Origin: Winogradskyella marina
GTDB lineage: Bacteria > Bacteroidota > Bacteroidia > Flavobacteriales > Flavobacteriaceae
Direction: 5' to 3'
Assembly: GCF_015645385.1 (NCBI RefSeq)
Contig: NZ_JADOET010000002.1
Coordinates: 310,001-374,000, forward strand
DNA: 64,000 bases
The notes under the pieces are model-generated. The model had not been told where the DNA came from, made no database searches, and saw only the letters and a list, made by a program, of their open reading frames with translations. This document shows, one piece after another, positions 1-64,000 of the stretch; positions within the stretch are counted from its first letter, which is position 1; each line of letters opens with the position of its first letter. The translations under genes were made by a program, and so were the position numbers.

Positions 1-654
1 GCATGTTCTAGTTTTCTTTTCGGAATGTCTACGGCAACAGCTTATATAGAAGCCGGTCGCTATAAAAAAATTCTTTTAATAGGAGCCGATAAAAATTCAT
101 CATTTATAAACTATAAAGACAGAGCAACGTGTATTATCTTTGGAGATGGTGCAGGTGCTGTACTTTTTGAACCTAATGAAGAAGGTTTAGGTTTGCAAGA
201 TGAATTACTTCGAAGTAATGGTGAAGGAAGAGAGTTTTTACAAGCCACTTACGGAGGGTCGTCTTATCCTATAACCAAAGATACTTTTAACGAAGGAAAA
301 CATTATGTCTTTCAAGACGGAAAAACAGTATTCAAAAATGCTGTTTTTAATATGGCAGATGTATCAGAAAGGATTATGAAAAGAAATAATCTTACAAACG
401 ATGATATTGCATGGTTAGCAGCGCACCAAGCCAATAAACGTATTATTGATGCTACAGCTAATAGAATTGAATTAGAAGAAGATAAAGTAATGATAAATAT
501 TCAGAGGTATGGAAATACGACTTCCGCTACCTTACCATTACTATTGTTTGATTACGAATCACAACTTAAAAAAGGTGATAAAATTATATTTGCTGCCTTT
601 GGTGGCGGATTTACTTGGGGCTCAATTTATCTTAAGTGGGCTTACAATTCCTAA
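1..654 (+). CDS. fabH: 3-oxoacyl-ACP synthase III (KAS III), 5' end outside window
   Basis: C-terminal about 218 residues of the enzyme that condenses acetyl-CoA with malonyl-ACP to start fatty-acid synthesis. The reading frame is open from base 1: the second codon (4-6) is the Cys of ACSSF, the expected nucleophile. The His of AAHQANKR (424-426) and the Asn of YGNTTSAT (514-516) complete the Cys-His-Asn triad. The end, AAFGGGFTWGS, is typical of the family. The ATG at 25 is an internal Met and not the start. accB follows after 34 bases, so fabH-accB-accC is probably one unit for fatty-acid initiation. All catalytic residues are present; nothing suggests a broken gene. Confidence 0.95.
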   Translation, partial: ACSSFLFGMSTATAYIEAGRYKKILLIGADKNSSFINYKDRATCIIFGDGAGAVLFEPNEEGLGLQDELLRSNGEGREFLQATYGGSSYPITKDTFNEGKHYVFQDGKTVFKNAVFNMADVSERIMKRNNLTNDDIAWLAAHQANKRIIDATANRIELEEDKVMINIQRYGNTTSATLPLLLFDYESQLKKGDKIIFAAFGGGFTWGSIYLKWAYNS

Positions 655-688
655 TTAAAAACTAACTAATCAAAAAATATCTAAAATT

Positions 689-1174
689 ATGGATATCAAA
701 GAAATTCAGAACTTAATTAAATTTGTTGCCAAATCTGGAGCAAGCGAAGTTAAGTTAGAAATGGATGATATTAAAATCACCATTAGAACCGGTTCAGAAA
801 GCGAGACTACAATTGTACAACAAGTACCAATGCAAGCGGCTCCTGTAATGCAACAACCAGCGCCAGTAGCACAAGCTGCAGCACCAGCGCCAGAAGCTGC
901 AGCTACACCAACACCTGCCGCAGAAGATTCAAAATATATCACCATAAAGTCACCAATAATTGGTACATTTTATCGCAAGCCTGCTCCAGACAAACCAGTT
1001 TTTGTAGAAGTAGGTACAGATATTAAAGAAGGTGATGTGCTTTGTGTTATCGAAGCGATGAAGTTATTTAACGAAATTGAGTCAGAGGTTTCTGGTAAAA
1101 TTGTAAAAGTACTAGTTGACGATGCGTCTCCAGTAGAGTTCGATCAGCCATTATTCTTGGTAGATCCATCATAA
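689..1174 (+). CDS. accB: biotin carboxyl carrier protein of acetyl-CoA carboxylase
   Basis: 161-aa biotin carrier that shuttles CO2 between biotin carboxylase and carboxyltransferase to make malonyl-CoA. An N-terminal helical region (about 1-45) leads into a Pro/Ala-rich flexible linker (about 50-80) and a C-terminal biotinyl domain (about 83-161). Lys125 in the EAMKLF motif is the biotinylation site. Length and order of parts fit AccB. It lies between fabH and accC, the common Bacteroidetes order. The minus-strand open frame across the linker is only a shadow of its repeated Ala/Pro codons. Confidence 0.97.
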   Translation: MDIKEIQNLIKFVAKSGASEVKLEMDDIKITIRTGSESETTIVQQVPMQAAPVMQQPAPVAQAAAPAPEAAATPTPAAEDSKYITIKSPIIGTFYRKPAPDKPVFVEVGTDIKEGDVLCVIEAMKLFNEIESEVSGKIVKVLVDDASPVEFDQPLFLVDPS

Positions 1175-1183
1175 CCCAATTTA

Positions 1184-1227
1184 AAATTCCAAAGTATAAT
1201 TTCTGAATACATAGAAATTTGGAATTT
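1184..1227. repeat. inverted repeat in the accB-accC gap
   Basis: AAATTCCAAA (1184-1193) and TTTGGAATTT (1218-1227) are perfect 10-bp arms with a 24-base spacer. There is no T-run directly after it, so it is unlikely to be a strong terminator. It may tune the accB:accC ratio or stabilise mRNA; that is inference. Confidence 0.6.
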
Positions 1228-1250
1228 GAAATTTTAAATACCTAAAAGTT

Positions 1251-2603
1251 ATGTTTAAAAAAATACTAATTGCCAATAGAGGTGAAATAGCGCTTAGAGT
1301 TATTAGAACCTGTAAAGAAATGGGCATACGAACGGTAGCTGTATACTCTACAGTAGATGCAGAAAGTCTACATGTAAAGTTTGCAGATGAAGCTGTTTGT
1401 ATAGGACCTCCTCCAAGTAGCGAATCGTACTTAAAAATATCAAATATTATTGCTGCTGCAGAAATTACAAATGCAGATGCCATTCATCCTGGCTACGGTT
1501 TCTTATCAGAAAATGCAAAATTTTCAAAAATATGTGAAGAGCATGGCATTAAGTTTATAGGTGCGTCTGAAGATATGATTAATAGAATGGGAGATAAGGC
1601 AAATGCTAAAGCGACCATGAAAGCAGCAGGAGTACCTTGTGTACCAGGAAGTGAAGGTGTCATTGAAACGTTTGAAGACTGTAAAAAATTAGCTAAAGAA
1701 ACAGGTTATCCTGTAATGCTTAAAGCTTCTGCAGGTGGAGGTGGAAAAGGGATGCGTGCCGTTTGGAAAGCAGAAGACCTTCAAAATGCATGGGAATCTG
1801 CACGTTCAGAATCTAAAGCGGCTTTTGGAAATGATGATATGTATATGGAAAAGCTTATTGAAGAGCCACGCCATATTGAAATACAAATCGTTGGTGACTC
1901 TCGTGGAAAAGCTTGTCATTTATCAGAACGCGACTGCTCTATACAGAGACGTCATCAAAAGTTAACAGAAGAAGTGCCTTCTCCGTTTATGACTGATAAA
2001 CTGAGAACTAAAATGGGTAAAGCTGCAGTAAAAGCTGCAGAGTTTATTAAGTATGAAGGAGCTGGAACGGTTGAGTTTTTAGTGGATAAGCACAGAAACT
2101 TCTACTTTATGGAAATGAATACACGTATTCAAGTAGAGCACCCAATCACAGAACAAGTTATTGATTTCGATTTAATTCGTGAGCAAATACTAGTCGCTGC
2201 AGGAGTACCAATTTCTGGTAAAAACTATACACCAAATTTACATTCTATAGAGTGTAGAATTAATGCAGAAGATCCGTTCAATGATTTTAGACCGTCACCA
2301 GGTAGAATTACAACACTTCATGCTCCAGGTGGACACGGAGTGCGTTTAGATACGCATGTTTATGCTGGTTATATTATTCCTCCAAACTACGACTCTATGA
2401 TTGCTAAGTTAATTACTACTGCGCAAACCAGAGAAGAAGCGATTAATAAAATGAAACGTGCCCTAGACGAATTCGTCATTGAAGGTATTAAAACAACAAT
2501 TCCTTTTCATAGACAATTAATGGATCATCCAGACTATTTAGCCGGTAATTATACCACTAAATTTATGGAAGATTTTAAATTAGAAAAAGAGATCGAAGAA
2601 TAG
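1251..2603 (+). CDS. accC: biotin carboxylase subunit of acetyl-CoA carboxylase
   Basis: 450-aa ATP-grasp enzyme that carboxylates biotin on AccB using ATP and bicarbonate. The glycine-rich ATP loop [11 protein letters not shown] starts at residue 158. The [10 protein letters not shown] block starts at residue 288, giving E288, N290, R292 and E296, the same numbers as the catalytic residues of the E. coli enzyme. Full length with no extra carboxyltransferase domain. It follows accB after 76 bases that hold an inverted repeat, and is followed by a strong intrinsic terminator. Confidence 0.98.
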
Positions 2604-2637
2604 AAAAAAAACCCAAATGTAAGTTTGGGTTTTTTTT
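2604..2637 (+). terminator. intrinsic terminator after accC
   Basis: Arms ACCCAAA (2611-2617) and TTTGGGT (2624-2630), extended by an A-run before and a T-run after. It begins at the accC stop codon and ends the fabH-accB-accC unit. Confidence 0.85.
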
Positions 2638-2731
2638 ATTTAATGACGTTTCTCCAAGTATTCTACTCCACATGATTTATTATTAATAAAATAATTAGCT
2701 TAACTTTAAGGATTATAAAAAAAGAAGAATT

Positions 2732-5437
2732 ATGTATCAAAATTACGTAGTAAAAAGTATTGCCATAATAATGGTATGCTTTTCTATTTCAGCGACTTCA
2801 CAATCCTCAAGTGAGTTGTGGACAAGTATTAGCGAATCAAAGGCAAAACAGTCCGAACAAGTTTTAAGAAAAGTAAACCTTAAATCCGAAAAATTCTTTC
2901 AACTAAACCTTGAACGATTAAAAGTTAAAGTTCAAAGTGTTGGGAATAGAGAAAACCCAGGTCATACTATTATTTCTTTTCCAAATTCAGAAGGAAAACT
3001 AAATGATTTTAAGGTGTTTGAAGTGGCAATGATGGAGTCAGAGCTAGAAGCTCAGTTTCCAAATATGAAAACATATGCAGGCCAAGGAATCGATAACCCT
3101 AATGAAATAATTAGGTTCAGTATTACACCAAAAGGATTTCATGGCATGACTTTAGGATCATCTTATGGTACTCAATTTATTGATCCGTTTTCTAAGGAAG
3201 GTAACATCTATGCGGTTTATTCTAAAAGAAATTTAGTTGATCGAGATTTTGACTTTGAATGTGGTGTAATAGATGATCCCTTATTAGAAACCACTAATTT
3301 TGAAGCACCTCTGGCAAGAAATGCAAATGATGGCACCTTAAGAGATTACCGTCTTGCAGTAGCTTGTACAGGAGAATATGCTCAATTTCATGGAGGAACT
3401 GTTGCTGATGCAATGGCTGCAATAGTTGTAACGATAAATAGAGTTAATAGTGTTTACGAGCGCGATTTATCAATTACCTTAACTTTAGTGGCAAATAACG
3501 CGAGTATCATATATACAGATGAAGATGATGATCCTTTTGATAATAATAATGAATCTATACTGATAAGTCAAAGTCAGAGTATTATCAATTCAGTTATTGG
3601 ATCTAGTAACTATGATGTTGGTCATACCTTTAGTACAGGAGCAGGTGGATTAGCGTCTCCAGGTGTAACTTGTAATACTAATTTTAAAGCACGAGGAGTT
3701 ACGGGAGTGGCACAACCAATCGGTGATGCTTTTGATATAGATTTTGTTGCACATGAATTGGGGCATCAATTCGGTGCACCACATACTTTTAATGGAATAG
3801 TGGGCAATTGTGGACAAGGAAATAGATCTGCTTCAAATGCTTATGAGCCTGGAAGTGGTTCTACAATTATGGCTTATGCAGGTATCTGTGGTTCTGATAA
3901 TATTCAAGTTGGTAGTGATGCTTATTTTCATCAGAATAGTATAAATAGAATTTGGAATCATGTGACAAGTACAGGTGCGTGTCCTGTAAGCAGAACAACT
4001 ACTGGAAATACAGAACCAGATGCAAATGCAGGAGCTAATTATACCATACCTCAAGGAACACCTTATAAATTAAATGGAGATGGATCTACAGACGTTGATG
4101 GATTGGAAACATTAACTTATACTTGGGAACAATATGATTTAGGCTCAGCAGGATCTCCAAGTGAAACTAATTTTTCAGGACCGTTAGTACGATCTTTTGA
4201 AGGTACCGAAAACCCAGTTAGATATGTACCAAGACTTTCAGATGTTTTATTTAATGGAGGCACATCAACAGCATGGGAAAAGTTAGCAAGTGTTGATAGA
4301 GCTATTAATTTTGTATTAACCGTAAGAGATAATGATGCTCGAGGAGGTCAGACAGATTCGGACCAAATGTTTATTACTAATGTCTCAGCAGCTGGCCCAT
4401 TTACAGTAACATCACAAAATACAAATGAAATAGTTTGGACACCAGGTGAAACAGAAACCATAACTTGGAATGTGGCTGGTACAACAGGTAACGGAGTTAA
4501 TACCGCAAATGTTAACATATTACTTTCAACAGACGAAGGCTTAACTTACGATACTGTTTTGGCTTCTAATGTACCAAATGATGGCTCGCATTCAATTACT
4601 GTACCTAATGTAAGCGCACCTAAATGTAGAATTATGGTAGAAGGTGCTGGAAATATATTTTATAACCTAAATACGTCCTTTTTTGCAATTGGTAATTATG
4701 CTTATGAAACTGTAGAGGTATGTGAAAGTTATGTATATAATTTTGGAGGTGCACCAGTTCCAGAAAATGCTTCGTCTTACAGTGCTTTTTCGTTAGAAAT
4801 GCCTGCTTCTTTTATAATGACAGATGCAAATATTTCCGTAGATATAACACATCCTAACAGTGGTGATTTATTTTATGGCTTTAGACATCCAGCTTATGCT
4901 GGTTCATTTCTTATAAGATTAGCATCTCAAGAGTGCTCAGGTAGTGCTAATCCAAATTTAGTTTTTGACGATGAAGGTGGTGCTATTAATTGTTCAACTC
5001 TAAGTAATGGAAATACTGTGGCGCCAGAAGATGCATTATCCGTTGTAAATGGTACAAACTCCGAAGGAAATTGGGTGTTTTATATTTTTGACAGCACAGT
5101 AAATAATACGAATAGCGCCATTAATTCTGTGACCATAGAAGTATGTAAAAACTCTTTTGAAGCGGTTTTATCAGTTGAAGAAAACGAATTAGATCAATTA
5201 AGCATTTATCCTAACCCAAATACAGGTGAGTTTAATATTCAGTTTAACCCAAGATCTGGTGAAGATGTTTCAGTTGTGGTTCATGATATTAGAGGACGAT
5301 CTATCTATTCAAAAAACTATAATAATATCAGTAGATTCGAAGAAACCGTTCAGCTTAATAATGCACAATCTGGTGTGTATTTGCTAACCATTACAGATGG
5401 AGAGCAAAAAGTAACGAAGAAAATTATAGTAGATTAA
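2732..5437 (+). CDS. secreted reprolysin-like zinc metallopeptidase with T9SS sorting domain
   Basis: 901-aa exported protease. An N-terminal signal peptide (about 1-24) is followed by a pro-region. The catalytic domain carries HELGHQFGAPH at 341-351, the HExxHxxGxxH zinc motif of metzincins, with a Met-turn (STIMAYAG) downstream. Next come Ig/FN3-like sandwiches, a region resembling a proprotein-convertase P domain (about 655-810), and a C-terminal type IX secretion sorting domain beginning LSIYPNPNTGEF and ending KVTKKIIVD. It is probably secreted or surface-bound and degrades extracellular protein. It has its own terminator and stands alone. Confidence 0.9.
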   Translation: MYQNYVVKSIAIIMVCFSISATSQSSSELWTSISESKAKQSEQVLRKVNLKSEKFFQLNLERLKVKVQSVGNRENPGHTIISFPNSEGKLNDFKVFEVAMMESELEAQFPNMKTYAGQGIDNPNEIIRFSITPKGFHGMTLGSSYGTQFIDPFSKEGNIYAVYSKRNLVDRDFDFECGVIDDPLLETTNFEAPLARNANDGTLRDYRLAVACTGEYAQFHGGTVADAMAAIVVTINRVNSVYERDLSITLTLVANNASIIYTDEDDDPFDNNNESILISQSQSIINSVIGSSNYDVGHTFSTGAGGLASPGVTCNTNFKARGVTGVAQPIGDAFDIDFVAHELGHQFGAPHTFNGIVGNCGQGNRSASNAYEPGSGSTIMAYAGICGSDNIQVGSDAYFHQNSINRIWNHVTSTGACPVSRTTTGNTEPDANAGANYTIPQGTPYKLNGDGSTDVDGLETLTYTWEQYDLGSAGSPSETNFSGPLVRSFEGTENPVRYVPRLSDVLFNGGTSTAWEKLASVDRAINFVLTVRDNDARGGQTDSDQMFITNVSAAGPFTVTSQNTNEIVWTPGETETITWNVAGTTGNGVNTANVNILLSTDEGLTYDTVLASNVPNDGSHSITVPNVSAPKCRIMVEGAGNIFYNLNTSFFAIGNYAYETVEVCESYVYNFGGAPVPENASSYSAFSLEMPASFIMTDANISVDITHPNSGDLFYGFRHPAYAGSFLIRLASQECSGSANPNLVFDDEGGAINCSTLSNGNTVAPEDALSVVNGTNSEGNWVFYIFDSTVNNTNSAINSVTIEVCKNSFEAVLSVEENELDQLSIYPNPNTGEFNIQFNPRSGEDVSVVVHDIRGRSIYSKNYNNISRFEETVQLNNAQSGVYLLTITDGEQKVTKKIIVD

Positions 5438-5456
5438 ACACGTAATTTATCACTTT

Positions 5457-5484
5457 AAAAGCTCCTAATTTAGGAGCTTTTTTT
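5457..5484 (+). terminator. intrinsic terminator after the metalloprotease gene
   Basis: AAAGCTCC (5458-5465) pairs with GGAGCTTT (5473-5480), followed by T residues to 5484. The next start codon is at 5488, so the 3' arm with AGGAG also sits where a ribosome binding site would be. Confidence 0.8.
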
Positions 5485-5487
5485 ACT

Positions 5488-6603
5488 ATGAATTTATCAT
5501 ATTGGGAAATAAAAAACTGGTTATCTAACATTGATTTTACTATTGTTGGTAGCGGAATTGTAGGTCTTAATTGCGCACTTCAATTGCATCGGCGATTTCC
5601 TAAGTCAAAGATTGTAATTCTTGAAAAAGGGATTCTTCCGCAAGGAGCTAGTACAAAAAATGCAGGTTTTGCATGCTTTGGAAGTTTAAGTGAAATAATG
5701 GATGACTTAAAACACCATTCCGAACCTGAAGTTTTAGACTTAGTTAAACAACGCCTAGCTGGCCTTAAATTACTTCGCGAAACATTAGGTGATGACGCTA
5801 TAGATTATCAAAATTTAGGTGGTTATGAATTATTTTTAGATTCTGATGAGCACTTGTATCAGTTATGTATTGAAAAGCAAAAAGAGATCAATACATTACT
5901 CCATCCAATATTTAATTCAGATGTGTTTTCGTTTAAACCGAATAATTTTGGTTTCAAAAACATAAAATCAACATACGGTTTTAATCCTTTTGAAAGTCAA
6001 ATTGATACCGGAAAAATGATGGATGCGCTGTTACACAAAGTACAGTCCTTAGGCATAAAAATATTGAACAATTGTGCTGTAGCATCATTTTCAGAAGATT
6101 CAGATGCTGTGAAATTAAAAACTAACCATTTTTCATTATCAACCAAGAAACTTTTTATAGCTACCAACGGATTTGCAAAACAATTAAATATTCCAAAAGT
6201 TAAACCAGCAAGAGCACAAGTTTTAATTACAAAACCCATTACGGATTTACACATTAAAGGCACATTTCACTTAGATGAAGGCTATTACTATTTCAGAAAT
6301 ATTGATAATCGAATTTTGTTAGGTGGTGGTCGTAACCTCGATTTTAAAACCGAAGAAACCACGGAGTTTGGACAAACAGAAATTATACAACAAAAGTTAG
6401 AAGACCTTTTGAAAACAACCATTTTACCCAATACCAATTTTGAAATAGAACATAGTTGGTCTGGAATTATGGGAGTTGGTCAACAAAAACAACCCATAGT
6501 AAAACAACTAAGTAATAATGTGTTTTGTGGTGTACGTTTAGGTGGAATGGGTGTTGCAATTGGCAGCACTATTGGAAAACAATTAGCAGATTTAATAGAG
6601 TAA
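5488..6603 (+). CDS. FAD-dependent oxidoreductase, DAO (amino-acid oxidase-like) family
   Basis: 371-aa flavoprotein. The dinucleotide-binding GxGxxG is at residues 21-26 (GSGIVG), followed by an acidic strand end (ILEKG) that contacts ribose. NAGFACFG and the C-terminal GGMGVAIGS segment fit the DAO fold that oxidises C-N bonds of amino acids or amines. The substrate cannot be read from the sequence. The ATG at 5488 is chosen because the first strand with the FAD motif follows within 20 residues and no other start exists before it. mtgA follows after 3 bases, so the two are co-transcribed. Confidence 0.85.
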   Translation: MNLSYWEIKNWLSNIDFTIVGSGIVGLNCALQLHRRFPKSKIVILEKGILPQGASTKNAGFACFGSLSEIMDDLKHHSEPEVLDLVKQRLAGLKLLRETLGDDAIDYQNLGGYELFLDSDEHLYQLCIEKQKEINTLLHPIFNSDVFSFKPNNFGFKNIKSTYGFNPFESQIDTGKMMDALLHKVQSLGIKILNNCAVASFSEDSDAVKLKTNHFSLSTKKLFIATNGFAKQLNIPKVKPARAQVLITKPITDLHIKGTFHLDEGYYYFRNIDNRILLGGGRNLDFKTEETTEFGQTEIIQQKLEDLLKTTILPNTNFEIEHSWSGIMGVGQQKQPIVKQLSNNVFCGVRLGGMGVAIGSTIGKQLADLIE

Positions 6604-6606
6604 CTG

Positions 6607-7290
6607 ATGAAACGAATACTTCGACTTTTTATTAAACTCTTTCTATGGTTTATTGTGCTTTCTGTCGGTTTGGTGGTTGTGTTTAAGTATGTGCCAGTTC
6701 CGTTTACCCCATTAATGGTTATGCGCTATGTTGAAAATACTGATGAAACCAAAACATGGAAACACAATTGGGTGCCTATAAACGACATTTCAAAAAACAT
6801 ACAGCTCGCTGTTATTTGTAGTGAAGATCAAAAGTTTTTAACGCATAATGGTTTTGATATTGAAGCTATAGAAAAAGCTTATGAATATAATAAACAAGGA
6901 AAACGTATTAGAGGTGGAAGTACTATAAGTCAGCAAACAGCTAAAAATGTATTTCTATGGCCAGATCGAAGTTGGTTGCGAAAAGGTTTAGAGGCTTATT
7001 TCACGTTTTTAATTGAAACCATTTGGAGTAAAGAACGTATTTTAGAAGTGTATTTAAATAGTATTGAAATGGGAAATGGTATTTATGGAGTTGAAGCCGC
7101 ATCACAATATTGGTTTAAAACATCGAGTGCTAATTTATCGACTTATCAAGCTGCTGCTATCGTTTCAATTTTACCTAATCCACGGCAATATCGTGCAAAT
7201 CCTGCCTCTGCTTATATTCAAAAGCGAAAAGAATGGATTGTAAGACAGATGAAATTCTATGGACCGTTTGATTTAAAACCCCAAAAATGA
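6607..7290 (+). CDS. mtgA: monofunctional biosynthetic peptidoglycan transglycosylase
   Basis: 227-aa GT51 enzyme that polymerises lipid II into glycan strands. One N-terminal membrane helix (about 7-29) anchors it in the inner membrane. The GT51 signatures are present: SEDQKFLTHNGFD with the catalytic Glu, RGGSTISQQTAKN, and VYLNSIEMGNGIYGVEAAS. No transpeptidase domain follows, which separates it from class A PBPs. Its stop overlaps the start of the Gre-like gene by 4 bases (ATGA), so translation is probably coupled. Confidence 0.93.
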   Translation: MKRILRLFIKLFLWFIVLSVGLVVVFKYVPVPFTPLMVMRYVENTDETKTWKHNWVPINDISKNIQLAVICSEDQKFLTHNGFDIEAIEKAYEYNKQGKRIRGGSTISQQTAKNVFLWPDRSWLRKGLEAYFTFLIETIWSKERILEVYLNSIEMGNGIYGVEAASQYWFKTSSANLSTYQAAAIVSILPNPRQYRANPASAYIQKRKEWIVRQMKFYGPFDLKPQK

Positions 7291-7736
7291 CAGTAAAAGA
7301 AGAACTATATAAGGCTTGCTTAACTTTTATTGATAACCGATTAACTACGGTTAATAATACAATTTTAGACCTTCAAAATTCATTACAGTCAGAAACCAAA
7401 AGTAGTGCAGGAGATAAGCACGAAACAGGCAGAGCCATGTTGCAATTAGAGCGCGAAAAAGCAGGTCATCAATTATCTGAAATTGAAAAGCAACAACAAA
7501 TTATTCGGAAAGTAAATTTTGAGTCAAAACATAGTAAAGTCGCCTTAGGAAGTGTTGTAAAAACAACGCAATCTAATTACTTTATAAGTATAAGCGCTGG
7601 TGAAATTACCATTGACAATATTACTTATTTTGCCATTTCGGCCGCAACACCGATTGCGCAATTATTACTATCTAAAACGGTAGGCGACGAGATTGTGTTT
7701 AGGAACAATACTTTTAAGATTGTTGCGGTTATATAA
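7287..7736 (+). CDS. GreA/GreB-like transcription elongation factor family protein
   Basis: 149-aa cytoplasmic protein. The N-terminal half is a predicted coiled coil; the C-terminal half (ISAATPIAQLLLSKTVGDEIVF to the end) resembles the FKBP-like domain of GreA. The segment AGDKHETGRAMLQLEREKAG aligns by eye with the GreA coiled-coil tip, keeping D43 and E46 at the D-x-x-E spacing of the two acids that reach into the RNA polymerase active site. Such proteins are, as I recall, often mislabelled 3-oxoacyl-ACP synthase in flavobacteria. Role in transcript cleavage is inferred. Confidence 0.6.
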   Translation: MTVKEELYKACLTFIDNRLTTVNNTILDLQNSLQSETKSSAGDKHETGRAMLQLEREKAGHQLSEIEKQQQIIRKVNFESKHSKVALGSVVKTTQSNYFISISAGEITIDNITYFAISAATPIAQLLLSKTVGDEIVFRNNTFKIVAVI

Positions 7737-7764
7737 AAATACCAAAACCATCTATAAAACAAAA

Positions 7765-7792
7765 AATCTAAGCCTCTTACAAGACTTAGATT
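7765..7792. terminator. bidirectional terminator between the Gre-like and sod genes
   Basis: AATCTAAG (7765-7772) and CTTAGATT (7785-7792) form an 8-bp stem between convergent genes, with A-rich sequence on the left and T-rich on the right, so it can serve both strands. Confidence 0.7.
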
Positions 7793-7816
7793 CTTTTATA
7801 TATATAAAGCTTTTAA

Positions 7817-8425
7817 TTACTTACCTTCAGCGTAACGTCTTTCAACTTCATTCCAGTTAATAACATTAAAAAATGCTTCAATGTAATCTGGTCTTCTGTT
7901 TTGGTAATTTAAATAATACGCGTGCTCCCAAACATCTAATCCTAAAATTGGAGTACCTTCACAGCCAACACCAGGCATTAATGGGTTGTCTTGGTTTGGA
8001 GTTGAGCATACTTCAACTTTTCCTCCTTCATGTACACACAACCAAGCCCAACCAGAGCCAAATTGCGTTGCAGCAGCTTTAGAGAATTCATCTTTAAATG
8101 CTTCAAAAGAACCATACTTAGATTCAATAGCATCTTTTAAATCTCCAGATAAACGTCCTTTTCCTTCAGGATTCATAACCTCCCAGAACAATGAGTGATT
8201 GTAAAAACCTCCACCATTATTTCTAACAGCTTTATTATCCATATCTAGGTTAATAAGAATATTATCTATAGTTTTTCCTTCTAAATCTGTACCTTCAATA
8301 GCAGCATTTAGTTTATTTGTGTAGCCTTGGTGATGTTTAGTATGGTGAATCTCCATTGTGCGAGCATCAATATTTGGTTCTAAAGCATCGTAAGCATATT
8401 TTAATTTCGGTAATTCGAAAGCCAT
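7817..8425 (-). CDS. sodA: superoxide dismutase, Mn/Fe family (Mn-like)
   Basis: 202-aa cytoplasmic enzyme that dismutes superoxide. Metal ligands are visible as H27 (MEIHHTKHH), H77 (YNHSLFW), and the Asp and His of [11 protein letters not shown]. The GGG before the second His and the NQDNPLM segment favour the Mn type over Fe, although cambialistic use is possible. A TAAATTTG -7-like box lies upstream on the minus strand (8466-8473) with no clear -33. It stands alone between a bidirectional terminator and the divergent addA-like gene. Confidence 0.95.
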
Positions 8426-8540
8426 AATTGTATTGTTTTTAATTGGTTAAAATTTTGTTTGAACTCAAATTTACAATATTGTCTCTGATTTTCTCTTAAT
8501 AAACTATTAAGATTCCCTATTTTGGTATAAAAATTATCTC

Positions 8541-11500
8541 TTGCAAAATTCAGCTTTCAAAATATACAATGCTTCTGCTGGTAGTGGAAAAACCTTCACG
8601 CTGGCAAAAGCGTATCTCAAAATACTGGTTCAGTCTCAACGCTACGATCAGTTTAAATCCATTTTAGCCATTACGTTTACCAACAAGGCAGTTGGCGAAA
8701 TGAAGGAACGTATTATAGACATGTTAAAATCGTTTTCTTCGGAAAAAAGCTTAACAGAACCGCATCCTATGTTTGTGGCGATTTGTGACGAATTAGACAT
8801 TAAACCCGAAATGCTTCACAACAAATCAAAACACATCTTAAAATATATTATCCACAACTATGGAGCCTTTGATATTTCTACTATAGATGGTTTTACACAC
8901 AGAGTAATTAGAACTTTTGCTCACGATTTAAAATTACCTGTAAATTTCGAAGTAGAACTAGATCAAGAACGGCTTTTGAATGAAGCAGTAGATAGTTTGA
9001 TTGCAAAAGCAGGAGCTGATAAATCCTTAACTAAAGTGCTTGTGGATTTTGCGATAGAAAAAGCAGACGACGATAAGAGTTGGGATATTAGTTTTGATTT
9101 TAATAAGATTTCTAAATTGCTGGTGAATGAAAATGATCTTTTTGCCATAAATAGTTTAAAGACTAAAACACTTGACGATTTTAAAAACCTAAAACAACAA
9201 TTAGCTCAGGAGGTTCTTCAACTTGAAGAGCAGATTGTAACCATTGGAAATAAAGCTTTGACTTTATTAGAAGAAACGGGTTTACAATTCAATGATTTTA
9301 GCAGAGGGTCACTTCCTAAGCATTTTGAGAAATTAAAAAACAAACAATTTTCTGTAAGTTTTGATACGGCTTGGCAAAATGATTTGGTTTTCGGAAACAC
9401 ATTATTTCCTAAACGTGTAACGGACGTTGTTGCTTCAACTATAGAAAGTATTCAATCACAGTTAGCAGAGGATTTTCTTAAAAGCAAAGGATTAATTTTT
9501 GACTTAAAACTTAAAAAAGGATTTTATAGAAACATCACACCACTTTCGGTATTAAATGCTATTAAAATCGAATTAGAGATTTTAAAAGCAGACCAGAATA
9601 AAATGTTGATTTCAGAATTTAATACCATTATTGGTAAAGAAATTAAGAATCAACCAACACCTTTTATATATGAACGCTTAGGCGAAAAATTCAAACATTA
9701 TTTTATAGATGAGTTTCAAGACACGTCTAAAATGCAATGGGAAAATTTAGTGCCATTATTAGAAAATGCACTTTCAACAACAGATGGTTCTGCTATGTTG
9801 GTTGGTGATGCTAAGCAGGCAATTTATAGATGGAGAGGAGGAGAAGCGGAGCAGTTTATAAAACTTTATAATGAGATTGATAATCCCTTTCAGCTAGAAG
9901 CTGAGGTTTTGCCATTAGATACCAACTATAGAAGTGCCAAAGCGGTTATTGAGTTTAACAATTTGTTTTTTAATTATTTAAGTGAAACGGCTTTCAGTGA
10001 ATCTGCTTATGCCGATCTTTATAAAAAAGCGACTCAAAATACGCATAATACATCCGAAGGTTACGTCAATCTTAATTTTTTAGATGTTCAGAAAGATGAT
10101 GATATCCATGAGATGTATGCCACTCAAGTACTTGAAACAATACAAGAATGTCAAGCCAATGGTTTTCCATTAGATGATATTTGTGTTTTAGTCAGAAAAC
10201 GAAAAGAAGGTGTTGCCATCGCTAATTACCTCAATGAAAAAGGTATTAAAATCACCTCTTCCGAAACCTTACTTTTAAAGAATTCTGATAAGGTTAATTT
10301 TATCAATTCGTTCTTAAAACTATTGGTTCAGCCATCAAATGATAGTTTAAAAGTTGAGGTGCTTTCTTATATTGCAGAGCAGCATCAGGTTGAAGATAAA
10401 CATCAGTTTTTTATCACTTATCTCAAGAAAAATCTTGATGACATGTTTTCCGAATTAAATCAACTGGATATCTATATTGATAAAAACCAATGTCTTCAAT
10501 TACCGCTCTACGAGTTGGTAGAACATATTGTTAGACAATTCAATCTTAATCAAACTTCCGATGCTTATCTTCAGTTCTTTTTAGATGTCGTTTTAGAATT
10601 CACGCAAAAACAAAATGCAGATGTTGCTGCTTTTGTTACTTATTTTGAAAAGAAAGCTGATAAATTAAGTGTCGTTACGCCAGAAAATATGGAAGCGGTT
10701 CAGATTATGACCATTCATAAATCTAAAGGCTTAGAGTTTCCGATAGTGATTTTCCCGTATGCCGATCTCGATATATATAAAGAAATTGAACCTAAGGTGT
10801 GGTTTCCTGTTGAGGCCGAAAACAACCACGGGTTTGGGACCTTATTATTAAATTATAATAAAGATGTTGAACATTTTGGCCAAGCAGGAAGCTTAATTTA
10901 TAATACACATCAATCGCAATTAGAATTAGACAATATTAATTTGTTGTACGTGGTTTTAACAAGAGCCGTAGAACAATTACATATTATTTCGAAAAAAGAT
11001 ATTAATACTAAAGGAGAAGCCAACAGGAAATCTTATGCAGGCTTGTTTATTAATTTCTTGATGAACGACAACAAGTGGAACGACAATCAGCTTAGTTACA
11101 GCTACGGAACACTGAAAACTAATGAAAACGTTTCAGAAAAAGACAACACTTCTAGTCCTATACAATTGATTTCGGTACCAAAGGAAGCACATAGTTTAAG
11201 TATTGTCACTAAATCTGGATTACTTTGGGATACTGAACAAGAAGCAGCAATAGAACGTGGTAATTTGGTGCATTTAATTCTTTCAAAAATTGAAACGATT
11301 GAAGATGTCGATTTTGCCTTTAATGAACTGTTACTGTCAGGAGACGTTACAACAGACCACAGTGAGGTTTTAAAATCGTTGGTTTTAGAGGTTTTAAATC
11401 ATCCTAAATTAGCAACATATTTTCACGAGGGTTTCAAAATTTATAATGAGCGAGATATTATTACAAGTTCTGGTCAGATTATGCGTCCAGACCGCTTAAA

Positions 11501-11672
11501 TATAAATTCTAAAAATGAAGCCATACTTATAGATTATAAAACTGGAGATGCCAAAGAATCTCACGCTTCACAACTTAATAATTACGAAGCTGTTTTAAAC
11601 GAAATGAACTTAAATGTAATCCACAAATTACTAGTTTATATAAATGACGCTGTTGAAGTCTTAGAAGTCTAA
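8541..11672 (+). CDS. AddA/RecB-like UvrD-family helicase-nuclease
   Basis: 1043-aa ATP-dependent DNA end-resection enzyme for homologous recombination. Walker A ASAGSGKT at residues 11-18; Walker B with DEFQDTS near 395; helicase motifs GDAKQAIYRWRGG, DTNYRS, IMTIHKSKGLEFP and LLYVVLTRA follow. A C-terminal RecB-type nuclease domain carries LIDYKTGD. The start is TTG: an in-frame stop lies at 8508-8510 and no ATG or GTG occurs before the Walker motif. The AddB-like partner is at 14729-17491, with kbl and ompA between them. Confidence 0.9.
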   Translation: MQNSAFKIYNASAGSGKTFTLAKAYLKILVQSQRYDQFKSILAITFTNKAVGEMKERIIDMLKSFSSEKSLTEPHPMFVAICDELDIKPEMLHNKSKHILKYIIHNYGAFDISTIDGFTHRVIRTFAHDLKLPVNFEVELDQERLLNEAVDSLIAKAGADKSLTKVLVDFAIEKADDDKSWDISFDFNKISKLLVNENDLFAINSLKTKTLDDFKNLKQQLAQEVLQLEEQIVTIGNKALTLLEETGLQFNDFSRGSLPKHFEKLKNKQFSVSFDTAWQNDLVFGNTLFPKRVTDVVASTIESIQSQLAEDFLKSKGLIFDLKLKKGFYRNITPLSVLNAIKIELEILKADQNKMLISEFNTIIGKEIKNQPTPFIYERLGEKFKHYFIDEFQDTSKMQWENLVPLLENALSTTDGSAMLVGDAKQAIYRWRGGEAEQFIKLYNEIDNPFQLEAEVLPLDTNYRSAKAVIEFNNLFFNYLSETAFSESAYADLYKKATQNTHNTSEGYVNLNFLDVQKDDDIHEMYATQVLETIQECQANGFPLDDICVLVRKRKEGVAIANYLNEKGIKITSSETLLLKNSDKVNFINSFLKLLVQPSNDSLKVEVLSYIAEQHQVEDKHQFFITYLKKNLDDMFSELNQLDIYIDKNQCLQLPLYELVEHIVRQFNLNQTSDAYLQFFLDVVLEFTQKQNADVAAFVTYFEKKADKLSVVTPENMEAVQIMTIHKSKGLEFPIVIFPYADLDIYKEIEPKVWFPVEAENNHGFGTLLLNYNKDVEHFGQAGSLIYNTHQSQLELDNINLLYVVLTRAVEQLHIISKKDINTKGEANRKSYAGLFINFLMNDNKWNDNQLSYSYGTLKTNENVSEKDNTSSPIQLISVPKEAHSLSIVTKSGLLWDTEQEAAIERGNLVHLILSKIETIEDVDFAFNELLLSGDVTTDHSEVLKSLVLEVLNHPKLATYFHEGFKIYNERDIITSSGQIMRPDRLNINSKNEAILIDYKTGDAKESHASQLNNYEAVLNEMNLNVIHKLLVYINDAVEVLEV

Positions 11673-11942
11673 TTATTCCTATTATCTTTGTTTTAATTAT
11701 TAGAGTCTGATTAAAAAATAAGAATTAAACTTTTATATAAACAGAAGGTTTTTACTCATTTTTTAATAGTGAGGCCTTGCTTTTTTGTTAATTGTTGTGA
11801 GAGAAATTAAATATAGTTTTTTTTTAAAAACACTAATATTTATCAGTTAGTTAGAGTTAAGTCTAACGTCTTATTTCTAACAGCGAAGCGGTTTAAACTC
11901 TATTATCAGACAACACTATTTTAATTTATAAAAAAACAAATC

Positions 11943-13136
11943 ATGTACGGAGACATAAAACAACATTTACAACAAGAAATAGAATCTATAAAAGACGCAG
12001 GCCTTTTTAAAGAAGAGCGTATTATAACATCGCCTCAAGGAGCTGAAATTACACTTAATACTGGTAAAAAAGTTTTAAATTTCTGCGCTAATAATTATTT
12101 AGGTTTGTCGGCACATCCAGATGTTATTCAAGCTGCCAAAGACACCATGGATACGCATGGTTTTGGTATGTCTTCAGTACGCTTCATTTGTGGAACTCAA
12201 GATATCCATAAAGAACTAGAGCAAAAAATCGCAGATTTCTACGGTACAGAAGATACTATATTATATGCAGCCGCTTTTGATGCTAATGGAGGAGTTTTTG
12301 AACCTTTGTTAACTAAGGAAGATGCTATTATTTCAGATTCTTTAAATCACGCTTCAATTATTGATGGTGTTAGATTATGTAAAGCAGCAAGATACCGTTA
12401 CCAAAATAACGACATGGCAGATTTAGAAACACAATTAATTGAAGCCAATGCTAATGGTGCACGTTTCAAAATTATTGTAACGGATGGTGTGTTTTCTATG
12501 GACGGTTTGGTAGCTCCTTTAGATAAGATTTGTGATTTAGCAGATAAATATGACGCTATGGTTATGATTGATGAGTGCCATGCGACTGGATTTATTGGTG
12601 AAACTGGTATTGGAACCTTAGAAGAAAAAGGTGTTTTAGGAAGAATAGATATTATCACCGGAACCTTAGGAAAAGCTATGGGAGGAGCCATGGGAGGTTA
12701 TACTACAGCTAAAAAGGAAATTGTTGAGTTGTTACGTCAACGCTCAAGACCATATTTGTTTTCAAATTCTTTAGCACCTGCAATTGTTGGGGCATCAATT
12801 AAAGTATTTGATATGCTTAAAAACGATACATCACTTAGAGATAAAGTAGATTGGAATACAAAATACTTCAAAAAAGGGATGAAAGAAGCAGGTTTTGATA
12901 TTGTAGATGGAGATTCAGCCATTGTACCAGTAATGTTATATGATGCCAAATTATCTCAGAATATGGCCAATATGTTATTAGAAGAAGGGATTTATGTTAT
13001 AGGTTTCTTTTATCCTGTAGTACCTAAAGAAAAAGCCAGAATAAGAGTACAACTTTCGGCAGCTCACAACCAAGAACAGCTTGATAAAGCAATATCAGCC
13101 TTCACAAAAGTGGGAAGAGAATTAAATGTTATCTGA
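11943..13136 (+). CDS. kbl: glycine C-acetyltransferase (2-amino-3-ketobutyrate CoA ligase)
   Basis: 397-aa PLP enzyme of the alpha-oxoamine synthase family that cleaves 2-amino-3-ketobutyrate with CoA to glycine and acetyl-CoA in threonine breakdown. K244 in [13 protein letters not shown] forms the internal aldimine, the same number as in E. coli Kbl. The PLP-contact segments DECHATGF and SLNHAS are present. No tdh lies next to it in this window. The 270-base gap before it holds no open frame; a TATCTTTG box at 11683-11690 may be part of a promoter. Confidence 0.95.
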
Positions 13137-13203
13137 AATGATTCAAATTTTAACACAAACGCTGTATTATAGAGCAATATCCCAATAATTTTATATATTT
13201 GTC

Positions 13204-13234
13204 TTTGTTAATATAATTTAACATCCTATTTTTG
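13204..13234 (+). promoter_or_regulatory. Bacteroidetes sigma-A promoter of the OmpA/TSP3 gene
   Basis: -33 TTTG (13204-13207), 19-base spacer, -7 TATTTTTG (13227-13234). This fits the flavobacterial TTG-N17-23-TAnnTTTG pattern exactly. The start codon is 35 bases further on. Confidence 0.75.
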
Positions 13235-13269
13235 CCACAATTAACACTTAAAATTAAATTAATTAGAAT

Positions 13270-14667
13270 ATGAAAAATCTTAGCAGATTATTTTTTGTCG
13301 CAGTGCTTATCGCAAGTTTTAGCACCTCTAATGCTCAAGATAAGAACAATCCATGGGCCATAACTTTTGGAACCAACGCAGTTGACTTTTACCCTGTAGG
13401 AGAAGACACACCTCAAGGAGAATATTTTGACGAATACTTCAATGCAACTGATCATTGGAATATCCTTCCATCAATTTCAACACTTTCTGTGTCTAAATAC
13501 CTTAGTGATGGTTTTACATTTACTGCCAATGGTTCTATAAACAGAATTGATAAATTTGGTTCTAATTTTGATCCTATTACAGGTGAAGAATCAACTAATA
13601 AAGTTGATGATTTAACTTACTATGCTTTAGATGGTAGAGTATCATATAGCTTTATGGATGTAATTAACTCTAATACTGTTGAGCCTTATTTAGGTGTTGG
13701 TGGTGGTTACACTTGGGTTGATGAAATCGGTGCTGGAACTGTAAATGGAACTTTAGGTTTTAAATTTTGGTTATCTGAAAAGCTAGGTTTAGATGTTCAA
13801 TCTACTTATAAGCATTCTTTCGAAGATTACTTATCAAAACATTTCCAACATTCAGTTGGTCTTACGTTTAAGTTTGGTGGTACTGACACTGATGGTGATG
13901 GTATATACGATCAAGATGATGCTTGTCCTGAAGAAGCTGGTTTAGAGATCTTTAATGGTTGTCCAGATTCTGATAACGATGGTATCCAAGATTCTAAAGA
14001 TGATTGTCCAAATACTGCTGGTTTAGCTGAATTTAACGGTTGTCCTGATTCTGACGGTGACGGTGTAATGGATAAAGATGATAACTGTCCTGAGGTTGCT
14101 GGTTTAAAAAGTTTAGCTGGTTGTCCAGATGCTGATGGTGACGGTGTTGCTGATGCTGATGATAACTGTCCTAACGAAGCAGGTCCTGCTGCAAACAGTG
14201 GATGTCCTTGGCCAGATACTGATGGTGACGGTGTATTAGACAAAGACGATAAGTGTCCTAACGAAGCTGGTACAGTGGCAAACAATGGTTGTCCTGAAGT
14301 TAAGCCAACTGAAGAAGTAATGGATACATTAAACGAATATTCTAGATCTATCTTGTTTAACTCTGGTAAGGCAACTTTCCAAAAACAAACTGACCAAGTA
14401 TTACAGTCAATGGTGGCTATCTTTAAAGAATACCCACAAGCTAACTTCTCATTAGAAGGTCATACTGATAGTGATGGTTCTAAATCTATGAACCAAGCGT
14501 TATCTGAAAGAAGAGCAAATGCAGTTAGAGATTATTTAATCGCTAATGGTATTGATTCTGAAAGATTAACTGCTGCTGGTTTCGGTGAAGAGAATCCTAT
14601 CGCTAGCAACAGTACAAGAGCTGGTAAGAAAGAAAACAGACGTGTAGAGGTGAAGTTGAAAAACTAA
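13270..14667 (+). CDS. OmpA-family outer-membrane protein with TSP3 calcium-binding repeats
   Basis: 465-aa major outer-membrane protein. The signal peptide (about 1-22) ends before QDKNNPW. A beta-barrel of about 180 residues follows. About five thrombospondin type-3 repeats (D-x-D-x-D-G...D-x-C-P, about 205-345) bind Ca2+ and form a rigid stalk. The C-terminal OmpA domain (ILFNSGKATF, LEGHTDSDGS, RRVEVKL) binds peptidoglycan. It has a good promoter and a strong terminator, so it is a single-gene unit, probably highly expressed. Confidence 0.93.
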   Translation: MKNLSRLFFVAVLIASFSTSNAQDKNNPWAITFGTNAVDFYPVGEDTPQGEYFDEYFNATDHWNILPSISTLSVSKYLSDGFTFTANGSINRIDKFGSNFDPITGEESTNKVDDLTYYALDGRVSYSFMDVINSNTVEPYLGVGGGYTWVDEIGAGTVNGTLGFKFWLSEKLGLDVQSTYKHSFEDYLSKHFQHSVGLTFKFGGTDTDGDGIYDQDDACPEEAGLEIFNGCPDSDNDGIQDSKDDCPNTAGLAEFNGCPDSDGDGVMDKDDNCPEVAGLKSLAGCPDADGDGVADADDNCPNEAGPAANSGCPWPDTDGDGVLDKDDKCPNEAGTVANNGCPEVKPTEEVMDTLNEYSRSILFNSGKATFQKQTDQVLQSMVAIFKEYPQANFSLEGHTDSDGSKSMNQALSERRANAVRDYLIANGIDSERLTAAGFGEENPIASNSTRAGKKENRRVEVKLKN

Positions 14668-14690
14668 TCACATCTAAAATATATATTAAA

Positions 14691-14718
14691 AACGCTCCGA
14701 ATCTCGGAGCGTTTTTTA
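14691..14718 (+). terminator. intrinsic terminator after the OmpA/TSP3 gene
   Basis: AACGCTCCGA (14691-14700) and TCGGAGCGTT (14704-14713) are perfect 10-bp arms with a 3-base loop, followed by TTTTT. The next gene starts 11 bases later. Confidence 0.9.
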
Positions 14719-14728
14719 TTTTTATAGA

Positions 14729-17491
14729 ATGATAAGTTTTATAAAATCGGTTCTCATAGATCTTCAAAAGAAAGACTTCAAATTAGAGGATCTTCATTTC
14801 ATTCTACCGAGTAAGCGTGCAGGTGTTTTTCTTAAACACCACCTTTCTTCATTAATAGAACAACCTATTTTTACGCCTCAAATACTCAGTAGTGAAGAAT
14901 TTGTTGAAGAACTTTCTGGTTTACAAAACCTACCTAATACAGATTTACTATTTAGGCTATACGAATCGTATTTGGTACTGACAGCTAAAGAGGAACAAGA
15001 GTCTTTTGATTCCTTTTCTAAGTGGGCTCAAATCTTATTACAAGACTTCAATGAGATTGATCGCTATCTCATACCTCAAGATCATATTTTCGATTACCTA
15101 AATGCTATAAAAGAGCTTAATCATTGGTCTTTGGAACCAAAGCAAACCGATCTTGTTAAAAACCATTTAAAGTTCTGGAAACAGCTTAAAAATTACTACA
15201 CAACCTTTACAGGTAATCTACTTCAATCAAAGCAAGGGTATCAAGGCTTAATTTATAGAGAGTCGGTAGATAATTTAGAGTCTTATATAGAAAATGCTAA
15301 TGGAAAAACGCATATATTTTTAGGTTTTAATGCCCTAAATACGGCTGAGTCTCAAATTATTCAAGGCTTATTAAAAAATGACTTAGCACATATTTATTGG
15401 GACATCGATAAGGCGTTTATTGATGATAACATACATGACGCAGGTTGGTTTACAAGACAACATAGAAAACAATGGAATTACTTTAAAACAGAACCCTTCA
15501 ATTGGGTTTCTAACCATTATAGCGAACCAAAACATATTGAGGCTATCGGTATTCCTAAGTTGGTGGGCCAGGCCAAATATATTGGACAACTGCTAGACGA
15601 GTTAACAGAGAACGACACTAATTTGTCTAACATCGCAGTAGTTTTAGGTGAAGAACAGTTGCTGCTTCCCGTGTTAAATTCTATTCCTAAGCACATAACA
15701 AAACTCAATGTGACGATGGGTTTACCGTTACAATTTGTACCTTTGGCGTCATTTTTTGAACAGCTGTTTAATATTCATAAAAACAACCCTCAGCACTTTT
15801 ATTACAAGGATGTCATTGGTGTATTGTCACATCCTTCGGTTTACCCTTTGTTTGAAACCGATGATGGTAATGTTTCAAACGATATTGTTACTCATATTCA
15901 AAAAAATAATACGGTTTATATCAATGTTAATGAGCTTAAGCAACGCACCAGTTCACATAAAGAACTTATAGAGTTACTTTTTAACTCATGGAATAATAAT
16001 CCTAAAGTGGCTTTAAAACTATGTTCTGAGCTCATTTTAAGAATGAAGTCGAATTTTGATAGTAACAAGCAAGACCACAGTTTAGAATTAGAATATTTAT
16101 ACCGATTTAACACCTTATTTAATCAATTAGTGGAATTAAATACTAGTTATAAATACCTAAATTCAATAGTAGGATTGCAGTCTATTTATAAAGAATTACT
16201 GAGTTCTGAAACCTTGGATTTTAAGGGCGAACCATTAGAAGGACTTCAAATTATGGGTATGTTAGAATCGCGTGTCTTAGATTTTGAAACCGTTATTATA
16301 AGCTCGGTAAACGAAGGTATTTTGCCTTCAGGAAAAACAAACAATTCCTATATTCCATTCGATGTAAAAATTGAAAACAACTTACCAACCTTTAAAGAAA
16401 AGGATGCCGTCTATACTTATCACTTTTATAGACTTTTACAACGTGCTAAAAACGTTTACATATTGTACAATACTGAAATCGATGCTTTAAAAGGAGGTGA
16501 AAAAAGTCGGTTTTTAACTCAGTTGGAGGTTGAAGACATTCATAAAGTAAAAACAAGTATTGTTTCACCAGATGTTCCCATAATAGATCAAAATTTAACT
16601 GAAATAATTAAAACACGTTTGGTTATAGAAAAGGTAAAACAATTGTCTGCTAAAGGCTACTCACCTTCCTCTTTAACCAATTATATTAGAAATCCTATTG
16701 ATTTTTATTACGAAAAAATACTTGGTATAAAAGAGTTTGAAGACGTTGAAGAAAACATTGCTGCCAATACATTAGGTTCAGTTATTCACAATTCTCTTGA
16801 AGATTTTTACAAGCCATTAGTTGGTCACTTTTTAACAATAGAACATTTAAAAGCCTTTAAAAGTGAGACTAAAGCTATGGTAACTAAACACTTTGAAGAG
16901 TTATATAATACAGGCGGTTTTTCAAGTGGAAAAAACCTTATCATTTTTGAAATTGCACAACGTTACATTACAAACTTTTTAAATTTAGAAATAGAAAGTC
17001 TTAAGGACGGTAATGACATAAAAATCCTTTCTATTGAAGCAGATGAAATAATAGACATCGCTATTGAAGGTTTAGATTTTCCTATTAAATTAAAAGGAAA
17101 AGTAGATAGAATCGATAGTTTTAATGGTGTTACACGCGTTGTCGATTACAAATCCGGAAAGGTGGATAAAGGCAAAGTAGAAATTGTTGACTGGGAAGAA
17201 TTAACCACAGATTACGATAAGTACAGTAAATCATTTCAGGTGTTGTGTTATGCGTATATGATGCGACAAAATAAAAAGATTGAGTTACCCATTGAAGCAG
17301 GAATAATTTCATTTAAAAATTTAGGTGAAGGCTTTTTGAAATTTGGTAAAAAACCTTCATCTCATGCTAGAACTAGAGATCAATTAATTACGAATGAAAC
17401 TTTAGATAATTTTGAAATAGAACTTAAAAAACTCATCGTAGAAATCTGTAATCCAAAAGTGAATTTCGTAGAAAAAGAATTAGACAAATGA
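14729..17491 (+). CDS. AddB-like PD-(D/E)XK nuclease, partner of the AddA-like helicase
   Basis: 920-aa protein with a degenerate helicase-like N-terminal two thirds (ILPSKRAGVFLKHHL near the start replaces Walker A) and a C-terminal RecB-family nuclease domain whose metal motif is D806-Y-K808 (RVVDYKSGKV). The cysteines that hold the Fe-S cluster in Firmicutes AddB are not visible around SLTNYIRNPIDFYYEK, as seems usual for Bacteroidetes. It should form the second subunit of the double-strand-break resection complex with the product of 8541-11672. The next gene overlaps its stop by 4 bases. Confidence 0.85.
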   Translation: MISFIKSVLIDLQKKDFKLEDLHFILPSKRAGVFLKHHLSSLIEQPIFTPQILSSEEFVEELSGLQNLPNTDLLFRLYESYLVLTAKEEQESFDSFSKWAQILLQDFNEIDRYLIPQDHIFDYLNAIKELNHWSLEPKQTDLVKNHLKFWKQLKNYYTTFTGNLLQSKQGYQGLIYRESVDNLESYIENANGKTHIFLGFNALNTAESQIIQGLLKNDLAHIYWDIDKAFIDDNIHDAGWFTRQHRKQWNYFKTEPFNWVSNHYSEPKHIEAIGIPKLVGQAKYIGQLLDELTENDTNLSNIAVVLGEEQLLLPVLNSIPKHITKLNVTMGLPLQFVPLASFFEQLFNIHKNNPQHFYYKDVIGVLSHPSVYPLFETDDGNVSNDIVTHIQKNNTVYINVNELKQRTSSHKELIELLFNSWNNNPKVALKLCSELILRMKSNFDSNKQDHSLELEYLYRFNTLFNQLVELNTSYKYLNSIVGLQSIYKELLSSETLDFKGEPLEGLQIMGMLESRVLDFETVIISSVNEGILPSGKTNNSYIPFDVKIENNLPTFKEKDAVYTYHFYRLLQRAKNVYILYNTEIDALKGGEKSRFLTQLEVEDIHKVKTSIVSPDVPIIDQNLTEIIKTRLVIEKVKQLSAKGYSPSSLTNYIRNPIDFYYEKILGIKEFEDVEENIAANTLGSVIHNSLEDFYKPLVGHFLTIEHLKAFKSETKAMVTKHFEELYNTGGFSSGKNLIIFEIAQRYITNFLNLEIESLKDGNDIKILSIEADEIIDIAIEGLDFPIKLKGKVDRIDSFNGVTRVVDYKSGKVDKGKVEIVDWEELTTDYDKYSKSFQVLCYAYMMRQNKKIELPIEAGIISFKNLGEGFLKFGKKPSSHARTRDQLITNETLDNFEIELKKLIVEICNPKVNFVEKELDK

Positions 17492-18327
17492 AAATTGATA
17501 AGAATATAATTTTACAACGAAACGGTAAAAAACCGCTCTTAATTGATGCGTTTTATACAGAGTCTAATAAACATCAACCCATCGTAATTTTTTGTCATGG
17601 ATACAAAGGGTTTAAAGATTGGGGAGCATGGCATCTAATGGCAGAAGCTTTTTCGGAATCCGGATTTTGTTTTATAAAATTCAATTTTTCGCATAATGGT
17701 GGCACTATGGATAACCCAATCGATTTTCCAGATTTGGAAGCTTTTGGGAATAATAACTTCACCAAAGAATTAGATGATTTAGACGATATCATTACCTGGA
17801 CTGAAAACTATTTCAAGAACAATCCTAACATCAACACCAACGAAATTTCATTAATAGGTCATAGTCGAGGAGGTGGCATAACATTACTTAAAGCTGCGGA
17901 AGATACAAGAGTCACTAAACTTATAAGTTTAGCAAGTGTAAGCGATTTTGGTGTTAGATTTGGTTCTGATTCTGAAATAGAAGCATGGAAAAATAAAGGT
18001 GTTAAATACATTGTGAATGGTAGAACCAAACAGCAAATGCCACATTATTATCAGTTTTTTGAAGATTTTAAAGTCAATGAAAATAGACTTCATATTGAAA
18101 CTGCAGCAAAACAATTACCTATGCCGCAGTTAATAATTCACGGATCAAATGATTCAGCTGTAGATATTAGTGAAGCCAAAAAATTACACCAGTGGAATCC
18201 CGATAGTCAGCTTAAAATTGTTGAAGGAGCAAATCACGTTTTTAATACTAGGCATCCTTGGGAAAAGAATGAACTTTCTGAGGAATTAAAGACGGTTATA
18301 AATCATAGTATTAATTTTTTAAAATAA
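17488..18327 (+). CDS. alpha/beta hydrolase
   Basis: 279-aa cytoplasmic hydrolase of the alpha/beta fold. The nucleophile elbow is GHSRGGG with Ser126. A catalytic Asp in HGSNDSAVD and a His in EGANHVF near the C terminus complete the triad, and HGYKGFKDWG supplies the oxyanion region. Family members include short-chain peptidases and esterases; the substrate is not evident. Overlaps addB-like by 4 bases (ATGA). A bidirectional terminator follows. Confidence 0.85.
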   Translation: MKIDKNIILQRNGKKPLLIDAFYTESNKHQPIVIFCHGYKGFKDWGAWHLMAEAFSESGFCFIKFNFSHNGGTMDNPIDFPDLEAFGNNNFTKELDDLDDIITWTENYFKNNPNINTNEISLIGHSRGGGITLLKAAEDTRVTKLISLASVSDFGVRFGSDSEIEAWKNKGVKYIVNGRTKQQMPHYYQFFEDFKVNENRLHIETAAKQLPMPQLIIHGSNDSAVDISEAKKLHQWNPDSQLKIVEGANHVFNTRHPWEKNELSEELKTVINHSINFLK

Positions 18328-18352
18328 AAAAGCGTGCTAAAAACACGCTTTC
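18327..18352. terminator. bidirectional terminator between hydrolase gene and tRNA-Ala
   Basis: AAAGCGTG (18329-18336) and CACGCTTT (18344-18351). It lies between the 3' ends of the plus-strand hydrolase gene and the minus-strand tRNA. Confidence 0.8.
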
Positions 18353-18354
18353 TG

Positions 18355-18428
18355 TGGAGAAGATGGGATTCGAACCCACGACCTCTTGACTGCCAGTCAA
18401 GCGCTCTAGCCAACTGAGCTACATCCCC
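18355..18428 (-). tRNA. tRNA-Ala (anticodon GGC)
   Basis: On the minus strand all arms are present: acceptor GGGGATG with CTTCTCC (one U-U mismatch and one G-U pair), D-arm GCTC...GAGC, anticodon stem CTTGA/TCAAG around CTGGCAG giving anticodon GGC, and T-arm GTGGG-TTCGAAT-CCCAT. Discriminator A; CCA is not encoded. Confidence 0.95.
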
Positions 18429-18491
18429 AAAATTGTAATGTAAATATAGACTTATTATAAATGGGTTTATTGAAAAATTGAAACTTTGTAA

Positions 18492-18992
18492 ATGATTCGC
18501 TTAGCAAAAGAAAAAGATATTCAAGCCATTTTAGAGATCACCAAAGCCTGTGCTATTTCTATGATTTCCCAAGGTATTTATCAATGGAACGAACAGTATC
18601 CTAATCTGCCTGCGTTTCAAAAGGATATTGAGCGTAACGAGTTATATGTTTTAGAAAAAGACGCTATTATTTGTGGTTGTGTGGTGGTTTCTACGCTTAT
18701 GGATTCCGAATATAAACCTGTACAATGGTTGACAAAAAATGAAAATAACATGTATATTCATCGCTTGGCCATTCATCCTAATATGCAAGGCAAAGGTTAT
18801 GCGCAACAGCTTATGGATTTTGCAGAGCAATTCGCCATAGAAAATAATTATACCTCTATTCGATTAGATACCTTTTCAAAGAACAAAAGAAACCAAAAGT
18901 TTTACGAACTTCGCGGTTATAAACGATTAGGCGATATTTACTTTCCGAACCAAAGTGAATTTCCTTTTTATTGTTACGAATTGGTACTGTGA
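18492..18992 (+). CDS. GNAT-family N-acetyltransferase
   Basis: 166-aa acetyl-CoA-dependent N-acetyltransferase. The acetyl-CoA loop follows the core strand IHRLAIHPNMQGKGYAQQLM, fitting the GNAT motif A (Q/RxxGxG/A), and the C-terminal RNQKFYELRGYKRLG is a typical motif B. The substrate is unknown. Its TGA overlaps the GTG start of the MATE gene, so the two are translationally coupled. Confidence 0.88.
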   Translation: MIRLAKEKDIQAILEITKACAISMISQGIYQWNEQYPNLPAFQKDIERNELYVLEKDAIICGCVVVSTLMDSEYKPVQWLTKNENNMYIHRLAIHPNMQGKGYAQQLMDFAEQFAIENNYTSIRLDTFSKNKRNQKFYELRGYKRLGDIYFPNQSEFPFYCYELVL

Positions 18993-20323
18993 GCACATCA
19001 ATAACTTTAAAACAAATTAATAAATTGGCCATTCCAGCATTAATCGCTGGTGTGTCAGAGCCTATTTTGTCCTTAACTGATGCGGCAATTATCGGAAATA
19101 TGGAACAGAATGCTACGACGTCTTTAGCGGCAGTTGGTATTGTAACCACTTTTATATCCATGTTAATTTGGGTTTTAGGCCAAACCCGAAGTGCTATTTC
19201 TTCAATTATTTCGCAATATTTAGGGGCTGGAAATATTGAGGCTGTTAAAAACCTACCTGCCCAAGCAATACTTGTGATCACCACACTGAGCCTTATTATA
19301 ATCGCTGTAACCTATCCGTTAGCTTCACAAATTTTCAAACTTTATAATGCCGATGGAACCATCTTAAATTACAGTGTTGATTATTACAGAATCCGCGTGT
19401 TTGGCTTTCCGTTTACCTTATTCACAATAGCGGTATTCGGAACGTTTAGAGGACTTCAGAATACTTATTTCCCCATGCTAATTGCCATTTCTGGTGCTGC
19501 GGCAAATATTGTCTTAGACTTTATTTTTGTTTATGGTGTAGAAGGCCTTATTCCTGCAATGCATATAGAAGGAGCAGCCTATGCCAGTGTTTTGGCGCAA
19601 TTAATTATGGCTTCGCTCTCTGCGTTTTATTTGCTCAAAAAAACCGATGTGCCATTGCTCGCTACATTACCATTTAATCCTGAGATGAAACGGTTTGCAG
19701 TCATGATACTCAATTTATTTATCCGAACTCTGGCCTTAAATATTGCACTATATTTTGGAACTAGCTTTGCTACAAAATATGGTGCTAACTACATTGCAGC
19801 TTACACTATTGCTATTAATTTATGGTTTCTCGGAGCCTTTCTTATTGATGGCTATGCGAGTGCAGGAAATATTTTATCAGGAAAATTATTTGGTGCTAAG
19901 GATTATAAAAACCTTATTGAATTAAGTAACAAACTGATAAAGTATGGAATTATTGCTGGTGGTATTATCGCTTTAATTGGTGCGGTTTTTTACTTTCCAA
20001 TTGGACGCATCTTTAGTAATGATGAAGCCGTATTAACTGAATTTTACAATATCTTCTGGATTATTTTATCCATGCAACCACTTTGCGCATTAGCTTTTAT
20101 TTTCGATGGTGTTTTTAAAGGTCTTGGTAAAATGAAATACCTCAGAAATGTACTATTGTTTTCTACGCTCGCTGTTTTTGTTCCTGTTGTATTTTGGACA
20201 GATCACTTAGACTATAAACTTTATGGCATTTTTATAGCGTTTACATTATGGATGGTTGCTCGTGGCTTACCTTTAATCATAAATTTCCGTAAAACGTTTA
20301 AAACCCTTGCTCAAAAGACGTAA
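18989..20323 (+). CDS. MATE-family multidrug/Na+ efflux transporter
   Basis: 444-aa membrane protein with about 12 predicted helices in two repeats, of the DinF/MATE type that exports drugs or metabolites with H+ or Na+ entry. The GTG at 18989 is chosen: it overlaps the upstream TGA (GTGA) and gives MSTSITLKQINKLAIPA, which begins just before the first membrane helix. The TTG at 18971 would add six residues without need. A conserved Asp in helix 1 (LSLTDAAIIG) is visible. Confidence 0.9.
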   Translation: MSTSITLKQINKLAIPALIAGVSEPILSLTDAAIIGNMEQNATTSLAAVGIVTTFISMLIWVLGQTRSAISSIISQYLGAGNIEAVKNLPAQAILVITTLSLIIIAVTYPLASQIFKLYNADGTILNYSVDYYRIRVFGFPFTLFTIAVFGTFRGLQNTYFPMLIAISGAAANIVLDFIFVYGVEGLIPAMHIEGAAYASVLAQLIMASLSAFYLLKKTDVPLLATLPFNPEMKRFAVMILNLFIRTLALNIALYFGTSFATKYGANYIAAYTIAINLWFLGAFLIDGYASAGNILSGKLFGAKDYKNLIELSNKLIKYGIIAGGIIALIGAVFYFPIGRIFSNDEAVLTEFYNIFWIILSMQPLCALAFIFDGVFKGLGKMKYLRNVLLFSTLAVFVPVVFWTDHLDYKLYGIFIAFTLWMVARGLPLIINFRKTFKTLAQKT

Positions 20324-20350
20324 ATTTGGTTCATAAATGAATGGCAGTTA

Positions 20351-20527
20351 ATGAACCTAATTATAACAATACTTCAAGACGTTAATATAGACGAAAAAAT
20401 AAAAAATGCACCAGATAGTAGCTATGGCATTGGTGTTGTTATCGGCACACTTTTGCCTTTTGTAGTTTTAGTTGGGATTGCCTATGCGATTTATAAGTAT
20501 AATAAAAACAAAATGAACGACAATTAA
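20351..20527 (+). CDS. small single-pass membrane protein, 58 aa
   Basis: Unrecognised. Starts MNLIITILQDV and has one strong membrane helix (about residues 26-49, GIGVVIGTLLPFVVLVGIAY) followed by a basic tail rich in Lys and Asn. It lies 27 bases after the MATE gene on the same strand. Coding character rests on its composition and on a second tiny membrane ORF directly after it. Confidence 0.5.
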   Translation: MNLIITILQDVNIDEKIKNAPDSSYGIGVVIGTLLPFVVLVGIAYAIYKYNKNKMNDN

Positions 20528-20528
20528 A

Positions 20529-20606
20529 ATGGGAAATTATCTTTTTTTAATATTAGCGATAGGTATTATTGTAGTGTATTTCTACAACCGAAATAAAAGA
20601 CGTTAA
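20529..20606 (+). CDS. tiny membrane peptide, 25 aa
   Basis: Starts one base after the preceding stop. MGNYLFLILAIGIIVVYF is almost wholly a membrane helix; the end is NRNKRR, a positive-inside tail. It may be a small accessory subunit or regulator of the MATE pump, which is inference. Alternatively it is not translated. Confidence 0.4.
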   Translation: MGNYLFLILAIGIIVVYFYNRNKRR

Positions 20607-20611
20607 ACCAT

Positions 20612-20998
20612 CTATCGTGTTTTTAACCAACCTGTAATACTAAGTCTCGGTGTATTTACGGGTTTTACTTCGTGCTCTAATTCCTGACTTTTAAAAATGA
20701 CAACTTTGCCAGGAAATGGATAAATGGCATAATGAAACTCCTTCTGATTGATGCCAAGGAAACAGGTGCGATTTAAATAATCCTTTAAATCCTTAATCTT
20801 ATTAAAGAATAATTGTTCGGCTGATTTTTTGAAAGCATCTTCTTCATACTTTAAAAGCAGAGAATGCCGCAAGGCAATAACTTCATCTTCCGAAAAAAAA
20901 TCATCAACAATACTATATTTTTGAGATGAAATGTCTGAAATAATACGCTCATAAAGCGAGTTTTCAATAAACGGAATGTTCTCAAAAAGACTACTCAC
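20612..20998 (-). pseudogene. 2OG-Fe(II) oxygenase, internally deleted
   Basis: 128 aa with the family's N-terminal part (YSIVDDFFSEDEVIALR, FHYAIYP) joined directly to the C-terminal strand (PGKVVIFKSQELEHEVKP, RLSITGWLKTR). Relatives of about 200 aa have some 60-70 residues between these, including the HxD iron ligands; only the distal His (LEHEV) and the 2OG-binding Arg remain. The join on the plus strand lies near 20711-20730, where ATGGATAAATGG shows a short ATGGA/ATGG repeat. The frame is kept but activity is unlikely. It could still be a non-catalytic protein. Confidence 0.65.
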
Positions 20999-21096
20999 TG
21001 TAGCTTTTGTAAAGATTTAATTCTTTCATAGGTGTTCAAGATTTTAAAAAAAGTGCGCAAATTTAATCTAAAAAGCCATTCCTTTTACATTTATAA

Positions 21097-21104
21097 TATC
21101 TTTG
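21097..21104 (+). promoter_or_regulatory. -7 box of the queD promoter
   Basis: TATCTTTG matches TAnnTTTG, 19 bases before the queD start. No clear TTG is seen at the -33 distance, so this is a partial assignment. Confidence 0.45.
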
Positions 21105-21123
21105 CATTATAATTTACAATCAT

Positions 21124-21576
21124 ATGAGCAAAATTCGTATTACAAAACAGTTTTCTTTTGAAACAGGTCACGCACTTTATGGCTACGACGGTAAGTGTAA
21201 AAACGTACATGGTCATAGTTATAATTTATACGTTACTGTTATTGGAACACCAATAGCAGATACCACAAATGTGAAATACGGAATGGTCATTGATTTTGGT
21301 GATTTAAAGAAAATCGTGAAAGAAGAGATTGTGGATGTTTTTGATCATGCCACTGTTTTTAATAGGAATACACCTCACGTTGAACTCGCGAAAGAATTAG
21401 AAGACAGAGACCACAACGTTTTGTTAGTCGATTACCAACCAACAAGTGAAATGATGGTGATTGATTTTGCTAAAAAAATTAAACTACGATTACCAAATAA
21501 TATAAAATTACATTCCTTAAGACTTTCGGAAACAGCGTCTTCTTTTGCAGAATGGTTTGCTAGTGATAATGACTAA
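21124..21576 (+). CDS. queD: 6-carboxytetrahydropterin synthase (PTPS family)
   Basis: 150-aa enzyme that converts dihydroneopterin triphosphate to 6-carboxytetrahydropterin in queuosine precursor synthesis. Zinc ligands H16, H29 and H31 (TGHALYG and NVHGHSY) and the catalytic Cys25 are visible, with further motifs DFGDLKK and DHATVF. The C-terminal LSETASSFAEW is typical. lpxH begins inside its last codons (8-base overlap). No other queuosine gene is nearby. Confidence 0.93.
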   Translation: MSKIRITKQFSFETGHALYGYDGKCKNVHGHSYNLYVTVIGTPIADTTNVKYGMVIDFGDLKKIVKEEIVDVFDHATVFNRNTPHVELAKELEDRDHNVLLVDYQPTSEMMVIDFAKKIKLRLPNNIKLHSLRLSETASSFAEWFASDND

Positions 21577-22339
21577 AACGAACCGCATACAAATAGCCGA
21601 AGGAAAAAAAATCTACTTTTCATCAGATAATCATTTAGGTGCACCAACATCTGAAGATTCTCGACCTCGCGAAAAGAAATTCGTGGCCTGGTTAGATGAG
21701 GTAAAACACGATGCAGCTGCAATTTTTTTGTTAGGCGATTTGTTCGACTTTTGGTTTGAATATAAAACCGTTGTCCCAAAAGGATTCACAAGAACCTTAG
21801 GGAAATTAGCCGAAATTGCAGATTCTGGAATACCGATTTACTTCTTTGTTGGTAATCATGATTTATGGATGAAGGATTATTTTAAAACCGAATTGGGCAT
21901 ACCTGTTTACCACGAACCGAAAGAATTTATTTTTAACGACACCACGGTATTTATAGGTCATGGTGATGGTTTAGGACCTGGAGATAAAGGTTATAAACGC
22001 ATGAAAAAAGTGTTTACGAGTCCATTTTTTCAATGGTTATTCAAATGGATGCATCCTGATATTGGAGTTAAAATCGGACAATATATGTCTGTAAAAAACA
22101 AAATGATTTCAGGCGATGATGATGCAAAATTTTTGGGGGAAGACAATGAGTGGTTAGTGGCATATTGCAAACGTAAACTCGAAGATAAACATCGCGATTA
22201 TTTTGTATTTGGTCATAGACATTTGCCTTTAGAAATTGACTTAAATGAAACGTCTAAGTACATTAATTTAGGCGACTGGATTCAGTATTATACCTACGGA
22301 GTTTTTGACGGTGAAAATTTTGAACTGAAAACCTATTAA
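21569..22339 (+). CDS. lpxH: UDP-2,3-diacylglucosamine diphosphatase
   Basis: 256-aa calcineurin-like metallophosphatase that hydrolyses UDP-2,3-diacylglucosamine to lipid X in lipid A synthesis at the inner membrane face. Metal-binding blocks in order: SSDNHLG, GDLFDFW, GNHDLW, GHGDG and FGHRH. The ATG at 21569 is chosen; the TTG at 21545 would add eight residues inside queD. ATG and the queD TAA overlap, so translation is probably coupled. Confidence 0.9.
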   Translation: MTKTNRIQIAEGKKIYFSSDNHLGAPTSEDSRPREKKFVAWLDEVKHDAAAIFLLGDLFDFWFEYKTVVPKGFTRTLGKLAEIADSGIPIYFFVGNHDLWMKDYFKTELGIPVYHEPKEFIFNDTTVFIGHGDGLGPGDKGYKRMKKVFTSPFFQWLFKWMHPDIGVKIGQYMSVKNKMISGDDDAKFLGEDNEWLVAYCKRKLEDKHRDYFVFGHRHLPLEIDLNETSKYINLGDWIQYYTYGVFDGENFELKTY

Positions 22340-22593
22340 TGTCGTCCTGTTTTTACTTTAACAGAAGCGTAAGTAGACACAGAATAAGGCACTACAAAGC
22401 ATAGGCTAAGCTTTAACCAATTTACCTTATCAAAATTCAAATGATATAAAAGGTCTCCTTGATTGATAATATTTAAAATACAACCAACTACTATAGCGAC
22501 TTTAATCGAAGAGATGACGATGTCTTTTTCTAAAGCTATTTTAAGCAGTTTTAGAATCATGCTAAATGAAATGTTTAAATATTTTGTAGGCAA
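22336..22593 (-). CDS. NrtS-like small membrane protein
   Basis: 85 aa with two predicted membrane helices. The pattern VAIVVGCILNIINQGD followed by W-x-K and VPYSVSTYASV resembles the small nitrate/nitrite transporter NrtS family. Its stop overlaps lpxH by 4 bases, tail to tail. Start could also be the Met at residue 12. Transport function is by family resemblance only. Confidence 0.6.
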   Translation of the reverse strand: MPTKYLNISFSMILKLLKIALEKDIVISSIKVAIVVGCILNIINQGDLLYHLNFDKVNWLKLSLCFVVPYSVSTYASVKVKTGRH

Positions 22594-22626
22594 AAGTAAT
22601 AAAAATGATAAGGCTTAAAAGTGATT

Positions 22627-23898
22627 TTATACTCCATCTTTTTCGTGTGCTTCAATATCTTTAGTGAGATCTAGTTCACGTAATGATGTGTTTTTAAAAT
22701 GCATTGTTGTCACCGTAATAAGTGTAACAGTTCCGCCAAGTATTACAGCCAATGGTGCTCCAAATAGTTTTGCAGCGACTCCACTTTCAAGCGCCCCAAG
22801 CTCATTAGAGGATCCAACAAACATAGAGTTTACAGCACCAACCCGTCCTCGCATGTCATCAGGTGTCTTAAGCTGAAGAATGGTTTGACGAATCACCATC
22901 GACACTCCATCAAAGACTCCAGATAAAAATAAAGCGATAATACTCAGCCATAGAAGTTGAGATGCTCCAAAAATTATCATACAGACTCCAAAGCCAAAAA
23001 CAGAGACTAATAGCTTTTTTCCTGTGTTTTTTGTAATCGGAAGGTATGTTGTTGCTACCATAGTAATAATACTTCCCGAAGAAAGTGCAGCATTTAAATA
23101 CCCAAAACCTCTTGGTCCAGCGTCTAATACATCTTTTGCAAATACGGCAAATATGGCAACTGCACCACCAAAGAGAACAGCAATCATATCTAATGTTAAG
23201 GCTCCTAAAACAACCTTATCGCTAAACACAAATTTTAGTCCAACTTTTAGACTGTTCATCACAGATTCATTTGTTTTTTTATTTAGAATAGGTTTCTTTT
23301 TTATTCCAAATACGAATATAAATGATAGCATCACTAATAAGAATATAATACCAAGCGTATGGTGAACACCAATCCATGCTATTAAAAATCCGCCACAAAG
23401 TGCACCAAATACACTGGCACCTTTCCATGTGCTACTGCTCCATGTAGCAGCATTTGGGTATATTTTTTTAGGAACAATGAGTGCGATAAGAGAAAATATT
23501 GTAGGACCAAAAAAAGCTCTTAATACACCGCCAAAAAACACCAAACCATAAATACTGTATAATATGTAGTTAGCCTCCCAAGTGTTTTCGATAATTTCTG
23601 AAGTTAGCCAATACAACCCAAAACTAATTAATGAGAATAAGGCAATACATAGTGTAAATAGGTTTCGTTTTTCTTTTTGGTCAACAATATGACCAGCAAA
23701 TGGCGCGAATAAAAAAGCAGGTAAAAATTCACAAAGCCCAATAATTCCTAAACTAAGCTCATCATTAGTTAAAGAATACACCTGCCACTCTATAACAATA
23801 AATTGCATAGACCATCCAAAGATTAATGCAAAACGCACCATCAAAAAAATGTTGAATTCTTTGATTCTTAATGCTGCATATGGATCGTTTTTTGCCAA
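22627..23898 (-). CDS. MFS transporter
   Basis: 423-aa protein with about 12 predicted membrane helices of the major facilitator superfamily. The loop between helices 2 and 3 reads GHIVDQKEKRN, the usual GxLaDrxGrr-like motif A, and PDDMRGRVGAVNSMF is a second signature typical of the enterobactin-exporter-like MFS group. Probably an exporter; the substrate is unknown. A family A palindrome lies just before its start. Confidence 0.88.
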   Translation of the reverse strand: MAKNDPYAALRIKEFNIFLMVRFALIFGWSMQFIVIEWQVYSLTNDELSLGIIGLCEFLPAFLFAPFAGHIVDQKEKRNLFTLCIALFSLISFGLYWLTSEIIENTWEANYILYSIYGLVFFGGVLRAFFGPTIFSLIALIVPKKIYPNAATWSSSTWKGASVFGALCGGFLIAWIGVHHTLGIIFLLVMLSFIFVFGIKKKPILNKKTNESVMNSLKVGLKFVFSDKVVLGALTLDMIAVLFGGAVAIFAVFAKDVLDAGPRGFGYLNAALSSGSIITMVATTYLPITKNTGKKLLVSVFGFGVCMIIFGASQLLWLSIIALFLSGVFDGVSMVIRQTILQLKTPDDMRGRVGAVNSMFVGSSNELGALESGVAAKLFGAPLAVILGGTVTLITVTTMHFKNTSLRELDLTKDIEAHEKDGV

Positions 23899-23915
23899 TG
23901 TAGTTCGGGTTTACA

Positions 23916-23949
23916 AGACCTGTCAGGTTTTTTGATATCTGACAGGTCT
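23916..23949. repeat. family A palindrome
   Basis: AGACCTGTCAG (23916-23926) and CTGACAGGTCT (23939-23949): perfect 11-bp arms with a 12-base centre, just upstream of the MFS gene. Confidence 0.75.
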
Positions 23950-24041
23950 GTCAATTGATTGGGTACAAAAGTAAAATATGATTAGGTCATATTTCAGTTT
24001 TTGGTTCATTTCTAAAATAAGCCTGTTTTTTTAGGATTTAT

Positions 24042-24070
24042 ACCTGTCAGGTTTTTGAAACCTTACAGGA
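24042..24070. repeat. family A palindrome
   Basis: CCTGTCAGGTTT and AAACCTTACAGG with one mismatch. It lies after the OmpA-like gene on the minus strand and may help end its transcript. Confidence 0.7.
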
Positions 24071-24088
24071 TAATAAGCTAGTAGATAT

Positions 24089-25192
24089 TTAATTTTCAAT
24101 CAACTTAAAAGCAACACGTCTATTTAATTGTTGTCCTTCTTCACTGTCGTTATCTGCAATTGGTTGTGTACTTCCAAAACCAAAGGATGTAATGCGTGTA
24201 ACATCTAATCCTTTTGTAATTAAATAATTTGAAACTGCTTTGGCACGTTGTTCTGATAAGTCTTGATTTCTAGTTTCTAAGCCAATGGCATCGGTATGAC
24301 CATAGATTTCAATATTTAATGTAAGGTTAGCTTCTAAATGTTTGTAAAGTTGATTGAGTTCTTCTTTTGAAACCTCTAACAAGTCCGCTTTATCAAAATC
24401 GAATAATACATTTTTGAAAGTGTGAATCTCGTTGGTTTTAATGGTTGGTTCTTCAATTGTTTTGATAGTTTCTATAACGACTTCTTTTTCTAAAGGTTCT
24501 ATGGATACGTCGTCTATGTAGTAGTATGAAAAGAAGTATGGACTATTAGAAACGACCTGTTGTTTTTTAGTTTTTGGGTTTCTATAAAAATTCCCGATTG
24601 AAAAATAATTTTCATAACCTTCTGCTGTAAATTCAAAGGAATATTCCGTCCATATTTCCTTATTAGAAAAATAAACTTCCTCAGTATTGGAATATAGCTT
24701 AAACTTCTTTTTTGTGACTTTTGAAGGCTTAATCACTTTTTCGCAGCTGTTAGAATCATAACAAGGCTTTAGTTTTTCTTCAGTAATTAATACTTCAATA
24801 TCCTTTAAAGCATAAGACGATTTATCTGCTAAACTCAAATAAAAAGTCATTTTGTATTTCTTTCCTTCTACTAATGTTTTAGAGAGTTCTCCTTGCACAT
24901 ATTCTCTATAGTTTTTATCCGTATAAAAGTACATACCTGCATATGATGAACCAGTTTTTGGGTTTTGAATTCCATTGTAATTGTTTGCACCCATGTCTTC
25001 ACTACATGTGTCAAAAAAATCCGTGGAACCATGATTCGGAATAGACCAATCTAAAACTCCATTATTGAATCCTCCTAAATTAACAATACATTTATATGTT
25101 GAGTGATCTTCAAAACTTGGATTTAAAACTAAATTCTGACTCGTTGAAATAAAACTATAAAAAATGAATAAGAATAAGATTGGTGGTTTCAT
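24089..25192 (-). CDS. OmpA-family protein with N-terminal carbohydrate-binding-like domain
   Basis: 367 aa. Signal peptide about 1-18; NLVLNPSFEDHSTYKC begins a jelly-roll-like region similar to those in Bacteroidetes gliding and OmpA proteins (to about 225). A C-terminal OmpA domain (VLFDFDKADL, IYGHTDAIGLE, RRVAFKLIEN) binds peptidoglycan. Probably attached to the outer membrane or cell wall. Family A palindromes lie on both sides, so it is a single-gene unit. Confidence 0.87.
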   Translation of the reverse strand: MKPPILFLFIFYSFISTSQNLVLNPSFEDHSTYKCIVNLGGFNNGVLDWSIPNHGSTDFFDTCSEDMGANNYNGIQNPKTGSSYAGMYFYTDKNYREYVQGELSKTLVEGKKYKMTFYLSLADKSSYALKDIEVLITEEKLKPCYDSNSCEKVIKPSKVTKKKFKLYSNTEEVYFSNKEIWTEYSFEFTAEGYENYFSIGNFYRNPKTKKQQVVSNSPYFFSYYYIDDVSIEPLEKEVVIETIKTIEEPTIKTNEIHTFKNVLFDFDKADLLEVSKEELNQLYKHLEANLTLNIEIYGHTDAIGLETRNQDLSEQRAKAVSNYLITKGLDVTRITSFGFGSTQPIADNDSEEGQQLNRRVAFKLIEN

Positions 25193-25228
25193 ATAGTATC
25201 AACGATAACTTAATCAATTATATTTTAT

Positions 25229-25257
25229 ACCTACAAGGTTTTGGAAACCTTGCAGGA
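25229..25257. repeat. family A palindrome
   Basis: ACCTACAAGGTTT and AAACCTTGCAGG with one mismatch, between recJ and the OmpA-like gene. Confidence 0.7.
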
Positions 25258-25271
25258 TTAGATAACATAAA

Positions 25272-26963
25272 TTATGCTTTAATATCCTTCAATTTTAACT
25301 GTAGACTGACGTTGCCATTCCAATGGTTTTCATCAATAGCATAAGCCGCACTAAATGGTCTTTTGCTTTTGATAATATCTATTTTATCGCCTAAGCCAAA
25401 ACCAATACAGACAATTTTATCATTGAAGGATTGAGTTACAGTTAACCGAATATGCTTATCATCTTCACCCACACATTTTCCCCAACCGGTATCTTTTAGA
25501 TTTTGCGACATAAAGGTTGGTGACATATTCCCAGGGCCAAATGGTGCAAATTGTTTTAAGATACGCATGAGTTTATCATTGATTTCACCGAGTTCTATTT
25601 CTAAATCTATTTTAAGCTCTGGTGTTAATAGTTTTGGGTCAATAGTTTCCTTAACTACGCTTTCAAACTTGGCTTTAAAGGCATCATAGTTTTCTGGTAA
25701 TAACGTTAAACCTGCAGCATATTTATGACCTCCAAATTGTTCAATGTGTTCTGAACAAGCTTCTAATGCATTATACACGTCGAATCCTTTTATAGAACGT
25801 GCCGATGCGGCTAATTTATCTCCACTTTTGGTAAACACTAACGTGGGTCTGTAGTAGGTTTCTATTAAACGTGACGCCACAATACCAATCACTCCTTTAT
25901 GCCATGATTTGTCATAAACAACTGTGGTAAACCCCTCTTGCTCGTTATGAGCTTCAATTTGAACTAATGCCTCTTGTGTAATGCGTTTATCGGTTTCGCG
26001 ACGATCTGTATTAAACTCGTCAATATCTACGGCGTATTTGGCTGCGAGATTGAAATCGGTTTCCGTTAAAAGCGTTACGGCGTGATTACCGTGTTTCATG
26101 CGTCCTGCGGCATTAATTCGTGGTGCGATAATAAAAACGACATCTGTTATGGTAAGTATGTCCTTTTTAACCTCAGCGATAATCGCTTTCATGCCTGGTC
26201 TTGGGTTGGTATTTATAATGTTTAAACCCATATATGCCAAAGCCCTATTTTCATCTACAATGGGTACAATATCTGCACCAATGGCAGTCGCTACCAAATC
26301 GAGATATTCGGTTAAATCTTCAACGGTTTGTCCTTGGCGTGAAGCTAAAGCTGTAATGAGTTTAAACCCTACACCACAGCCACAGAGTTCTTTAAAAGGG
26401 TAATCGCAATCGTCGCGCTTAGGATCTAAAACAGCTACCGCATCTGGAATTTCCGTTCCTGGTCTATGGTGGTCGCAAATTATAAAATCAACCCCTTTTT
26501 CTTTAGCATAAGCCACTTTATCTATGGCTTTTATACCACAATCTAATGCAATTATTAAGGAAATATCATTGTCGTGCGCAAAATCAATGCCTTTGTAAGA
26601 CACGCCATAACCTTCATCATAACGATCTGGAATGTAAGTCGCCACAGATTCAGTTCGTGTTCTTAAATACGAAGACATTAAAGCGACAGAGGTTGTACCA
26701 TCCACATCATAATCGCCATACACCATAATATTTTCACCTTGTTCAATCGCTGTTTCGATTCTAGCAACTGCTTTATCCATATCTTTCATGAGGTATGGAT
26801 CATGAAGGTCTTTAAAACTAGGTCTAAAAAATGTTTTAGCAGCATCGTAAGTATCGATGCCGCGTTGCAATAATAATGTGGCAACAATATCGTCTACTTG
26901 AAGAGCTTCTTTCATTAATGCCACTTGAGTGGCTTTTGGTTTTGGTTTAAGTGTCCAACGCAT
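25272..26963 (-). CDS. recJ: single-stranded-DNA-specific exonuclease RecJ
   Basis: 563-aa 5'-3' ssDNA exonuclease of the DHH superfamily for recombination and repair. Metal motifs in order: GDYDVDGTTS, ALDCGIKA, CDHHRPG and DIVPI; the DHHA1 domain has GHKYAAGLTL, and an OB-like C-terminal domain follows. The length is normal. It complements the AddAB-like enzymes in this window but is not linked to them. Confidence 0.95.
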   Translation of the reverse strand: MRWTLKPKPKATQVALMKEALQVDDIVATLLLQRGIDTYDAAKTFFRPSFKDLHDPYLMKDMDKAVARIETAIEQGENIMVYGDYDVDGTTSVALMSSYLRTRTESVATYIPDRYDEGYGVSYKGIDFAHDNDISLIIALDCGIKAIDKVAYAKEKGVDFIICDHHRPGTEIPDAVAVLDPKRDDCDYPFKELCGCGVGFKLITALASRQGQTVEDLTEYLDLVATAIGADIVPIVDENRALAYMGLNIINTNPRPGMKAIIAEVKKDILTITDVVFIIAPRINAAGRMKHGNHAVTLLTETDFNLAAKYAVDIDEFNTDRRETDKRITQEALVQIEAHNEQEGFTTVVYDKSWHKGVIGIVASRLIETYYRPTLVFTKSGDKLAASARSIKGFDVYNALEACSEHIEQFGGHKYAAGLTLLPENYDAFKAKFESVVKETIDPKLLTPELKIDLEIELGEINDKLMRILKQFAPFGPGNMSPTFMSQNLKDTGWGKCVGEDDKHIRLTVTQSFNDKIVCIGFGLGDKIDIIKSKRPFSAAYAIDENHWNGNVSLQLKLKDIKA

Positions 26964-26972
26964 AATGAATGT

Positions 26973-26994
26973 CTTCTCGAGCGCAGTCGAGAGG
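26973..26994. repeat. family B-related palindrome
   Basis: CTTCTCGAGCGCAGTCGAGA is nearly self-complementary and contains the GAGCGCAGTCGA core of the dispersed family B element, just upstream of recJ. Confidence 0.6.
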
Positions 26995-27050
26995 TTGCTT
27001 TAATGTGAATTTTGAGGTCTCAACTGCGCTGGACCTGACATAATTATTTC

Positions 27051-27473
27051 TTACTTATTATGAAAATAGATATTAGTTTCAACAGTAGCAAAACGACGAA
27101 ACATTTCCATGACTCCACAGTATTTATCTACGGATAAATTTACAGCACGTTCGCATTTCTTTTCGTTTAAGTCTGAGCCATAGAAATGGTAATCTACAAC
27201 TACAGTGTGGTAATATTTAGGATGCTCATCCGTTAGTTCGCCCGTAACGTCCATTTTAAAATCATCGATTTCTACTTTCATTTTATCTAAAGTAGAAATA
27301 ACATCTAGACCAGAACAGCCAGCTAAAGAAGATAACATCATAGCCTTTGGTGACAGCCCGTTTCTATGGTCAGTACCTTCAATATTAGTATCCATTATTA
27401 CGGTTTTTCCGCTTGGGTTATCAGATTCAAAGGTTAAACCTTCTTTCCAATGGGTTGTGATTTTATTTTTCAT
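27051..27473 (-). CDS. OsmC-family peroxiredoxin-like protein
   Basis: 140-aa OsmC/Ohr fold protein that reduces organic peroxides with two thiols. The Cys of LAGCSGLDV and the Cys of DKYCGVMEMF are the expected pair. Divergent from the AhpD-like gene at 27536, another redox protein, 62 bases away, so the two may share control. Substrate unknown. Confidence 0.9.
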   Translation of the reverse strand: MKNKITTHWKEGLTFESDNPSGKTVIMDTNIEGTDHRNGLSPKAMMLSSLAGCSGLDVISTLDKMKVEIDDFKMDVTGELTDEHPKYYHTVVVDYHFYGSDLNEKKCERAVNLSVDKYCGVMEMFRRFATVETNIYFHNK

Positions 27474-27535
27474 TTTTTAAGTTTAAAAGTTATGTACTAT
27501 CTTGTTCATTCAAAAATACTACTAAAAAAATAACT

Positions 27536-28138
27536 ATGGCATTAGTAACACCTTTGTCTGCAGAACACAATTTAGAAACTAAGAAATTAGCAGAATTTTT
27601 TAATGAAACCCTTGGATTTTGTCCAAATTCGGTTCTCACCATGCAACGTAGACCAGCAATTAGTAAAGCGTTTATTAATTTAAATAAAGCCGTTATGGCC
27701 AATGAAGGCAGAGTCACCTCAGCTTTAAAACGTATGATTGCTTGGGTGAGTAGTAATGCTACAGGTTGTCGCTATTGTCAGGCGCACGCCATTAGAGCCG
27801 CAGAGCGTTACGGCGCAGAACAAGAACAGTTAGATAATATTTGGGAATACCGAACACATCCCGCTTTTTCTGAAGCAGAACGTGCTGCTTTAGATTTTAG
27901 TTTGGCAGCTTCACAAGTACCAAATGCTGTGAATGCAGACATTAAAAAACGACTATATGAATATTGGGATGAAGGTGAAATTGTGGAAATGTTAGGTGTG
28001 ATATCTTTGTTTGGTTATTTAAACCGCTGGAATGATTCTATGGGAACCGATATGGAAGACGGTGCTGTTGAAAGTGGTAATCAATATCTTGGAAAACATG
28101 GTTTTGAAGTTGGTAAGCATGATGGATCGCAATATTAA
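27536..28138 (+). CDS. carboxymuconolactone decarboxylase/AhpD-family protein
   Basis: 200-aa helical protein with the AhpD-type redox motif CRYCQAHAIRAAE (CxxC plus His). Such proteins act as thiol peroxidase partners. The length and the C-terminal part (FGYLNRWNDSMG) fit the peroxidase-related group. Divergent from osmC-like. The YwqK-like lipoprotein follows after 18 bases. Confidence 0.87.
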   Translation: MALVTPLSAEHNLETKKLAEFFNETLGFCPNSVLTMQRRPAISKAFINLNKAVMANEGRVTSALKRMIAWVSSNATGCRYCQAHAIRAAERYGAEQEQLDNIWEYRTHPAFSEAERAALDFSLAASQVPNAVNADIKKRLYEYWDEGEIVEMLGVISLFGYLNRWNDSMGTDMEDGAVESGNQYLGKHGFEVGKHDGSQY

Positions 28139-28156
28139 TTCAACTATATTTTTACA

Positions 28157-28927
28157 ATGAAATTATTAAAACTCAGCTTTCTAATCTTTGTCTTTTTAAT
28201 AGTATTAGGATGTAAATCTTCAGAAGAAGATAAGCGTGATGATGCTTTCACTTTTATCGAAAGAAACGCGTATACTATTAATAGCTATAACGGATTGGCG
28301 TACTATAAATTAAACAAAACTCAAAAGTTTATGGATGGCTATTATGTCGTTGGAAATAAAATGTCTAAATGGGAAGAGTTTGAGTTTAAAGATGGTTTAT
28401 TACATGGCGATTATATTGTTTTTCATCCTAATGGCGAGGTATCTTCTCACGGACAATACTCAAATGGAAAAAAGCATGGGGATGAGTTAATGTACTATCA
28501 AGATGGTGTATTAAATTCTAAACAAACATTTAAAAACGATGTATTAGTGGGCAGTAAGTACTCCTATTTCCAAAATGGAAAAGTTCGTTCTGAATCTATA
28601 ATTGAAGATGGAAAAGCTATAGAAACTCAAAATTTTGATTTATTAGGTAATATAGTATCTCAACAATTTATAAGAGATAGTAGAACGATTACCCAGCAAA
28701 TTGTAGAAGGAAAGATTTATTCTGAAATGGTATCGTCTAATTATGATAGTTATGAGACCGTAAAGTTTTATAATGAAGATGGAAGCACTAAAATATACCT
28801 ACAAAAAGAAGAAGAAAACGGAACGTTTTATATCCTAGAACTCGATGAAAATGGAGATGAAATTGTGCGTGTTGACGTTAAGGCTAATTCGGATGCTGCA
28901 ATGAAATATTTTCAGTATTTTAATTAA
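28157..28927 (+). CDS. lipoprotein with MORN/YwqK-like repeats
   Basis: 256 aa. Lipoprotein signal with lipobox VLGC (Cys19). Repeats of the form G-x-x-x-Y-x-x-G (DGLLHGDYIVFHPNGE, YSNGKKHGDELMYYQDG, FKNDVLVGSKYSYFQNG) match the MORN_2/YwqK pattern. Such proteins are common in Bacteroidetes; function is unknown. Probably sits in the outer membrane facing the periplasm. Confidence 0.8.
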   Translation: MKLLKLSFLIFVFLIVLGCKSSEEDKRDDAFTFIERNAYTINSYNGLAYYKLNKTQKFMDGYYVVGNKMSKWEEFEFKDGLLHGDYIVFHPNGEVSSHGQYSNGKKHGDELMYYQDGVLNSKQTFKNDVLVGSKYSYFQNGKVRSESIIEDGKAIETQNFDLLGNIVSQQFIRDSRTITQQIVEGKIYSEMVSSNYDSYETVKFYNEDGSTKIYLQKEEENGTFYILELDENGDEIVRVDVKANSDAAMKYFQYFN

Positions 28928-28954
28928 GATTGATATAGGATTTGCGAAAGATTT

Positions 28955-29524
28955 TTACAAAATCTCTTCAACTTTTTTCCTTAGCTCTGGCACCACCAAT
29001 TCCTCAAACCAAGGATTCTTACTTCTCCAAAACCGATTGGTTGGCGAAGGATGCGGAATGGGGAAATACATAGGTAAATAATCTTTATAATCTCCAACCG
29101 TTTCGGTTAACGTTCGTTTGGCGCTGTCTTTTAAATAGTATTTTTGGGCATAAGCGCCAATTAAAATAATCAACTTTACATTAGGCATTTTTTCTAATAA
29201 TTGCTCATGCCATTGTGGTGCACATTCTGGTCGTGGTGGTAAATCTCCTGTTTTTGCTTTTCCTGGATAACAGAATCCCATGGGTATTATCGCAAAATTT
29301 TCAGTGTTGTAGAATTGCTCGTCGGTGACATTGAGCCACTGTCTTAAGCGTTTTCCACTTTGGTCGTCCCAAGGTATTCCAGAATCATGAACTTTTGTTC
29401 CTGGAGCTTGTCCTATGATTACAATTTTAGATTTTATGTTTGCAGTGACAACTGGCCTTGGTCCTAAAGGCAAATGTGCTTTGCAAATTGTACATTGGCT
29501 AATATGGTGTAATAAGTCTTCCAT
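28955..29524 (-). CDS. uracil-DNA glycosylase family protein, [4Fe-4S] type
   Basis: 189 aa. GQAPGTKVHDSG (38 onward) is the active-site loop and HPSP (PIPHPSPTNRFW) is the DNA-contact motif. C11, C14, C85 and C101 show the C-x2-C...C-x15-C spacing of family 4 uracil-DNA glycosylases, which hold an iron-sulfur cluster. It removes uracil from DNA in base excision repair; exact base preference is not visible. The reductase gene at 29528 is 3 bases upstream in the same direction, so they share an operon. Confidence 0.85.
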   Translation of the reverse strand: MEDLLHHISQCTICKAHLPLGPRPVVTANIKSKIVIIGQAPGTKVHDSGIPWDDQSGKRLRQWLNVTDEQFYNTENFAIIPMGFCYPGKAKTGDLPPRPECAPQWHEQLLEKMPNVKLIILIGAYAQKYYLKDSAKRTLTETVGDYKDYLPMYFPIPHPSPTNRFWRSKNPWFEELVVPELRKKVEEIL

Positions 29525-29527
29525 AAT

Positions 29528-30889
29528 TTAATCCTCATCCTTCAACATGCTCTTTAAATCATTGGTGTAAGATGGATATGTAAATATCTGCTTTTTAAAT
29601 TCGTTAGTGGTCAAGCCTTCATTGATTGCCATCGCAAATATATTAATAGTTTCATTGGCTTGTGAGCTCAATAAATGTGCTCCAACAATCTTATCAGTAC
29701 GTTCGTTAACTATTATTTTATACGCATAAGCTTCGGCATTTTCTTTTTTGGCGTTATACCAATCTGAAGTATCTCCTTTGTAGACCTGTACATTTTTGTA
29801 TCTGCTTTTCGCTTCTTCTTCAGAATAACCAACACTTGCTAATTGTGGTTGCGTGAATACAACGGAAGGTACTAATGGATTTTCGAATTCTTTCTTATTT
29901 CCATTCACAATATTATGACCTGCAATATAACCTTGTATACCTGAAAGTGGTGTCAAAGGCAAAGATTTGCTAGACACATCTCCACAAGCATACACATTTT
30001 CATTACTAGTACTTTGCATAAAATCATTGACTAAAACACCTGTTTCGTCAGCTTTTATGTTCGCGTTTTCTATATCTAACTTTTCAATTGCTGGCACACG
30101 ACCTGCCGTATTGAAAATTTTTCGCGCTTTTATCGATTTTGTTTTTCCATCTTTTTCGTACGTCAGCTTCAAGTTTTTCTTCAACTTTTCTATCTCAATC
30201 GGCTTCGTGTTAAACATGAAATTCACTCCATTCTTTTCTAAAACTTTGGTTAATTTTTTAACTAAAAACGAATCAAATTGGTTGAGTGCTTTATCAGAAA
30301 CTTCAACCATAGTTACTTTACACCCCATTGTAGAAAGCATATAACAGAATTCCATACCAACATATCCCGAACCAATAAATATCGCTGATTTCGGAATTTT
30401 TTTCAATTTCAAAATAGCATCACTTGTTTTTAATAGTTCAGCACCTTCAAACTCTAAAGTTCTAGGGATATAACCTGTAGCAATTATAAATTTATCTGCC
30501 GTCACCGTTTTTCCTTCTACAAGTATTTCGTTTTTACTTATAAATTGTGGTGATTGATGATATAAGTCAATACCTAAATCATTTAGATTTTTTTCGGTAT
30601 CTAAGGGTATCGATTTAGTGAATGATTTTTTAAATTTCTGAACAGCTTTCCATTTAATTTTAGGTGGTTGTTTAATCCCTAAACCTTCAAGTTGTTTGGC
30701 ATTTTGCATTAAGTCTGCAAATTGAATCAATACTTTTTTAGGGTCGCAACCTCTGGTGGCACAAGTGCCTCCAAATTCGCGTTTATCAGAAATTGCGACT
30801 GTTAATCCTGCTTGCTTACAGGTTTTTGCTGCCGTCTGACCTGCAATTCCGCTTCCAATAACAAATACGTCGTAATGTTTAGTTCCCAT
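29528..30889 (-). CDS. NAD(P)/FAD-dependent disulfide oxidoreductase
   Basis: 453-aa class I pyridine nucleotide-disulfide reductase (glutathione/mercuric reductase fold). FAD motif GSGIAG at 12-17, redox pair C43-x4-C48 (GGTCATRGC), NAD(P) motif GSGYVG, and ACGDVSS for FAD. The C terminus lacks the His-Glu of classical glutathione reductase in an obvious form, so the substrate is uncertain. Confidence 0.87.
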   Translation of the reverse strand: MGTKHYDVFVIGSGIAGQTAAKTCKQAGLTVAISDKREFGGTCATRGCDPKKVLIQFADLMQNAKQLEGLGIKQPPKIKWKAVQKFKKSFTKSIPLDTEKNLNDLGIDLYHQSPQFISKNEILVEGKTVTADKFIIATGYIPRTLEFEGAELLKTSDAILKLKKIPKSAIFIGSGYVGMEFCYMLSTMGCKVTMVEVSDKALNQFDSFLVKKLTKVLEKNGVNFMFNTKPIEIEKLKKNLKLTYEKDGKTKSIKARKIFNTAGRVPAIEKLDIENANIKADETGVLVNDFMQSTSNENVYACGDVSSKSLPLTPLSGIQGYIAGHNIVNGNKKEFENPLVPSVVFTQPQLASVGYSEEEAKSRYKNVQVYKGDTSDWYNAKKENAEAYAYKIIVNERTDKIVGAHLLSSQANETINIFAMAINEGLTTNEFKKQIFTYPSYTNDLKSMLKDED

Positions 30890-30978
30890 AATTTTAGTTT
30901 GAATTAGAAAATTATGGAAATTAAATGATACTGACTGATGCAGTGGCTATAAAGGTTAACTCAATTACGAAACGTTTA

Positions 30979-31323
30979 TTATCTTTTCTGTAATGGGAAG
31001 GTTTCAAAATGTAAACCTTCGAAACCTGTTTTTATAAAATTCCGGATGTTTTGATGGCCCGTTCCATTAGGATTTATTAAAACATCTTCAAAATAATAGG
31101 TGCCAAAACATGCTAAGGTCTCCGCTTTGGTAAAATCTTGATCTACAGCAAAAGCTAACAATTTACAGGATCCTAAATTTTGGTCTTCAGCATTTTCTAA
31201 AAGTCCATTCGTAAATGTCGTTGGTGTAAATAAATAATTACTATCTATTACTGCTATGGTTTCAGAAAAATCAATCTGCTTTGGGCTCGATTTTAGTTTG
31301 GCTAAAAATTCGTCTAGAGTCAT
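30979..31323 (-). CDS. HopJ-family protein
   Basis: 114 aa matching the small HopJ type III effector family (YLFTPTTFTNG, LACFGTYYFEDVL, HQNIRNF). The name comes from a Pseudomonas effector, but homologues are widespread in free-living bacteria and no type III secretion is present here. Biochemical role unknown. It starts 4 bases before the rsmI stop region and is co-oriented with it. Confidence 0.8.
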   Translation of the reverse strand: MTLDEFLAKLKSSPKQIDFSETIAVIDSNYLFTPTTFTNGLLENAEDQNLGSCKLLAFAVDQDFTKAETLACFGTYYFEDVLINPNGTGHQNIRNFIKTGFEGLHFETFPLQKR

Positions 31324-31327
31324 TATT

Positions 31328-32002
31328 CTATTTATGTTTTCCTTCTACCACAATGACAATTTCTCCTTTGGGTGGTTTGTTGGTGTAGTGCTCTAAAACT
31401 TCTTTGGCTGTGCCTCTAATGGTTTCTTCGTAGAGTTTGGTGATTTCTCGTGAAACAGAAACTAATCTGTCCTCACCAAAATATTCACAGAAATGACCAA
31501 GTGTTTTTATAAGTTTATGTGGGCTTTCATAGAAAATGATGGTTCTGGTTTCTTCGGCTAAGAGTAATAATCGGGTTTGTCGTCCTTTTTTTACAGGTAA
31601 AAAGCCTTCAAACACAAATTTATCATTGGGTAATCCACTATTAACTAAAGCAGGGACAAATGCTGTTGCTCCGGGTAAACAATCCACTTCAATATTATTC
31701 TCTACGCAAGCTCTTACCAATAAAAATCCTGGGTCTGAAATCGCTGGAGTACCCGCATCACTAATGACTGCAATGGTTAATCCAGATTTTAATTTTTCAA
31801 TTAAACCATCAACCGTTTTATGCTCGTTGTGCATATGGTGGCTTTGCATTTGTGTGGTAATTTCAAAATGCTTTAATAATTTTCCTGACGTTCTAGTGTC
31901 TTCAGCCAAAATTAAATCGGCTTCTTTTAAAACGTCGACAGCTCTAAAAGTGATATCTTTTAAATTGCCAATTGGTGTTGGTACTAAGTAGAGTTTACCC
32001 AT
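31328..32002 (-). CDS. rsmI: 16S rRNA (cytidine-1402-2'-O)-methyltransferase
   Basis: 224-aa SAM-dependent enzyme that 2'-O-methylates C1402 of 16S rRNA. Signatures: YLVPTPIGNLKDIT at the N terminus, LAEDTRTSGKLL, ISDAGTPAISDPG (SAM site), LPGATAFVPAL and FYESPHKL. Length slightly short of the E. coli enzyme, lacking most of its C-terminal extension, as is common in Bacteroidetes. Confidence 0.96.
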   Translation of the reverse strand: MGKLYLVPTPIGNLKDITFRAVDVLKEADLILAEDTRTSGKLLKHFEITTQMQSHHMHNEHKTVDGLIEKLKSGLTIAVISDAGTPAISDPGFLLVRACVENNIEVDCLPGATAFVPALVNSGLPNDKFVFEGFLPVKKGRQTRLLLLAEETRTIIFYESPHKLIKTLGHFCEYFGEDRLVSVSREITKLYEETIRGTAKEVLEHYTNKPPKGEIVIVVEGKHK

Positions 32003-32044
32003 AGTTATTTCTCAAAAAAAGTGAGAATATTTTAAAATTATTAT

Positions 32045-32401
32045 CTAGTCTCTTAAATATTTACCTAAAAAATAGGACGGAAAAAGAACTAATAAGCCGT
32101 AGAATGAAAAGCCGAAAATACCATGGCCAGCATAATGGTGAGCTGCGGTTGCTAAAACTAAATCAAAGAAAAAACCAGCATAAGCCCATTCTGTTAACCA
32201 TTTGCTTTTTCGCCATAAAATAATGGCAATACCAAGAAGTTTTAAAATAGCGAGCGGTAGTACTAAATAGCTAGGGTAATTAAGGTTTTCAAAATAGTCT
32301 TTTACCATTTCGGTATTTAACAAATACATTTGTGCCGAATACAGAAAAATCAGACATAACACAACGGTACAAAACCAATAAATAATTTGTTTGACTTTCA
32401 T
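32045..32401 (-). CDS. DoxX-family membrane protein
   Basis: 118 aa with four predicted membrane helices and the DoxX-like pattern (IFLYSAQMYLLN, LAILKLLGIAIIL, EWAYAGFFFDLVLA). Function unknown. Start codon overlaps the preceding stop by one base, so it is coupled to the gene at 32401-33174. Confidence 0.82.
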   Translation of the reverse strand: MKVKQIIYWFCTVVLCLIFLYSAQMYLLNTEMVKDYFENLNYPSYLVLPLAILKLLGIAIILWRKSKWLTEWAYAGFFFDLVLATAAHHYAGHGIFGFSFYGLLVLFPSYFLGKYLRD

Positions 32402-33174
32402 TAATTAAATTTTCCTTCGATTAATTGAAGAAAGCGTTCTTCATATTCTTCTTTTCCTACCCAATTGTTATAATCTGGTTTTACCATTTCTAAAATTAAT
32501 GTTTTAGCTTCAGGTAAAGATCCTGTGGTGTTAATTTGAGAAATAACACGATCATAATCTTCATTTTCGCCTTCAAACAAATGTTTAATAAAAGCCAATT
32601 TATCGTTTAATCCTATTTTTAGATTTTGACCCTTTAATTTGTCATTTAGAGATTTATTAGCAATTTCTACCTCACGTTTTTGTGCAACTTCAATAGGTTC
32701 GAATTCGGGTATTTCATTAAAGCCAGAAGTAATGTCTTCAAATTCAATAGACGATTGTTTTAATTCGGTTTCTTTTGGTAAGATTTTTTCTGAGGTAAGT
32801 GTTTCCTCTATTACCCGTTTTTCTTCAACTTCGTCATCAGGCATATGTGATACTAAATCTTTAATTTTAGACATTACCGGTTCCATGATGCCATCATCTT
32901 CAGTTTCATCTAAATCAATGTAAGTTTTATCTTCAATCTCTATGTTGTCACTATATTTGTTATTGAAGGCCGTGTCTAACATGTCAAAAAATGATGAGTC
33001 ATGACCGATTTTAGGAATTCTGTCTTCAAAATTTTCTTGTGCAAATTTTAAAACAGTTAGTTTTTCATAGAGTACAGCGACTTCTTCATGAAGTTTATTA
33101 ATATCTTCTCTACCTGTCAGTTTCAGAATCCTATGCGCAATACTAACTAATTCTGATTCTAATTTCTTTTTCAT
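32401..33174 (-). CDS. conserved acidic coiled-coil protein of unknown function
   Basis: 257 aa, unrecognised. The start at 33174 (MKKKLESELVSIAHRILKL) is preferred over 33216, which adds 14 unlikely residues. Residues 1-60 are a helical coiled coil; the middle is acidic and low in complexity; the C-terminal third (LNDKLAFIKHLFEGENEDYDRV...) looks globular and helical. No signal peptide. Similar proteins seem confined to Flavobacteriia, as far as I recall. Confidence 0.75.
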   Translation of the reverse strand: MKKKLESELVSIAHRILKLTGREDINKLHEEVAVLYEKLTVLKFAQENFEDRIPKIGHDSSFFDMLDTAFNNKYSDNIEIEDKTYIDLDETEDDGIMEPVMSKIKDLVSHMPDDEVEEKRVIEETLTSEKILPKETELKQSSIEFEDITSGFNEIPEFEPIEVAQKREVEIANKSLNDKLKGQNLKIGLNDKLAFIKHLFEGENEDYDRVISQINTTGSLPEAKTLILEMVKPDYNNWVGKEEYEERFLQLIEGKFN

Positions 33175-33362
33175 AATTCTAAGTGTTTTATATTGAAGTG
33201 TTTTAAAGTGCTTCAAGATTTTAAAATCAATTTTTAATGCTAATTAAAAAGGAATAAAATTTCTTTATCTTCTTTTCGTAAGTTTTACTTTTGATTTTTA
33301 ATAAATTTGCGTGACCTTTATAAAAACGGAGACTAACTCCGATTTAGTGCTAAAATTACAAA

Positions 33363-34010
33363 ATGTTTCTCGAAAATACAGTAAATCAGAAAGAACAATT
33401 TGGGTGGATTGAAGTCATTTGTGGATCCATGTTCTCAGGCAAGACTGAAGAATTAATCCGACGACTAAAACGTGCGCAATTTGCAAAACAAAAGGTAGAA
33501 ATTTTTAAACCTGCTGTAGATGTGCGCTACGATGAAGATATGGTTGTTTCTCACGATGCTAATGAAATTCGTTCAACGCCTGTACCTGCTGCGGCTAATA
33601 TTCCAATTTTAGCAGATGGTTGTGATGTGGTTGGTATTGATGAAGCTCAATTTTTTGATGATGAAATTGTACGTGTTTGTAATGATTTGGCCAATAAGGG
33701 CATTCGTGTTATTGTTGCTGGTTTAGATATGGATTTTAAAGGTAATCCCTTTGGGCCAATGCCATATCTTATGGCCACAGCAGAGTACGTTACTAAAGTA
33801 CATGCTGTTTGTACAAAAACCGGAAATTTAGCCCAATACAGTTATAGAAAAGCATTGAGTGATGATTTGGTTTTATTAGGAGAAGTTGACGAATATGAAC
33901 CCTTGAGTAGAGCAGCGTATTTTAAAAGTATGCAAAGAGATAAAGTTAGACAATTGAACGTGAATGATGCGGAAGAAATAAATTCTAAAGATGAAAATCC
34001 GAATGTCTAA
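33363..34010 (+). CDS. tdk: thymidine kinase
   Basis: 215-aa type II thymidine kinase of the salvage pathway. P-loop [12 protein letters not shown] near residue 20, the DEAQFF motif with the catalytic Glu, and the lasso-region [10 protein letters not shown]. Only one Cys ([10 protein letters not shown]) remains of the usual zinc knuckle, a pattern I associate with Bacteroidetes enzymes. A TAAATTTG box at 33302-33309 may be the -7. alr overlaps its end. Confidence 0.94.
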
Positions 34011-35109
34011 AGCTAAAGAAACTGTTCTCGAAATTGATTTTAATGCTTTGACGCATAATTTCAATTATTTAAAATCGAAATTACAACCGCAAACAAAATT
34101 TTTGGCTGTAGTTAAAGCTTTTGCTTATGGTAGTGATGCAGTAGAAATTGCGAAACACCTTCAGAAAATAGGCATCGATTATTTTGCTGTAGCTTATGTG
34201 CGTGAAGGTGTGGCGTTAAGAGACGCTGGGATAACAACGCCAATTTTAGTGCTACATCCGCAGTCTATAAATTTTAAAACTCTTATAGAGCGCTGTTTAG
34301 AGCCTAGTTTATATAGTGCTCACGTCTTAGATGAATTCATAAAAACGGCTGAAGACCTATCTCAAAAGAACTACCCAGTTCATATAAAATTTAATACAGG
34401 TTTAAATCGATTAGGTTTTGATCAAAAAGATAGAGAGACTATGGTTTCTAAATTAGGATCAACAACAGCAGTAAAAGTAAAATCTATATTCTCTCATTTA
34501 GCAGCTAGTGAAGATCTCAATGAAAACGATTTTACTGAACAACAGATTGAAACTTTTAAATCTATAGCTGAAACTTTTAAAACACAATCAGGAACAGCGC
34601 CTTGGTTGCATTTATGTAATACTTCTGGGATTCTTAATTATCCTGAAGCGCATTTTAATATGGTGCGAAGCGGAATTGGTTTATATGGGTTTGGAAATTC
34701 TGAAGAAGAAGATAAAAACTTTAAACCTATCGCAAGTTTAAAATCGGTTGTTTCTCAGATACATGAGATTGACAAAGGAAAATCTGTTGGTTATAACAGA
34801 GCTCACATCTCTGACCGTAATGAAAGGGTCGCAACAATACCCATAGGACATGCAGATGGTTTAAGTCGGGTTTATGGCAATAAAAAAGGCTTTGTTTTTA
34901 TCAATGGTGAAAAAGCCTACATCATTGGAAATGTTTGTATGGATATGATTATGGTTGATGTTACAGATATCAATTGTAAAGAAGGGGATGAGGTAATCAT
35001 CTTTGATAAGGTACATACAGCCAGTGAAATTGCGGAATCAGCAGGTTCAATTTCTTATGAAATTCTAACCGCATTATCTAAGCGAATAAAGCGTAACTTT
35101 TTACCTTAA
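34003..35109 (+). CDS. alr: alanine racemase
   Basis: 368-aa PLP enzyme making D-alanine for peptidoglycan. The PLP lysine lies in [10 protein letters not shown] and the catalytic Tyr in [13 protein letters not shown] and [12 protein letters not shown] are further signatures. The ATG at 34003 overlaps the tdk stop by 8 bases and gives the usual N terminus; 33991 is an alternative adding four residues. Coupled with tdk. Confidence 0.94.
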
Positions 35110-35187
35110 AAAAAATATTTTAACATCTTGTGACTTTTTTAGTAACTTGGTGTCTAATTTAATAACCTAACTAAAAAACACTAGATT

Positions 35188-35589
35188 ATGTTAAAAGAAT
35201 TCAAAGAATTTGCAATGAAGGGTAACCTTATAGACATTGCTGTTGGTTTTGTAATGGGTGCTGCTTTTAAAGAAGTAGTTACTGCATTTACTGGAGGTAT
35301 CGTATCTCCGTTAATTGGTATGATTTTCGATTCAGACTTTAAAGCATTGAGATACCAATTAAAAGAGGGAACTCTAAATGATGCTGGTGAAACGGTAGGA
35401 GCAGTTTTCTTAGAATACGGTACATTCTTAACTAACGTTATTGACTTCATTATTGTAGCATTTGTAATGTTCCTTGTAGTAAAAGGAGTTAATAATATGA
35501 AAAAGAAAGAAGAGCCTGCGCCTGCAGAACCTGCTGGGCCATCTGAGCTTGATATCTTAAAAGAAATTAGAGATTCTTTAAAAAAATAA
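35188..35589 (+). CDS. mscL: large-conductance mechanosensitive channel
   Basis: 133-aa pentameric inner-membrane channel that opens under osmotic downshock. N-terminal helix LKEFKEFAMKGNLIDIAVGFVMGAAFKE is followed by TM1, a periplasmic loop, TM2 (FIIVAFVMFLVVKGVNNM) and a cytoplasmic helix (ELDILKEIRDSL). Single-gene unit with a strong terminator. Confidence 0.97.
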   Translation: MLKEFKEFAMKGNLIDIAVGFVMGAAFKEVVTAFTGGIVSPLIGMIFDSDFKALRYQLKEGTLNDAGETVGAVFLEYGTFLTNVIDFIIVAFVMFLVVKGVNNMKKKEEPAPAEPAGPSELDILKEIRDSLKK

Positions 35590-35628
35590 AACACGTATAG
35601 CGTCATCGCTACACTATTATTTTAACTC

Positions 35629-35660
35629 AACCCAGACTGATAAAGTCTGGGTTTCTTTTT
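35629..35660 (+). terminator. intrinsic terminator after mscL
   Basis: AACCCAGACT (35629-35638) and AGTCTGGGTT (35644-35653), perfect 10-bp arms with a 5-base loop, then TCTTTTTT. Confidence 0.9.
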
Positions 35661-35716
35661 TAATTAGTAAATCAATAATTATAACCCTATATTTTTATCA
35701 CATTTTTAAGGGTAAA

Positions 35717-35751
35717 TTGAACAGTTTACTTAAAGAAATATCATAATTTTG
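35717..35751 (+). promoter_or_regulatory. probable asd promoter
   Basis: TTG (35717-35719) and TAATTTTG (35744-35751) with a 24-base spacer, one base beyond the usual range. The start codon is 20 bases after the -7 box. Confidence 0.5.
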
Positions 35752-35771
35752 AAGATTAAATTAAATATATT

Positions 35772-36761
35772 ATGAAAGTAGCAATTGTTGGTGCAACAGG
35801 CATGGTAGGCAGCGTAATGCTTAAAGTTTTAGAGGAACGTAATTTTCCTTTAGACGAATTATTATTAGTAGCTTCAGAACGTTCTGTAGGTAATACATTA
35901 AAATTCAACGGCAAAGATATCGAAGTGATTAGTATTCCTTCTGCTATTGAAAAACGTCCAGATATTGCATTGTTTTCAGCAGGTGGAAACACATCGTTAG
36001 AATGGGCTCCAAAATTTGCAGAAGTTGGTACTACAGTGATTGATAATTCTTCAGCATGGAGAATGGATTTGTCAAAAAAATTAGTGGTTCCAGAAATTAA
36101 TGCAAGCGAGTTAGAAAAAACAGATAAAATTATCGCTAATCCTAACTGTTCTACGATTCAGATGGTAATGGCATTAGCTCCACTTCATAAAAAATATAAA
36201 ATTAAACGTATTGTTGTTTCAACCTATCAGTCCGTATCTGGTACAGGTGTTAAAGCTGTTGAACAAATGGAAAATGAAATCGCTGGTGTAAAAGGCGATA
36301 TGGCATATCCTTACCCAATTCATAAAAATGCAATTCCTCATTGCGATGTTTTTGAAGAGAATGGTTATACCAAAGAAGAAATGAAATTGGTAAATGAAAC
36401 GCAGAAGATTCTAAACGATCGTACAATTGCGGTAACTGCAACTGCAGTAAGAATTCCTACAGCTGGTGGACATAGTGAAGCTATTAATGTAGAGTTTGAA
36501 AATGATTTTGATCCTAGTGAAGTAAGACAATTACTTAACGAAACAGACGGAGTTACCTTGCAAGACAACTTAGATGTTAACGTATACCCAATGCCAATGT
36601 ATGCGCATGGTAAAGACGATGTTTTTGTTGGTCGTATTAGACGCGATGGGTCACAACCAAACACATTAAACCTTTGGGTTGTAAGTGATAACTTAAGAAA
36701 AGGAGCTGCAACAAATACGGTTCAAATAGCAGAATACCTTATTAAAAACGGTTTAGCGTAA
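35772..36761 (+). CDS. asd: aspartate-semialdehyde dehydrogenase
   Basis: 329-aa NADPH enzyme making aspartate semialdehyde for Lys, Met, Thr and diaminopimelate. VGATGMVGSVM is the nucleotide-binding loop, the catalytic Cys is in ANPNCSTIQM, and the catalytic His in GGHSEAINV. Normal length; monocistronic. Confidence 0.97.
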   Translation: MKVAIVGATGMVGSVMLKVLEERNFPLDELLLVASERSVGNTLKFNGKDIEVISIPSAIEKRPDIALFSAGGNTSLEWAPKFAEVGTTVIDNSSAWRMDLSKKLVVPEINASELEKTDKIIANPNCSTIQMVMALAPLHKKYKIKRIVVSTYQSVSGTGVKAVEQMENEIAGVKGDMAYPYPIHKNAIPHCDVFEENGYTKEEMKLVNETQKILNDRTIAVTATAVRIPTAGGHSEAINVEFENDFDPSEVRQLLNETDGVTLQDNLDVNVYPMPMYAHGKDDVFVGRIRRDGSQPNTLNLWVVSDNLRKGAATNTVQIAEYLIKNGLA

Positions 36762-36809
36762 CGCTATCCATTCGTTTTTGTATTTTTTTTATAATAGGGA
36801 TATATTCAT

Positions 36810-36847
36810 GTATTTCAACTAATTAATTAGATGGTTAGTTGAAATAC
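36810..36847. repeat. 13-bp inverted repeat between asd and the S9 peptidase gene
   Basis: GTATTTCAACTAA (36810-36822) and TTAGTTGAAATAC (36835-36847), perfect, with a 12-base spacer. No T-run follows. It could be an operator or part of the end of the asd transcript. Confidence 0.65.
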
Positions 36848-36889
36848 AGTTTATATATAAGTCCAAATTTACTGTAAGTTTTTAAGGGG

Positions 36890-36923
36890 TTGATATTATC
36901 TCAAAACTAAAACCTTATATTTG
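36890..36923 (+). promoter_or_regulatory. probable promoter of the S9 peptidase gene
   Basis: TTG (36890-36892), 23-base spacer, TATATTTG (36916-36923). Start codon 35 bases downstream. Confidence 0.6.
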
Positions 36924-36957
36924 AAGTAATATTGTTTTATTTCGAAAACCCTTAGTT

Positions 36958-39123
36958 ATGAAAAAATTACTCCTTCTTACTTTAGTGCTAACATTTTTTG
37001 TATCATGTAAAAATGAAAACGAAACTGTGAAATCGATTACCGTAGAATACCCAGAAACTAATAAAGTAGATACTGTAGACACTTATTTTGATGAATCTGT
37101 TGCGGATCCTTACCGTTGGTTAGAGGATGATAGAAGCAAAGAAACTGAAGCGTGGGTAAAAGCTCAAAACGAAGTTACATTTGGCTATTTAGATCACATC
37201 CCATATCGCGAAGAATTAAAAGATCGACTGACAAAACTTTGGAATTATGAGAAAGTTGGTGCGCCATTTGTAGAAGGTGATTACACTTACTTTTATAAAA
37301 ATGATGGTTTACAAAACCAATCCGTAATTTATAGATTTAAAACAGGAGAAGACCCTGAAACCGCTGAGATTTTCTTAAATCCAAATACCTTTAAAGAAGA
37401 TGGTACTATTTCATTAGGTGGCATGAGTTTTTCTAAAGATGGTAAAACCTTAGCATATGCTATTTCTGAAGGAGGAAGCGATTGGAGAAAAATTCTTGTG
37501 ATGAATACCGAGACGAATGAAATCGTTGAAGATACTTTAATTGATATAAAATTCAGTGGCATGTCTTGGTATAAAAACGAGGGCTTCTACTATTCTAGTT
37601 ACGATAAGCCAGAAGGAAGTGAGTTGTCTGCAAAAACAGATCAGCATAAACTGTATTATCATAAATTAGGTACAAAACAATCCGAAGATCAATTAATTTT
37701 TGGTGGTACTCCAGAAGAAAAGCACAGATATATTGGAGGAGGAGTGACAGAAGATGACAATTATCTTGTTATAACAGCAAGTGTTTCAACCTCTGGAAAT
37801 AAACTTTTCATAAAAGATTTATCGAAACCAAATAGTAATCTTATTGCTATTTTAGATCATACAAATAGTGATTCTAATATCATTGAAAATGTAGGGACAA
37901 AGCTCTACATTATGACAAATTTGGAAGCTCCAAACCAAAAGATTGTAACCGTTGATGCGGCAAATCCAACACCAGAACATTGGGTAGATTTTATTCCGGA
38001 AACCAAAAACGTATTGTCTCCATCAACAGGAGGTGGTTACTTTTTTGCAAATTACATGGTAGATGCAGTGTCAAAAGTATTGCAATATGATTACGACGGG
38101 AAATTAATTAGAGAAGTTGCGTTGCCAGGCATTGGTACAGCTACAGGTTTTGGCGCAAAGAAAGAAGAAAAAGAGCTTTATTATTCATTTACTAATTATG
38201 TTACTCCTGGAAGCATATATAAATACGACATTGAAAACGGAACGTCTGAGCTCTACAAAAAACCATCTATAGATTTTAATACAGAAGACTACGAAAGTAA
38301 ACAAGTATTTTATACGTCTAAAGATGGTACTAAAGTGCCAATGATAATTACACATAAAAAAGGTTTAAAACTCAATGGTAAAAATCCGACAATGCTGTAT
38401 GGTTATGGAGGCTTTAATATTAGCTTAACACCAAGTTTTAGTATAGCAAATACAATTTGGCTAGAGCAAGGAGGAATTTATGCTGTACCAAACCTAAGAG
38501 GTGGAGGTGAATACGGAAAAGCATGGCACAATGCAGGAACTCAACTCAAAAAGCAGAATGTATTTGACGACTTTATTGCAGCGGCAGAATATCTAATTTC
38601 AGAAAAATATACATCATCAGATTACTTAGCAATTAGTGGTCGTTCTAACGGAGGTTTATTAGTTGGTGCGACAATGACGCAACGTCCTAATTTAATGAAA
38701 GTCGCTTTACCTGGTGTTGGTGTTTTAGATATGTTACGTTACCATACATTTACAGCTGGAGCTGGTTGGGCATACGATTACGGAACTGCAGAAGATAGTA
38801 AAGAGATGTTTAATTACTTAAAAGGATATTCTCCGGTTCACAATGTGAAGTCTGGTGTAGAGTATCCGGCAACAATGGTAACTACAGGAGATCATGATGA
38901 TCGCGTGGTGCCAGCACATAGCTTTAAGTTCGCTGCCGAATTACAAAGTAAGCAAGCAGGTATTAACCCAACATTGATTAGAATTGAAACCGATGCAGGC
39001 CATGGAGCTGGTACACCTGTAAGTAAAACCATTGAGCAGTATGCAGATGTTTTTGGTTTCACGCTTTATAACATGGGATTTGAAGTATTACCATCAAAAA
39101 CCGAAGAAAAAGTAAAAGACTAA
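36958..39123 (+). CDS. prolyl oligopeptidase (S9A) lipoprotein
   Basis: 721 aa. Lipoprotein signal with lipobox FVSC (Cys17). The N-terminal beta-propeller (about 60-430) gates a C-terminal alpha/beta hydrolase domain with catalytic Ser563 (SGRSNGG), Asp648 (GDHDDRVVP) and His682 (DAGHGAG), spacing close to that of porcine prolyl oligopeptidase. Cuts short peptides after proline; probably periplasmic and membrane-anchored. Confidence 0.94.
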
Positions 39124-39294
39124 TGTTAGTGAAATAACACTTAAATCAGTGAATTTGTCGCTTTACTTACATCAAAAATTGTAAAAAAAAAGAGTATAAA
39201 TATTCTTTTTTCAGATAACTAGTTTCTTTTTTGTTAACTTTTGTAGGACTTTTAAATTCTAAACTGTCTTATTAATAGTGCGTAAGTATTGTAA

Positions 39295-40656
39295 ATGAAA
39301 AAAAATTACAACATATTTTTTCTTTCAATTTTGTTTCTGTTTTCTTGTAGCAATGACGATGGATTAACACCATTAGTTATAGAGACAAATCCAGATAGTT
39401 TAACTATAGTTCAGGATTCGGAAATTGAGATTTTTATATTTCTTAACGATTTAAATATTCCGTCTATCGGAGAATTATCGGTAAGCCAACCTGTAAAAGG
39501 TAATGTTGTAATAATAGACCCTAATAATACCCCAAATAACCCGAGCGACGATCATATAAAATATACGGCGAACCCAAATGAAGTTGGTATAGATACTTTT
39601 GAATACACAATTTGTAGTGCTTCAGGCGATTGTAAAACAGAACTAGTTTCTATTACTATTTCAACAAACTCTAGTGTGCTTTATGATTTAGAAAACATGC
39701 CGTTTTCATCATTATCAGATTATCAATTTTTTGAAGGTGATCTTAAAAACCTACAGCCTACAAATGGTGTCATTCCATACACATTAAATGCCACATTGTT
39801 TAGTGATTATGCTAAGAAAAAACGTTTCATTTGGATGCCAAATAACAGTAAGGCGTCGTTTGTAAGTGATCACGAACTTTTAGATTTTCCTGTTGGAACC
39901 ATTTTAATAAAGAACTTTTATTACGATAATGTTTTACCAGATAACACCACCCAAATTTTAGAAACAAGATTAATAATTAGAAAACAAGACGGTTGGGTTT
40001 TTGCAAATTATGTTTGGGATGAAGAACAGTCTGAAGCTCGTTTAGATCTGGATGGGAGTTATGTAGATCTGCAGTGGCAACAAGCAGGAACTACAAAATC
40101 TGTGCAATATAGAATTCCGTCAGGAGCTGAGTGCCATACCTGTCATAAAGTGTCAGAAATAGCAAAACCAATAGGCCCAAAACCTAGAAACTTAAATTTA
40201 AATTTTGAGTATATTGATGGTGTCGAAAATCAATTAGAGAAGTTAGTAAGTCTTGGTTATTTAGAAAATGCACTGCCAGGAACCATTTCAACGATTCCAG
40301 ATTATACCGATAGCAGTATTGCCTTGGAAGAAAGAGTGCGAGCGTATGTAGATATTAACTGTGCACATTGCCATTCAGAACATACACATTGTTCATATAG
40401 ACCAATGCGATTAGATTATTTATCTACTGAAGACCTAACAAATTTAGGGGTTTGTGTTGATGCAGATACTGATCTTGGTTTTGGACTAGGCCACATTATA
40501 GAACCAGGTGATGCAAGAAATTCTGTAATGCATTTTAGGCTAAGTGCTGTAGAACCTTCAGTTAGGATGCCTTTGTTAGCACGTACTGTTGTGCATACAG
40601 AGGGTGTTCAACTTATTGAGGAGTGGATAAACTCATTAGATATAAACTGTAATTAA
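39295..40656 (+). CDS. diheme c-type cytochrome lipoprotein, SO2930-like
   Basis: 453 aa. Lipobox LFSC near residue 18. An Ig-like domain (about 28-122) with the cadherin-like pattern DTFEYTICSASGD is followed by a region ending in two haem c sites, C280-HT-C283-H and C356-AH-C359-H. This fits the SO2930 family of diheme cytochromes. Possibly an extracytoplasmic electron carrier. The FG-GAP/ASPIC gene follows after 11 bases in the same direction. Confidence 0.8.
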   Translation: MKKNYNIFFLSILFLFSCSNDDGLTPLVIETNPDSLTIVQDSEIEIFIFLNDLNIPSIGELSVSQPVKGNVVIIDPNNTPNNPSDDHIKYTANPNEVGIDTFEYTICSASGDCKTELVSITISTNSSVLYDLENMPFSSLSDYQFFEGDLKNLQPTNGVIPYTLNATLFSDYAKKKRFIWMPNNSKASFVSDHELLDFPVGTILIKNFYYDNVLPDNTTQILETRLIIRKQDGWVFANYVWDEEQSEARLDLDGSYVDLQWQQAGTTKSVQYRIPSGAECHTCHKVSEIAKPIGPKPRNLNLNFEYIDGVENQLEKLVSLGYLENALPGTISTIPDYTDSSIALEERVRAYVDINCAHCHSEHTHCSYRPMRLDYLSTEDLTNLGVCVDADTDLGFGLGHIIEPGDARNSVMHFRLSAVEPSVRMPLLARTVVHTEGVQLIEEWINSLDINCN

Positions 40657-40667
40657 AAACAACCGAT

Positions 40668-43142
40668 ATGAAAAAACTATTACTCATTACATTGCTTGTA
40701 ATGTTGTTTTGCGCTCATAGTTATGCGCAACAACTAAACCAAAATGCTAACTGGCCAAATAATCAATGGACAGTTACGGGTTCTTATGATGCTACTTATC
40801 TGTTTGAAGACCCAACATCATCTGAAAGCGGATCGTTTTCTTTTGATGATAATCTTCCTGGTGGCTCTTCAGACAATACGGTTGCGGCAGAATCTCCTAT
40901 AATTAATCTTAGTGCAGCTTACAGTGCCAATGAAACTGAATTGACAGTTGTATTTCCATATGTTTTTAATACATGGCAAGATGGTCAATCTCTAAGCCTT
41001 CAGTATTGGAATGCTGGTTCTAATGAATGGGTAAATTGGGGAAATGAATTGCAAGATAATTCCGAAAGTTTTAATGACTTTTGTGATGGCACACCAACAA
41101 ATTTCACAAGTGAAGCCCTAAATATTGCTTCTTTTACAAGTACACAATTAACAGGATTTAAATACCGTATTTACTTTAATGACAATTCGACGTATGGTTG
41201 GGGTTTTTGTGTGGACTCGCCTTCTATTAGTTCAGCCGAACCACCAGCATGTCCAAATGTAACTTCAGTATCAGTCAACAACATTAATGCTGTAAGTGCC
41301 ACTGTTAATTGGGGTGCAGGTGCATCAGAAACATCTTGGGAAGTTGCTATTGTATTAGCTTCAGAAGGTATTCCATCTTCAGGTAATACCACAGCAACCA
41401 ATACTTATAGTTTTAATGGATTGTCTTCAGAGACTGATTATGTAATTTATATAAGAGCAAATTGTAATGAAGGAGGTTATAGCCATTGGGTAAGCCAGAG
41501 TTTTACGACTGGAGTAGATACGTCTGCTTATCCTGTGTCGTTTACAACAAACCCAATAAATACAACGGGTTCTAACGACTTAGCGTTAGTGGATTTAAAT
41601 GGTGATTTTTTAGACGACGTGGTATCAGTTAGTGCTAATAATTTAAATATTCATTACCAATTAGCTTCTGGTGGGTTTAGTATGAGTAATATAGCAACTC
41701 CAACTGCGGAAAACACGCCAGATTGGAGCTTAGCTGCAGGCGATTTTGATGGTAATGGTTATAACGATCTACTTTATGGAGGCTTTGGTGGTGTTACGTT
41801 TATGCAAGCAAATAGTACAGGTACAGGTTATACAGAAATATCAGGCTCAGACTATGTGTTTTCTCAACGTTCAAATTTTGTTGATATTAATAATGATGGT
41901 CATTTAGATGCTTTTGTTTGTCACGATGTACAAGCTAATGTGTATTATATAAATGATGGAACAGGTGAATTAACGTTTTATCAAGGGCCAAGTACAGCAT
42001 TGCCTAATGGCATAGGAGTAGTGCCTGGTGGAGGTAATTACGGTACAGTTTGGATAGATTTTGATAATGATAGAGATATGGATTTATTCATTGCAAAATG
42101 TAGAGGTGGTTCTTCAATTAGTATTAATGAGTTATGGAGAAATGATGGAAATGGTGTGTTTGTAAATGTCGCAGACAGTAATGGTTGGCATAACACCAAT
42201 TATCCAGGTGTTGGTCATGATAATTCTTCAAATTTGGGAGATTTAGTGCAAACATGGTCTTCAGCTTGGGCAGATTTTGACAACGATGGAGATATGGATG
42301 TTTTTGTTGGCGCAAGTAGTACAGTAGATGGAGATTCTAAATTAATGCGAAATAATGGAGATGGTACTTTTACCGATGTAACGGCTGGATCTGGCGTTTT
42401 AGATGCGTCTTTAGGTCGGGAAAACGCACCTGCAGATTTTGATAATGATGGTTATGTAGACATTTTAAGTAATGGAGATATATTATTTAACAATGGAGAT
42501 TTTACATTTACAAAGTACACAATAAATATGCCGCCAAGTGGAGCTATTGGAGATACAAACAACGATGGTTTTTTAGATGTGTTTCGCAACGGAAATATTT
42601 ATTTAAATAATACAAATGCGAACAATTGGATTAAAATTAATACCGTAGGAACCGATAGTAATATCAATGGAATTGGTGCTAGAGTAGAAATACAAACAGA
42701 CAACGGAACGCAAATAAGAGATGTTAGAAGTGGCGAAGGATTTGAATTTATGAGTACACTTAACACCCATTTTGGGATTGGTACGTTAACAAGTATTAAT
42801 AGCATAACTATTTATTGGCCATCTGGTACTGTAGATTTTATAGCGAATCCGGCAATAAACACATCGCATACTATTGTAGAAGGTTCTGCATTGAGTGTTA
42901 TTGATGAAACGTTAGTAGATCTTACTATTTATCCTAATCCGGTTGAGGCAGACCTTACTATAAAAACGTCTGCAGATGTTATTAATAAAATCGCTACGGT
43001 TTTTGATGTGAATGGAAAGCGTGTTTTAAATCAAAAGTTGAAATCGAATACCGTTGATGTTTCGAATTTAACAAGTGGAGTTTACTTTTTAAGATTAGAA
43101 TCTGAAGGAAAAATTATAAAGCGAAAGTTTATTAAGAAATAA
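40668..43142 (+). CDS. secreted FG-GAP/VCBS repeat protein with ASPIC/UnbV and T9SS domains
   Basis: 824 aa. Signal peptide about 1-20. A lectin-like region, then a fibronectin III domain (about 202-285), then Ca-binding FG-GAP/VCBS repeats (DFDGNGYNDLLYGG, DINNDGHLDAFV, DFDNDRDMDLFIA, DFDNDGDMDVFVG) forming a beta-propeller. An ASPIC/UnbV module follows (INGIGARVEI...SITIYWPSG), then a T9SS sorting domain (LTIYPNPVEADL...IIKRKFIKK). Surface or secreted adhesion/CRTAC-like protein; exact role unknown. Confidence 0.87.
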   Translation: MKKLLLITLLVMLFCAHSYAQQLNQNANWPNNQWTVTGSYDATYLFEDPTSSESGSFSFDDNLPGGSSDNTVAAESPIINLSAAYSANETELTVVFPYVFNTWQDGQSLSLQYWNAGSNEWVNWGNELQDNSESFNDFCDGTPTNFTSEALNIASFTSTQLTGFKYRIYFNDNSTYGWGFCVDSPSISSAEPPACPNVTSVSVNNINAVSATVNWGAGASETSWEVAIVLASEGIPSSGNTTATNTYSFNGLSSETDYVIYIRANCNEGGYSHWVSQSFTTGVDTSAYPVSFTTNPINTTGSNDLALVDLNGDFLDDVVSVSANNLNIHYQLASGGFSMSNIATPTAENTPDWSLAAGDFDGNGYNDLLYGGFGGVTFMQANSTGTGYTEISGSDYVFSQRSNFVDINNDGHLDAFVCHDVQANVYYINDGTGELTFYQGPSTALPNGIGVVPGGGNYGTVWIDFDNDRDMDLFIAKCRGGSSISINELWRNDGNGVFVNVADSNGWHNTNYPGVGHDNSSNLGDLVQTWSSAWADFDNDGDMDVFVGASSTVDGDSKLMRNNGDGTFTDVTAGSGVLDASLGRENAPADFDNDGYVDILSNGDILFNNGDFTFTKYTINMPPSGAIGDTNNDGFLDVFRNGNIYLNNTNANNWIKINTVGTDSNINGIGARVEIQTDNGTQIRDVRSGEGFEFMSTLNTHFGIGTLTSINSITIYWPSGTVDFIANPAINTSHTIVEGSALSVIDETLVDLTIYPNPVEADLTIKTSADVINKIATVFDVNGKRVLNQKLKSNTVDVSNLTSGVYFLRLESEGKIIKRKFIKK

Positions 43143-43153
43143 TAGACTGTCCG

Positions 43154-43171
43154 TTCGAGCGCAGTCGAGAA
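43154..43171. repeat. family B-related palindromic core
   Basis: TTCGAGCGCAGTCGAGAA, near-palindromic, after the FG-GAP gene and sharing GAGCGCAGTCGA with other family B copies. Confidence 0.55.
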
Positions 43172-43210
43172 CTAAATGGAACGACCTTAAAAGATGAATC
43201 ATTTACTTAT

Positions 43211-43240
43211 AAACCGTTTGAGAAATCAAGCGGTTTTTTT
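43211..43240 (+). terminator. intrinsic terminator with GAAA tetraloop
   Basis: AAACCGTTTGA (43211-43221) pairs with TCAAGCGGTTT (43226-43236), one G-U pair, loop GAAA, then TTTT. Ends the unit at 39295-43142. Confidence 0.88.
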
Positions 43241-43265
43241 ATGCTAGTTAATTTTTTGAAACATT

Positions 43266-43273
43266 TATATTTG
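43266..43273 (+). promoter_or_regulatory. -7 box almost touching the ABC ATPase start
   Basis: TATATTTG matches TAnnTTTG but lies only 4 bases before the ATG at 43278, so the mRNA may be leaderless. No TTG at the right -33 distance was found. Confidence 0.4.
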
Positions 43274-43277
43274 CATT

Positions 43278-44192
43278 ATGCTTCAGGTAAAAAATGTCAC
43301 TTTTGGATATTCAAAAACTAAGGTTTTAAAAGCAATTGATTTTACAGTCAAAGCTGGAGAAAATCTTGCTATTATTGGAGAAAGTGGCTCTGGTAAAAGT
43401 ACTTTGTTGAAATTAATCTATGGCGAATACGATTTAAAACAAGGGCAAATATTTTGGAAGGACGAAGAAATCCTAGGACCCAAATACAACTTAGTGGTTG
43501 GGTATGATTTTATGAAATACGTCACCCAAGAATTCGATTTAATGCCAGTGACTACAGTTGAAGAAAACATAGGTAAACATTTGTCGCGTTTTTATCCTGA
43601 AGAAAAGCAAAGACGAACAGACGAACTCATTAAAGTTGTAGAACTTGAAGCCTTTGCTAACACTAAAGTAAAACTATTAAGCGGAGGCCAAAAACAACGC
43701 GTTGCCATTGCGAGAGCCTTAGCTAAACAACCCGAGATCTTATTATTAGACGAGCCTTTTAGTCACATAGATAATTTTAAAAAACAATCGCTTAGACGTA
43801 GTATTTTTAAATATTTAAAACAAAAAAACATCGCTTGTGTTGTCGCTACTCATGATAAAAATGATGTCCTTGGTTTTGCAGATCAGTTATTGGTTATTCA
43901 TAACGCTGAGATTATTGTAAAAGATACTCCTCAAAACATTTACAAAAACCCTAAACTACCTTTAATAGCCTCATTTTTTGGTGAGTTTAATGTGATTGAG
44001 CCTTATGGAATTGTGTATGCAAATCAGCTTAAAATCGTTGAGGAATCCGATTTAAAAGCACTTGTAAAAAGGTCTTATTTTAATGGTAGTTCTTGGTTGA
44101 TTGAAGCAGAATATAATTCGGAATCTATTTTTATAACTCATGACATCCGATTAGAAAAAGGAACCACAATTTACTTGTCAATTTCTTCATAG
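43278..44192 (+). CDS. ABC transporter ATP-binding protein
   Basis: 304 aa. Walker A GESGSGKST (about 36-44), Q-loop VTQEF, signature LSGGQKQRVA, Walker B ILLLDEP, switch His in ATHDKND. A C-terminal extension of about 80 residues (from FFGEFNVIEPYG) resembles the regulatory/OB-like part of importer ATPases. No permease gene is adjacent, so it is an orphan subunit. Its 3' end overlaps the convergent WYL gene by 22 bases. Confidence 0.88.
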   Translation: MLQVKNVTFGYSKTKVLKAIDFTVKAGENLAIIGESGSGKSTLLKLIYGEYDLKQGQIFWKDEEILGPKYNLVVGYDFMKYVTQEFDLMPVTTVEENIGKHLSRFYPEEKQRRTDELIKVVELEAFANTKVKLLSGGQKQRVAIARALAKQPEILLLDEPFSHIDNFKKQSLRRSIFKYLKQKNIACVVATHDKNDVLGFADQLLVIHNAEIIVKDTPQNIYKNPKLPLIASFFGEFNVIEPYGIVYANQLKIVEESDLKALVKRSYFNGSSWLIEAEYNSESIFITHDIRLEKGTTIYLSISS

Positions 44193-45181
44193 TTCTTTAC
44201 TGAAGTTTTCAATTTTTTAAGCATTCTATTTCTCAATTTTAATGGCTTCAACACTTCAATACTATCACCAAAACCTAAAATGAGACGTTCTAACTCAAAA
44301 TTAATTTGAACAAAAATATTGAAAATCATACCATCATTTGTTTTTTCAATCATACGTTGTGAGGAGTGAAATGGTTTTGTAATCACGTAAGGTGCATTTT
44401 TCAAGTCTATTTTAAACTGAATGCGTTCCGCTCGAGAATTTGAAACCGTTACTCCAATCACTTCTTTGTAATATTCGTCGCCATCAATTTGAAAATCATC
44501 ATAAAATTCGTTTTCAAGTTTTACTATTTCAGTAATTCTGTCTAAAGCCAAAGTGATATATTTTCCGTTTCGTGCACACAGTAGAAACCATCGATTATTA
44601 AATTCTTTAAGTAATTGCGGATGTACTTTCATTACACTGGCTTTTCGTGCTTTAAAAGATTTATAAGTGACTTCAATCACTTTTTTCGATTGTATGGCAT
44701 TGTATAAAACATCTATATATTCAAGACCTTTTAATTGCTCATTTTTATCTAAATGAATAATAGCACGTCTATCCTTTTGAGTTGAATTTACTGAATCTTC
44801 TAACCGCTGTAATACACCATCCATTTCTTGAAACAATGAGAAATCCTTGAATTGTTTCAGTAACTGAATGGCTTCATTCATAACTTTCACATCTTTATCA
44901 GTTACAGCAATTTTTACTATACTATAATCAGCATCCTCATACTTATAATACTTTCGGTCATAGACCACAATTGGCGCATTATAACCCAACTTATCACTTC
45001 GCATCATTTGTAAATCTAACTGAACCGTACGTTTGCTAACATTAATATCTTTACCCTCATATTCATACAGCGCATCAGAAACTGCTTCTATTAAATCGTT
45101 AAGTGTCCATTGTCTAAACTGATTTTGAAGACACTTATCAATGGTTTTATATCTAATTAATGCGTTTTTATTTACTGCCAT
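44171..45181 (-). CDS. WYL-domain transcriptional regulator
   Basis: 336 aa. An N-terminal winged HTH (about 1-75; SKRTVQLDLQMMRSDKLGYN) is followed by a helical linker and a WYL domain (about 140-260; KVIEVTYKSFKARKASVMKVHPQLLKEFNNRWFLLCARNG in part), then a WCX-like C-terminal region. WYL domains bind nucleic acid or small ligands and control many bacterial defence and repair systems. It is divergent from the RNA-repair island, and the TACGC-N9-RCGYA dyad at 45264-45282 lies in the shared upstream region, so it is the likely regulator of the island. Confidence 0.88.
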   Translation of the reverse strand: MAVNKNALIRYKTIDKCLQNQFRQWTLNDLIEAVSDALYEYEGKDINVSKRTVQLDLQMMRSDKLGYNAPIVVYDRKYYKYEDADYSIVKIAVTDKDVKVMNEAIQLLKQFKDFSLFQEMDGVLQRLEDSVNSTQKDRRAIIHLDKNEQLKGLEYIDVLYNAIQSKKVIEVTYKSFKARKASVMKVHPQLLKEFNNRWFLLCARNGKYITLALDRITEIVKLENEFYDDFQIDGDEYYKEVIGVTVSNSRAERIQFKIDLKNAPYVITKPFHSSQRMIEKTNDGMIFNIFVQINFELERLILGFGDSIEVLKPLKLRNRMLKKLKTSVKNYEEIDK

Positions 45182-45202
45182 ATCATTTATTTCCGTTAAG
45201 AG

Positions 45203-45233
45203 TCCTGTAAGGTTTCAAAAACCTGACAGGTCT
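45203..45233. repeat. family A palindrome in the WYL upstream region
   Basis: TCCTGTAAGGTTT and AAACCTGACAGG, imperfect arms, between the WYL start and the first operator-like dyad. Confidence 0.7.
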
Positions 45234-45263
45234 GAACTTATAAATTTAAACGAATAAAAACAA

Positions 45264-45282
45264 TACGCAAAAGGATTACGTA
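45264..45282. promoter_or_regulatory. operator-like dyad, site 1
   Basis: TACGCAAAAGGATTACGTA: half-sites TACGC and ACGTA with 9 bases between, lying between WYL and the first leader cassette. Same plan as the dyads at 46911 and 49756. Likely binding site for the WYL protein (inference). Confidence 0.55.
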
Positions 45283-45350
45283 GTTCCTAAAACTTTTCAT
45301 TTCAAAAAAAATGACCATATTTGCACCTATAAACAAAGAAAAAACAACCT

Positions 45351-45413
45351 ATGACAATACAAAATTTACATAATCGGATGCTGAAAAGCTATTTCTGTAA
45401 TGTAGAGAAATAG
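45351..45413 (+). CDS. 20-codon leader ORF, cassette 1
   Basis: Starts MTIQNLHNRM, ends NVEK. Too short to assign. Codons 9-11 contain GGATGC (45376-45381), identical to the 3' arm of the terminator that follows, and able to pair with its 5' arm GCATCC. The ORF itself forms a hairpin, CTATTTCT with AGAAATAG. A CATATTTG box at 45316-45323 may drive it. The plan resembles an attenuator leader. Confidence 0.4.
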   Translation: MTIQNLHNRMLKSYFCNVEK

Positions 45414-45438
45414 GTGAAAACTAAAAATAGTCAAGTTT

Positions 45439-45472
45439 AAAAAGCATCCTCATAAAAAAGGATGCTTTTTTT
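45439..45472 (+). terminator. terminator of leader cassette 1
   Basis: AAAGCATCC (45441-45449) and GGATGCTTT (45460-45468), loop of 10, followed by TTTT. Confidence 0.85.
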
Positions 45473-45623
45473 ATTAATTTTTTTCAAGTTATTAATTATG
45501 CATGCCTAAAACACAAATAACTACGCTTCAATTCTTTAGGTAATCTGCCATTTGCGGACAGGAATTCTATACTCAAAAACCACCATAAAACACTGATAAT
45601 CAATAAAATAAACTTATTTTTTA

Positions 45624-45656
45624 TTTGGAAATTAGAAATATTCATCTTTATATTTG
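45624..45656 (+). promoter_or_regulatory. promoter of leader cassette 2
   Basis: TTTG (45624-45627), 21-base spacer, TATATTTG (45649-45656): full flavobacterial consensus, 70 bases before the leader ORF. Confidence 0.65.
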
Positions 45657-45664
45657 CATCGCAA

Positions 45665-45690
45665 TGTCATGCTGAGCGCAATCGAAGCAC
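45665..45690. repeat. family B element
   Basis: Begins TGTCATGCTGAGCGCAATCG and ends AAGCAC, in the 5' untranslated part of leader cassette 2. Confidence 0.65.
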
Positions 45691-45726
45691 AACCAAAAAT
45701 ACAAGTTGAATTAAAAATTAGAAACT

Positions 45727-45801
45727 ATGAGTTTATTTATAACATATCAAATCGATCCAAAAGGAATTCTGCCTTTTGTGAGGCTTCGTGATTATCGTTA
45801 G
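45727..45801 (+). CDS. 24-codon leader ORF, cassette 2
   Basis: Starts MSLFITYQID, ends LRDYR. Codons 19-21 include GGCTTC (45782-45787), which can pair with GAAGCC (45833-45838) and thereby break the following terminator stem. Driven by the consensus promoter at 45624-45656. Same ORF/antiterminator/terminator plan as cassette 1 but unrelated in sequence. Confidence 0.4.
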   Translation: MSLFITYQIDPKGILPFVRLRDYR

Positions 45802-45825
45802 ATAAACTTTTCAAACTTATAAATG

Positions 45826-45868
45826 AAAATCCGAAGCCAGTTAAATACTGTTTCGGATTTTTTTTTAT
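45826..45868 (+). terminator. terminator of leader cassette 2
   Basis: AATCCGAA pairs with TTCGGATT, with a second short stem CAGT/ACTG on top, followed by a run of nine T. It lies between the leader ORF and the TPR gene. Confidence 0.88.
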
Positions 45869-45951
45869 TCTGAATTAATTTCAGAATCTCACAATTAGCA
45901 TTTCTGCTAAACATCTTTCCACAAACAGTAATTATAAAAATCGAATCTCAA

Positions 45952-45981
45952 TGTCATGCTGAGCGTAGTCGAAGCATCTCA
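45952..45981. repeat. family B element
   Basis: Begins TGTCATGCTGAGCGTAGTCG, ends AAGCATCTCA, upstream of the TPR gene. Confidence 0.7.
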
Positions 45982-46042
45982 ATTCAATTCTAAAGAAATT
46001 AATAATTAAGAAAACCTGAAAATAGTTCAGGACAAATAAAAA

Positions 46043-46573
46043 ATGGACACCAATTTATTAAACAATTATGTGCTTAAAGCCATAGATGCTTATCCATACG
46101 AACTAGAAGAAACTGTAGAAAATCTAAACTACGCCTTATCCTACGAAGCTAACAACGCTTATGCTTTGTATTTAATGGGACGTTTACAAGCCGAACAATT
46201 TGGCGATTACGAAAAAGCCAAGCAGTATTATGCAGAAGCTTTGGCTAACAAACTAGATTTTCACAAGGTGTATTCGCACTACATTTTAGTGTTGATATGG
46301 AACGAAGATTATAAAGAAGCTCAAAAGCTAATCGACTTTGCCTTTACTGTAAAAGGACTGAACAAAGGCGAAGTTTATATGTTTCAAGGGCAATTATTTG
46401 AAAATCTTCAAGCCTATAAAAAAGCTATAAAAGCACTAAAAAAGGCTAAAATTTTTGGATATAACGATGGATTTATCTGTACTGTAAATTCTGAAATTTC
46501 AAGAATTAAGAACAAAATGAAACCAAAGAAGAAGAAATCTAAAAGCAGAAAGAAGAAGAAAAAAAAGAAATAA
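46043..46573 (+). CDS. TPR-repeat protein with poly-lysine tail
   Basis: 176 aa. About four helical repeats of the TPR type (NNAYALYLMGRLQAEQFGDYEKAKQYYAEAL, then HKVYSHYILVLIWNEDYKEA, then GEVYMFQGQLFENLQAYKKAIKALKKA) without a signal peptide, so a cytoplasmic scaffold. The last 20 residues are almost all Lys with SKSRK inside, probably contacting RNA. RtcB in the same island also ends in NSKSRK. Position in the island suggests a partner of the RNA-repair enzymes (inference). Confidence 0.75.
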   Translation: MDTNLLNNYVLKAIDAYPYELEETVENLNYALSYEANNAYALYLMGRLQAEQFGDYEKAKQYYAEALANKLDFHKVYSHYILVLIWNEDYKEAQKLIDFAFTVKGLNKGEVYMFQGQLFENLQAYKKAIKALKKAKIFGYNDGFICTVNSEISRIKNKMKPKKKKSKSRKKKKKKK

Positions 46574-46591
46574 TAACCTAGCCTACAACTT

Positions 46592-46620
46592 TGTCATACT
46601 GAACTTGTTTCAGCATCTCA
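46592..46620. repeat. family B element, CTTGTTTCAG variant
   Basis: Begins TGTCATACTGAACTTGTTTC, ends AGCATCTCA, just after the TPR gene. Confidence 0.7.
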
Positions 46621-46681
46621 ACTTTATAGATTATAAAATAATAAACGATGAAATGACAAGTATTAACTAAAAGATTTTTAA

Positions 46682-46891
46682 CCAGAACAGACAAAAACAG
46701 GACGACTTATCGTCAGTTCTAAGATTACAGGTATCACTTATTTCGTTGAGCCTATTGATAATGGCAAACCAGATAAACTTTGGGGAGGCGTTGATTCGAC
46801 AACAAATAAATTGACTGGAGATTACGAAAACAAAGTCATAGGAGCTGTAAAAGAAAAAGACAGAAGAGATAAAGTTTATGAAAATCAATAA
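46682..46891 (+). pseudogene. fragment of a coding region without start codon
   Basis: An open frame of 69 codons bounded by stops, with no start codon before good protein-like sequence: GRLIVSSKITGITYFVEPID, then DKLWGGVDSTTNKLTGDYEN and a charged end KEKDRRDKVYENQ. The quality suggests the remains of a small gene that lost its start, or translation from a rare codon. Not recognised. Confidence 0.4.
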
Positions 46892-46910
46892 ATTTTGAAA
46901 TATTTTTAAC

Positions 46911-46929
46911 TACGCAAAAACATTGCGCA
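46911..46929. promoter_or_regulatory. operator-like dyad, site 2, before the tRNA-like array
   Basis: TACGCAAAAACATTGCGCA. TTTG of the -7 element follows 27 bases after the first half-site, exactly as at site 3. A further GCGTAG at 46933-46938 makes a second, wider dyad with CTACGC. Confidence 0.6.
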
Positions 46930-46938
46930 ATAGCGTAG

Positions 46939-46958
46939 AATATTTGCATTGTAATTAA
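46939..46958 (+). promoter_or_regulatory. -7 region of the tRNA-like array transcript
   Basis: AATATTTG followed by CAT and TGTAATTAA (46950-46958), nearly the same as the region before rtcB at 49784-49803. No -33 TTG, so an activator is plausible. Confidence 0.5.
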
Positions 46959-46995
46959 TAAGAAGTCTCTTTGGAATCAGACTTTAAAAGTAGTG

Positions 46996-47022
46996 CTCTG
47001 CCAGATAATGAGGCTGGCAGAG
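46996..47022 (+). ncRNA. leader hairpin before the tRNA-like gene
   Basis: CTCTGCCAG (46996-47004) and CTGGCAGAG (47014-47022), a perfect 9-bp stem with a 9-base loop, followed by TTTAATAAAA. A smaller stem AGTCT/AGACT (46964-46983) comes before it. Could be a processing signal or weak terminator. Confidence 0.55.
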
Positions 47023-47052
47023 TTTAATAAAACGTTCTTTAACATAAAAAAT

Positions 47053-47163
47053 AGTCCAGTAGCTCAGAAGGTAGAGCAACGAATACTTTTCGCCATCAGC
47101 ACAAAAAGGTTCCTATAAAGATTCATAATCCGTGTGTCGTGGGTTCGATTCCCACCTGGACTA
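47053..47163 (+). tRNA. tRNA-Met(CAU)-like gene interrupted in the anticodon arm
   Basis: Acceptor AGTCCAG (47053-47059) pairs fully with CTGGACT (47156-47162); D-arm GCTC/GAGC with GG; T-arm GTGGG-TTCGATT-CCCAC; U8, A14, G18, G19, A21, U33 and the TTC of the T-loop are all present. The 3' anticodon half TTCATAA-TCCGT gives anticodon CAU. Its 5' partner ACGAA (47079-47083) has one mismatch, and about 38 bases (47084-47121) separate it from the loop. The insert has its own hairpin (ACTTTT with AAAAGGT) and the GTTCCTATAA motif. Either a spliced or processed tRNA, or a tRNA mimic. CCA not encoded. Confidence 0.7.
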
Positions 47164-47406
47164 CAACAAAAATTACTGACACAGAAAGTTCCTATAACAT
47201 TCATTGGAGAAATTACTTTCCGTTAGTAAAAGACATAAAGCGTTCCTATAATCTGGTTCGATTCCAGAGCTCGAAAGAGCTTGAGGCTAATTTACGCTTC
47301 GTCTTAAAAGACAACTAGAGTTCCTATAATTTCCCCTCATCGCTCTTAGGAGCATGATTTATTACTCTTCGTCTTTAAACATAATAGGTAAAAGGTGTTC
47401 CTATTC
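47083..47406 (+). repeat. array of GTTCCTATAA units with tRNA-like fragments
   Basis: GTTCCTATAA occurs at 47109, 47188, 47242 and 47320, and GTTCCTATTC at 47397. Spacings are 79, 54, 78 and 77. Units are preceded by similar bases of the type ATTACT-TTCGTC-TTAAAAGACA. After the third copy a perfect T-arm-like hairpin TCTGG-TTCGATT-CCAGA appears, then GCTC-GAAA-GAGC; after the fourth GCTC-TTAG-GAGC. The array fills the space between the tRNA-like gene and the 612-aa gene. Probably a transcribed RNA array or degenerate copies of the interrupted tRNA. Confidence 0.65.
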
Positions 47407-47456
47407 ATTGACTGTTAATCAAAACCATACACCTCACTTATTTAAAAATTAATATT

Positions 47457-49295
47457 ATGAACACATTAAAATTATTTAGCGCTGTAGTAGCGAAAACATC
47501 AAACGAAAAGCCATACATCTCAGATGAAGGTTACATTATAGCACCAAATGCACTTTGGGCAAAAGACAGAATCATTGCTTTTTTAAAAGCTGAAAAACTA
47601 AATGGCAGTGATTTGAATAAAACCTTTCACAAATCATGGAGTAAAATCAAGAATAGCTCTACTTTCGAATTGTGTATAGAACAGATTAATCACTATATGT
47701 CAACCTATGGAAGTGATTTTCAGGATGATATTTATATTCCTGAAGAAGTTTTAAGCATTCCAAATGTAAAGCTTAACTATAAAGTTATTAATGCATATTC
47801 TGCTGATATAATGAAGCAAAAATGTTTGGCTTTATTAAAATCTGGCATGGCCTTAAAAGAAGATACCGTAGATGAATTAATCATTGTTTTAATAGATGAA
47901 TTAGGCTATACTTTTACTGGAAAAGAAAATATTAAGAACAAAGAAGCTATTGTAAAATTAGCCGAGTTTTATAATATTTATCCAGAGAATGCTGTTGAGT
48001 TTTTTAGATACATAATCTATAGAGCAACTGATACGACTTTGTTAATTAAAAATGATGCGTTAATTGAATTGATTAAGAACAGTTCATACAACCCAACGCA
48101 AGCATTTAACAATTTTGGACTAGAAAAACTTGCTGAAATCTTTAACCGATTTAAACCTCTGTTTTTGGCATTCAAAAGCAAGGCACCAAAAACGATTAAT
48201 AAAATTAGTAAGCTATCTAAAACATATCACAAGCCATTAGTTTCTAATCCGTTAAACGATGTTACAAATACATTACTAACTGATAAAGATGTACACTGGT
48301 TAGATAACGCAACACCTTTTGCTTTGTTCAAAGCTTTGTCTGCTTGTTACACAAGAAAACAAGGTCAAGATGCCTTTTTATACAGAATTAGAAACGGTAA
48401 ATCTTGGGTAAAAACCAATGATGTTTCCACTACAAGTAGTACAAATTTGCTCGCTAACCTTTTAAAGAGAAATAAAACTGGTAAGCACAAAAAAGCAGTT
48501 GTAGAAAATAATGTATTCAAGGAAAATTATCAGTTTTTACTTAACTATTTAAAGCAACGTTTTAATTTGTCTGGTAAGTGTTTGTTTTTTCCAGAGGATA
48601 TTACTTACGCTTTGCCAACATCAGAAAAATTGTATGTAGGTAACATTCCTACTGGTACACGTTTTTATGGTAAAAAGTTAGCGGTTGGTATTTATTGGGA
48701 AGATGCCTGGGGAGCGCGCGATTTGGATTTATCTGGTATAAATATTGCTGGTAAAATAGGTTGGAATACAACTTATAACCAACAACAAGGTAACCTAATG
48801 TATTCTGGTGATATTACCTCAGCACCAAATGGAGCTGTAGAATATTTATATGCCAATAAAGGATTGAATGTACCTGCTTTGATTCAAAATAATGTATATA
48901 ACGGAACTGCAGATTGCGGTTACAAAATTGTAATTGGTAAAGGAGCTAATATCTCTAAAGATTACATGATGAACCCAAACAAAGTTTTTGCTGACATTAA
49001 ATGTGAATCTGTACAGAAGCAAACTATTTTGGGCATGTTAATCCCTAAAAAAGATAAGCAATGTTTTGTATTATTAAATTTTGGCGCAGGTAATACTAGA
49101 GTTTCTGGTAATTCTGAAGTATCAACTTTAGCAACCAAAGCCTTGTACCAACAATGGAACGAACCTTTGTCATTTGATAATTTGGTGAGAACTTTAGGTG
49201 CTGAGATTACAGATTATAAAGACGAAGCAGATTTTGATTTCTCTTTGGAGAATTTAGAAAAAGATAGTTTTTTAAAACCTTTTATATCAAAGTAG
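47457..49295 (+). CDS. unrecognised 612-aa RNA-repair-island protein, possible TerD-like C-terminal region
   Basis: No signal peptide or membrane helix. Residues 1 to about 260 are helical, of a repeat-like character; the middle (about 270-400) is basic. The region about 415-480 has DLDLSGINIAGKIGW followed by YSGDITSAPNGAVEYLY, reminiscent of the DLDLS...SGD...E pattern of TerD-type stress domains; this is a weak, by-eye match. I looked for a TROVE/Ro60 plus vWFA arrangement, since Ro is a common partner of RtcB, and saw no DxSxS site. It sits directly after the tRNA-like array and before rtcB, so it likely acts on or binds that RNA. Confidence 0.7.
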   Translation: MNTLKLFSAVVAKTSNEKPYISDEGYIIAPNALWAKDRIIAFLKAEKLNGSDLNKTFHKSWSKIKNSSTFELCIEQINHYMSTYGSDFQDDIYIPEEVLSIPNVKLNYKVINAYSADIMKQKCLALLKSGMALKEDTVDELIIVLIDELGYTFTGKENIKNKEAIVKLAEFYNIYPENAVEFFRYIIYRATDTTLLIKNDALIELIKNSSYNPTQAFNNFGLEKLAEIFNRFKPLFLAFKSKAPKTINKISKLSKTYHKPLVSNPLNDVTNTLLTDKDVHWLDNATPFALFKALSACYTRKQGQDAFLYRIRNGKSWVKTNDVSTTSSTNLLANLLKRNKTGKHKKAVVENNVFKENYQFLLNYLKQRFNLSGKCLFFPEDITYALPTSEKLYVGNIPTGTRFYGKKLAVGIYWEDAWGARDLDLSGINIAGKIGWNTTYNQQQGNLMYSGDITSAPNGAVEYLYANKGLNVPALIQNNVYNGTADCGYKIVIGKGANISKDYMMNPNKVFADIKCESVQKQTILGMLIPKKDKQCFVLLNFGAGNTRVSGNSEVSTLATKALYQQWNEPLSFDNLVRTLGAEITDYKDEADFDFSLENLEKDSFLKPFISK

Positions 49296-49306
49296 ATTTC
49301 TGTTTT

Positions 49307-49403
49307 GGGCGTTACCCTCTTTCGCAAAAGAACTTCAGAGGGTCGCGCTTTCCACTATATCTTTTGCAAAAAGGCAAAAGGATGCCGTTTCTATCGCTAA
49401 CGC
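49307..49403. repeat. structured repeat-like element with two internal hairpins
   Basis: Ends GCGTTA (49310-49315) and TAACGC (49398-49403) are complementary. Inside are hairpins ACCCTC/GAGGGT (49315-49343) and CTTTTGC/GCAAAAG (49361-49380). The look matches dispersed cruciform elements I associate with Bacteroidetes genomes. Only one copy in this window. Confidence 0.5.
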
Positions 49404-49632
49404 AGAGCAAGGAACATTTAAATACAAGTAAGAGAACAAGAACACAAGGATTGAAAACAAAATAAGTAAAATCTCAAATCCTAAATCAATTCATAGAATT
49501 GAACGTCAAGGCGCAGAATAGATGAAGAAAAGCTTCGAAATCAGGAGAACGAAGTTCGACGCGAAGTTTTCAAATCGGTTTCAGTTTGAAAAACTGAAAA
49601 TTCCTTGGATTGACCGTGATTTTTTGGCTTGG
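49404..49632. other. non-coding stretch between the 612-aa gene and rtcB
   Basis: No convincing open frame or terminator. It contains small dyads such as TCAGTTT near AAACTGA (49600 area) and merges into repeat elements from 49633. Probably a long untranslated region or decayed DNA. Confidence 0.4.
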
Positions 49633-49660
49633 TTTATCCTGAGCGTAGTCGAAGGGTTTT
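49633..49660. repeat. family B element, partial
   Basis: TCCTGAGCGTAGTCGAAGGG keeps the core; the ends have drifted. Confidence 0.55.
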
Positions 49661-49696
49661 GCATCAAGGCAAAATGAACAAAAATAAAAAAACAAT

Positions 49697-49743
49697 ACCT
49701 ACAAGAATAGATACTGAATCAAGTTCAGCACATGCCTTGCAGG
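49697..49743. repeat. family A palindrome split by a family B element
   Basis: ACCTACAAG (49697-49705) and CTTGCAGG (49736-49743) are the outer arms of a family A palindrome. The 30 bases between (AGATACTGAATCAAGTTCAG core) are a family B copy in reverse orientation, like the reverse complement of the copy at 46592. Confidence 0.6.
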
Positions 49744-49755
49744 ATAAAAAACAAC

Positions 49756-49774
49756 TACGCAAAAACAACGCGTA
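49756..49774. promoter_or_regulatory. operator-like dyad, site 3, before rtcB
   Basis: TACGCAAAAACAACGCGTA, half-sites TACGC and GCGTA with 9 bases between: the most symmetrical of the three sites. Confidence 0.65.
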
Positions 49775-49783
49775 ACAGACTAT

Positions 49784-49803
49784 AATATTTGTAGTGTAAT
49801 TAA
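49784..49803 (+). promoter_or_regulatory. -7 region of the rtcB promoter
   Basis: AATATTTG (49784-49791) followed by TAG and TGTAATTAA (49795-49803), at the same distance from the dyad as in the tRNA-array promoter. Confidence 0.55.
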
Positions 49804-49805
49804 AA

Positions 49806-49859
49806 TGTCATTCTGAGTGTCACACTGAGCGCAGTCGAAGTACAAAGCGAAGAATCTCA
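49806..49859. repeat. family B element nested in another family B element
   Basis: Outer copy TGTCATTCTGAG (49806-49817) continues as AAAGCGAAGAATCTCA (49844-49859). Between them an inner copy begins TGTCACACTGAGCGCAGTCG and ends AAGTAC (49818-49843). Located in the rtcB 5' untranslated region. Confidence 0.6.
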
Positions 49860-49863
49860 TTAA

Positions 49864-51315
<1,452 letters not shown>

Positions 51316-51317
51316 TA

Positions 51318-51350
51318 AGACCTCGCAGGTTTTTAAAACATTGCAGGTCT
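51318..51350. repeat. family A palindrome after rtcB
   Basis: GACCTCGCAGGTTT and the arm TTGCAGGTC with A-T rich centre; start of the duplicated module that recurs at 53229. Confidence 0.7.
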
Positions 51351-51353
51351 AAA

Positions 51354-51410
51354 ATGTTTAACCTTAGAAAGGAAAAAAGGTGGACTGACTTCGGTTGGTC
51401 TGCTTTTTAA
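51354..51410 (+). CDS. 18-codon micro-ORF, module copy 1
   Basis: Encodes MFNLRKEKRWTDFGWSAF, with stop inside the T-run of the terminator. The ORF is wholly overlapped by the hairpin. An identical 18-codon stretch is in copy 2. Translation would melt the terminator, so it may be a leader; equally it may be chance. Confidence 0.35.
   Translation: MFNLRKEKRWTDFGWSAF
51382..51408 (+). terminator. C(UUCG)G terminator, copy 1
   Basis: GGACTGAC-TTCG-GTTGGTCT, an 8-bp stem with G-U pairs closed by the very stable UUCG loop, followed by GCTTTTT. It lies between rtcB and the first nucleotidyltransferase, so it should attenuate read-through. Confidence 0.8.
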
Positions 51411-51427
51411 AATTATATACTTACAAA

Positions 51428-52174
51428 ATGAAAACTAAAATACTTGAAAAACTCTCTCAAATAGAGAAAGATAAGAACATAGAAATACTATTTGCAGTAG
51501 AATCTGGAAGTAGAGCCTGGGGATTTGAATCACCAGATTCAGATTATGATATACGTTTTGTTTATAAGCATAAAAAAGAATGGTATCTCAACCTTTGGGA
51601 ACAAAAAGATACTATAGAATTTATGAACGAAGATGATTTAGATGGTTCTGGTTGGGAATTTCGTAAAGCCTTAAAGCTGTTAGCAAAATCTAACGCTTCT
51701 TTTTTAGGTTGGCTATTTTCGCCTATTGTTTATCGTGCTGATCAAACGTTTTTAAATGAAATAAGAATTTTAGCACAGAACAATTTTAATCCTGTGTCTG
51801 GGTTTTATCACTATCATAGTATGAGCAAAGGTTTTGAAGAAACACTTGATACTGAAGAAATGACTTTAAAGAGTTTTTTCTATGCTATAAGAACCGCTTT
51901 GTGTGCGAATTGGGTTTATAAAAAAGGAACGATTCCACCAGTATTGTTTACTGACTTATATCCAATAATCGATGCGGAATTTCATTCAATCTTAAACGAT
52001 TTAATAGTTTTAAAAAGTCTGGAAATTGAAAAAAGTTCTAAACCAGTTGATGCTATTTTAATAAATTTAGTACGAGTTATTATTGCAGAAAACAATAGCG
52101 TTAAAAATGACTTGAAAAACAAGAATGCTAATCCTGAAGAGTTTAATGAATTCTTCTTAAAAGAAATAAAATGA
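51428..52174 (+). CDS. RlaP-type nucleotidyltransferase 1 (RNA repair)
   Basis: 248-aa DNA polymerase beta superfamily member. GSRAWGF at 27-33 and D39-x-D41 (SDYD) are the nucleotide and metal sites; the W-x-F and FLGWLFSP segments match the RlaP family, found next to RNA ligases and predicted to add or remove nucleotides at RNA ends. The ATG at 51428 is chosen; the TTG at 51395 lies inside the terminator. Overlaps the next gene by 4 bases. Confidence 0.85.
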   Translation: MKTKILEKLSQIEKDKNIEILFAVESGSRAWGFESPDSDYDIRFVYKHKKEWYLNLWEQKDTIEFMNEDDLDGSGWEFRKALKLLAKSNASFLGWLFSPIVYRADQTFLNEIRILAQNNFNPVSGFYHYHSMSKGFEETLDTEEMTLKSFFYAIRTALCANWVYKKGTIPPVLFTDLYPIIDAEFHSILNDLIVLKSLEIEKSSKPVDAILINLVRVIIAENNSVKNDLKNKNANPEEFNEFFLKEIK

Positions 52175-53223
52175 CAATTGAAGATTTAAAAAAATCAGGA
52201 TCAATAATTTTTGAAAGTATTAGTGGCAGTAGGGCTTATGGCTTAGATACTGCCACTTCTGATACCGATATCAGAGGCGTGTTTATTTTACCTAAAGAAG
52301 AATTCTATTCTTTAAATTATGTTGGGCAAATTAATAACGAAACCAATGATATCGCTTATTATGAGTTAAACAAATTTGTGGAATTGCTTTTAAAAAATAA
52401 TCCTAATATAATGGAGCTTTTAAATGTTCCTGAAGAATGTGTGCTTTATAAACATCCCATTTTTGATTCCATTAAAAAAGAAGATTTTTTATCAAAACTT
52501 TGCAAAAATACATTTGCTAATTATGCTTTTACACAGATAAAAAAGGCAAGAGGCTTAAATAAGAAAATCGTAAATCCTGTGGATAAAGAAAGAAAGTCCG
52601 TTGAAGATTTTTGTTATGTTAGAGATGAAAAACAATCCGTTCCTTTTAAGGGTTTTATTACAGATAAGAGCCTAATGCCTCAACATTTTGGACTGGTTAA
52701 ATTGTCTCATATGAAAGATTGTTATAATCTATTTTATAATGAAAACTTAAATTATAATGGAATTTCTAGACCGAATGCCAATGAAGTTTGCTTAAGTTTG
52801 GTACCGAAACCTGAGAAGCCAGTTGCAGTTTTATATTTTAATGTTGATGGCTATTCAACCTATTGCAAAAAATATGCAGAATATTGGAATTGGGTCGAGA
52901 AAAGAAATGAAGAGCGTTATAAAAGTAATATTTCGCACAGTAAAAATTACGATGCAAAAAACATGATGCATACGTTTCGTTTGTTACATATGGCTAAAGA
53001 AATTGGTTTAACCAATGCGATAAATGTTAGAAGACTAGATAGAGATTTTCTGCTATCGATAAAAAATGCCGAATTTGAATACGATGATTTAGTCCATAAA
53101 GCTGAAAAAATGAAATCGGAACTTGATGAGATCTACACTAATTCAAACTTAATTGACCGACCAAATACTGAAAAGGTTAATCAATTGCTTTATAACACTA
53201 GAAATCAATTTTATAATCTATAA
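52171..53223 (+). CDS. RlaP-type nucleotidyltransferase 2 (RNA repair)
   Basis: 350-aa second member of the same family with GSRAYG at 19-24 and D31-T-D33. It is about 100 residues longer than its neighbour, with a C-terminal helical region (AKNMMHTFRLLHMAKEIG) that may bind RNA. Translationally coupled to copy 1 (ATGA). The pair with RtcB makes a set for processing and sealing damaged or cut RNA. Confidence 0.85.
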   Translation: MTIEDLKKSGSIIFESISGSRAYGLDTATSDTDIRGVFILPKEEFYSLNYVGQINNETNDIAYYELNKFVELLLKNNPNIMELLNVPEECVLYKHPIFDSIKKEDFLSKLCKNTFANYAFTQIKKARGLNKKIVNPVDKERKSVEDFCYVRDEKQSVPFKGFITDKSLMPQHFGLVKLSHMKDCYNLFYNENLNYNGISRPNANEVCLSLVPKPEKPVAVLYFNVDGYSTYCKKYAEYWNWVEKRNEERYKSNISHSKNYDAKNMMHTFRLLHMAKEIGLTNAINVRRLDRDFLLSIKNAEFEYDDLVHKAEKMKSELDEIYTNSNLIDRPNTEKVNQLLYNTRNQFYNL

Positions 53224-53228
53224 AAAAT

Positions 53229-53259
53229 GACCTAGCAGGTTTCAAAAACCTTGCAGGTC
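53229..53259. repeat. family A palindrome after the second nucleotidyltransferase gene
   Basis: GACCTAGCAGGTTT and AACCTTGCAGGTC, the second copy of the duplicated module. Confidence 0.75.
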
Positions 53260-53318
53260 TAAAATGTTTAACCTTAGAAAGGAAAAAAGGTGGACTGACT
53301 TCGGTTGGTCTGCTTTTT
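53251..53318 (+). repeat. 68-bp perfect direct repeat of 51341-51408
   Basis: All 68 bases are identical to 51341-51408, including the micro-ORF start and the UUCG terminator. Together the copies flank the nucleotidyltransferase pair. Confidence 0.9.
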
Positions 53319-53368
53319 TGTTTTGTAAAGAGTATAAAAGAAGCTATTTAGGAAACACTAGAAAATGA
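53264..53368 (+). CDS. 34-codon micro-ORF, module copy 2
   Basis: Same first 18 codons as copy 1 (MFNLRKEKRWTDFGWSAF) but the frame continues for 16 more residues because of one extra T in the T-run. Coding is doubtful. Confidence 0.3.
   Translation: MFNLRKEKRWTDFGWSAFLFCKEYKRSYLGNTRK
53292..53318 (+). terminator. C(UUCG)G terminator, copy 2
   Basis: Identical stem and loop to copy 1, followed by a T-run of six; ends the nucleotidyltransferase transcript. Confidence 0.82.
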
Positions 53369-53450
53369 AAAAGGATGAACAGACGTTCATCCTTTTTGCC
53401 CCAAATCTACCATAAACTTAACCTACTTATGTTATGGTGAGTCAAATATA
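53366..53450 (-). ncRNA. small RNA candidate 1, minus strand
   Basis: On the minus strand a TATATTTG box (53443-53450) is followed by a conserved block starting CACCATAACATAAGTAGGTT and ending TTTGGGGC, then hairpin GGATGAAC/GTTCATCC with a T-run. Length about 75. The same block recurs at 53600-53687. Confidence 0.55.
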
Positions 53451-53599
53451 ATAGTACACTATTGTAATTTTAGTATTTTTTGGATAAACGACCTATAAAT
53501 TAGTCTAAGCGTGGAAAGTGTTGTTTTTATGGAATATTAAGTGTTAAAATAGGCTTTTCGGCAAATTTTAAGGTTTAAAGTAACACTTTAATAAAGGGC
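53451..53599. other. spacer between the two small RNA candidates
   Basis: No open frame of note. It probably holds the promoter of candidate 1; otherwise nothing seen. Confidence 0.4.
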
Positions 53600-53687
53600 A
53601 TAAAAAAAGGCGAACGAAGTTCACCTTTTTTTGCCCCAAATCTACCATGAACTTAACCTACTTATGTTATGGTGATACCAATGTATA
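53600..53687 (-). ncRNA. small RNA candidate 2, minus strand
   Basis: Same block as candidate 1 with one base change in the 3' arm, and a different terminator stem, GGTGAAC/GTTCGCC (one G-U pair on the minus strand). The -7-like box is weaker (TACATTGG, 53678-53685). Confidence 0.5.
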
Positions 53688-53728
53688 TTTAATTTGTTAA
53701 AACGAATCAATTATCCGACGAAATGCAA

Positions 53729-53764
53729 TTTAATCCGATTAAGCACTTAATTAATCGGATTAAA
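53729..53764. terminator. 14-bp inverted repeat after purF
   Basis: TTTAATCCGATTAA (53729-53742) and TTAATCGGATTAAA (53751-53764), perfect with an 8-base loop, 20 bases past the purF stop on the minus strand. The T-run is poor, so termination is likely but weak. Confidence 0.5.
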
Positions 53765-53783
53765 GGTGCTGTAAATGTGTGTT

Positions 53784-55682
53784 TTAGTAGGCGCGTCTAT
53801 TATTGCCCTCATAAAAATTAATAAAAGCTCTATTGACAACTCTATTACCTCCAGGAGTTGGATAATCTCCAGTAAAGTACCAATCTCCTAAGTTTTTAGG
53901 ACATGCTTTATGCAAGTTTTCAACAGGTTGAAAAATAATTTTAACTTCAGCATTTATGTTTTCACCACCCAATAACTCTGATATTTTTTCAGAAATTTGT
54001 TCATCTGTAAATGGACTATAGATCTCCTTTACATAATTTACAATCTTCTTATCCTTCATCTCGACCTGTGCTACACACTTCTTGTAAATCTCTTCTACAA
54101 TATGATATTGATTATTATCTTTTAATAATTCTAGAGCAGCTCTGAAAGCAATTAAGGTTTCAAGGTTTGCCATGTCTATACCATAACAATCTATGTAGCG
54201 GATTTGAGGAGCCGAAGAAACCACAACAATTTTCTTAGGGTTTAATCGGTCCATCATCTTAATGATACTCTTTTTTAGTGTGGTACCTCTTACAATACTA
54301 TCATCTATTATAACTAAGTTATCTGTTGGTTTAATAACACCATAAGTAACATCATAAACGTGTGCCACCAAATCGTCTCTACTACTATCTTCAGTAATAA
54401 AAGTTCTTAGTTTAACATCTTTAATGGCTATTTTTTCAATTCTGGGACGTTCAGATAAGATTTCTGTTACCTTTTCTGAAGATAGTTTGCCACCGCCATT
54501 GAGAATGGATTGTGTTTTCTTTTCGTTGAGATGATCTTCAACGGTTTCAATCATTCCATAAAAGGACGTTTCTGCGGTATTCGGTATATATGAAAACACA
54601 CTATTTTTAGTGTCGTTATTAATGGCTTCAAGAACTTTAGGCATTAATAAACTACCAAGCATTTTACGTTCTTGGTAAATTTCTGCATCACTTCCACGTG
54701 AAAAATAGACACGTTCAAAAGAACACGCTTTTCGTTCTAACGGTTCTAATATCTTTTTAATTTTGGTTTTACCAGATTTTTTGGTGATAATGGCATGTCC
54801 AGGTTCTAATTCTTTAACCGCTTCAAAAGGGACATTAAATACCGTTTGAATTACAGGGCGTTCAGAAGCTACAACAACAATTTCATCATCTTTATAATAG
54901 TAAGTTGGTCTAATACCAGAAGGATCTCTTAATACAAAAGAATCACCATGACCTAGTAAACCAGCCATAGCATAACCACCATCCCAGTTTTTAGCAGCTC
55001 GCTTTAATATTTTACTAACCTTTAGGCGTTCAGCAATTAAAGGTGAACATTCATTTTTATTGTAGCCCTCTTTTTTAAGATCTTTATAAATTTTAGAAAC
55101 GGCATCATCTAAGAAATGGCCAATTTTTTCCATTACAGTAATGGTATCTGCTTTTTCTTTTGGGTGCTGACCTATTTCAATAAGATTATCAAAAAGTTCA
55201 TTAACATTAGTCATGTTAAAGTTACCAGCGACGATGAGATTTCTGTGCATCCAATTGTTTTGTCTTAAAAACGGATGAACACTTTCTACACTATTTTTTC
55301 CATAGGTACCATAACGCACATGACCTAATAAAACTTCACCAATGTATGGAATTTTACTTTTTTGTAATTCAACATCATTTTGATATTCTGGATGTTTGGT
55401 CAACTCATCATTAATACGTTCATTAATTTGAGCAAAAATATCTTGAATAGGTTGTTGCGCTATAGATCGTACTCTACTGATATAGCGTTCACCTGGTTTT
55501 ACGTCTAATTTAATGCTTGCAAATCCAGCTCCATCCTGTCCACGGTTGTGCTGTTTTTCCATCATTAAATACATTTTGTTAACACCATAAAAAGCACTTC
55601 CATACTTTTCTTTATAGTATTCTAATGGTTTTAAAAGTCTAATAAGTGCAATTCCACACTCATGTTTTAACGCATCACTCAT
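53784..55682 (-). CDS. purF: amidophosphoribosyltransferase
   Basis: 632-aa glutamine PRPP amidotransferase for the first step of purine synthesis. The start at 55682 (MSDALKHEC) puts the catalytic Cys at residue 9 after a short propeptide; 55760 would add 26 residues that are AT-rich noise. The class II glutaminase domain (HNRGQDGAGFAS, RYGTYG) is followed by a PRPP domain with VIIDDSIVRGTT. Longer than the usual 500 aa owing to inserts typical of Bacteroidetes. Confidence 0.92.
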   Translation of the reverse strand: MSDALKHECGIALIRLLKPLEYYKEKYGSAFYGVNKMYLMMEKQHNRGQDGAGFASIKLDVKPGERYISRVRSIAQQPIQDIFAQINERINDELTKHPEYQNDVELQKSKIPYIGEVLLGHVRYGTYGKNSVESVHPFLRQNNWMHRNLIVAGNFNMTNVNELFDNLIEIGQHPKEKADTITVMEKIGHFLDDAVSKIYKDLKKEGYNKNECSPLIAERLKVSKILKRAAKNWDGGYAMAGLLGHGDSFVLRDPSGIRPTYYYKDDEIVVVASERPVIQTVFNVPFEAVKELEPGHAIITKKSGKTKIKKILEPLERKACSFERVYFSRGSDAEIYQERKMLGSLLMPKVLEAINNDTKNSVFSYIPNTAETSFYGMIETVEDHLNEKKTQSILNGGGKLSSEKVTEILSERPRIEKIAIKDVKLRTFITEDSSRDDLVAHVYDVTYGVIKPTDNLVIIDDSIVRGTTLKKSIIKMMDRLNPKKIVVVSSAPQIRYIDCYGIDMANLETLIAFRAALELLKDNNQYHIVEEIYKKCVAQVEMKDKKIVNYVKEIYSPFTDEQISEKISELLGGENINAEVKIIFQPVENLHKACPKNLGDWYFTGDYPTPGGNRVVNRAFINFYEGNNRRAY

Positions 55683-55742
55683 GATTAATTTTTCGGCTAT
55701 TAATTTTTTGTATTCAGAAGGTACTGAAATAAATTCAGCACT

Positions 55743-55773
55743 AAAGAAAAACGCGCTCAATTTTGAGCGCGTT
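55743..55773 (-). terminator. terminator after the PfkB kinase gene
   Basis: AACGCGCTCAA (55750-55760) and TTGAGCGCGTT (55763-55773), with a T-run on the minus strand. It separates the kinase gene from purF. Confidence 0.85.
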
Positions 55774-55776
55774 AGT

Positions 55777-56703
55777 TTATGTTAATTCGATATCAAATTG
55801 AGTTAGACTCTTAAATTGGTCTAATCGTTTGTAAATTTCTTTGTCCGTTAGGTTTTGCATGCGCTCTGTTCCAAATTTTTCAACACAGAAAGAGGCTAGA
55901 GTAGAGCCGTAAATAACAGCTGTTTTCATGTTTTCAAAAGAAAAATCTCCTGTTTTTGCTAAATAACCAGCAAATCCACCAGCAAAGGTATCACCTGCAC
56001 CTGTTGGATCAAATACTTCTTCTAATGGAAGCGCAGGAGCATAGAATACATTACCATTATGAAATAATAATGCTCCGTGTTCTCCTTTTTTAATGACAAC
56101 ATACTTTGGACCCATTTCATGAATCTTTCTTGCTGCAACTACTAAAGAGTATTCACCAGATAGTTGTCTTGCCTCTTCGTCATTAATAGTGATAACATCT
56201 ACATTTTTAATTACAGAAAGCAAGTCGTCTAATGCGATATCCATCCAAAAATTCATGGTATCTAAAATGGCTAATTTAGGCTTTTTAGACATTTGATCTA
56301 ACACGCCTTGTTGTACTAGTGGATGTAAATTTCCTAACATAACAACGTCAGAATCTTTGTAGCTATCTGGTACAACCGGATTAAAATGTTCTAATACATT
56401 CAGCTCAGTGACTAAAGTGTCACGAGAGTTCATGTCATTATGGTATTTTCCACTCCAGAAGAAGGTTTTTCCTTCGTTTACAATTTCTATACCTTCAATG
56501 TCAATATTTCTATTTTTTAAAAGGTCTAAATAGTCTTGAGGAAAATCGCCGCCAACTACAGAAACTGCAGCAGAATCTACATTAAAATTTGAGGCAGATA
56601 AACCTATATATGTTGCAGCACCACCAAGGATTTTATCGGTTTTACCAAATGGTGTTTCAATGGCATCAAAGGCTACAGTGCCAACAATTACTAATTTACT
56701 CAT
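55777..56703 (-). CDS. PfkB-family carbohydrate kinase
   Basis: 308-aa ribokinase-fold sugar or nucleoside kinase. GGAATYIGL near the N terminus and DPTGAGDTFAGGF with the catalytic Asp near residue 240 are the two PfkB signatures. The substrate is not evident; the adjacent purF suggests a nucleoside link, which is a guess. Confidence 0.9.
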   Translation of the reverse strand: MSKLVIVGTVAFDAIETPFGKTDKILGGAATYIGLSASNFNVDSAAVSVVGGDFPQDYLDLLKNRNIDIEGIEIVNEGKTFFWSGKYHNDMNSRDTLVTELNVLEHFNPVVPDSYKDSDVVMLGNLHPLVQQGVLDQMSKKPKLAILDTMNFWMDIALDDLLSVIKNVDVITINDEEARQLSGEYSLVVAARKIHEMGPKYVVIKKGEHGALLFHNGNVFYAPALPLEEVFDPTGAGDTFAGGFAGYLAKTGDFSFENMKTAVIYGSTLASFCVEKFGTERMQNLTDKEIYKRLDQFKSLTQFDIELT

Positions 56704-56882
56704 AGAAGCTGTTTGAATTAAAGTGCAAATTTACGTAAAATATATTCCTTGTGAAACATGAAATTTATCAATTAGTGATTGAGTTTTTATGTCTTAAATA
56801 AGATGAAATTAAAAAAGCCACAATTTAAAATTGTAGCCTTTTTAATTATAATTCTAGATTATAATTTAATCTTGATTGTTAC

Positions 56883-57602
56883 TTATAATTTATTTATACC
56901 AATATGTAATAAATCACCATTTAGATTGCTAGATCCATTATCAATTAAATATTTAATATTTACATTGTCTCCTGCTGTAAAATGATATTGAAAAGTACCT
57001 GATACACCAAAATAATCTTGAGATGTTGATGTTGCAAAACCTCTTGCCATATAACCTATACGCTGGGTACCTATAAAAACAGCAAGAATGTATTTGTTAC
57101 TTCCGCTTCTTAAATTTCTAACTGAGAAACTACCGTTAATTAAATAACTACCTGTTTTAAGAATTTCAATTTCACCATCTCCTATGACGTTAAAATATTC
57201 AGAATCAATTTCTGTAATTTCAGTAGTTCCAAGTGGAAATTGAGTAAAGTTTGCACTTCCATTTGAAGAAGTAATAGAGCCTGATGCTCCATCTAAATTT
57301 TTATACATTGTTAAAGAAGGTGTGCCATTTTCTTCTTTAGATAAACGTTTCCAACTTGTTGAACTTAATTCGTAGACCTCAAGACTCTCGGTAGTGGTAT
57401 TATAAATAGTTAGACCTTCAGCGGGAGATGAAATTAAATCGCGCTCAGCAGTTGTAAGTCTAGGTAATAATAAGCCTTTATCGCTACTTTTTAATTCTAA
57501 AATACTAGATGCATCTGGATCTTCTACACCAATACCTACTTGTGAAAAGCTTAGGGTTGTAAAGATTAAAAACAGGCCTAATAGGGTTAAGTTTACTTTC
57601 AT
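56883..57602 (-). CDS. secreted protein with tail-fibre-like N-terminal motif
   Basis: 239 aa. Signal peptide about 1-20 ending before QVGIGVEDPDASSILELKSS; the segment GLLLPRLTTAERDLISSPAEG then GLTIYNTT is a common start of Bacteroidetes surface proteins related to phage tail and trimeric adhesins. The C-terminal part is a beta-rich domain like C1q/TNF folds. Function unknown. Confidence 0.8.
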   Translation of the reverse strand: MKVNLTLLGLFLIFTTLSFSQVGIGVEDPDASSILELKSSDKGLLLPRLTTAERDLISSPAEGLTIYNTTTESLEVYELSSTSWKRLSKEENGTPSLTMYKNLDGASGSITSSNGSANFTQFPLGTTEITEIDSEYFNVIGDGEIEILKTGSYLINGSFSVRNLRSGSNKYILAVFIGTQRIGYMARGFATSTSQDYFGVSGTFQYHFTAGDNVNIKYLIDNGSSNLNGDLLHIGINKL

Positions 57603-58013
57603 TATACTATAAAATTATGAGATTTTAGAGACAAATAAACACTAAAATTATTAAGTATCAAATTTTATGCGCAATTATTTACGAATGATACGTTTGAATT
57701 TGCGCGTTTAGTTTTGATCTTTTTACATTAATTAGTGTGCTATGATGACGGGGTTACTTTTTTTGTGTTTATGAATTGACATATGCTCAATATGTCGATT
57801 TCGGCATAACGTATTAAATATAATGTTTGCAGATGTAACGTAAGTTCGCTTTTAGAGTAAATACGATAAATTATTTTATTAAAACATAAACACCTGACAA
57901 TAAGGATGTAAGATAGGTTTTAGGTGGTTTGGAAACTTAATTAATTATAATTTCATTTGATTAATTAGAATTATTAACGTTTATTGCATCTTCTCCCTTA
58001 AAACTTAACTCAC
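57603..58013. promoter_or_regulatory. divergent intergenic region, 411 bases
   Basis: Lies between two divergent surface-protein genes. It is AT-rich with no open frame. No convincing TTG/TAnnTTTG pair was located by eye, although promoters for both genes should be here. Confidence 0.4.
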
Positions 58014-59615
58014 ATGAAATACAATTTTTTAGTATTATTTTCAATATTCTATAGCTTAAATATTGACGCTCAAGATTTATCTAGTACTATGACTGTTGCT
58101 CCTGGTACGTCTGTTTCAATAAAAGGTGGTACAACATTATCTGCAGCAGAATTAAACCTAAAATCTACATCAGATAGTTTTTCTAGCGTTATGTTAGATG
58201 GCACCATTACGCCTTCAACAGTAGTTAATTATGACCGATATGTCAATGTTGTAGGAACTACTGGAGAAAATGGAGGTAATGATTTAATTTCATTACCAGT
58301 TAAAACTGCAAGTGTTACTTTTGGTGATTTTTTAAACTATAGTGCAGACTATGGCTCAACTGTCAACTCAGCGTCTATTCCTACAAATGGCTCTGTATAT
58401 GGGTTTGGTCCTTATAATAATGCGAATCAGTCTTATACTAATTACGCTTCAGCTACTCCGGGTAATGGCGACGTGTTAGAGCGTGCCGTTGGTTATAGAG
58501 CAGCTTCTAATTTAGGAGAGACTTTAAGATTTTCAGGTACTATATCTAAAGATACAGAAACTGTAACTATTACGACTACAGATCCAATTATTGCACCAGA
58601 GGCAGATGGTAATCCAAAAAACTGGAACTCAGTTGGTAATCCATATCCAACGTATTTAAATTCTTCTTTGTTTTTAGAAGAAAATGAAGATCAATTAGCA
58701 GTAGATGCTACAGGTATATATGGTTATAACAGTGGTACACAGTCTGGTACTGGTATTATTGGTAATTTTACAATAATTAATAGATTGGTTAATACAGATC
58801 TTAATATAACTCCTGGTCAAGGTTTTTTACTTGCTAATGATTTTACTGAAGCTTCTAATGTAATAAGTTTTACACCTGCAATGCGTGTTTTTAGTGGCTC
58901 TGATGATTTTATATTAGGAAGAAGCGATAATGTAAATGAAATGGTAAGACTAAAGGCAGAACATGCTGGCGGTGATTTTGCAACAGAAATATATTTTAAT
59001 GAGAATTCTACTCGAGGCTTAGATCCTGGTTATGATGCCAGACTTTTTGGAGAGGCTTCTCTTGATTTTTCATTGTACTCACATTTAGTTGAAGATAATG
59101 TTGGAACAAGCATGGCGATTCAAAGTTTAGGATCTACAGATCTTAGTTCTGTTCGTATTCCATTAGGTCTTAAAGCATCGCAAGGACAACAAATAACGTT
59201 TAGTATTGAGATATCTACTCTGCCAGCAAGTGCAGAAGTTTATCTTGAAGATAATGTTGAAAATACATATACATTATTAAATCAAGGAGATTACACATTT
59301 ACAGCAGATACTGCAATTAATGGAACTGGAAGATTTTATTTAAATATAGGTACCGAAACGTTATCTCTAATCGATAATGATGTAAATACACTAAGCTTAT
59401 ATGCAGCCAACCATAAGATTTTTGTTAAAGGTGAATTGTTAGCGACAACTCAGGTTAATGTTTATGATAGTTTAGGTCGTGCGGTAATGTCTTCTAATAT
59501 CTCAGTAGGCTCAGATTCAAACGAAATTAATGCATCGCAATTAACAACAGGTATTTATATTGTTAAATTAAATAATGGTGTGCAAGAACTTACTGAAAAA
59601 GTAATTCTTAAATAA
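58014..59615 (+). CDS. secreted protein with T9SS type A sorting domain
   Basis: 533 aa. Signal peptide about 1-20 (ends before QDLSSTMTVAPG). Beta-rich middle with repeated Ser/Thr/Asn; the end, LYAANHKIFVKGELLATTQV then LGRAVMSSNI and VQELTEKVILK, is a type A sorting domain for export by T9SS. No catalytic motif seen. Followed by a long terminator hairpin. Confidence 0.85.
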   Translation: MKYNFLVLFSIFYSLNIDAQDLSSTMTVAPGTSVSIKGGTTLSAAELNLKSTSDSFSSVMLDGTITPSTVVNYDRYVNVVGTTGENGGNDLISLPVKTASVTFGDFLNYSADYGSTVNSASIPTNGSVYGFGPYNNANQSYTNYASATPGNGDVLERAVGYRAASNLGETLRFSGTISKDTETVTITTTDPIIAPEADGNPKNWNSVGNPYPTYLNSSLFLEENEDQLAVDATGIYGYNSGTQSGTGIIGNFTIINRLVNTDLNITPGQGFLLANDFTEASNVISFTPAMRVFSGSDDFILGRSDNVNEMVRLKAEHAGGDFATEIYFNENSTRGLDPGYDARLFGEASLDFSLYSHLVEDNVGTSMAIQSLGSTDLSSVRIPLGLKASQGQQITFSIEISTLPASAEVYLEDNVENTYTLLNQGDYTFTADTAINGTGRFYLNIGTETLSLIDNDVNTLSLYAANHKIFVKGELLATTQVNVYDSLGRAVMSSNISVGSDSNEINASQLTTGIYIVKLNNGVQELTEKVILK

Positions 59616-59635
59616 TATCCATTACATATAATCTT

Positions 59636-59682
59636 AATGGGCTATTAATTAAATGTTAATTTAATTAATAGCCCATTTTTTT
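59636..59682. terminator. long bidirectional terminator after the T9SS protein gene
   Basis: Arms TGGGCTATTAATTAAA and TTTAATTAATAGCCCA, followed by TTTTTT. It lies between convergent genes. Confidence 0.88.
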
Positions 59683-59732
59683 AGATTAAAATTACTAGAT
59701 AGCCTATTGGTTAACTAACGTGTTGTGATTCG

Positions 59733-60374
59733 TTATTTCCTGCCAAAATCTGCAGGAATCTCGCCCCAAGCCTTAGTTTCCCACTTTACAATAGTAGTAG
59801 AGTAATCGTTTGTTTTTAACCATTGTACAGCACGATCTACTAAGTCGTAAACAGGTTTGTTTTTGGTGTTACGCGGGAGTTTAGAATTACATGATTTTTT
59901 GCGTACCCAACTCATAGCTGTTCTAGAATCGGTGTACATAATGCGATCACTTTTATGCTGTTTTAAAAACGCTAACCCATGGACTAAAGCTAAAAATTCA
60001 CCAATATTATTAGTGCCTTGTTCAAAAGGCCCTTGATGAAAGAGTTGTTTTTTTGTTTTGGTATCTACACCTCTGTATTCCATAATGCCTGGATTTCCGC
60101 TTGACGCTGCATCTACAGAAATAGAATTATAATTGGGTTGCCCTATTTTTTTGAGTTCTGTTTCAGAAAGTCCACTGGAAAACGATTTATTTTTTCCTAT
60201 ATAATCAAAATAATTCCCTTTTAATGCTTTTTCGGCTTCATCACGTGTGGGGAATGATTTGTATTGTGCACCTTGATAATCTTTAATTTGAGATTTACAG
60301 GCATTCCAAGAGGTATAGACTCCTTTTTTATGACCTTTCCAAACGGTATAATATTTTTTTTTCTTTTTACTCAT
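59733..60374 (-). CDS. viroplasmin-type ribonuclease H
   Basis: 213 aa. N-terminal RNase H1/viroplasmin hybrid-binding domain (about 1-52; YYTVWKGHKKGVYTSWNACK) and C-terminal RNase H domain with the D-E-D-D set: ISVDAA, GEFLAL, MYTDSRT and PADFGR. Cuts RNA of RNA-DNA hybrids. This layout is common in Bacteroidetes. Confidence 0.92.
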   Translation of the reverse strand: MSKKKKKYYTVWKGHKKGVYTSWNACKSQIKDYQGAQYKSFPTRDEAEKALKGNYFDYIGKNKSFSSGLSETELKKIGQPNYNSISVDAASSGNPGIMEYRGVDTKTKKQLFHQGPFEQGTNNIGEFLALVHGLAFLKQHKSDRIMYTDSRTAMSWVRKKSCNSKLPRNTKNKPVYDLVDRAVQWLKTNDYSTTIVKWETKAWGEIPADFGRK

Positions 60375-60394
60375 CTTTAGTTCTCGCGATAACG

Positions 60395-60465
60395 GGAATC
60401 TCTGTTGTTATTCTGAATGAAATAAAGAATCTCAAAACGATGCTTCAAAACATTCAGCACGACAT
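60395..60465. repeat. two family B-like elements in inverted order
   Basis: TTATTCTGAATGAAATAAAG followed by AATCTC, then the reverse-oriented piece GATGCTTCAAAACATTCAGC ending ACGACA. Lies between purN and the RNase H gene. Confidence 0.55.
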
Positions 60466-60469
60466 TTGA

Positions 60470-61039
60470 TTAATTTAATAATAACTCATTAACTACGCTC
60501 GGAAAATGCTCCATCTCTAACGAATGAATCTTTCCAGCCACATCGTCCGCAGAGTCCGAAGCTAAAACTTCACATTTTGCTTGAAAAATAATCGCTCCTT
60601 CATCATAGTTTTCATTCACGTAATGGATTGTAATCCCAGTTTCAGTTTCATTATTCTCAACAACAGCTTGGTGAACATTCATACCGTACATGCCTTTTCC
60701 TCCATACTTTGGTAATAGTGCAGGATGAATATTAATGACTTTGTTTTCGAACTCTTTTAATATGAATTCAGGAAACTTCCAAAGAAAACCTGCCAATACA
60801 ATAAGATCTGGTTGTGATGCCTTTAATAGGTTTAATACATCATCTGACTTTGAAAAGGCAGTCCTGTTAAATGATAATGCGCTAACATTCAATTTTTTAC
60901 AGCGATCTAAGACTTTGGCATGAGGATTGTTAGTTAAAACCTGAATAACAGACGCAATATCGCTGTTGTAAAAAAACTTAATTAAATTTTCAGCATTAGA
61001 GCCACTTCCGGACGCAAAAATTACAACACGTTTCATCAA
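60470..61039 (-). CDS. purN: phosphoribosylglycinamide formyltransferase
   Basis: 189-aa 10-formyl-THF-dependent enzyme that formylates GAR in purine synthesis. ASGSGSNAENLI at the N terminus binds phosphate; HPALLPKYGGKGMYG has the catalytic His, with the partner Asp in NYDEGAIIF. Normal length. Confidence 0.95.
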   Translation of the reverse strand: MMKRVVIFASGSGSNAENLIKFFYNSDIASVIQVLTNNPHAKVLDRCKKLNVSALSFNRTAFSKSDDVLNLLKASQPDLIVLAGFLWKFPEFILKEFENKVINIHPALLPKYGGKGMYGMNVHQAVVENNETETGITIHYVNENYDEGAIIFQAKCEVLASDSADDVAGKIHSLEMEHFPSVVNELLLN

Positions 61040-61273
61040 TTAGTTTATATTTTAAATTATTGTTTGATGGAATTCACTAATTTAAAAATCACAGAATGCA
61101 CTGCAACTTTTGTTTAAGCTCATTTCATTTACAAGTATATTTCTTCTTAAATATTCGAACAAAAAAAAGAATAATAATTAACAATTAGGGTAATTCCAAA
61201 ATACATTATCTTTTTTTTTACTAAATTACAAACACATTTTAACGGTAAAGATGAATAATCAAATAAAGTTTTT

Positions 61274-61281
61274 TATTTTTG
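61274..61281 (+). promoter_or_regulatory. -7 box of the acpP promoter
   Basis: TATTTTTG matches TAnnTTTG, 31 bases before the acpP start; no clear -33. Confidence 0.45.
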
Positions 61282-61312
61282 CCATCTAATTAAAACTTAA
61301 AATTAAAAAATT

Positions 61313-61546
61313 ATGTCAGACATTGCATCACGAGTAAAAGCGATTATCGTAGATAAATTAGGTGTTGATGAAAACGAAGTTGTAACTGAAGCAAGCTTCA
61401 CAAACGATTTAGGAGCGGATTCATTAGATACTGTAGAATTAATCATGGAATTTGAAAAAGAATTCGATATTCAAATACCAGACGATCAAGCTGAGAATAT
61501 AGCAACAGTTGGTCAAGCGGTTTCTTATATAGAAGAAGCAAAATAA
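61313..61546 (+). CDS. acpP: acyl carrier protein
   Basis: 77-aa carrier for growing acyl chains; Ser37 in [10 protein letters not shown] takes phosphopantetheine. Acidic throughout. fabF follows after 12 bases. Confidence 0.98.
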
Positions 61547-61558
61547 TAACTCAATTTT

Positions 61559-62809
61559 ATGGAATTAAAGCGAGTCGTAGTAACGGGTTTAGGTGCACTA
61601 ACACCTATAGGTAATACCAAAGATGAATATTGGGATGCTCTTATTAATGGAATAAGTGGTGCTGCTCGTGTAACACATTTTGATGCTGAAAAGTTCAAAA
61701 CGCAATTCGCTTGTGAAATAAAAAACTTTGAGGTTACTGACTTTATTGACAGAAAGTTAGCGCGACAAATGGATAAGTTTTCGCAGTATGCAATGGTGGC
61801 TTCTGATGAAGCAATTGCAGACTCAAAACTAGATCTAGACGTTATAAACAAATTAAGAGTGGGTGTAATTTGGGGAGCTGGTATTGGTGGCTTAGAGACA
61901 TTTCAGGATGAAGTGTTAAACTTTGCTGCTGGTGATGGAACACCTCGATTTAATCCACGCTTTATTCCAAAAATGATTGCTGATATAGCACCAGGAAACA
62001 TATCTATAAAATATGGTTTTATGGGTCCAAACTATACTACAGTATCTGCATGTGCATCCTCTGCAAATTCAATGATCGATGCCTTAAACACTATTCGTTT
62101 AGGGACTTGTGACGTGATTGTAACAGGTGGAAGTGAAGCGGCAGTTACTATTGCTGGTATGGGAGGATTTAATGCTATGCATGCCATGAGTACTCGAAAC
62201 GAAAGCCCTGAAACAGCTTCTAGACCATTTGATGCTAACCGAGACGGTTTTGTATTGGGAGAAGGAGCAGGTGCAATTGTATTAGAAGAGTATGAGCACG
62301 CCAAAGCAAGAGGAGCTAAAATCTACGCAGAAGTTGTAGGTGGAGGTTTGTCTTCAGATGCATATCATATGACAGCGCCACATCCTGATGGTATTGGTGT
62401 TGTTGCGGTAATGAAAAATTGTTTAGAAAATGCAGGCTTAAATCCTGAAGATGTAGATCATATTAATACACACGGAACATCAACACCATTGGGTGATGTT
62501 GCCGAATTAAAAGCTATATCCGAAGTATTTGGCAGTCATGCTAAAAATATAAATATTAATTCTACAAAATCTATGACAGGTCACTTGTTGGGTGCTGCTG
62601 GAGCTATAGAAGCAATTGCGTCTATTTTAGCCATGAAGCATGGTTTAGTACCACCAACAATAAACCATGAAACGGTTGACGAAAACATAGATCCGGAATT
62701 AAATTTAACGCTCAATAAAGCTCAGAAACGAGATATTAAAGTCGCTATGAGTAATACCTTTGGATTTGGCGGACACAACGCTTGTGTATTATTTAAAAAA
62801 TTAGATTAA
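61559..62809 (+). CDS. fabF: 3-oxoacyl-ACP synthase II
   Basis: 416-aa condensing enzyme for chain elongation. The Cys-His-His triad is seen in VSACASSAN, NTHGTSTPLGD and KSMTGHLLGAAG. Placed between acpP and rnc, the usual order in this group. Confidence 0.97.
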   Translation: MELKRVVVTGLGALTPIGNTKDEYWDALINGISGAARVTHFDAEKFKTQFACEIKNFEVTDFIDRKLARQMDKFSQYAMVASDEAIADSKLDLDVINKLRVGVIWGAGIGGLETFQDEVLNFAAGDGTPRFNPRFIPKMIADIAPGNISIKYGFMGPNYTTVSACASSANSMIDALNTIRLGTCDVIVTGGSEAAVTIAGMGGFNAMHAMSTRNESPETASRPFDANRDGFVLGEGAGAIVLEEYEHAKARGAKIYAEVVGGGLSSDAYHMTAPHPDGIGVVAVMKNCLENAGLNPEDVDHINTHGTSTPLGDVAELKAISEVFGSHAKNININSTKSMTGHLLGAAGAIEAIASILAMKHGLVPPTINHETVDENIDPELNLTLNKAQKRDIKVAMSNTFGFGGHNACVLFKKLD

Positions 62810-62816
62810 ATCCCGA

Positions 62817-63557
62817 ATGAGCTTCATTCGTAACATATTAAATTCCCGTTCTCAAAAAGACGGGAATTTTTTTTTAAAAATTAAAGATATCATTGGGTTT
62901 AAACCCAAGTCTAAGTCTCTTTATATCAATGCGTTTACGCATCGTTCTATGAATATAAAGGACGATAAAGGAAACCCTATTAATTACGAGCGTTTAGAGT
63001 TTGTAGGTGACGCTATTCTTGGTTCTGTCATTGCTGCTTATCTATTCGAAAAAGTGCCTCATGGAGACGAGGGCTATCTTACAAAAATGCGTTCTAAAGT
63101 GGTAAGTAGAGAGCATCTCAACAAATTAGGTGAAGAATTAGGACTTATTAATTTTGTAGAAAGTAGAATTCCAACGTCTAATTTTGGGAATAACATACAC
63201 GGTAATCTTTTTGAAGCTTTAGTTGGTGCTATTTATTTAGACAAAGGCTATAGTTGCTGCGAAAAATTTATTTATAAACGTGTTATTAATCCACATGTAG
63301 ATATTGAATCTTTAGAAGGCAAAGTCATTAGCTATAAGAGCTTATTGATAGAATGGTGCCAGAAAGAAAAAAATACTTTCGATTATGAAGTGTATGAAGA
63401 TACAGGAAAAGATGAGCTAAAACACTTTTCTGTAAAACTCACTATTAATGACAAAGTGGTATCTAAAGCGCGAGCAACATCTAAGAAAAAGGCTGAAGAA
63501 AAAGCATCTAAACGCGCCTTTTTTGCTTTACAAACTCAAATTACTAAACTGGATTAA
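62817..63557 (+). CDS. rnc: ribonuclease III
   Basis: 246-aa dsRNA endonuclease. The catalytic domain has the signature YERLEFVGDAILGSVIA and HGNLFEALVGAIYLDKG; the C-terminal dsRBD starts near YKSLLIEWCQ and ends KKKAEEKASKRAFFAL. Starts 8 bases after fabF. Confidence 0.97.
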   Translation: MSFIRNILNSRSQKDGNFFLKIKDIIGFKPKSKSLYINAFTHRSMNIKDDKGNPINYERLEFVGDAILGSVIAAYLFEKVPHGDEGYLTKMRSKVVSREHLNKLGEELGLINFVESRIPTSNFGNNIHGNLFEALVGAIYLDKGYSCCEKFIYKRVINPHVDIESLEGKVISYKSLLIEWCQKEKNTFDYEVYEDTGKDELKHFSVKLTINDKVVSKARATSKKKAEEKASKRAFFALQTQITKLD

Positions 63558-63688
63558 GTTTCATTCTTCAATAGAAATAAATCAACGCAACTATAACGTT
63601 TTCGTAGATTTTAAGTGTTAATCTTAGCATTTTCTTAATTAAATTAAGCGATTAATGTGCTATATTTACCATTCAAAGTTATAATTGT

Positions 63689-64000
63689 ATGGCTTTACAC
63701 AAACTTCAGGTAGATGATTTCTATGATGATTCCTATAAACTAATTGCGATTCATTGTAGGATAGAAGATTATCGATTGGCTTATTTGCTCAACAAGCATT
63801 TAGAGCTTAAGTTAGAACGTAAGGAACAAGATATCGATTTTAAGTATTTAGAATCTTCATACAGTATTTTTGAATGGGATAATGAAACGGAATATGTGTT
63901 ATGGAATTTAATTTCTAACATATGTAAAAAAGAAGAGGATAGTTTAAGTAGTACAGGAACGTTATTTAGCGCTTCTGAAAAAGTGCTTAAAACATTCCAT
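63689..64000 (+). CDS. IPExxxVDY-family protein, 3' end outside window
   Basis: First 104 codons: MALHKLQVDDFYDDSYKLIA, followed by a helical-beta mix (EDYRLAYLLNKHLEL). This N terminus is typical of the IPExxxVDY family, small Bacteroidetes proteins encoded next to rnc; the motif itself lies beyond the window. Function unknown. Confidence 0.7.
   Translation, partial: MALHKLQVDDFYDDSYKLIAIHCRIEDYRLAYLLNKHLELKLERKEQDIDFKYLESSYSIFEWDNETEYVLWNLISNICKKEEDSLSSTGTLFSASEKVLKTFH

What the first reader, a model, noticed from the sequence alone, without database searches (positions are those of the whole stretch)
47053..47163. tRNA-Met-like gene with a 38-base insert in its anticodon arm, next to RtcB
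All arms and conserved tertiary bases of a tRNA are present, but the anticodon stem is split by an insert with its own hairpin. RtcB seals cut tRNA halves in archaea and animals; spliceosome-free tRNA introns of this kind with RtcB are not known to me in bacteria. It may be a spliced tRNA, a decoy for anticodon nucleases, or a sensor RNA like the tRNA-shaped domain of bacterial Y RNAs.
Basis: partly seen in the sequence, partly recalled or inferred. Interest (0 to 1): 0.9.

Follow-up and report, generated by a model that had tools for sequence, protein, structure and literature searches.

The report
tRNA-mimic RNA array with partner protein
Beside RNA-repair genes in a bacterium lies a row of sequences predicted to fold into RNA hairpins that carry whole or partial tRNA look-alikes, a layout also found in many bacteriophages, and these RNAs are likely held by a neighbouring protein and predicted to act as bait for enzymes that cut tRNAs rather than to be spliced into a working tRNA.

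Summary
In detail: 47053-47163 is a complete tRNA body (Rfam 49.4 bits) with a hairpin in its anticodon arm. Family-wide it is not an intron. The same hairpin motif occurs four more times just downstream, in front of an uncharacterised 612-aa gene (P612: helical repeat plus predicted TerD fold). All 81 Bacteroidota loci examined have the motif upstream of P612, as do 48 of 55 viral contigs with P612 homologues, down to 26% identity (controls 0). The tRNA part appears both ways round: a linear tRNA with the hairpin replacing its anticodon arm (61 of 81 distinct loci), or, in phages, a circularly permuted tRNA with capped acceptor inside the hairpin loop, which could not serve as a tRNA. Other loops carry anticodon stem-loop mimics, above all Lys-UUU. 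An operator-like dyad occurs twice in the window, before the array and before RtcB. Best reading: a new RNA-protein system in which P612 holds tRNA-piece RNAs, probably as baits for tRNA-cutting nucleases, alongside RtcB repair. Expression, binding and function are untested.

The parts
46911..46929 (+). dyad TACGCAAAAACATTGCGCA, operator-like, before the RNA array
   Evidence: pattern found only twice in the 64-kb window; part of repeat D1
47053..47163 (+). tRNA-shaped RNA gene (acceptor, D, T arms intact; Met CAU loop left on the 3' side)
   Evidence: Rfam RF00005 49.4 bits; covariation in 39 relatives
47085..47119 (+). hairpin motif in the anticodon arm (inward-facing form), ending in the single-stranded TCCTATAAA
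47174..47228 (+). free-standing hairpin unit A (CTGAC-ACA-GAAAG-TTCCTATAA...TTA-CTTTC-C-GTTAG)
   Evidence: fold z -2.5; strict finder
47230..47305 (+). unit B: loop holds a T arm (CTGG-TTCGATT-CCAG) and a capped acceptor-like stem (GCTC-GAAA-GAGC), a permuted mini-tRNA
   Evidence: strict finder, T-arm list; folded alone, its best structure keeps the outer but not the inner stem
47307..47376 (+). unit C: same plan, own inner hairpin; inner stem has one T.T mismatch
   Evidence: fold z -2.9; missed by the strict finder
47383..47442 (+). unit D: ends 14 nt before the P612 start codon; loop holds an Asn-GUU anticodon stem-loop mimic (TTGA-CTGTTAA-TCAA)
   Evidence: fold z -1.7
47457..49295 (+). 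P612, uncharacterised 612-aa protein: N-terminal helical repeat, C-terminal predicted TerD fold
49756..49774 (+). second copy of the operator-like dyad, before rtcB
49903..51315 (+). RtcB RNA ligase
   Evidence: PF01139 E 7e-38
51425..52174 (+). RlaP-type RNA-repair nucleotidyltransferase 1
   Evidence: PF10127 E 2e-67
52171..53223 (+). RlaP-type nucleotidyltransferase 2
   Evidence: PF10127 E 5e-24
44171..45181 (-). WYL-domain regulator; homologues lie near the array in most relatives
   Evidence: PF13280; hit in 65 of 80 loci

Best explanation
The element is a tRNA-shaped sequence, predicted to be transcribed, and one of five copies of a hairpin motif in front of the gene for a predicted helical-repeat/TerD-fold protein (P612); its RNA is likely bound by that protein and predicted to work as a bait that occupies tRNA-cutting nucleases, not as a tRNA precursor. 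SHOWN by sequence and comparison: the motif (outer stem, A-rich three-base/C internal loop, inner stem, then UUCCU on one side and UA on the other), its conservation upstream of P612 in bacteria and phages, the tRNA part in two circular permutations, anticodon stem-loop and T-arm/acceptor mimics in other loops, and a shared dyad before the array and before rtcB. INFERRED: P612 binds the motif; the tRNA pieces are displayed to nucleases that recognise the anticodon arm, the acceptor/T arm or the whole elbow; damaged real tRNAs are meanwhile mended by RtcB and RlaP made under the same control; the last unit, which ends about 20 nt before the P612 start codon, would let P612 limit its own synthesis.
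For: Motif upstream of P612 in 81 of 81 Bacteroidota loci (2 or more units in 79; 1 unit in the reversed control) and in 48 of 55 viral loci (115 units against 0 in both controls). Pairing tested on strands found by letters alone: 28 of 48 viral strand pairs fully complementary against 4.1 shuffled, max 10; Bacteroidota 15 of 34 against 5.8, max 11. tRNA body kept by covariation. In 295 class genomes the long tRNA-like RNA stands out in 3 (the window's own and two more), which are the 3 with full P612. Permuted tRNAs with capped acceptor in S-CRM01 and L194. Anticodon-type hairpin loops in 45 of 225 distinct loops against 3.3 shuffled (11 of the 45 are T loops), 22 of them the Lys-UUU loop; T arms in 22 against 0.2, three of these being read-throughs from tRNA-like 3' halves. 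Lys-UUU loops with different stems in Chryseobacterium, L052, L193, S-CRM01 and Phass-1. PrrC cuts tRNA-Lys(ttt) and PARIS AriB cuts tRNA-Lys (passages). RtcB hit in 73 of 80 loci (four of them only 26-27% identical), WYL 65, RlaP1 60. 21 of 47 viral loci have tRNAs nearby; the two cyanophage genes lie among 26 and 34 annotated tRNAs.
Against: No expression, binding or cleavage data. Many units have short loops without any tRNA-like piece. 26 of 47 viral loci show no tRNA in the fetched flanks and only one (L202) an RtcB hit, so the repair link is not universal. 7 of 55 viral loci have no unit upstream. The Lys loops come mostly from related Chryseobacterium loci, so the 225 loops are not independent. 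In one search the number of pair types is no higher than in shuffles (31 against 30.6) and one insert pair is unformed in 20 of 39. 21 of 81 loci lack the dyad as patterned. Salmonella YrlA, the nearest analogue, was not cut by the anticodon nuclease (passage), though its authors still propose competition. Most Chryseobacterium tRNA-shaped copies lack an anticodon loop, so that member cannot bait an anticodon-loop cutter.
Confidence: 0.45

Rival explanations
1. P612 and its RNAs form a Ro60/Y-RNA-like scaffold: the tRNA-shaped part recruits a tRNA-binding partner (RtcB, RlaP or an exonuclease), so that broken tRNAs are repaired or cleared on the particle.
For: Same logic as rsr-yrlBA-rtcBA, where the RNA has a tRNA-like domain and sits with rtcB (passages); RtcB and RlaP hits in most Bacteroidota loci; shared dyad.
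Against: P612 shows no profile similarity to TROVE proteins (hhalign probability 0.1%); only one of 47 viral loci has an RtcB hit in the fetched flanks; anticodon-loop mimics are not needed for a scaffold.
Confidence: 0.3
2. The array is a sensor: cutting of the bait loops, or release of P612 from them, signals tRNA attack and switches on P612 and the repair genes; the last unit is the switch in the P612 leader.
For: The last strict hairpin core ends 15-23 nt before the P612 start in at least 72 of 81 loci, median 21; a WYL regulator gene in 65 of 80 loci; dyads.
Against: A sensor needs one unit, not up to six; permuted tRNAs and T-arm minihelices offer no normal cut site for anticodon nucleases.
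Confidence: 0.16
3. It is a tRNA-Met with a protein-spliced intron, cut by an unknown endonuclease and sealed by RtcB.
For: Removing 47082-47119 gives a perfect anticodon arm, and 7 of 39 relatives give a five-pair arm at the same junction.
Against: 32 of 39 relatives do not; the insert is more conserved than the anticodon arm; three ordinary CAU tRNAs exist; phage versions with capped acceptor stems could not be tRNAs.
Confidence: 0.04
4. A tRNA pseudogene broken by a small mobile repeat.
For: The insert shares letters with the repeats downstream.
Against: Body and insert are both kept across genera; strict motif units are found nowhere else in the 64-kb window.
Confidence: 0.01

Closest known systems
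Bacterial Y RNA (YrlA) with Ro60/Rsr in rsr-yrlBA-rtcBA operons
   Same: Noncoding RNA with a tRNA-like domain encoded with an RNA-binding protein and RtcB; a competitive-inhibitor role for the tRNA-like domain has been proposed (passages).
   Different: P612 is not a TROVE protein by profile comparison; over the array no Rfam family but tRNA reaches its gathering score; several units with different tRNA pieces in two permutations; 10 Bacteroidota TROVE loci (32.7 kb) show 0 motif units.
Archaeal/eukaryotic tRNA introns with RtcB
   Same: Insert in the anticodon arm; removal gives a five-pair arm in 7 of 39.
   Different: No family-wide splice position, no anticodon loop in most members, permuted forms with capped acceptor.
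Anabaena trn operon under TrcR with rtcB
   Same: A silent reserve tRNA array repressed together with rtcB and released in translational stress (passages); large tRNA arrays also lie beside P612 in 8 of 80 loci.
   Different: TrcR is a ribbon-helix-helix repressor, here a WYL gene lies nearby; no tRNA-shaped hairpin RNAs came up in the passages read.
Phage-encoded tRNAs that resist anticodon nucleases
   Same: Phage tRNA arrays, tRNA-Lys as a battleground (passages).
   Different: Those tRNAs work in translation; the units here carry pieces or capped, permuted bodies.
TerD proteins
   Different: No TerD Pfam match, N-terminal helical repeat, tied to an RNA motif.

Membership tests
Y RNA / Ro60 system | partner protein of the TROVE family | tested here: not met
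   no Pfam match; hhalign of 85 aligned P612 sequences against proteins of 10 Bacteroidota TROVE loci, probability 0.1%; own genome has no TROVE match
Y RNA / Ro60 system | RNA with tRNA-like domain, encoded near rtcB | tested here: met
Y RNA / Ro60 system | Ro60-type fold of the partner | tested here: inconclusive
   N-terminal helical repeat only weakly matched to various helical-repeat chains
functional tRNA gene | intact acceptor, D and T arms | tested here: met
functional tRNA gene | 5-bp anticodon arm with 7-nt loop, unbroken in the encoded RNA | tested here: not met
   split by the hairpin in all 39
RtcB-type spliced tRNA intron | common junction restoring an anticodon arm | tested here: not met
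   7 of 39 relatives share one
RtcB-type spliced tRNA intron | excised intron and ligated tRNA in vivo | not testable with these tools
   needs tRNA-seq or northern blot
known self-cleaving ribozymes and other Rfam RNAs | Rfam match to the motif | tested here: not met
   of 12 matches at E up to 10 in 46860-47460 only tRNA reached its gathering score
TerD fold family | TerD fold | tested here: met
TerD fold family | match to the TerD sequence family | tested here: not met
   no TerD among Pfam hits at E up to 1 for 18 members
known anti-phage defence protein | PADLOC model match of P612 | tested here: not met

The most novel reading that the evidence does not exclude
A new class of RNA-protein particle, shared by Bacteroidota and tRNA-rich phages, in which a helical-repeat/TerD protein carries an array of hairpin RNAs displaying pieces of tRNA (whole bodies in either circular permutation, T-arm/acceptor minihelices, Lys-UUU and other anticodon loops) to disarm tRNA-cutting toxins, alongside RtcB repair and reserve tRNA arrays.
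Probability: 0.4. Interest if true: 0.95.

Novelty: categorically new. Interest (0 to 1): 0.87.

Why it matters
It would be a second, unrelated answer to the same problem as Ro60 and Y RNA: a protein family without a name (2,089 hits among the 7,995 candidates scored) tied to an RNA motif that matches no Rfam family over the array, in which evolution has mounted tRNA pieces on one hairpin in both permutations. It suggests how bacteria and phages may neutralise the tRNA-cutting toxins of defence systems, gives a possible use to split-looking tRNAs in genomes, and is directly testable with one protein and one 60-nt RNA.

Tried and rejected
Intron reading: rejected for the family. Known ribozyme or Rfam RNA: none reached its gathering score but tRNA. 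TROVE/Ro60 relationship: none by profile; the guess that P612 was TROVE came from its place beside RtcB and was dropped. Replacement of an essential tRNA: dropped, since three other CAU tRNAs exist. Plasmid carriage: no match in the plasmid collection. The covariance model R1 also hits ordinary tRNAs, up to 66.1 bits, and gives a match in all 295 genomes, so it was read only by length and score gap (72.7-111.8 bits, 109-117 nt, for the long ones); the list was cut, so weaker long RNAs could be hidden. One weak partial P612 hit (G589, 27%, E 9e-4) was set aside; no long RNA of it is in the list. The short word GTTCCTATAA alone is not specific (18 places in the genome), nor is the 15-letter strand pattern (23 places, 4 in the locus). 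No Ro60 chain stood in the VIA list, which excludes nothing. Circularity: the motif finder requires pairing, so pairing was tested separately on strands found by letters alone; the dyad pattern was drawn from the window and its relatives before it was counted.

Full report
OBSERVATION. The tRNA at 47053-47163 is real. Rfam's tRNA model matches it end to end at 49.4 bits; plain ARAGORN does not report it. The insert splits the 5' strand of the anticodon stem. The genome (3.98 Mb, 78 contigs, listed as 100% complete) has 36 tRNA matches among the 150 of 396 candidates scored, among them three ordinary CAU tRNAs, so this one is extra. RtcB (49903-51315) is 2.7 kb downstream; between lies a 612-aa gene, called P612 here.

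THE ARRAY. The letters GTTCCTAT that end the insert recur at 47188, 47242, 47320 and 47397. Each recurrence belongs to a hairpin: outer stem, then an internal loop of three A-rich bases against one C, then an inner stem NNNNG/CNNNN, then a loop that begins UUCCUAU and ends UA. In the tRNA the same motif faces inwards: its inner stem is the outer one of the insert, and the tRNA body sits where the free hairpins have their loop. The window thus holds five copies, four free and one in the tRNA. A strict finder reports three of the four free ones, and nothing elsewhere in 64 kb on either strand or in the reversed sequence; unit C (a T.T mismatch in the inner stem) and the tRNA copy were missed by it and were read from folding and from a looser search. 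Folded alone, units A, C and D form the motif; the best fold of unit B keeps the outer stem only.

RELATIVES. A scan of genome contigs with an alignment of 18 homologues gave 80 loci, the best of 129. All 80 and the window have at least one strict unit within 650 nt upstream of P612, 79 of 81 at least two; the reversed sequences gave one unit in all. A tRNA body with the hairpin in place of the anticodon arm was found by script in 62 of 82 loci, one of them a duplicate record (L045 = L050), so 61 of 81; L071, L115 and L122, not counted, show one by eye, and so does L046; the other 17 show none. Of 39 aligned, 26 pairs are formed in 97.5% of cells, 14 pairs have double changes, and the covariation score 0.332 stands against 0.135 shuffled; the number of pair types does not exceed shuffles (31 against 30.6), and the innermost pair of the insert's longer stem is unformed in 20 of 39. 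The hairpin letters are among the best kept, many invariant in 39 of 39. The anticodon arm is not kept: a five-pair arm (G-U allowed) after removal at one junction appears in 7 of 39; 11 more reach 4-5 pairs, mostly at other junctions; 21 give none. In 295 genomes of the class, the long RNA stands out in 3 (72.7-111.8 bits, while ordinary tRNAs reach 66.1), and full P612 is in the same 3, the window's genome among them. In the family sample P612 was in 3 of 299 genomes; the two besides the window both show the tRNA-shaped RNA.

PHAGES. tblastn found P612 homologues in S-CRM01 (34%), S-CBWM1 (30%) and Phass-1 (29%); the two cyanophage genes lie among 26 and 34 annotated tRNAs in the stretches fetched. 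The same hairpins stand just before the gene in both cyanophages; in Phass-1 the units lie after the gene. Scans of IMG/VR gave 2, 42 and 51 loci, overlapping. Of 55 distinct loci with at least 500 nt upstream (6 short and 7 duplicate ones left out), 48 have one or more units and 39 two or more within 1 kb upstream, 115 units in all, against 0 in the reversed and 0 in the reverse-complement control; 7 have none, and 10 further units lie in 175 kb downstream of the genes. Homologues at 26% identity (L210, L214) still have a unit. With strands found by letters alone, 28 of 48 distinct viral pairs and 15 of 34 Bacteroidota pairs are fully complementary, against 4.1 (max 10) and 5.8 (max 11) in 1,000 shuffles.

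TWO PERMUTATIONS AND tRNA PIECES. In S-CRM01 one hairpin loop reads V loop, T arm, acceptor 3' strand, TTCG cap, acceptor 5' strand, UA, D arm: a tRNA permuted at the anticodon with its acceptor end closed. L194 has two more, and S-CRM01 also a T-arm/acceptor minihelix. Unit B of the window is such a minihelix. These could not be charged or used in translation (established knowledge: the acceptor end is closed by a loop). Anticodon-type hairpin loops occur in 45 of 225 distinct unit loops (shuffled mean 3.3, max 9), 11 of which are T loops; 22 are the Lys loop CUUUUAA; T arms occur in 22 (shuffled 0.2), three of them read-throughs. Many of these loops come from related species and are not independent. 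The Lys loop is found with different stems in Chryseobacterium, L052, L193, S-CRM01 and Phass-1; the window's unit D has an Asn loop.

CONTEXT AND CONTROL. Of 80 loci, 73 have an RtcB hit (four of them 26-27% identical), 65 a WYL regulator, 60 RlaP1 and 44 RlaP2 within the fetched flanks. A dyad of the form TRCGCA...GCGYR occurs exactly twice in the window, before the array and before rtcB. In stretches around P612 there are 69 hits in 484 kb, against 16 in 841 kb elsewhere in the fetched flanks; 60 of 81 loci have at least one, 21 none; some stand before RlaP1. That the WYL protein binds it is inference. The last strict hairpin core ends a median 21 nt before the P612 start, suggesting self-regulation. 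In 8 of 80 loci an array of 7-18 tRNAs stands within 10 kb of P612, recalling the Anabaena trn operon repressed together with rtcB (PMC10272220, passages and outline).

MECHANISM. The common factor is a hairpin motif beside one protein; the variable factor is which part of a tRNA it carries. Display of anticodon loops, T-arm/acceptor minihelices and whole elbows fits baits for different tRNA-attacking enzymes best; PrrC cuts tRNA-Lys(ttt) (PMC10264068, passages) and PARIS AriB cuts tRNA-Lys (PMC11455837, passages). A Ro60/Y-RNA-like scaffold is the main rival (PMC7790460, passages; PMC7824862, passages). Expression, binding and function were not tested.

NOVELTY. Paper searches of the open-access library listed no paper that, by title, start of abstract or the passages read, treats this protein-RNA pair; bioRxiv and most subscription journals are not in that library, the lists were cut, and Burroughs and Aravind 2016 (cited) was not read.

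Noticed in passing
L048, L049, L051, L058, L084, L094, L114, L117: Arrays of 7-18 tRNA genes covering many amino acids beside P612; in the window's genome the largest clusters among 36 tRNA matches hold 5-6.
   Followed up: partly
window 46911-46958 and 49756-49803: Two copies of an inverted-repeat dyad, each followed by AATATTTG and TGTAATTAA, before the RNA array and before rtcB; the binding protein is unknown.
   Followed up: partly
window 49337-49413, - strand: A Flavo-1 RNA (Rfam RF01705, 50.5 bits) between P612 and rtcB.
   Followed up: no
L173, L197, L198 and Chryseobacterium loci, simple units: Several short unit loops without a tRNA piece share the word UUGGAU; meaning unknown.
   Followed up: no
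protein P0331: A P612 homologue (32%) listed from a eukaryote protein set (EukProt) among bacterial, phage and metagenome hits; may be contamination.
   Followed up: no
L174 10180-10356: Two annotated pseudo-tRNAs just after the phage P612 gene in S-CBWM1.
   Followed up: no
window 46700-46890: A gene remnant upstream of the array (one frame reads KPDKLWGGVDSTTNKLTGDYE, read by eye), similar to one upstream of the array in L058.
   Followed up: no
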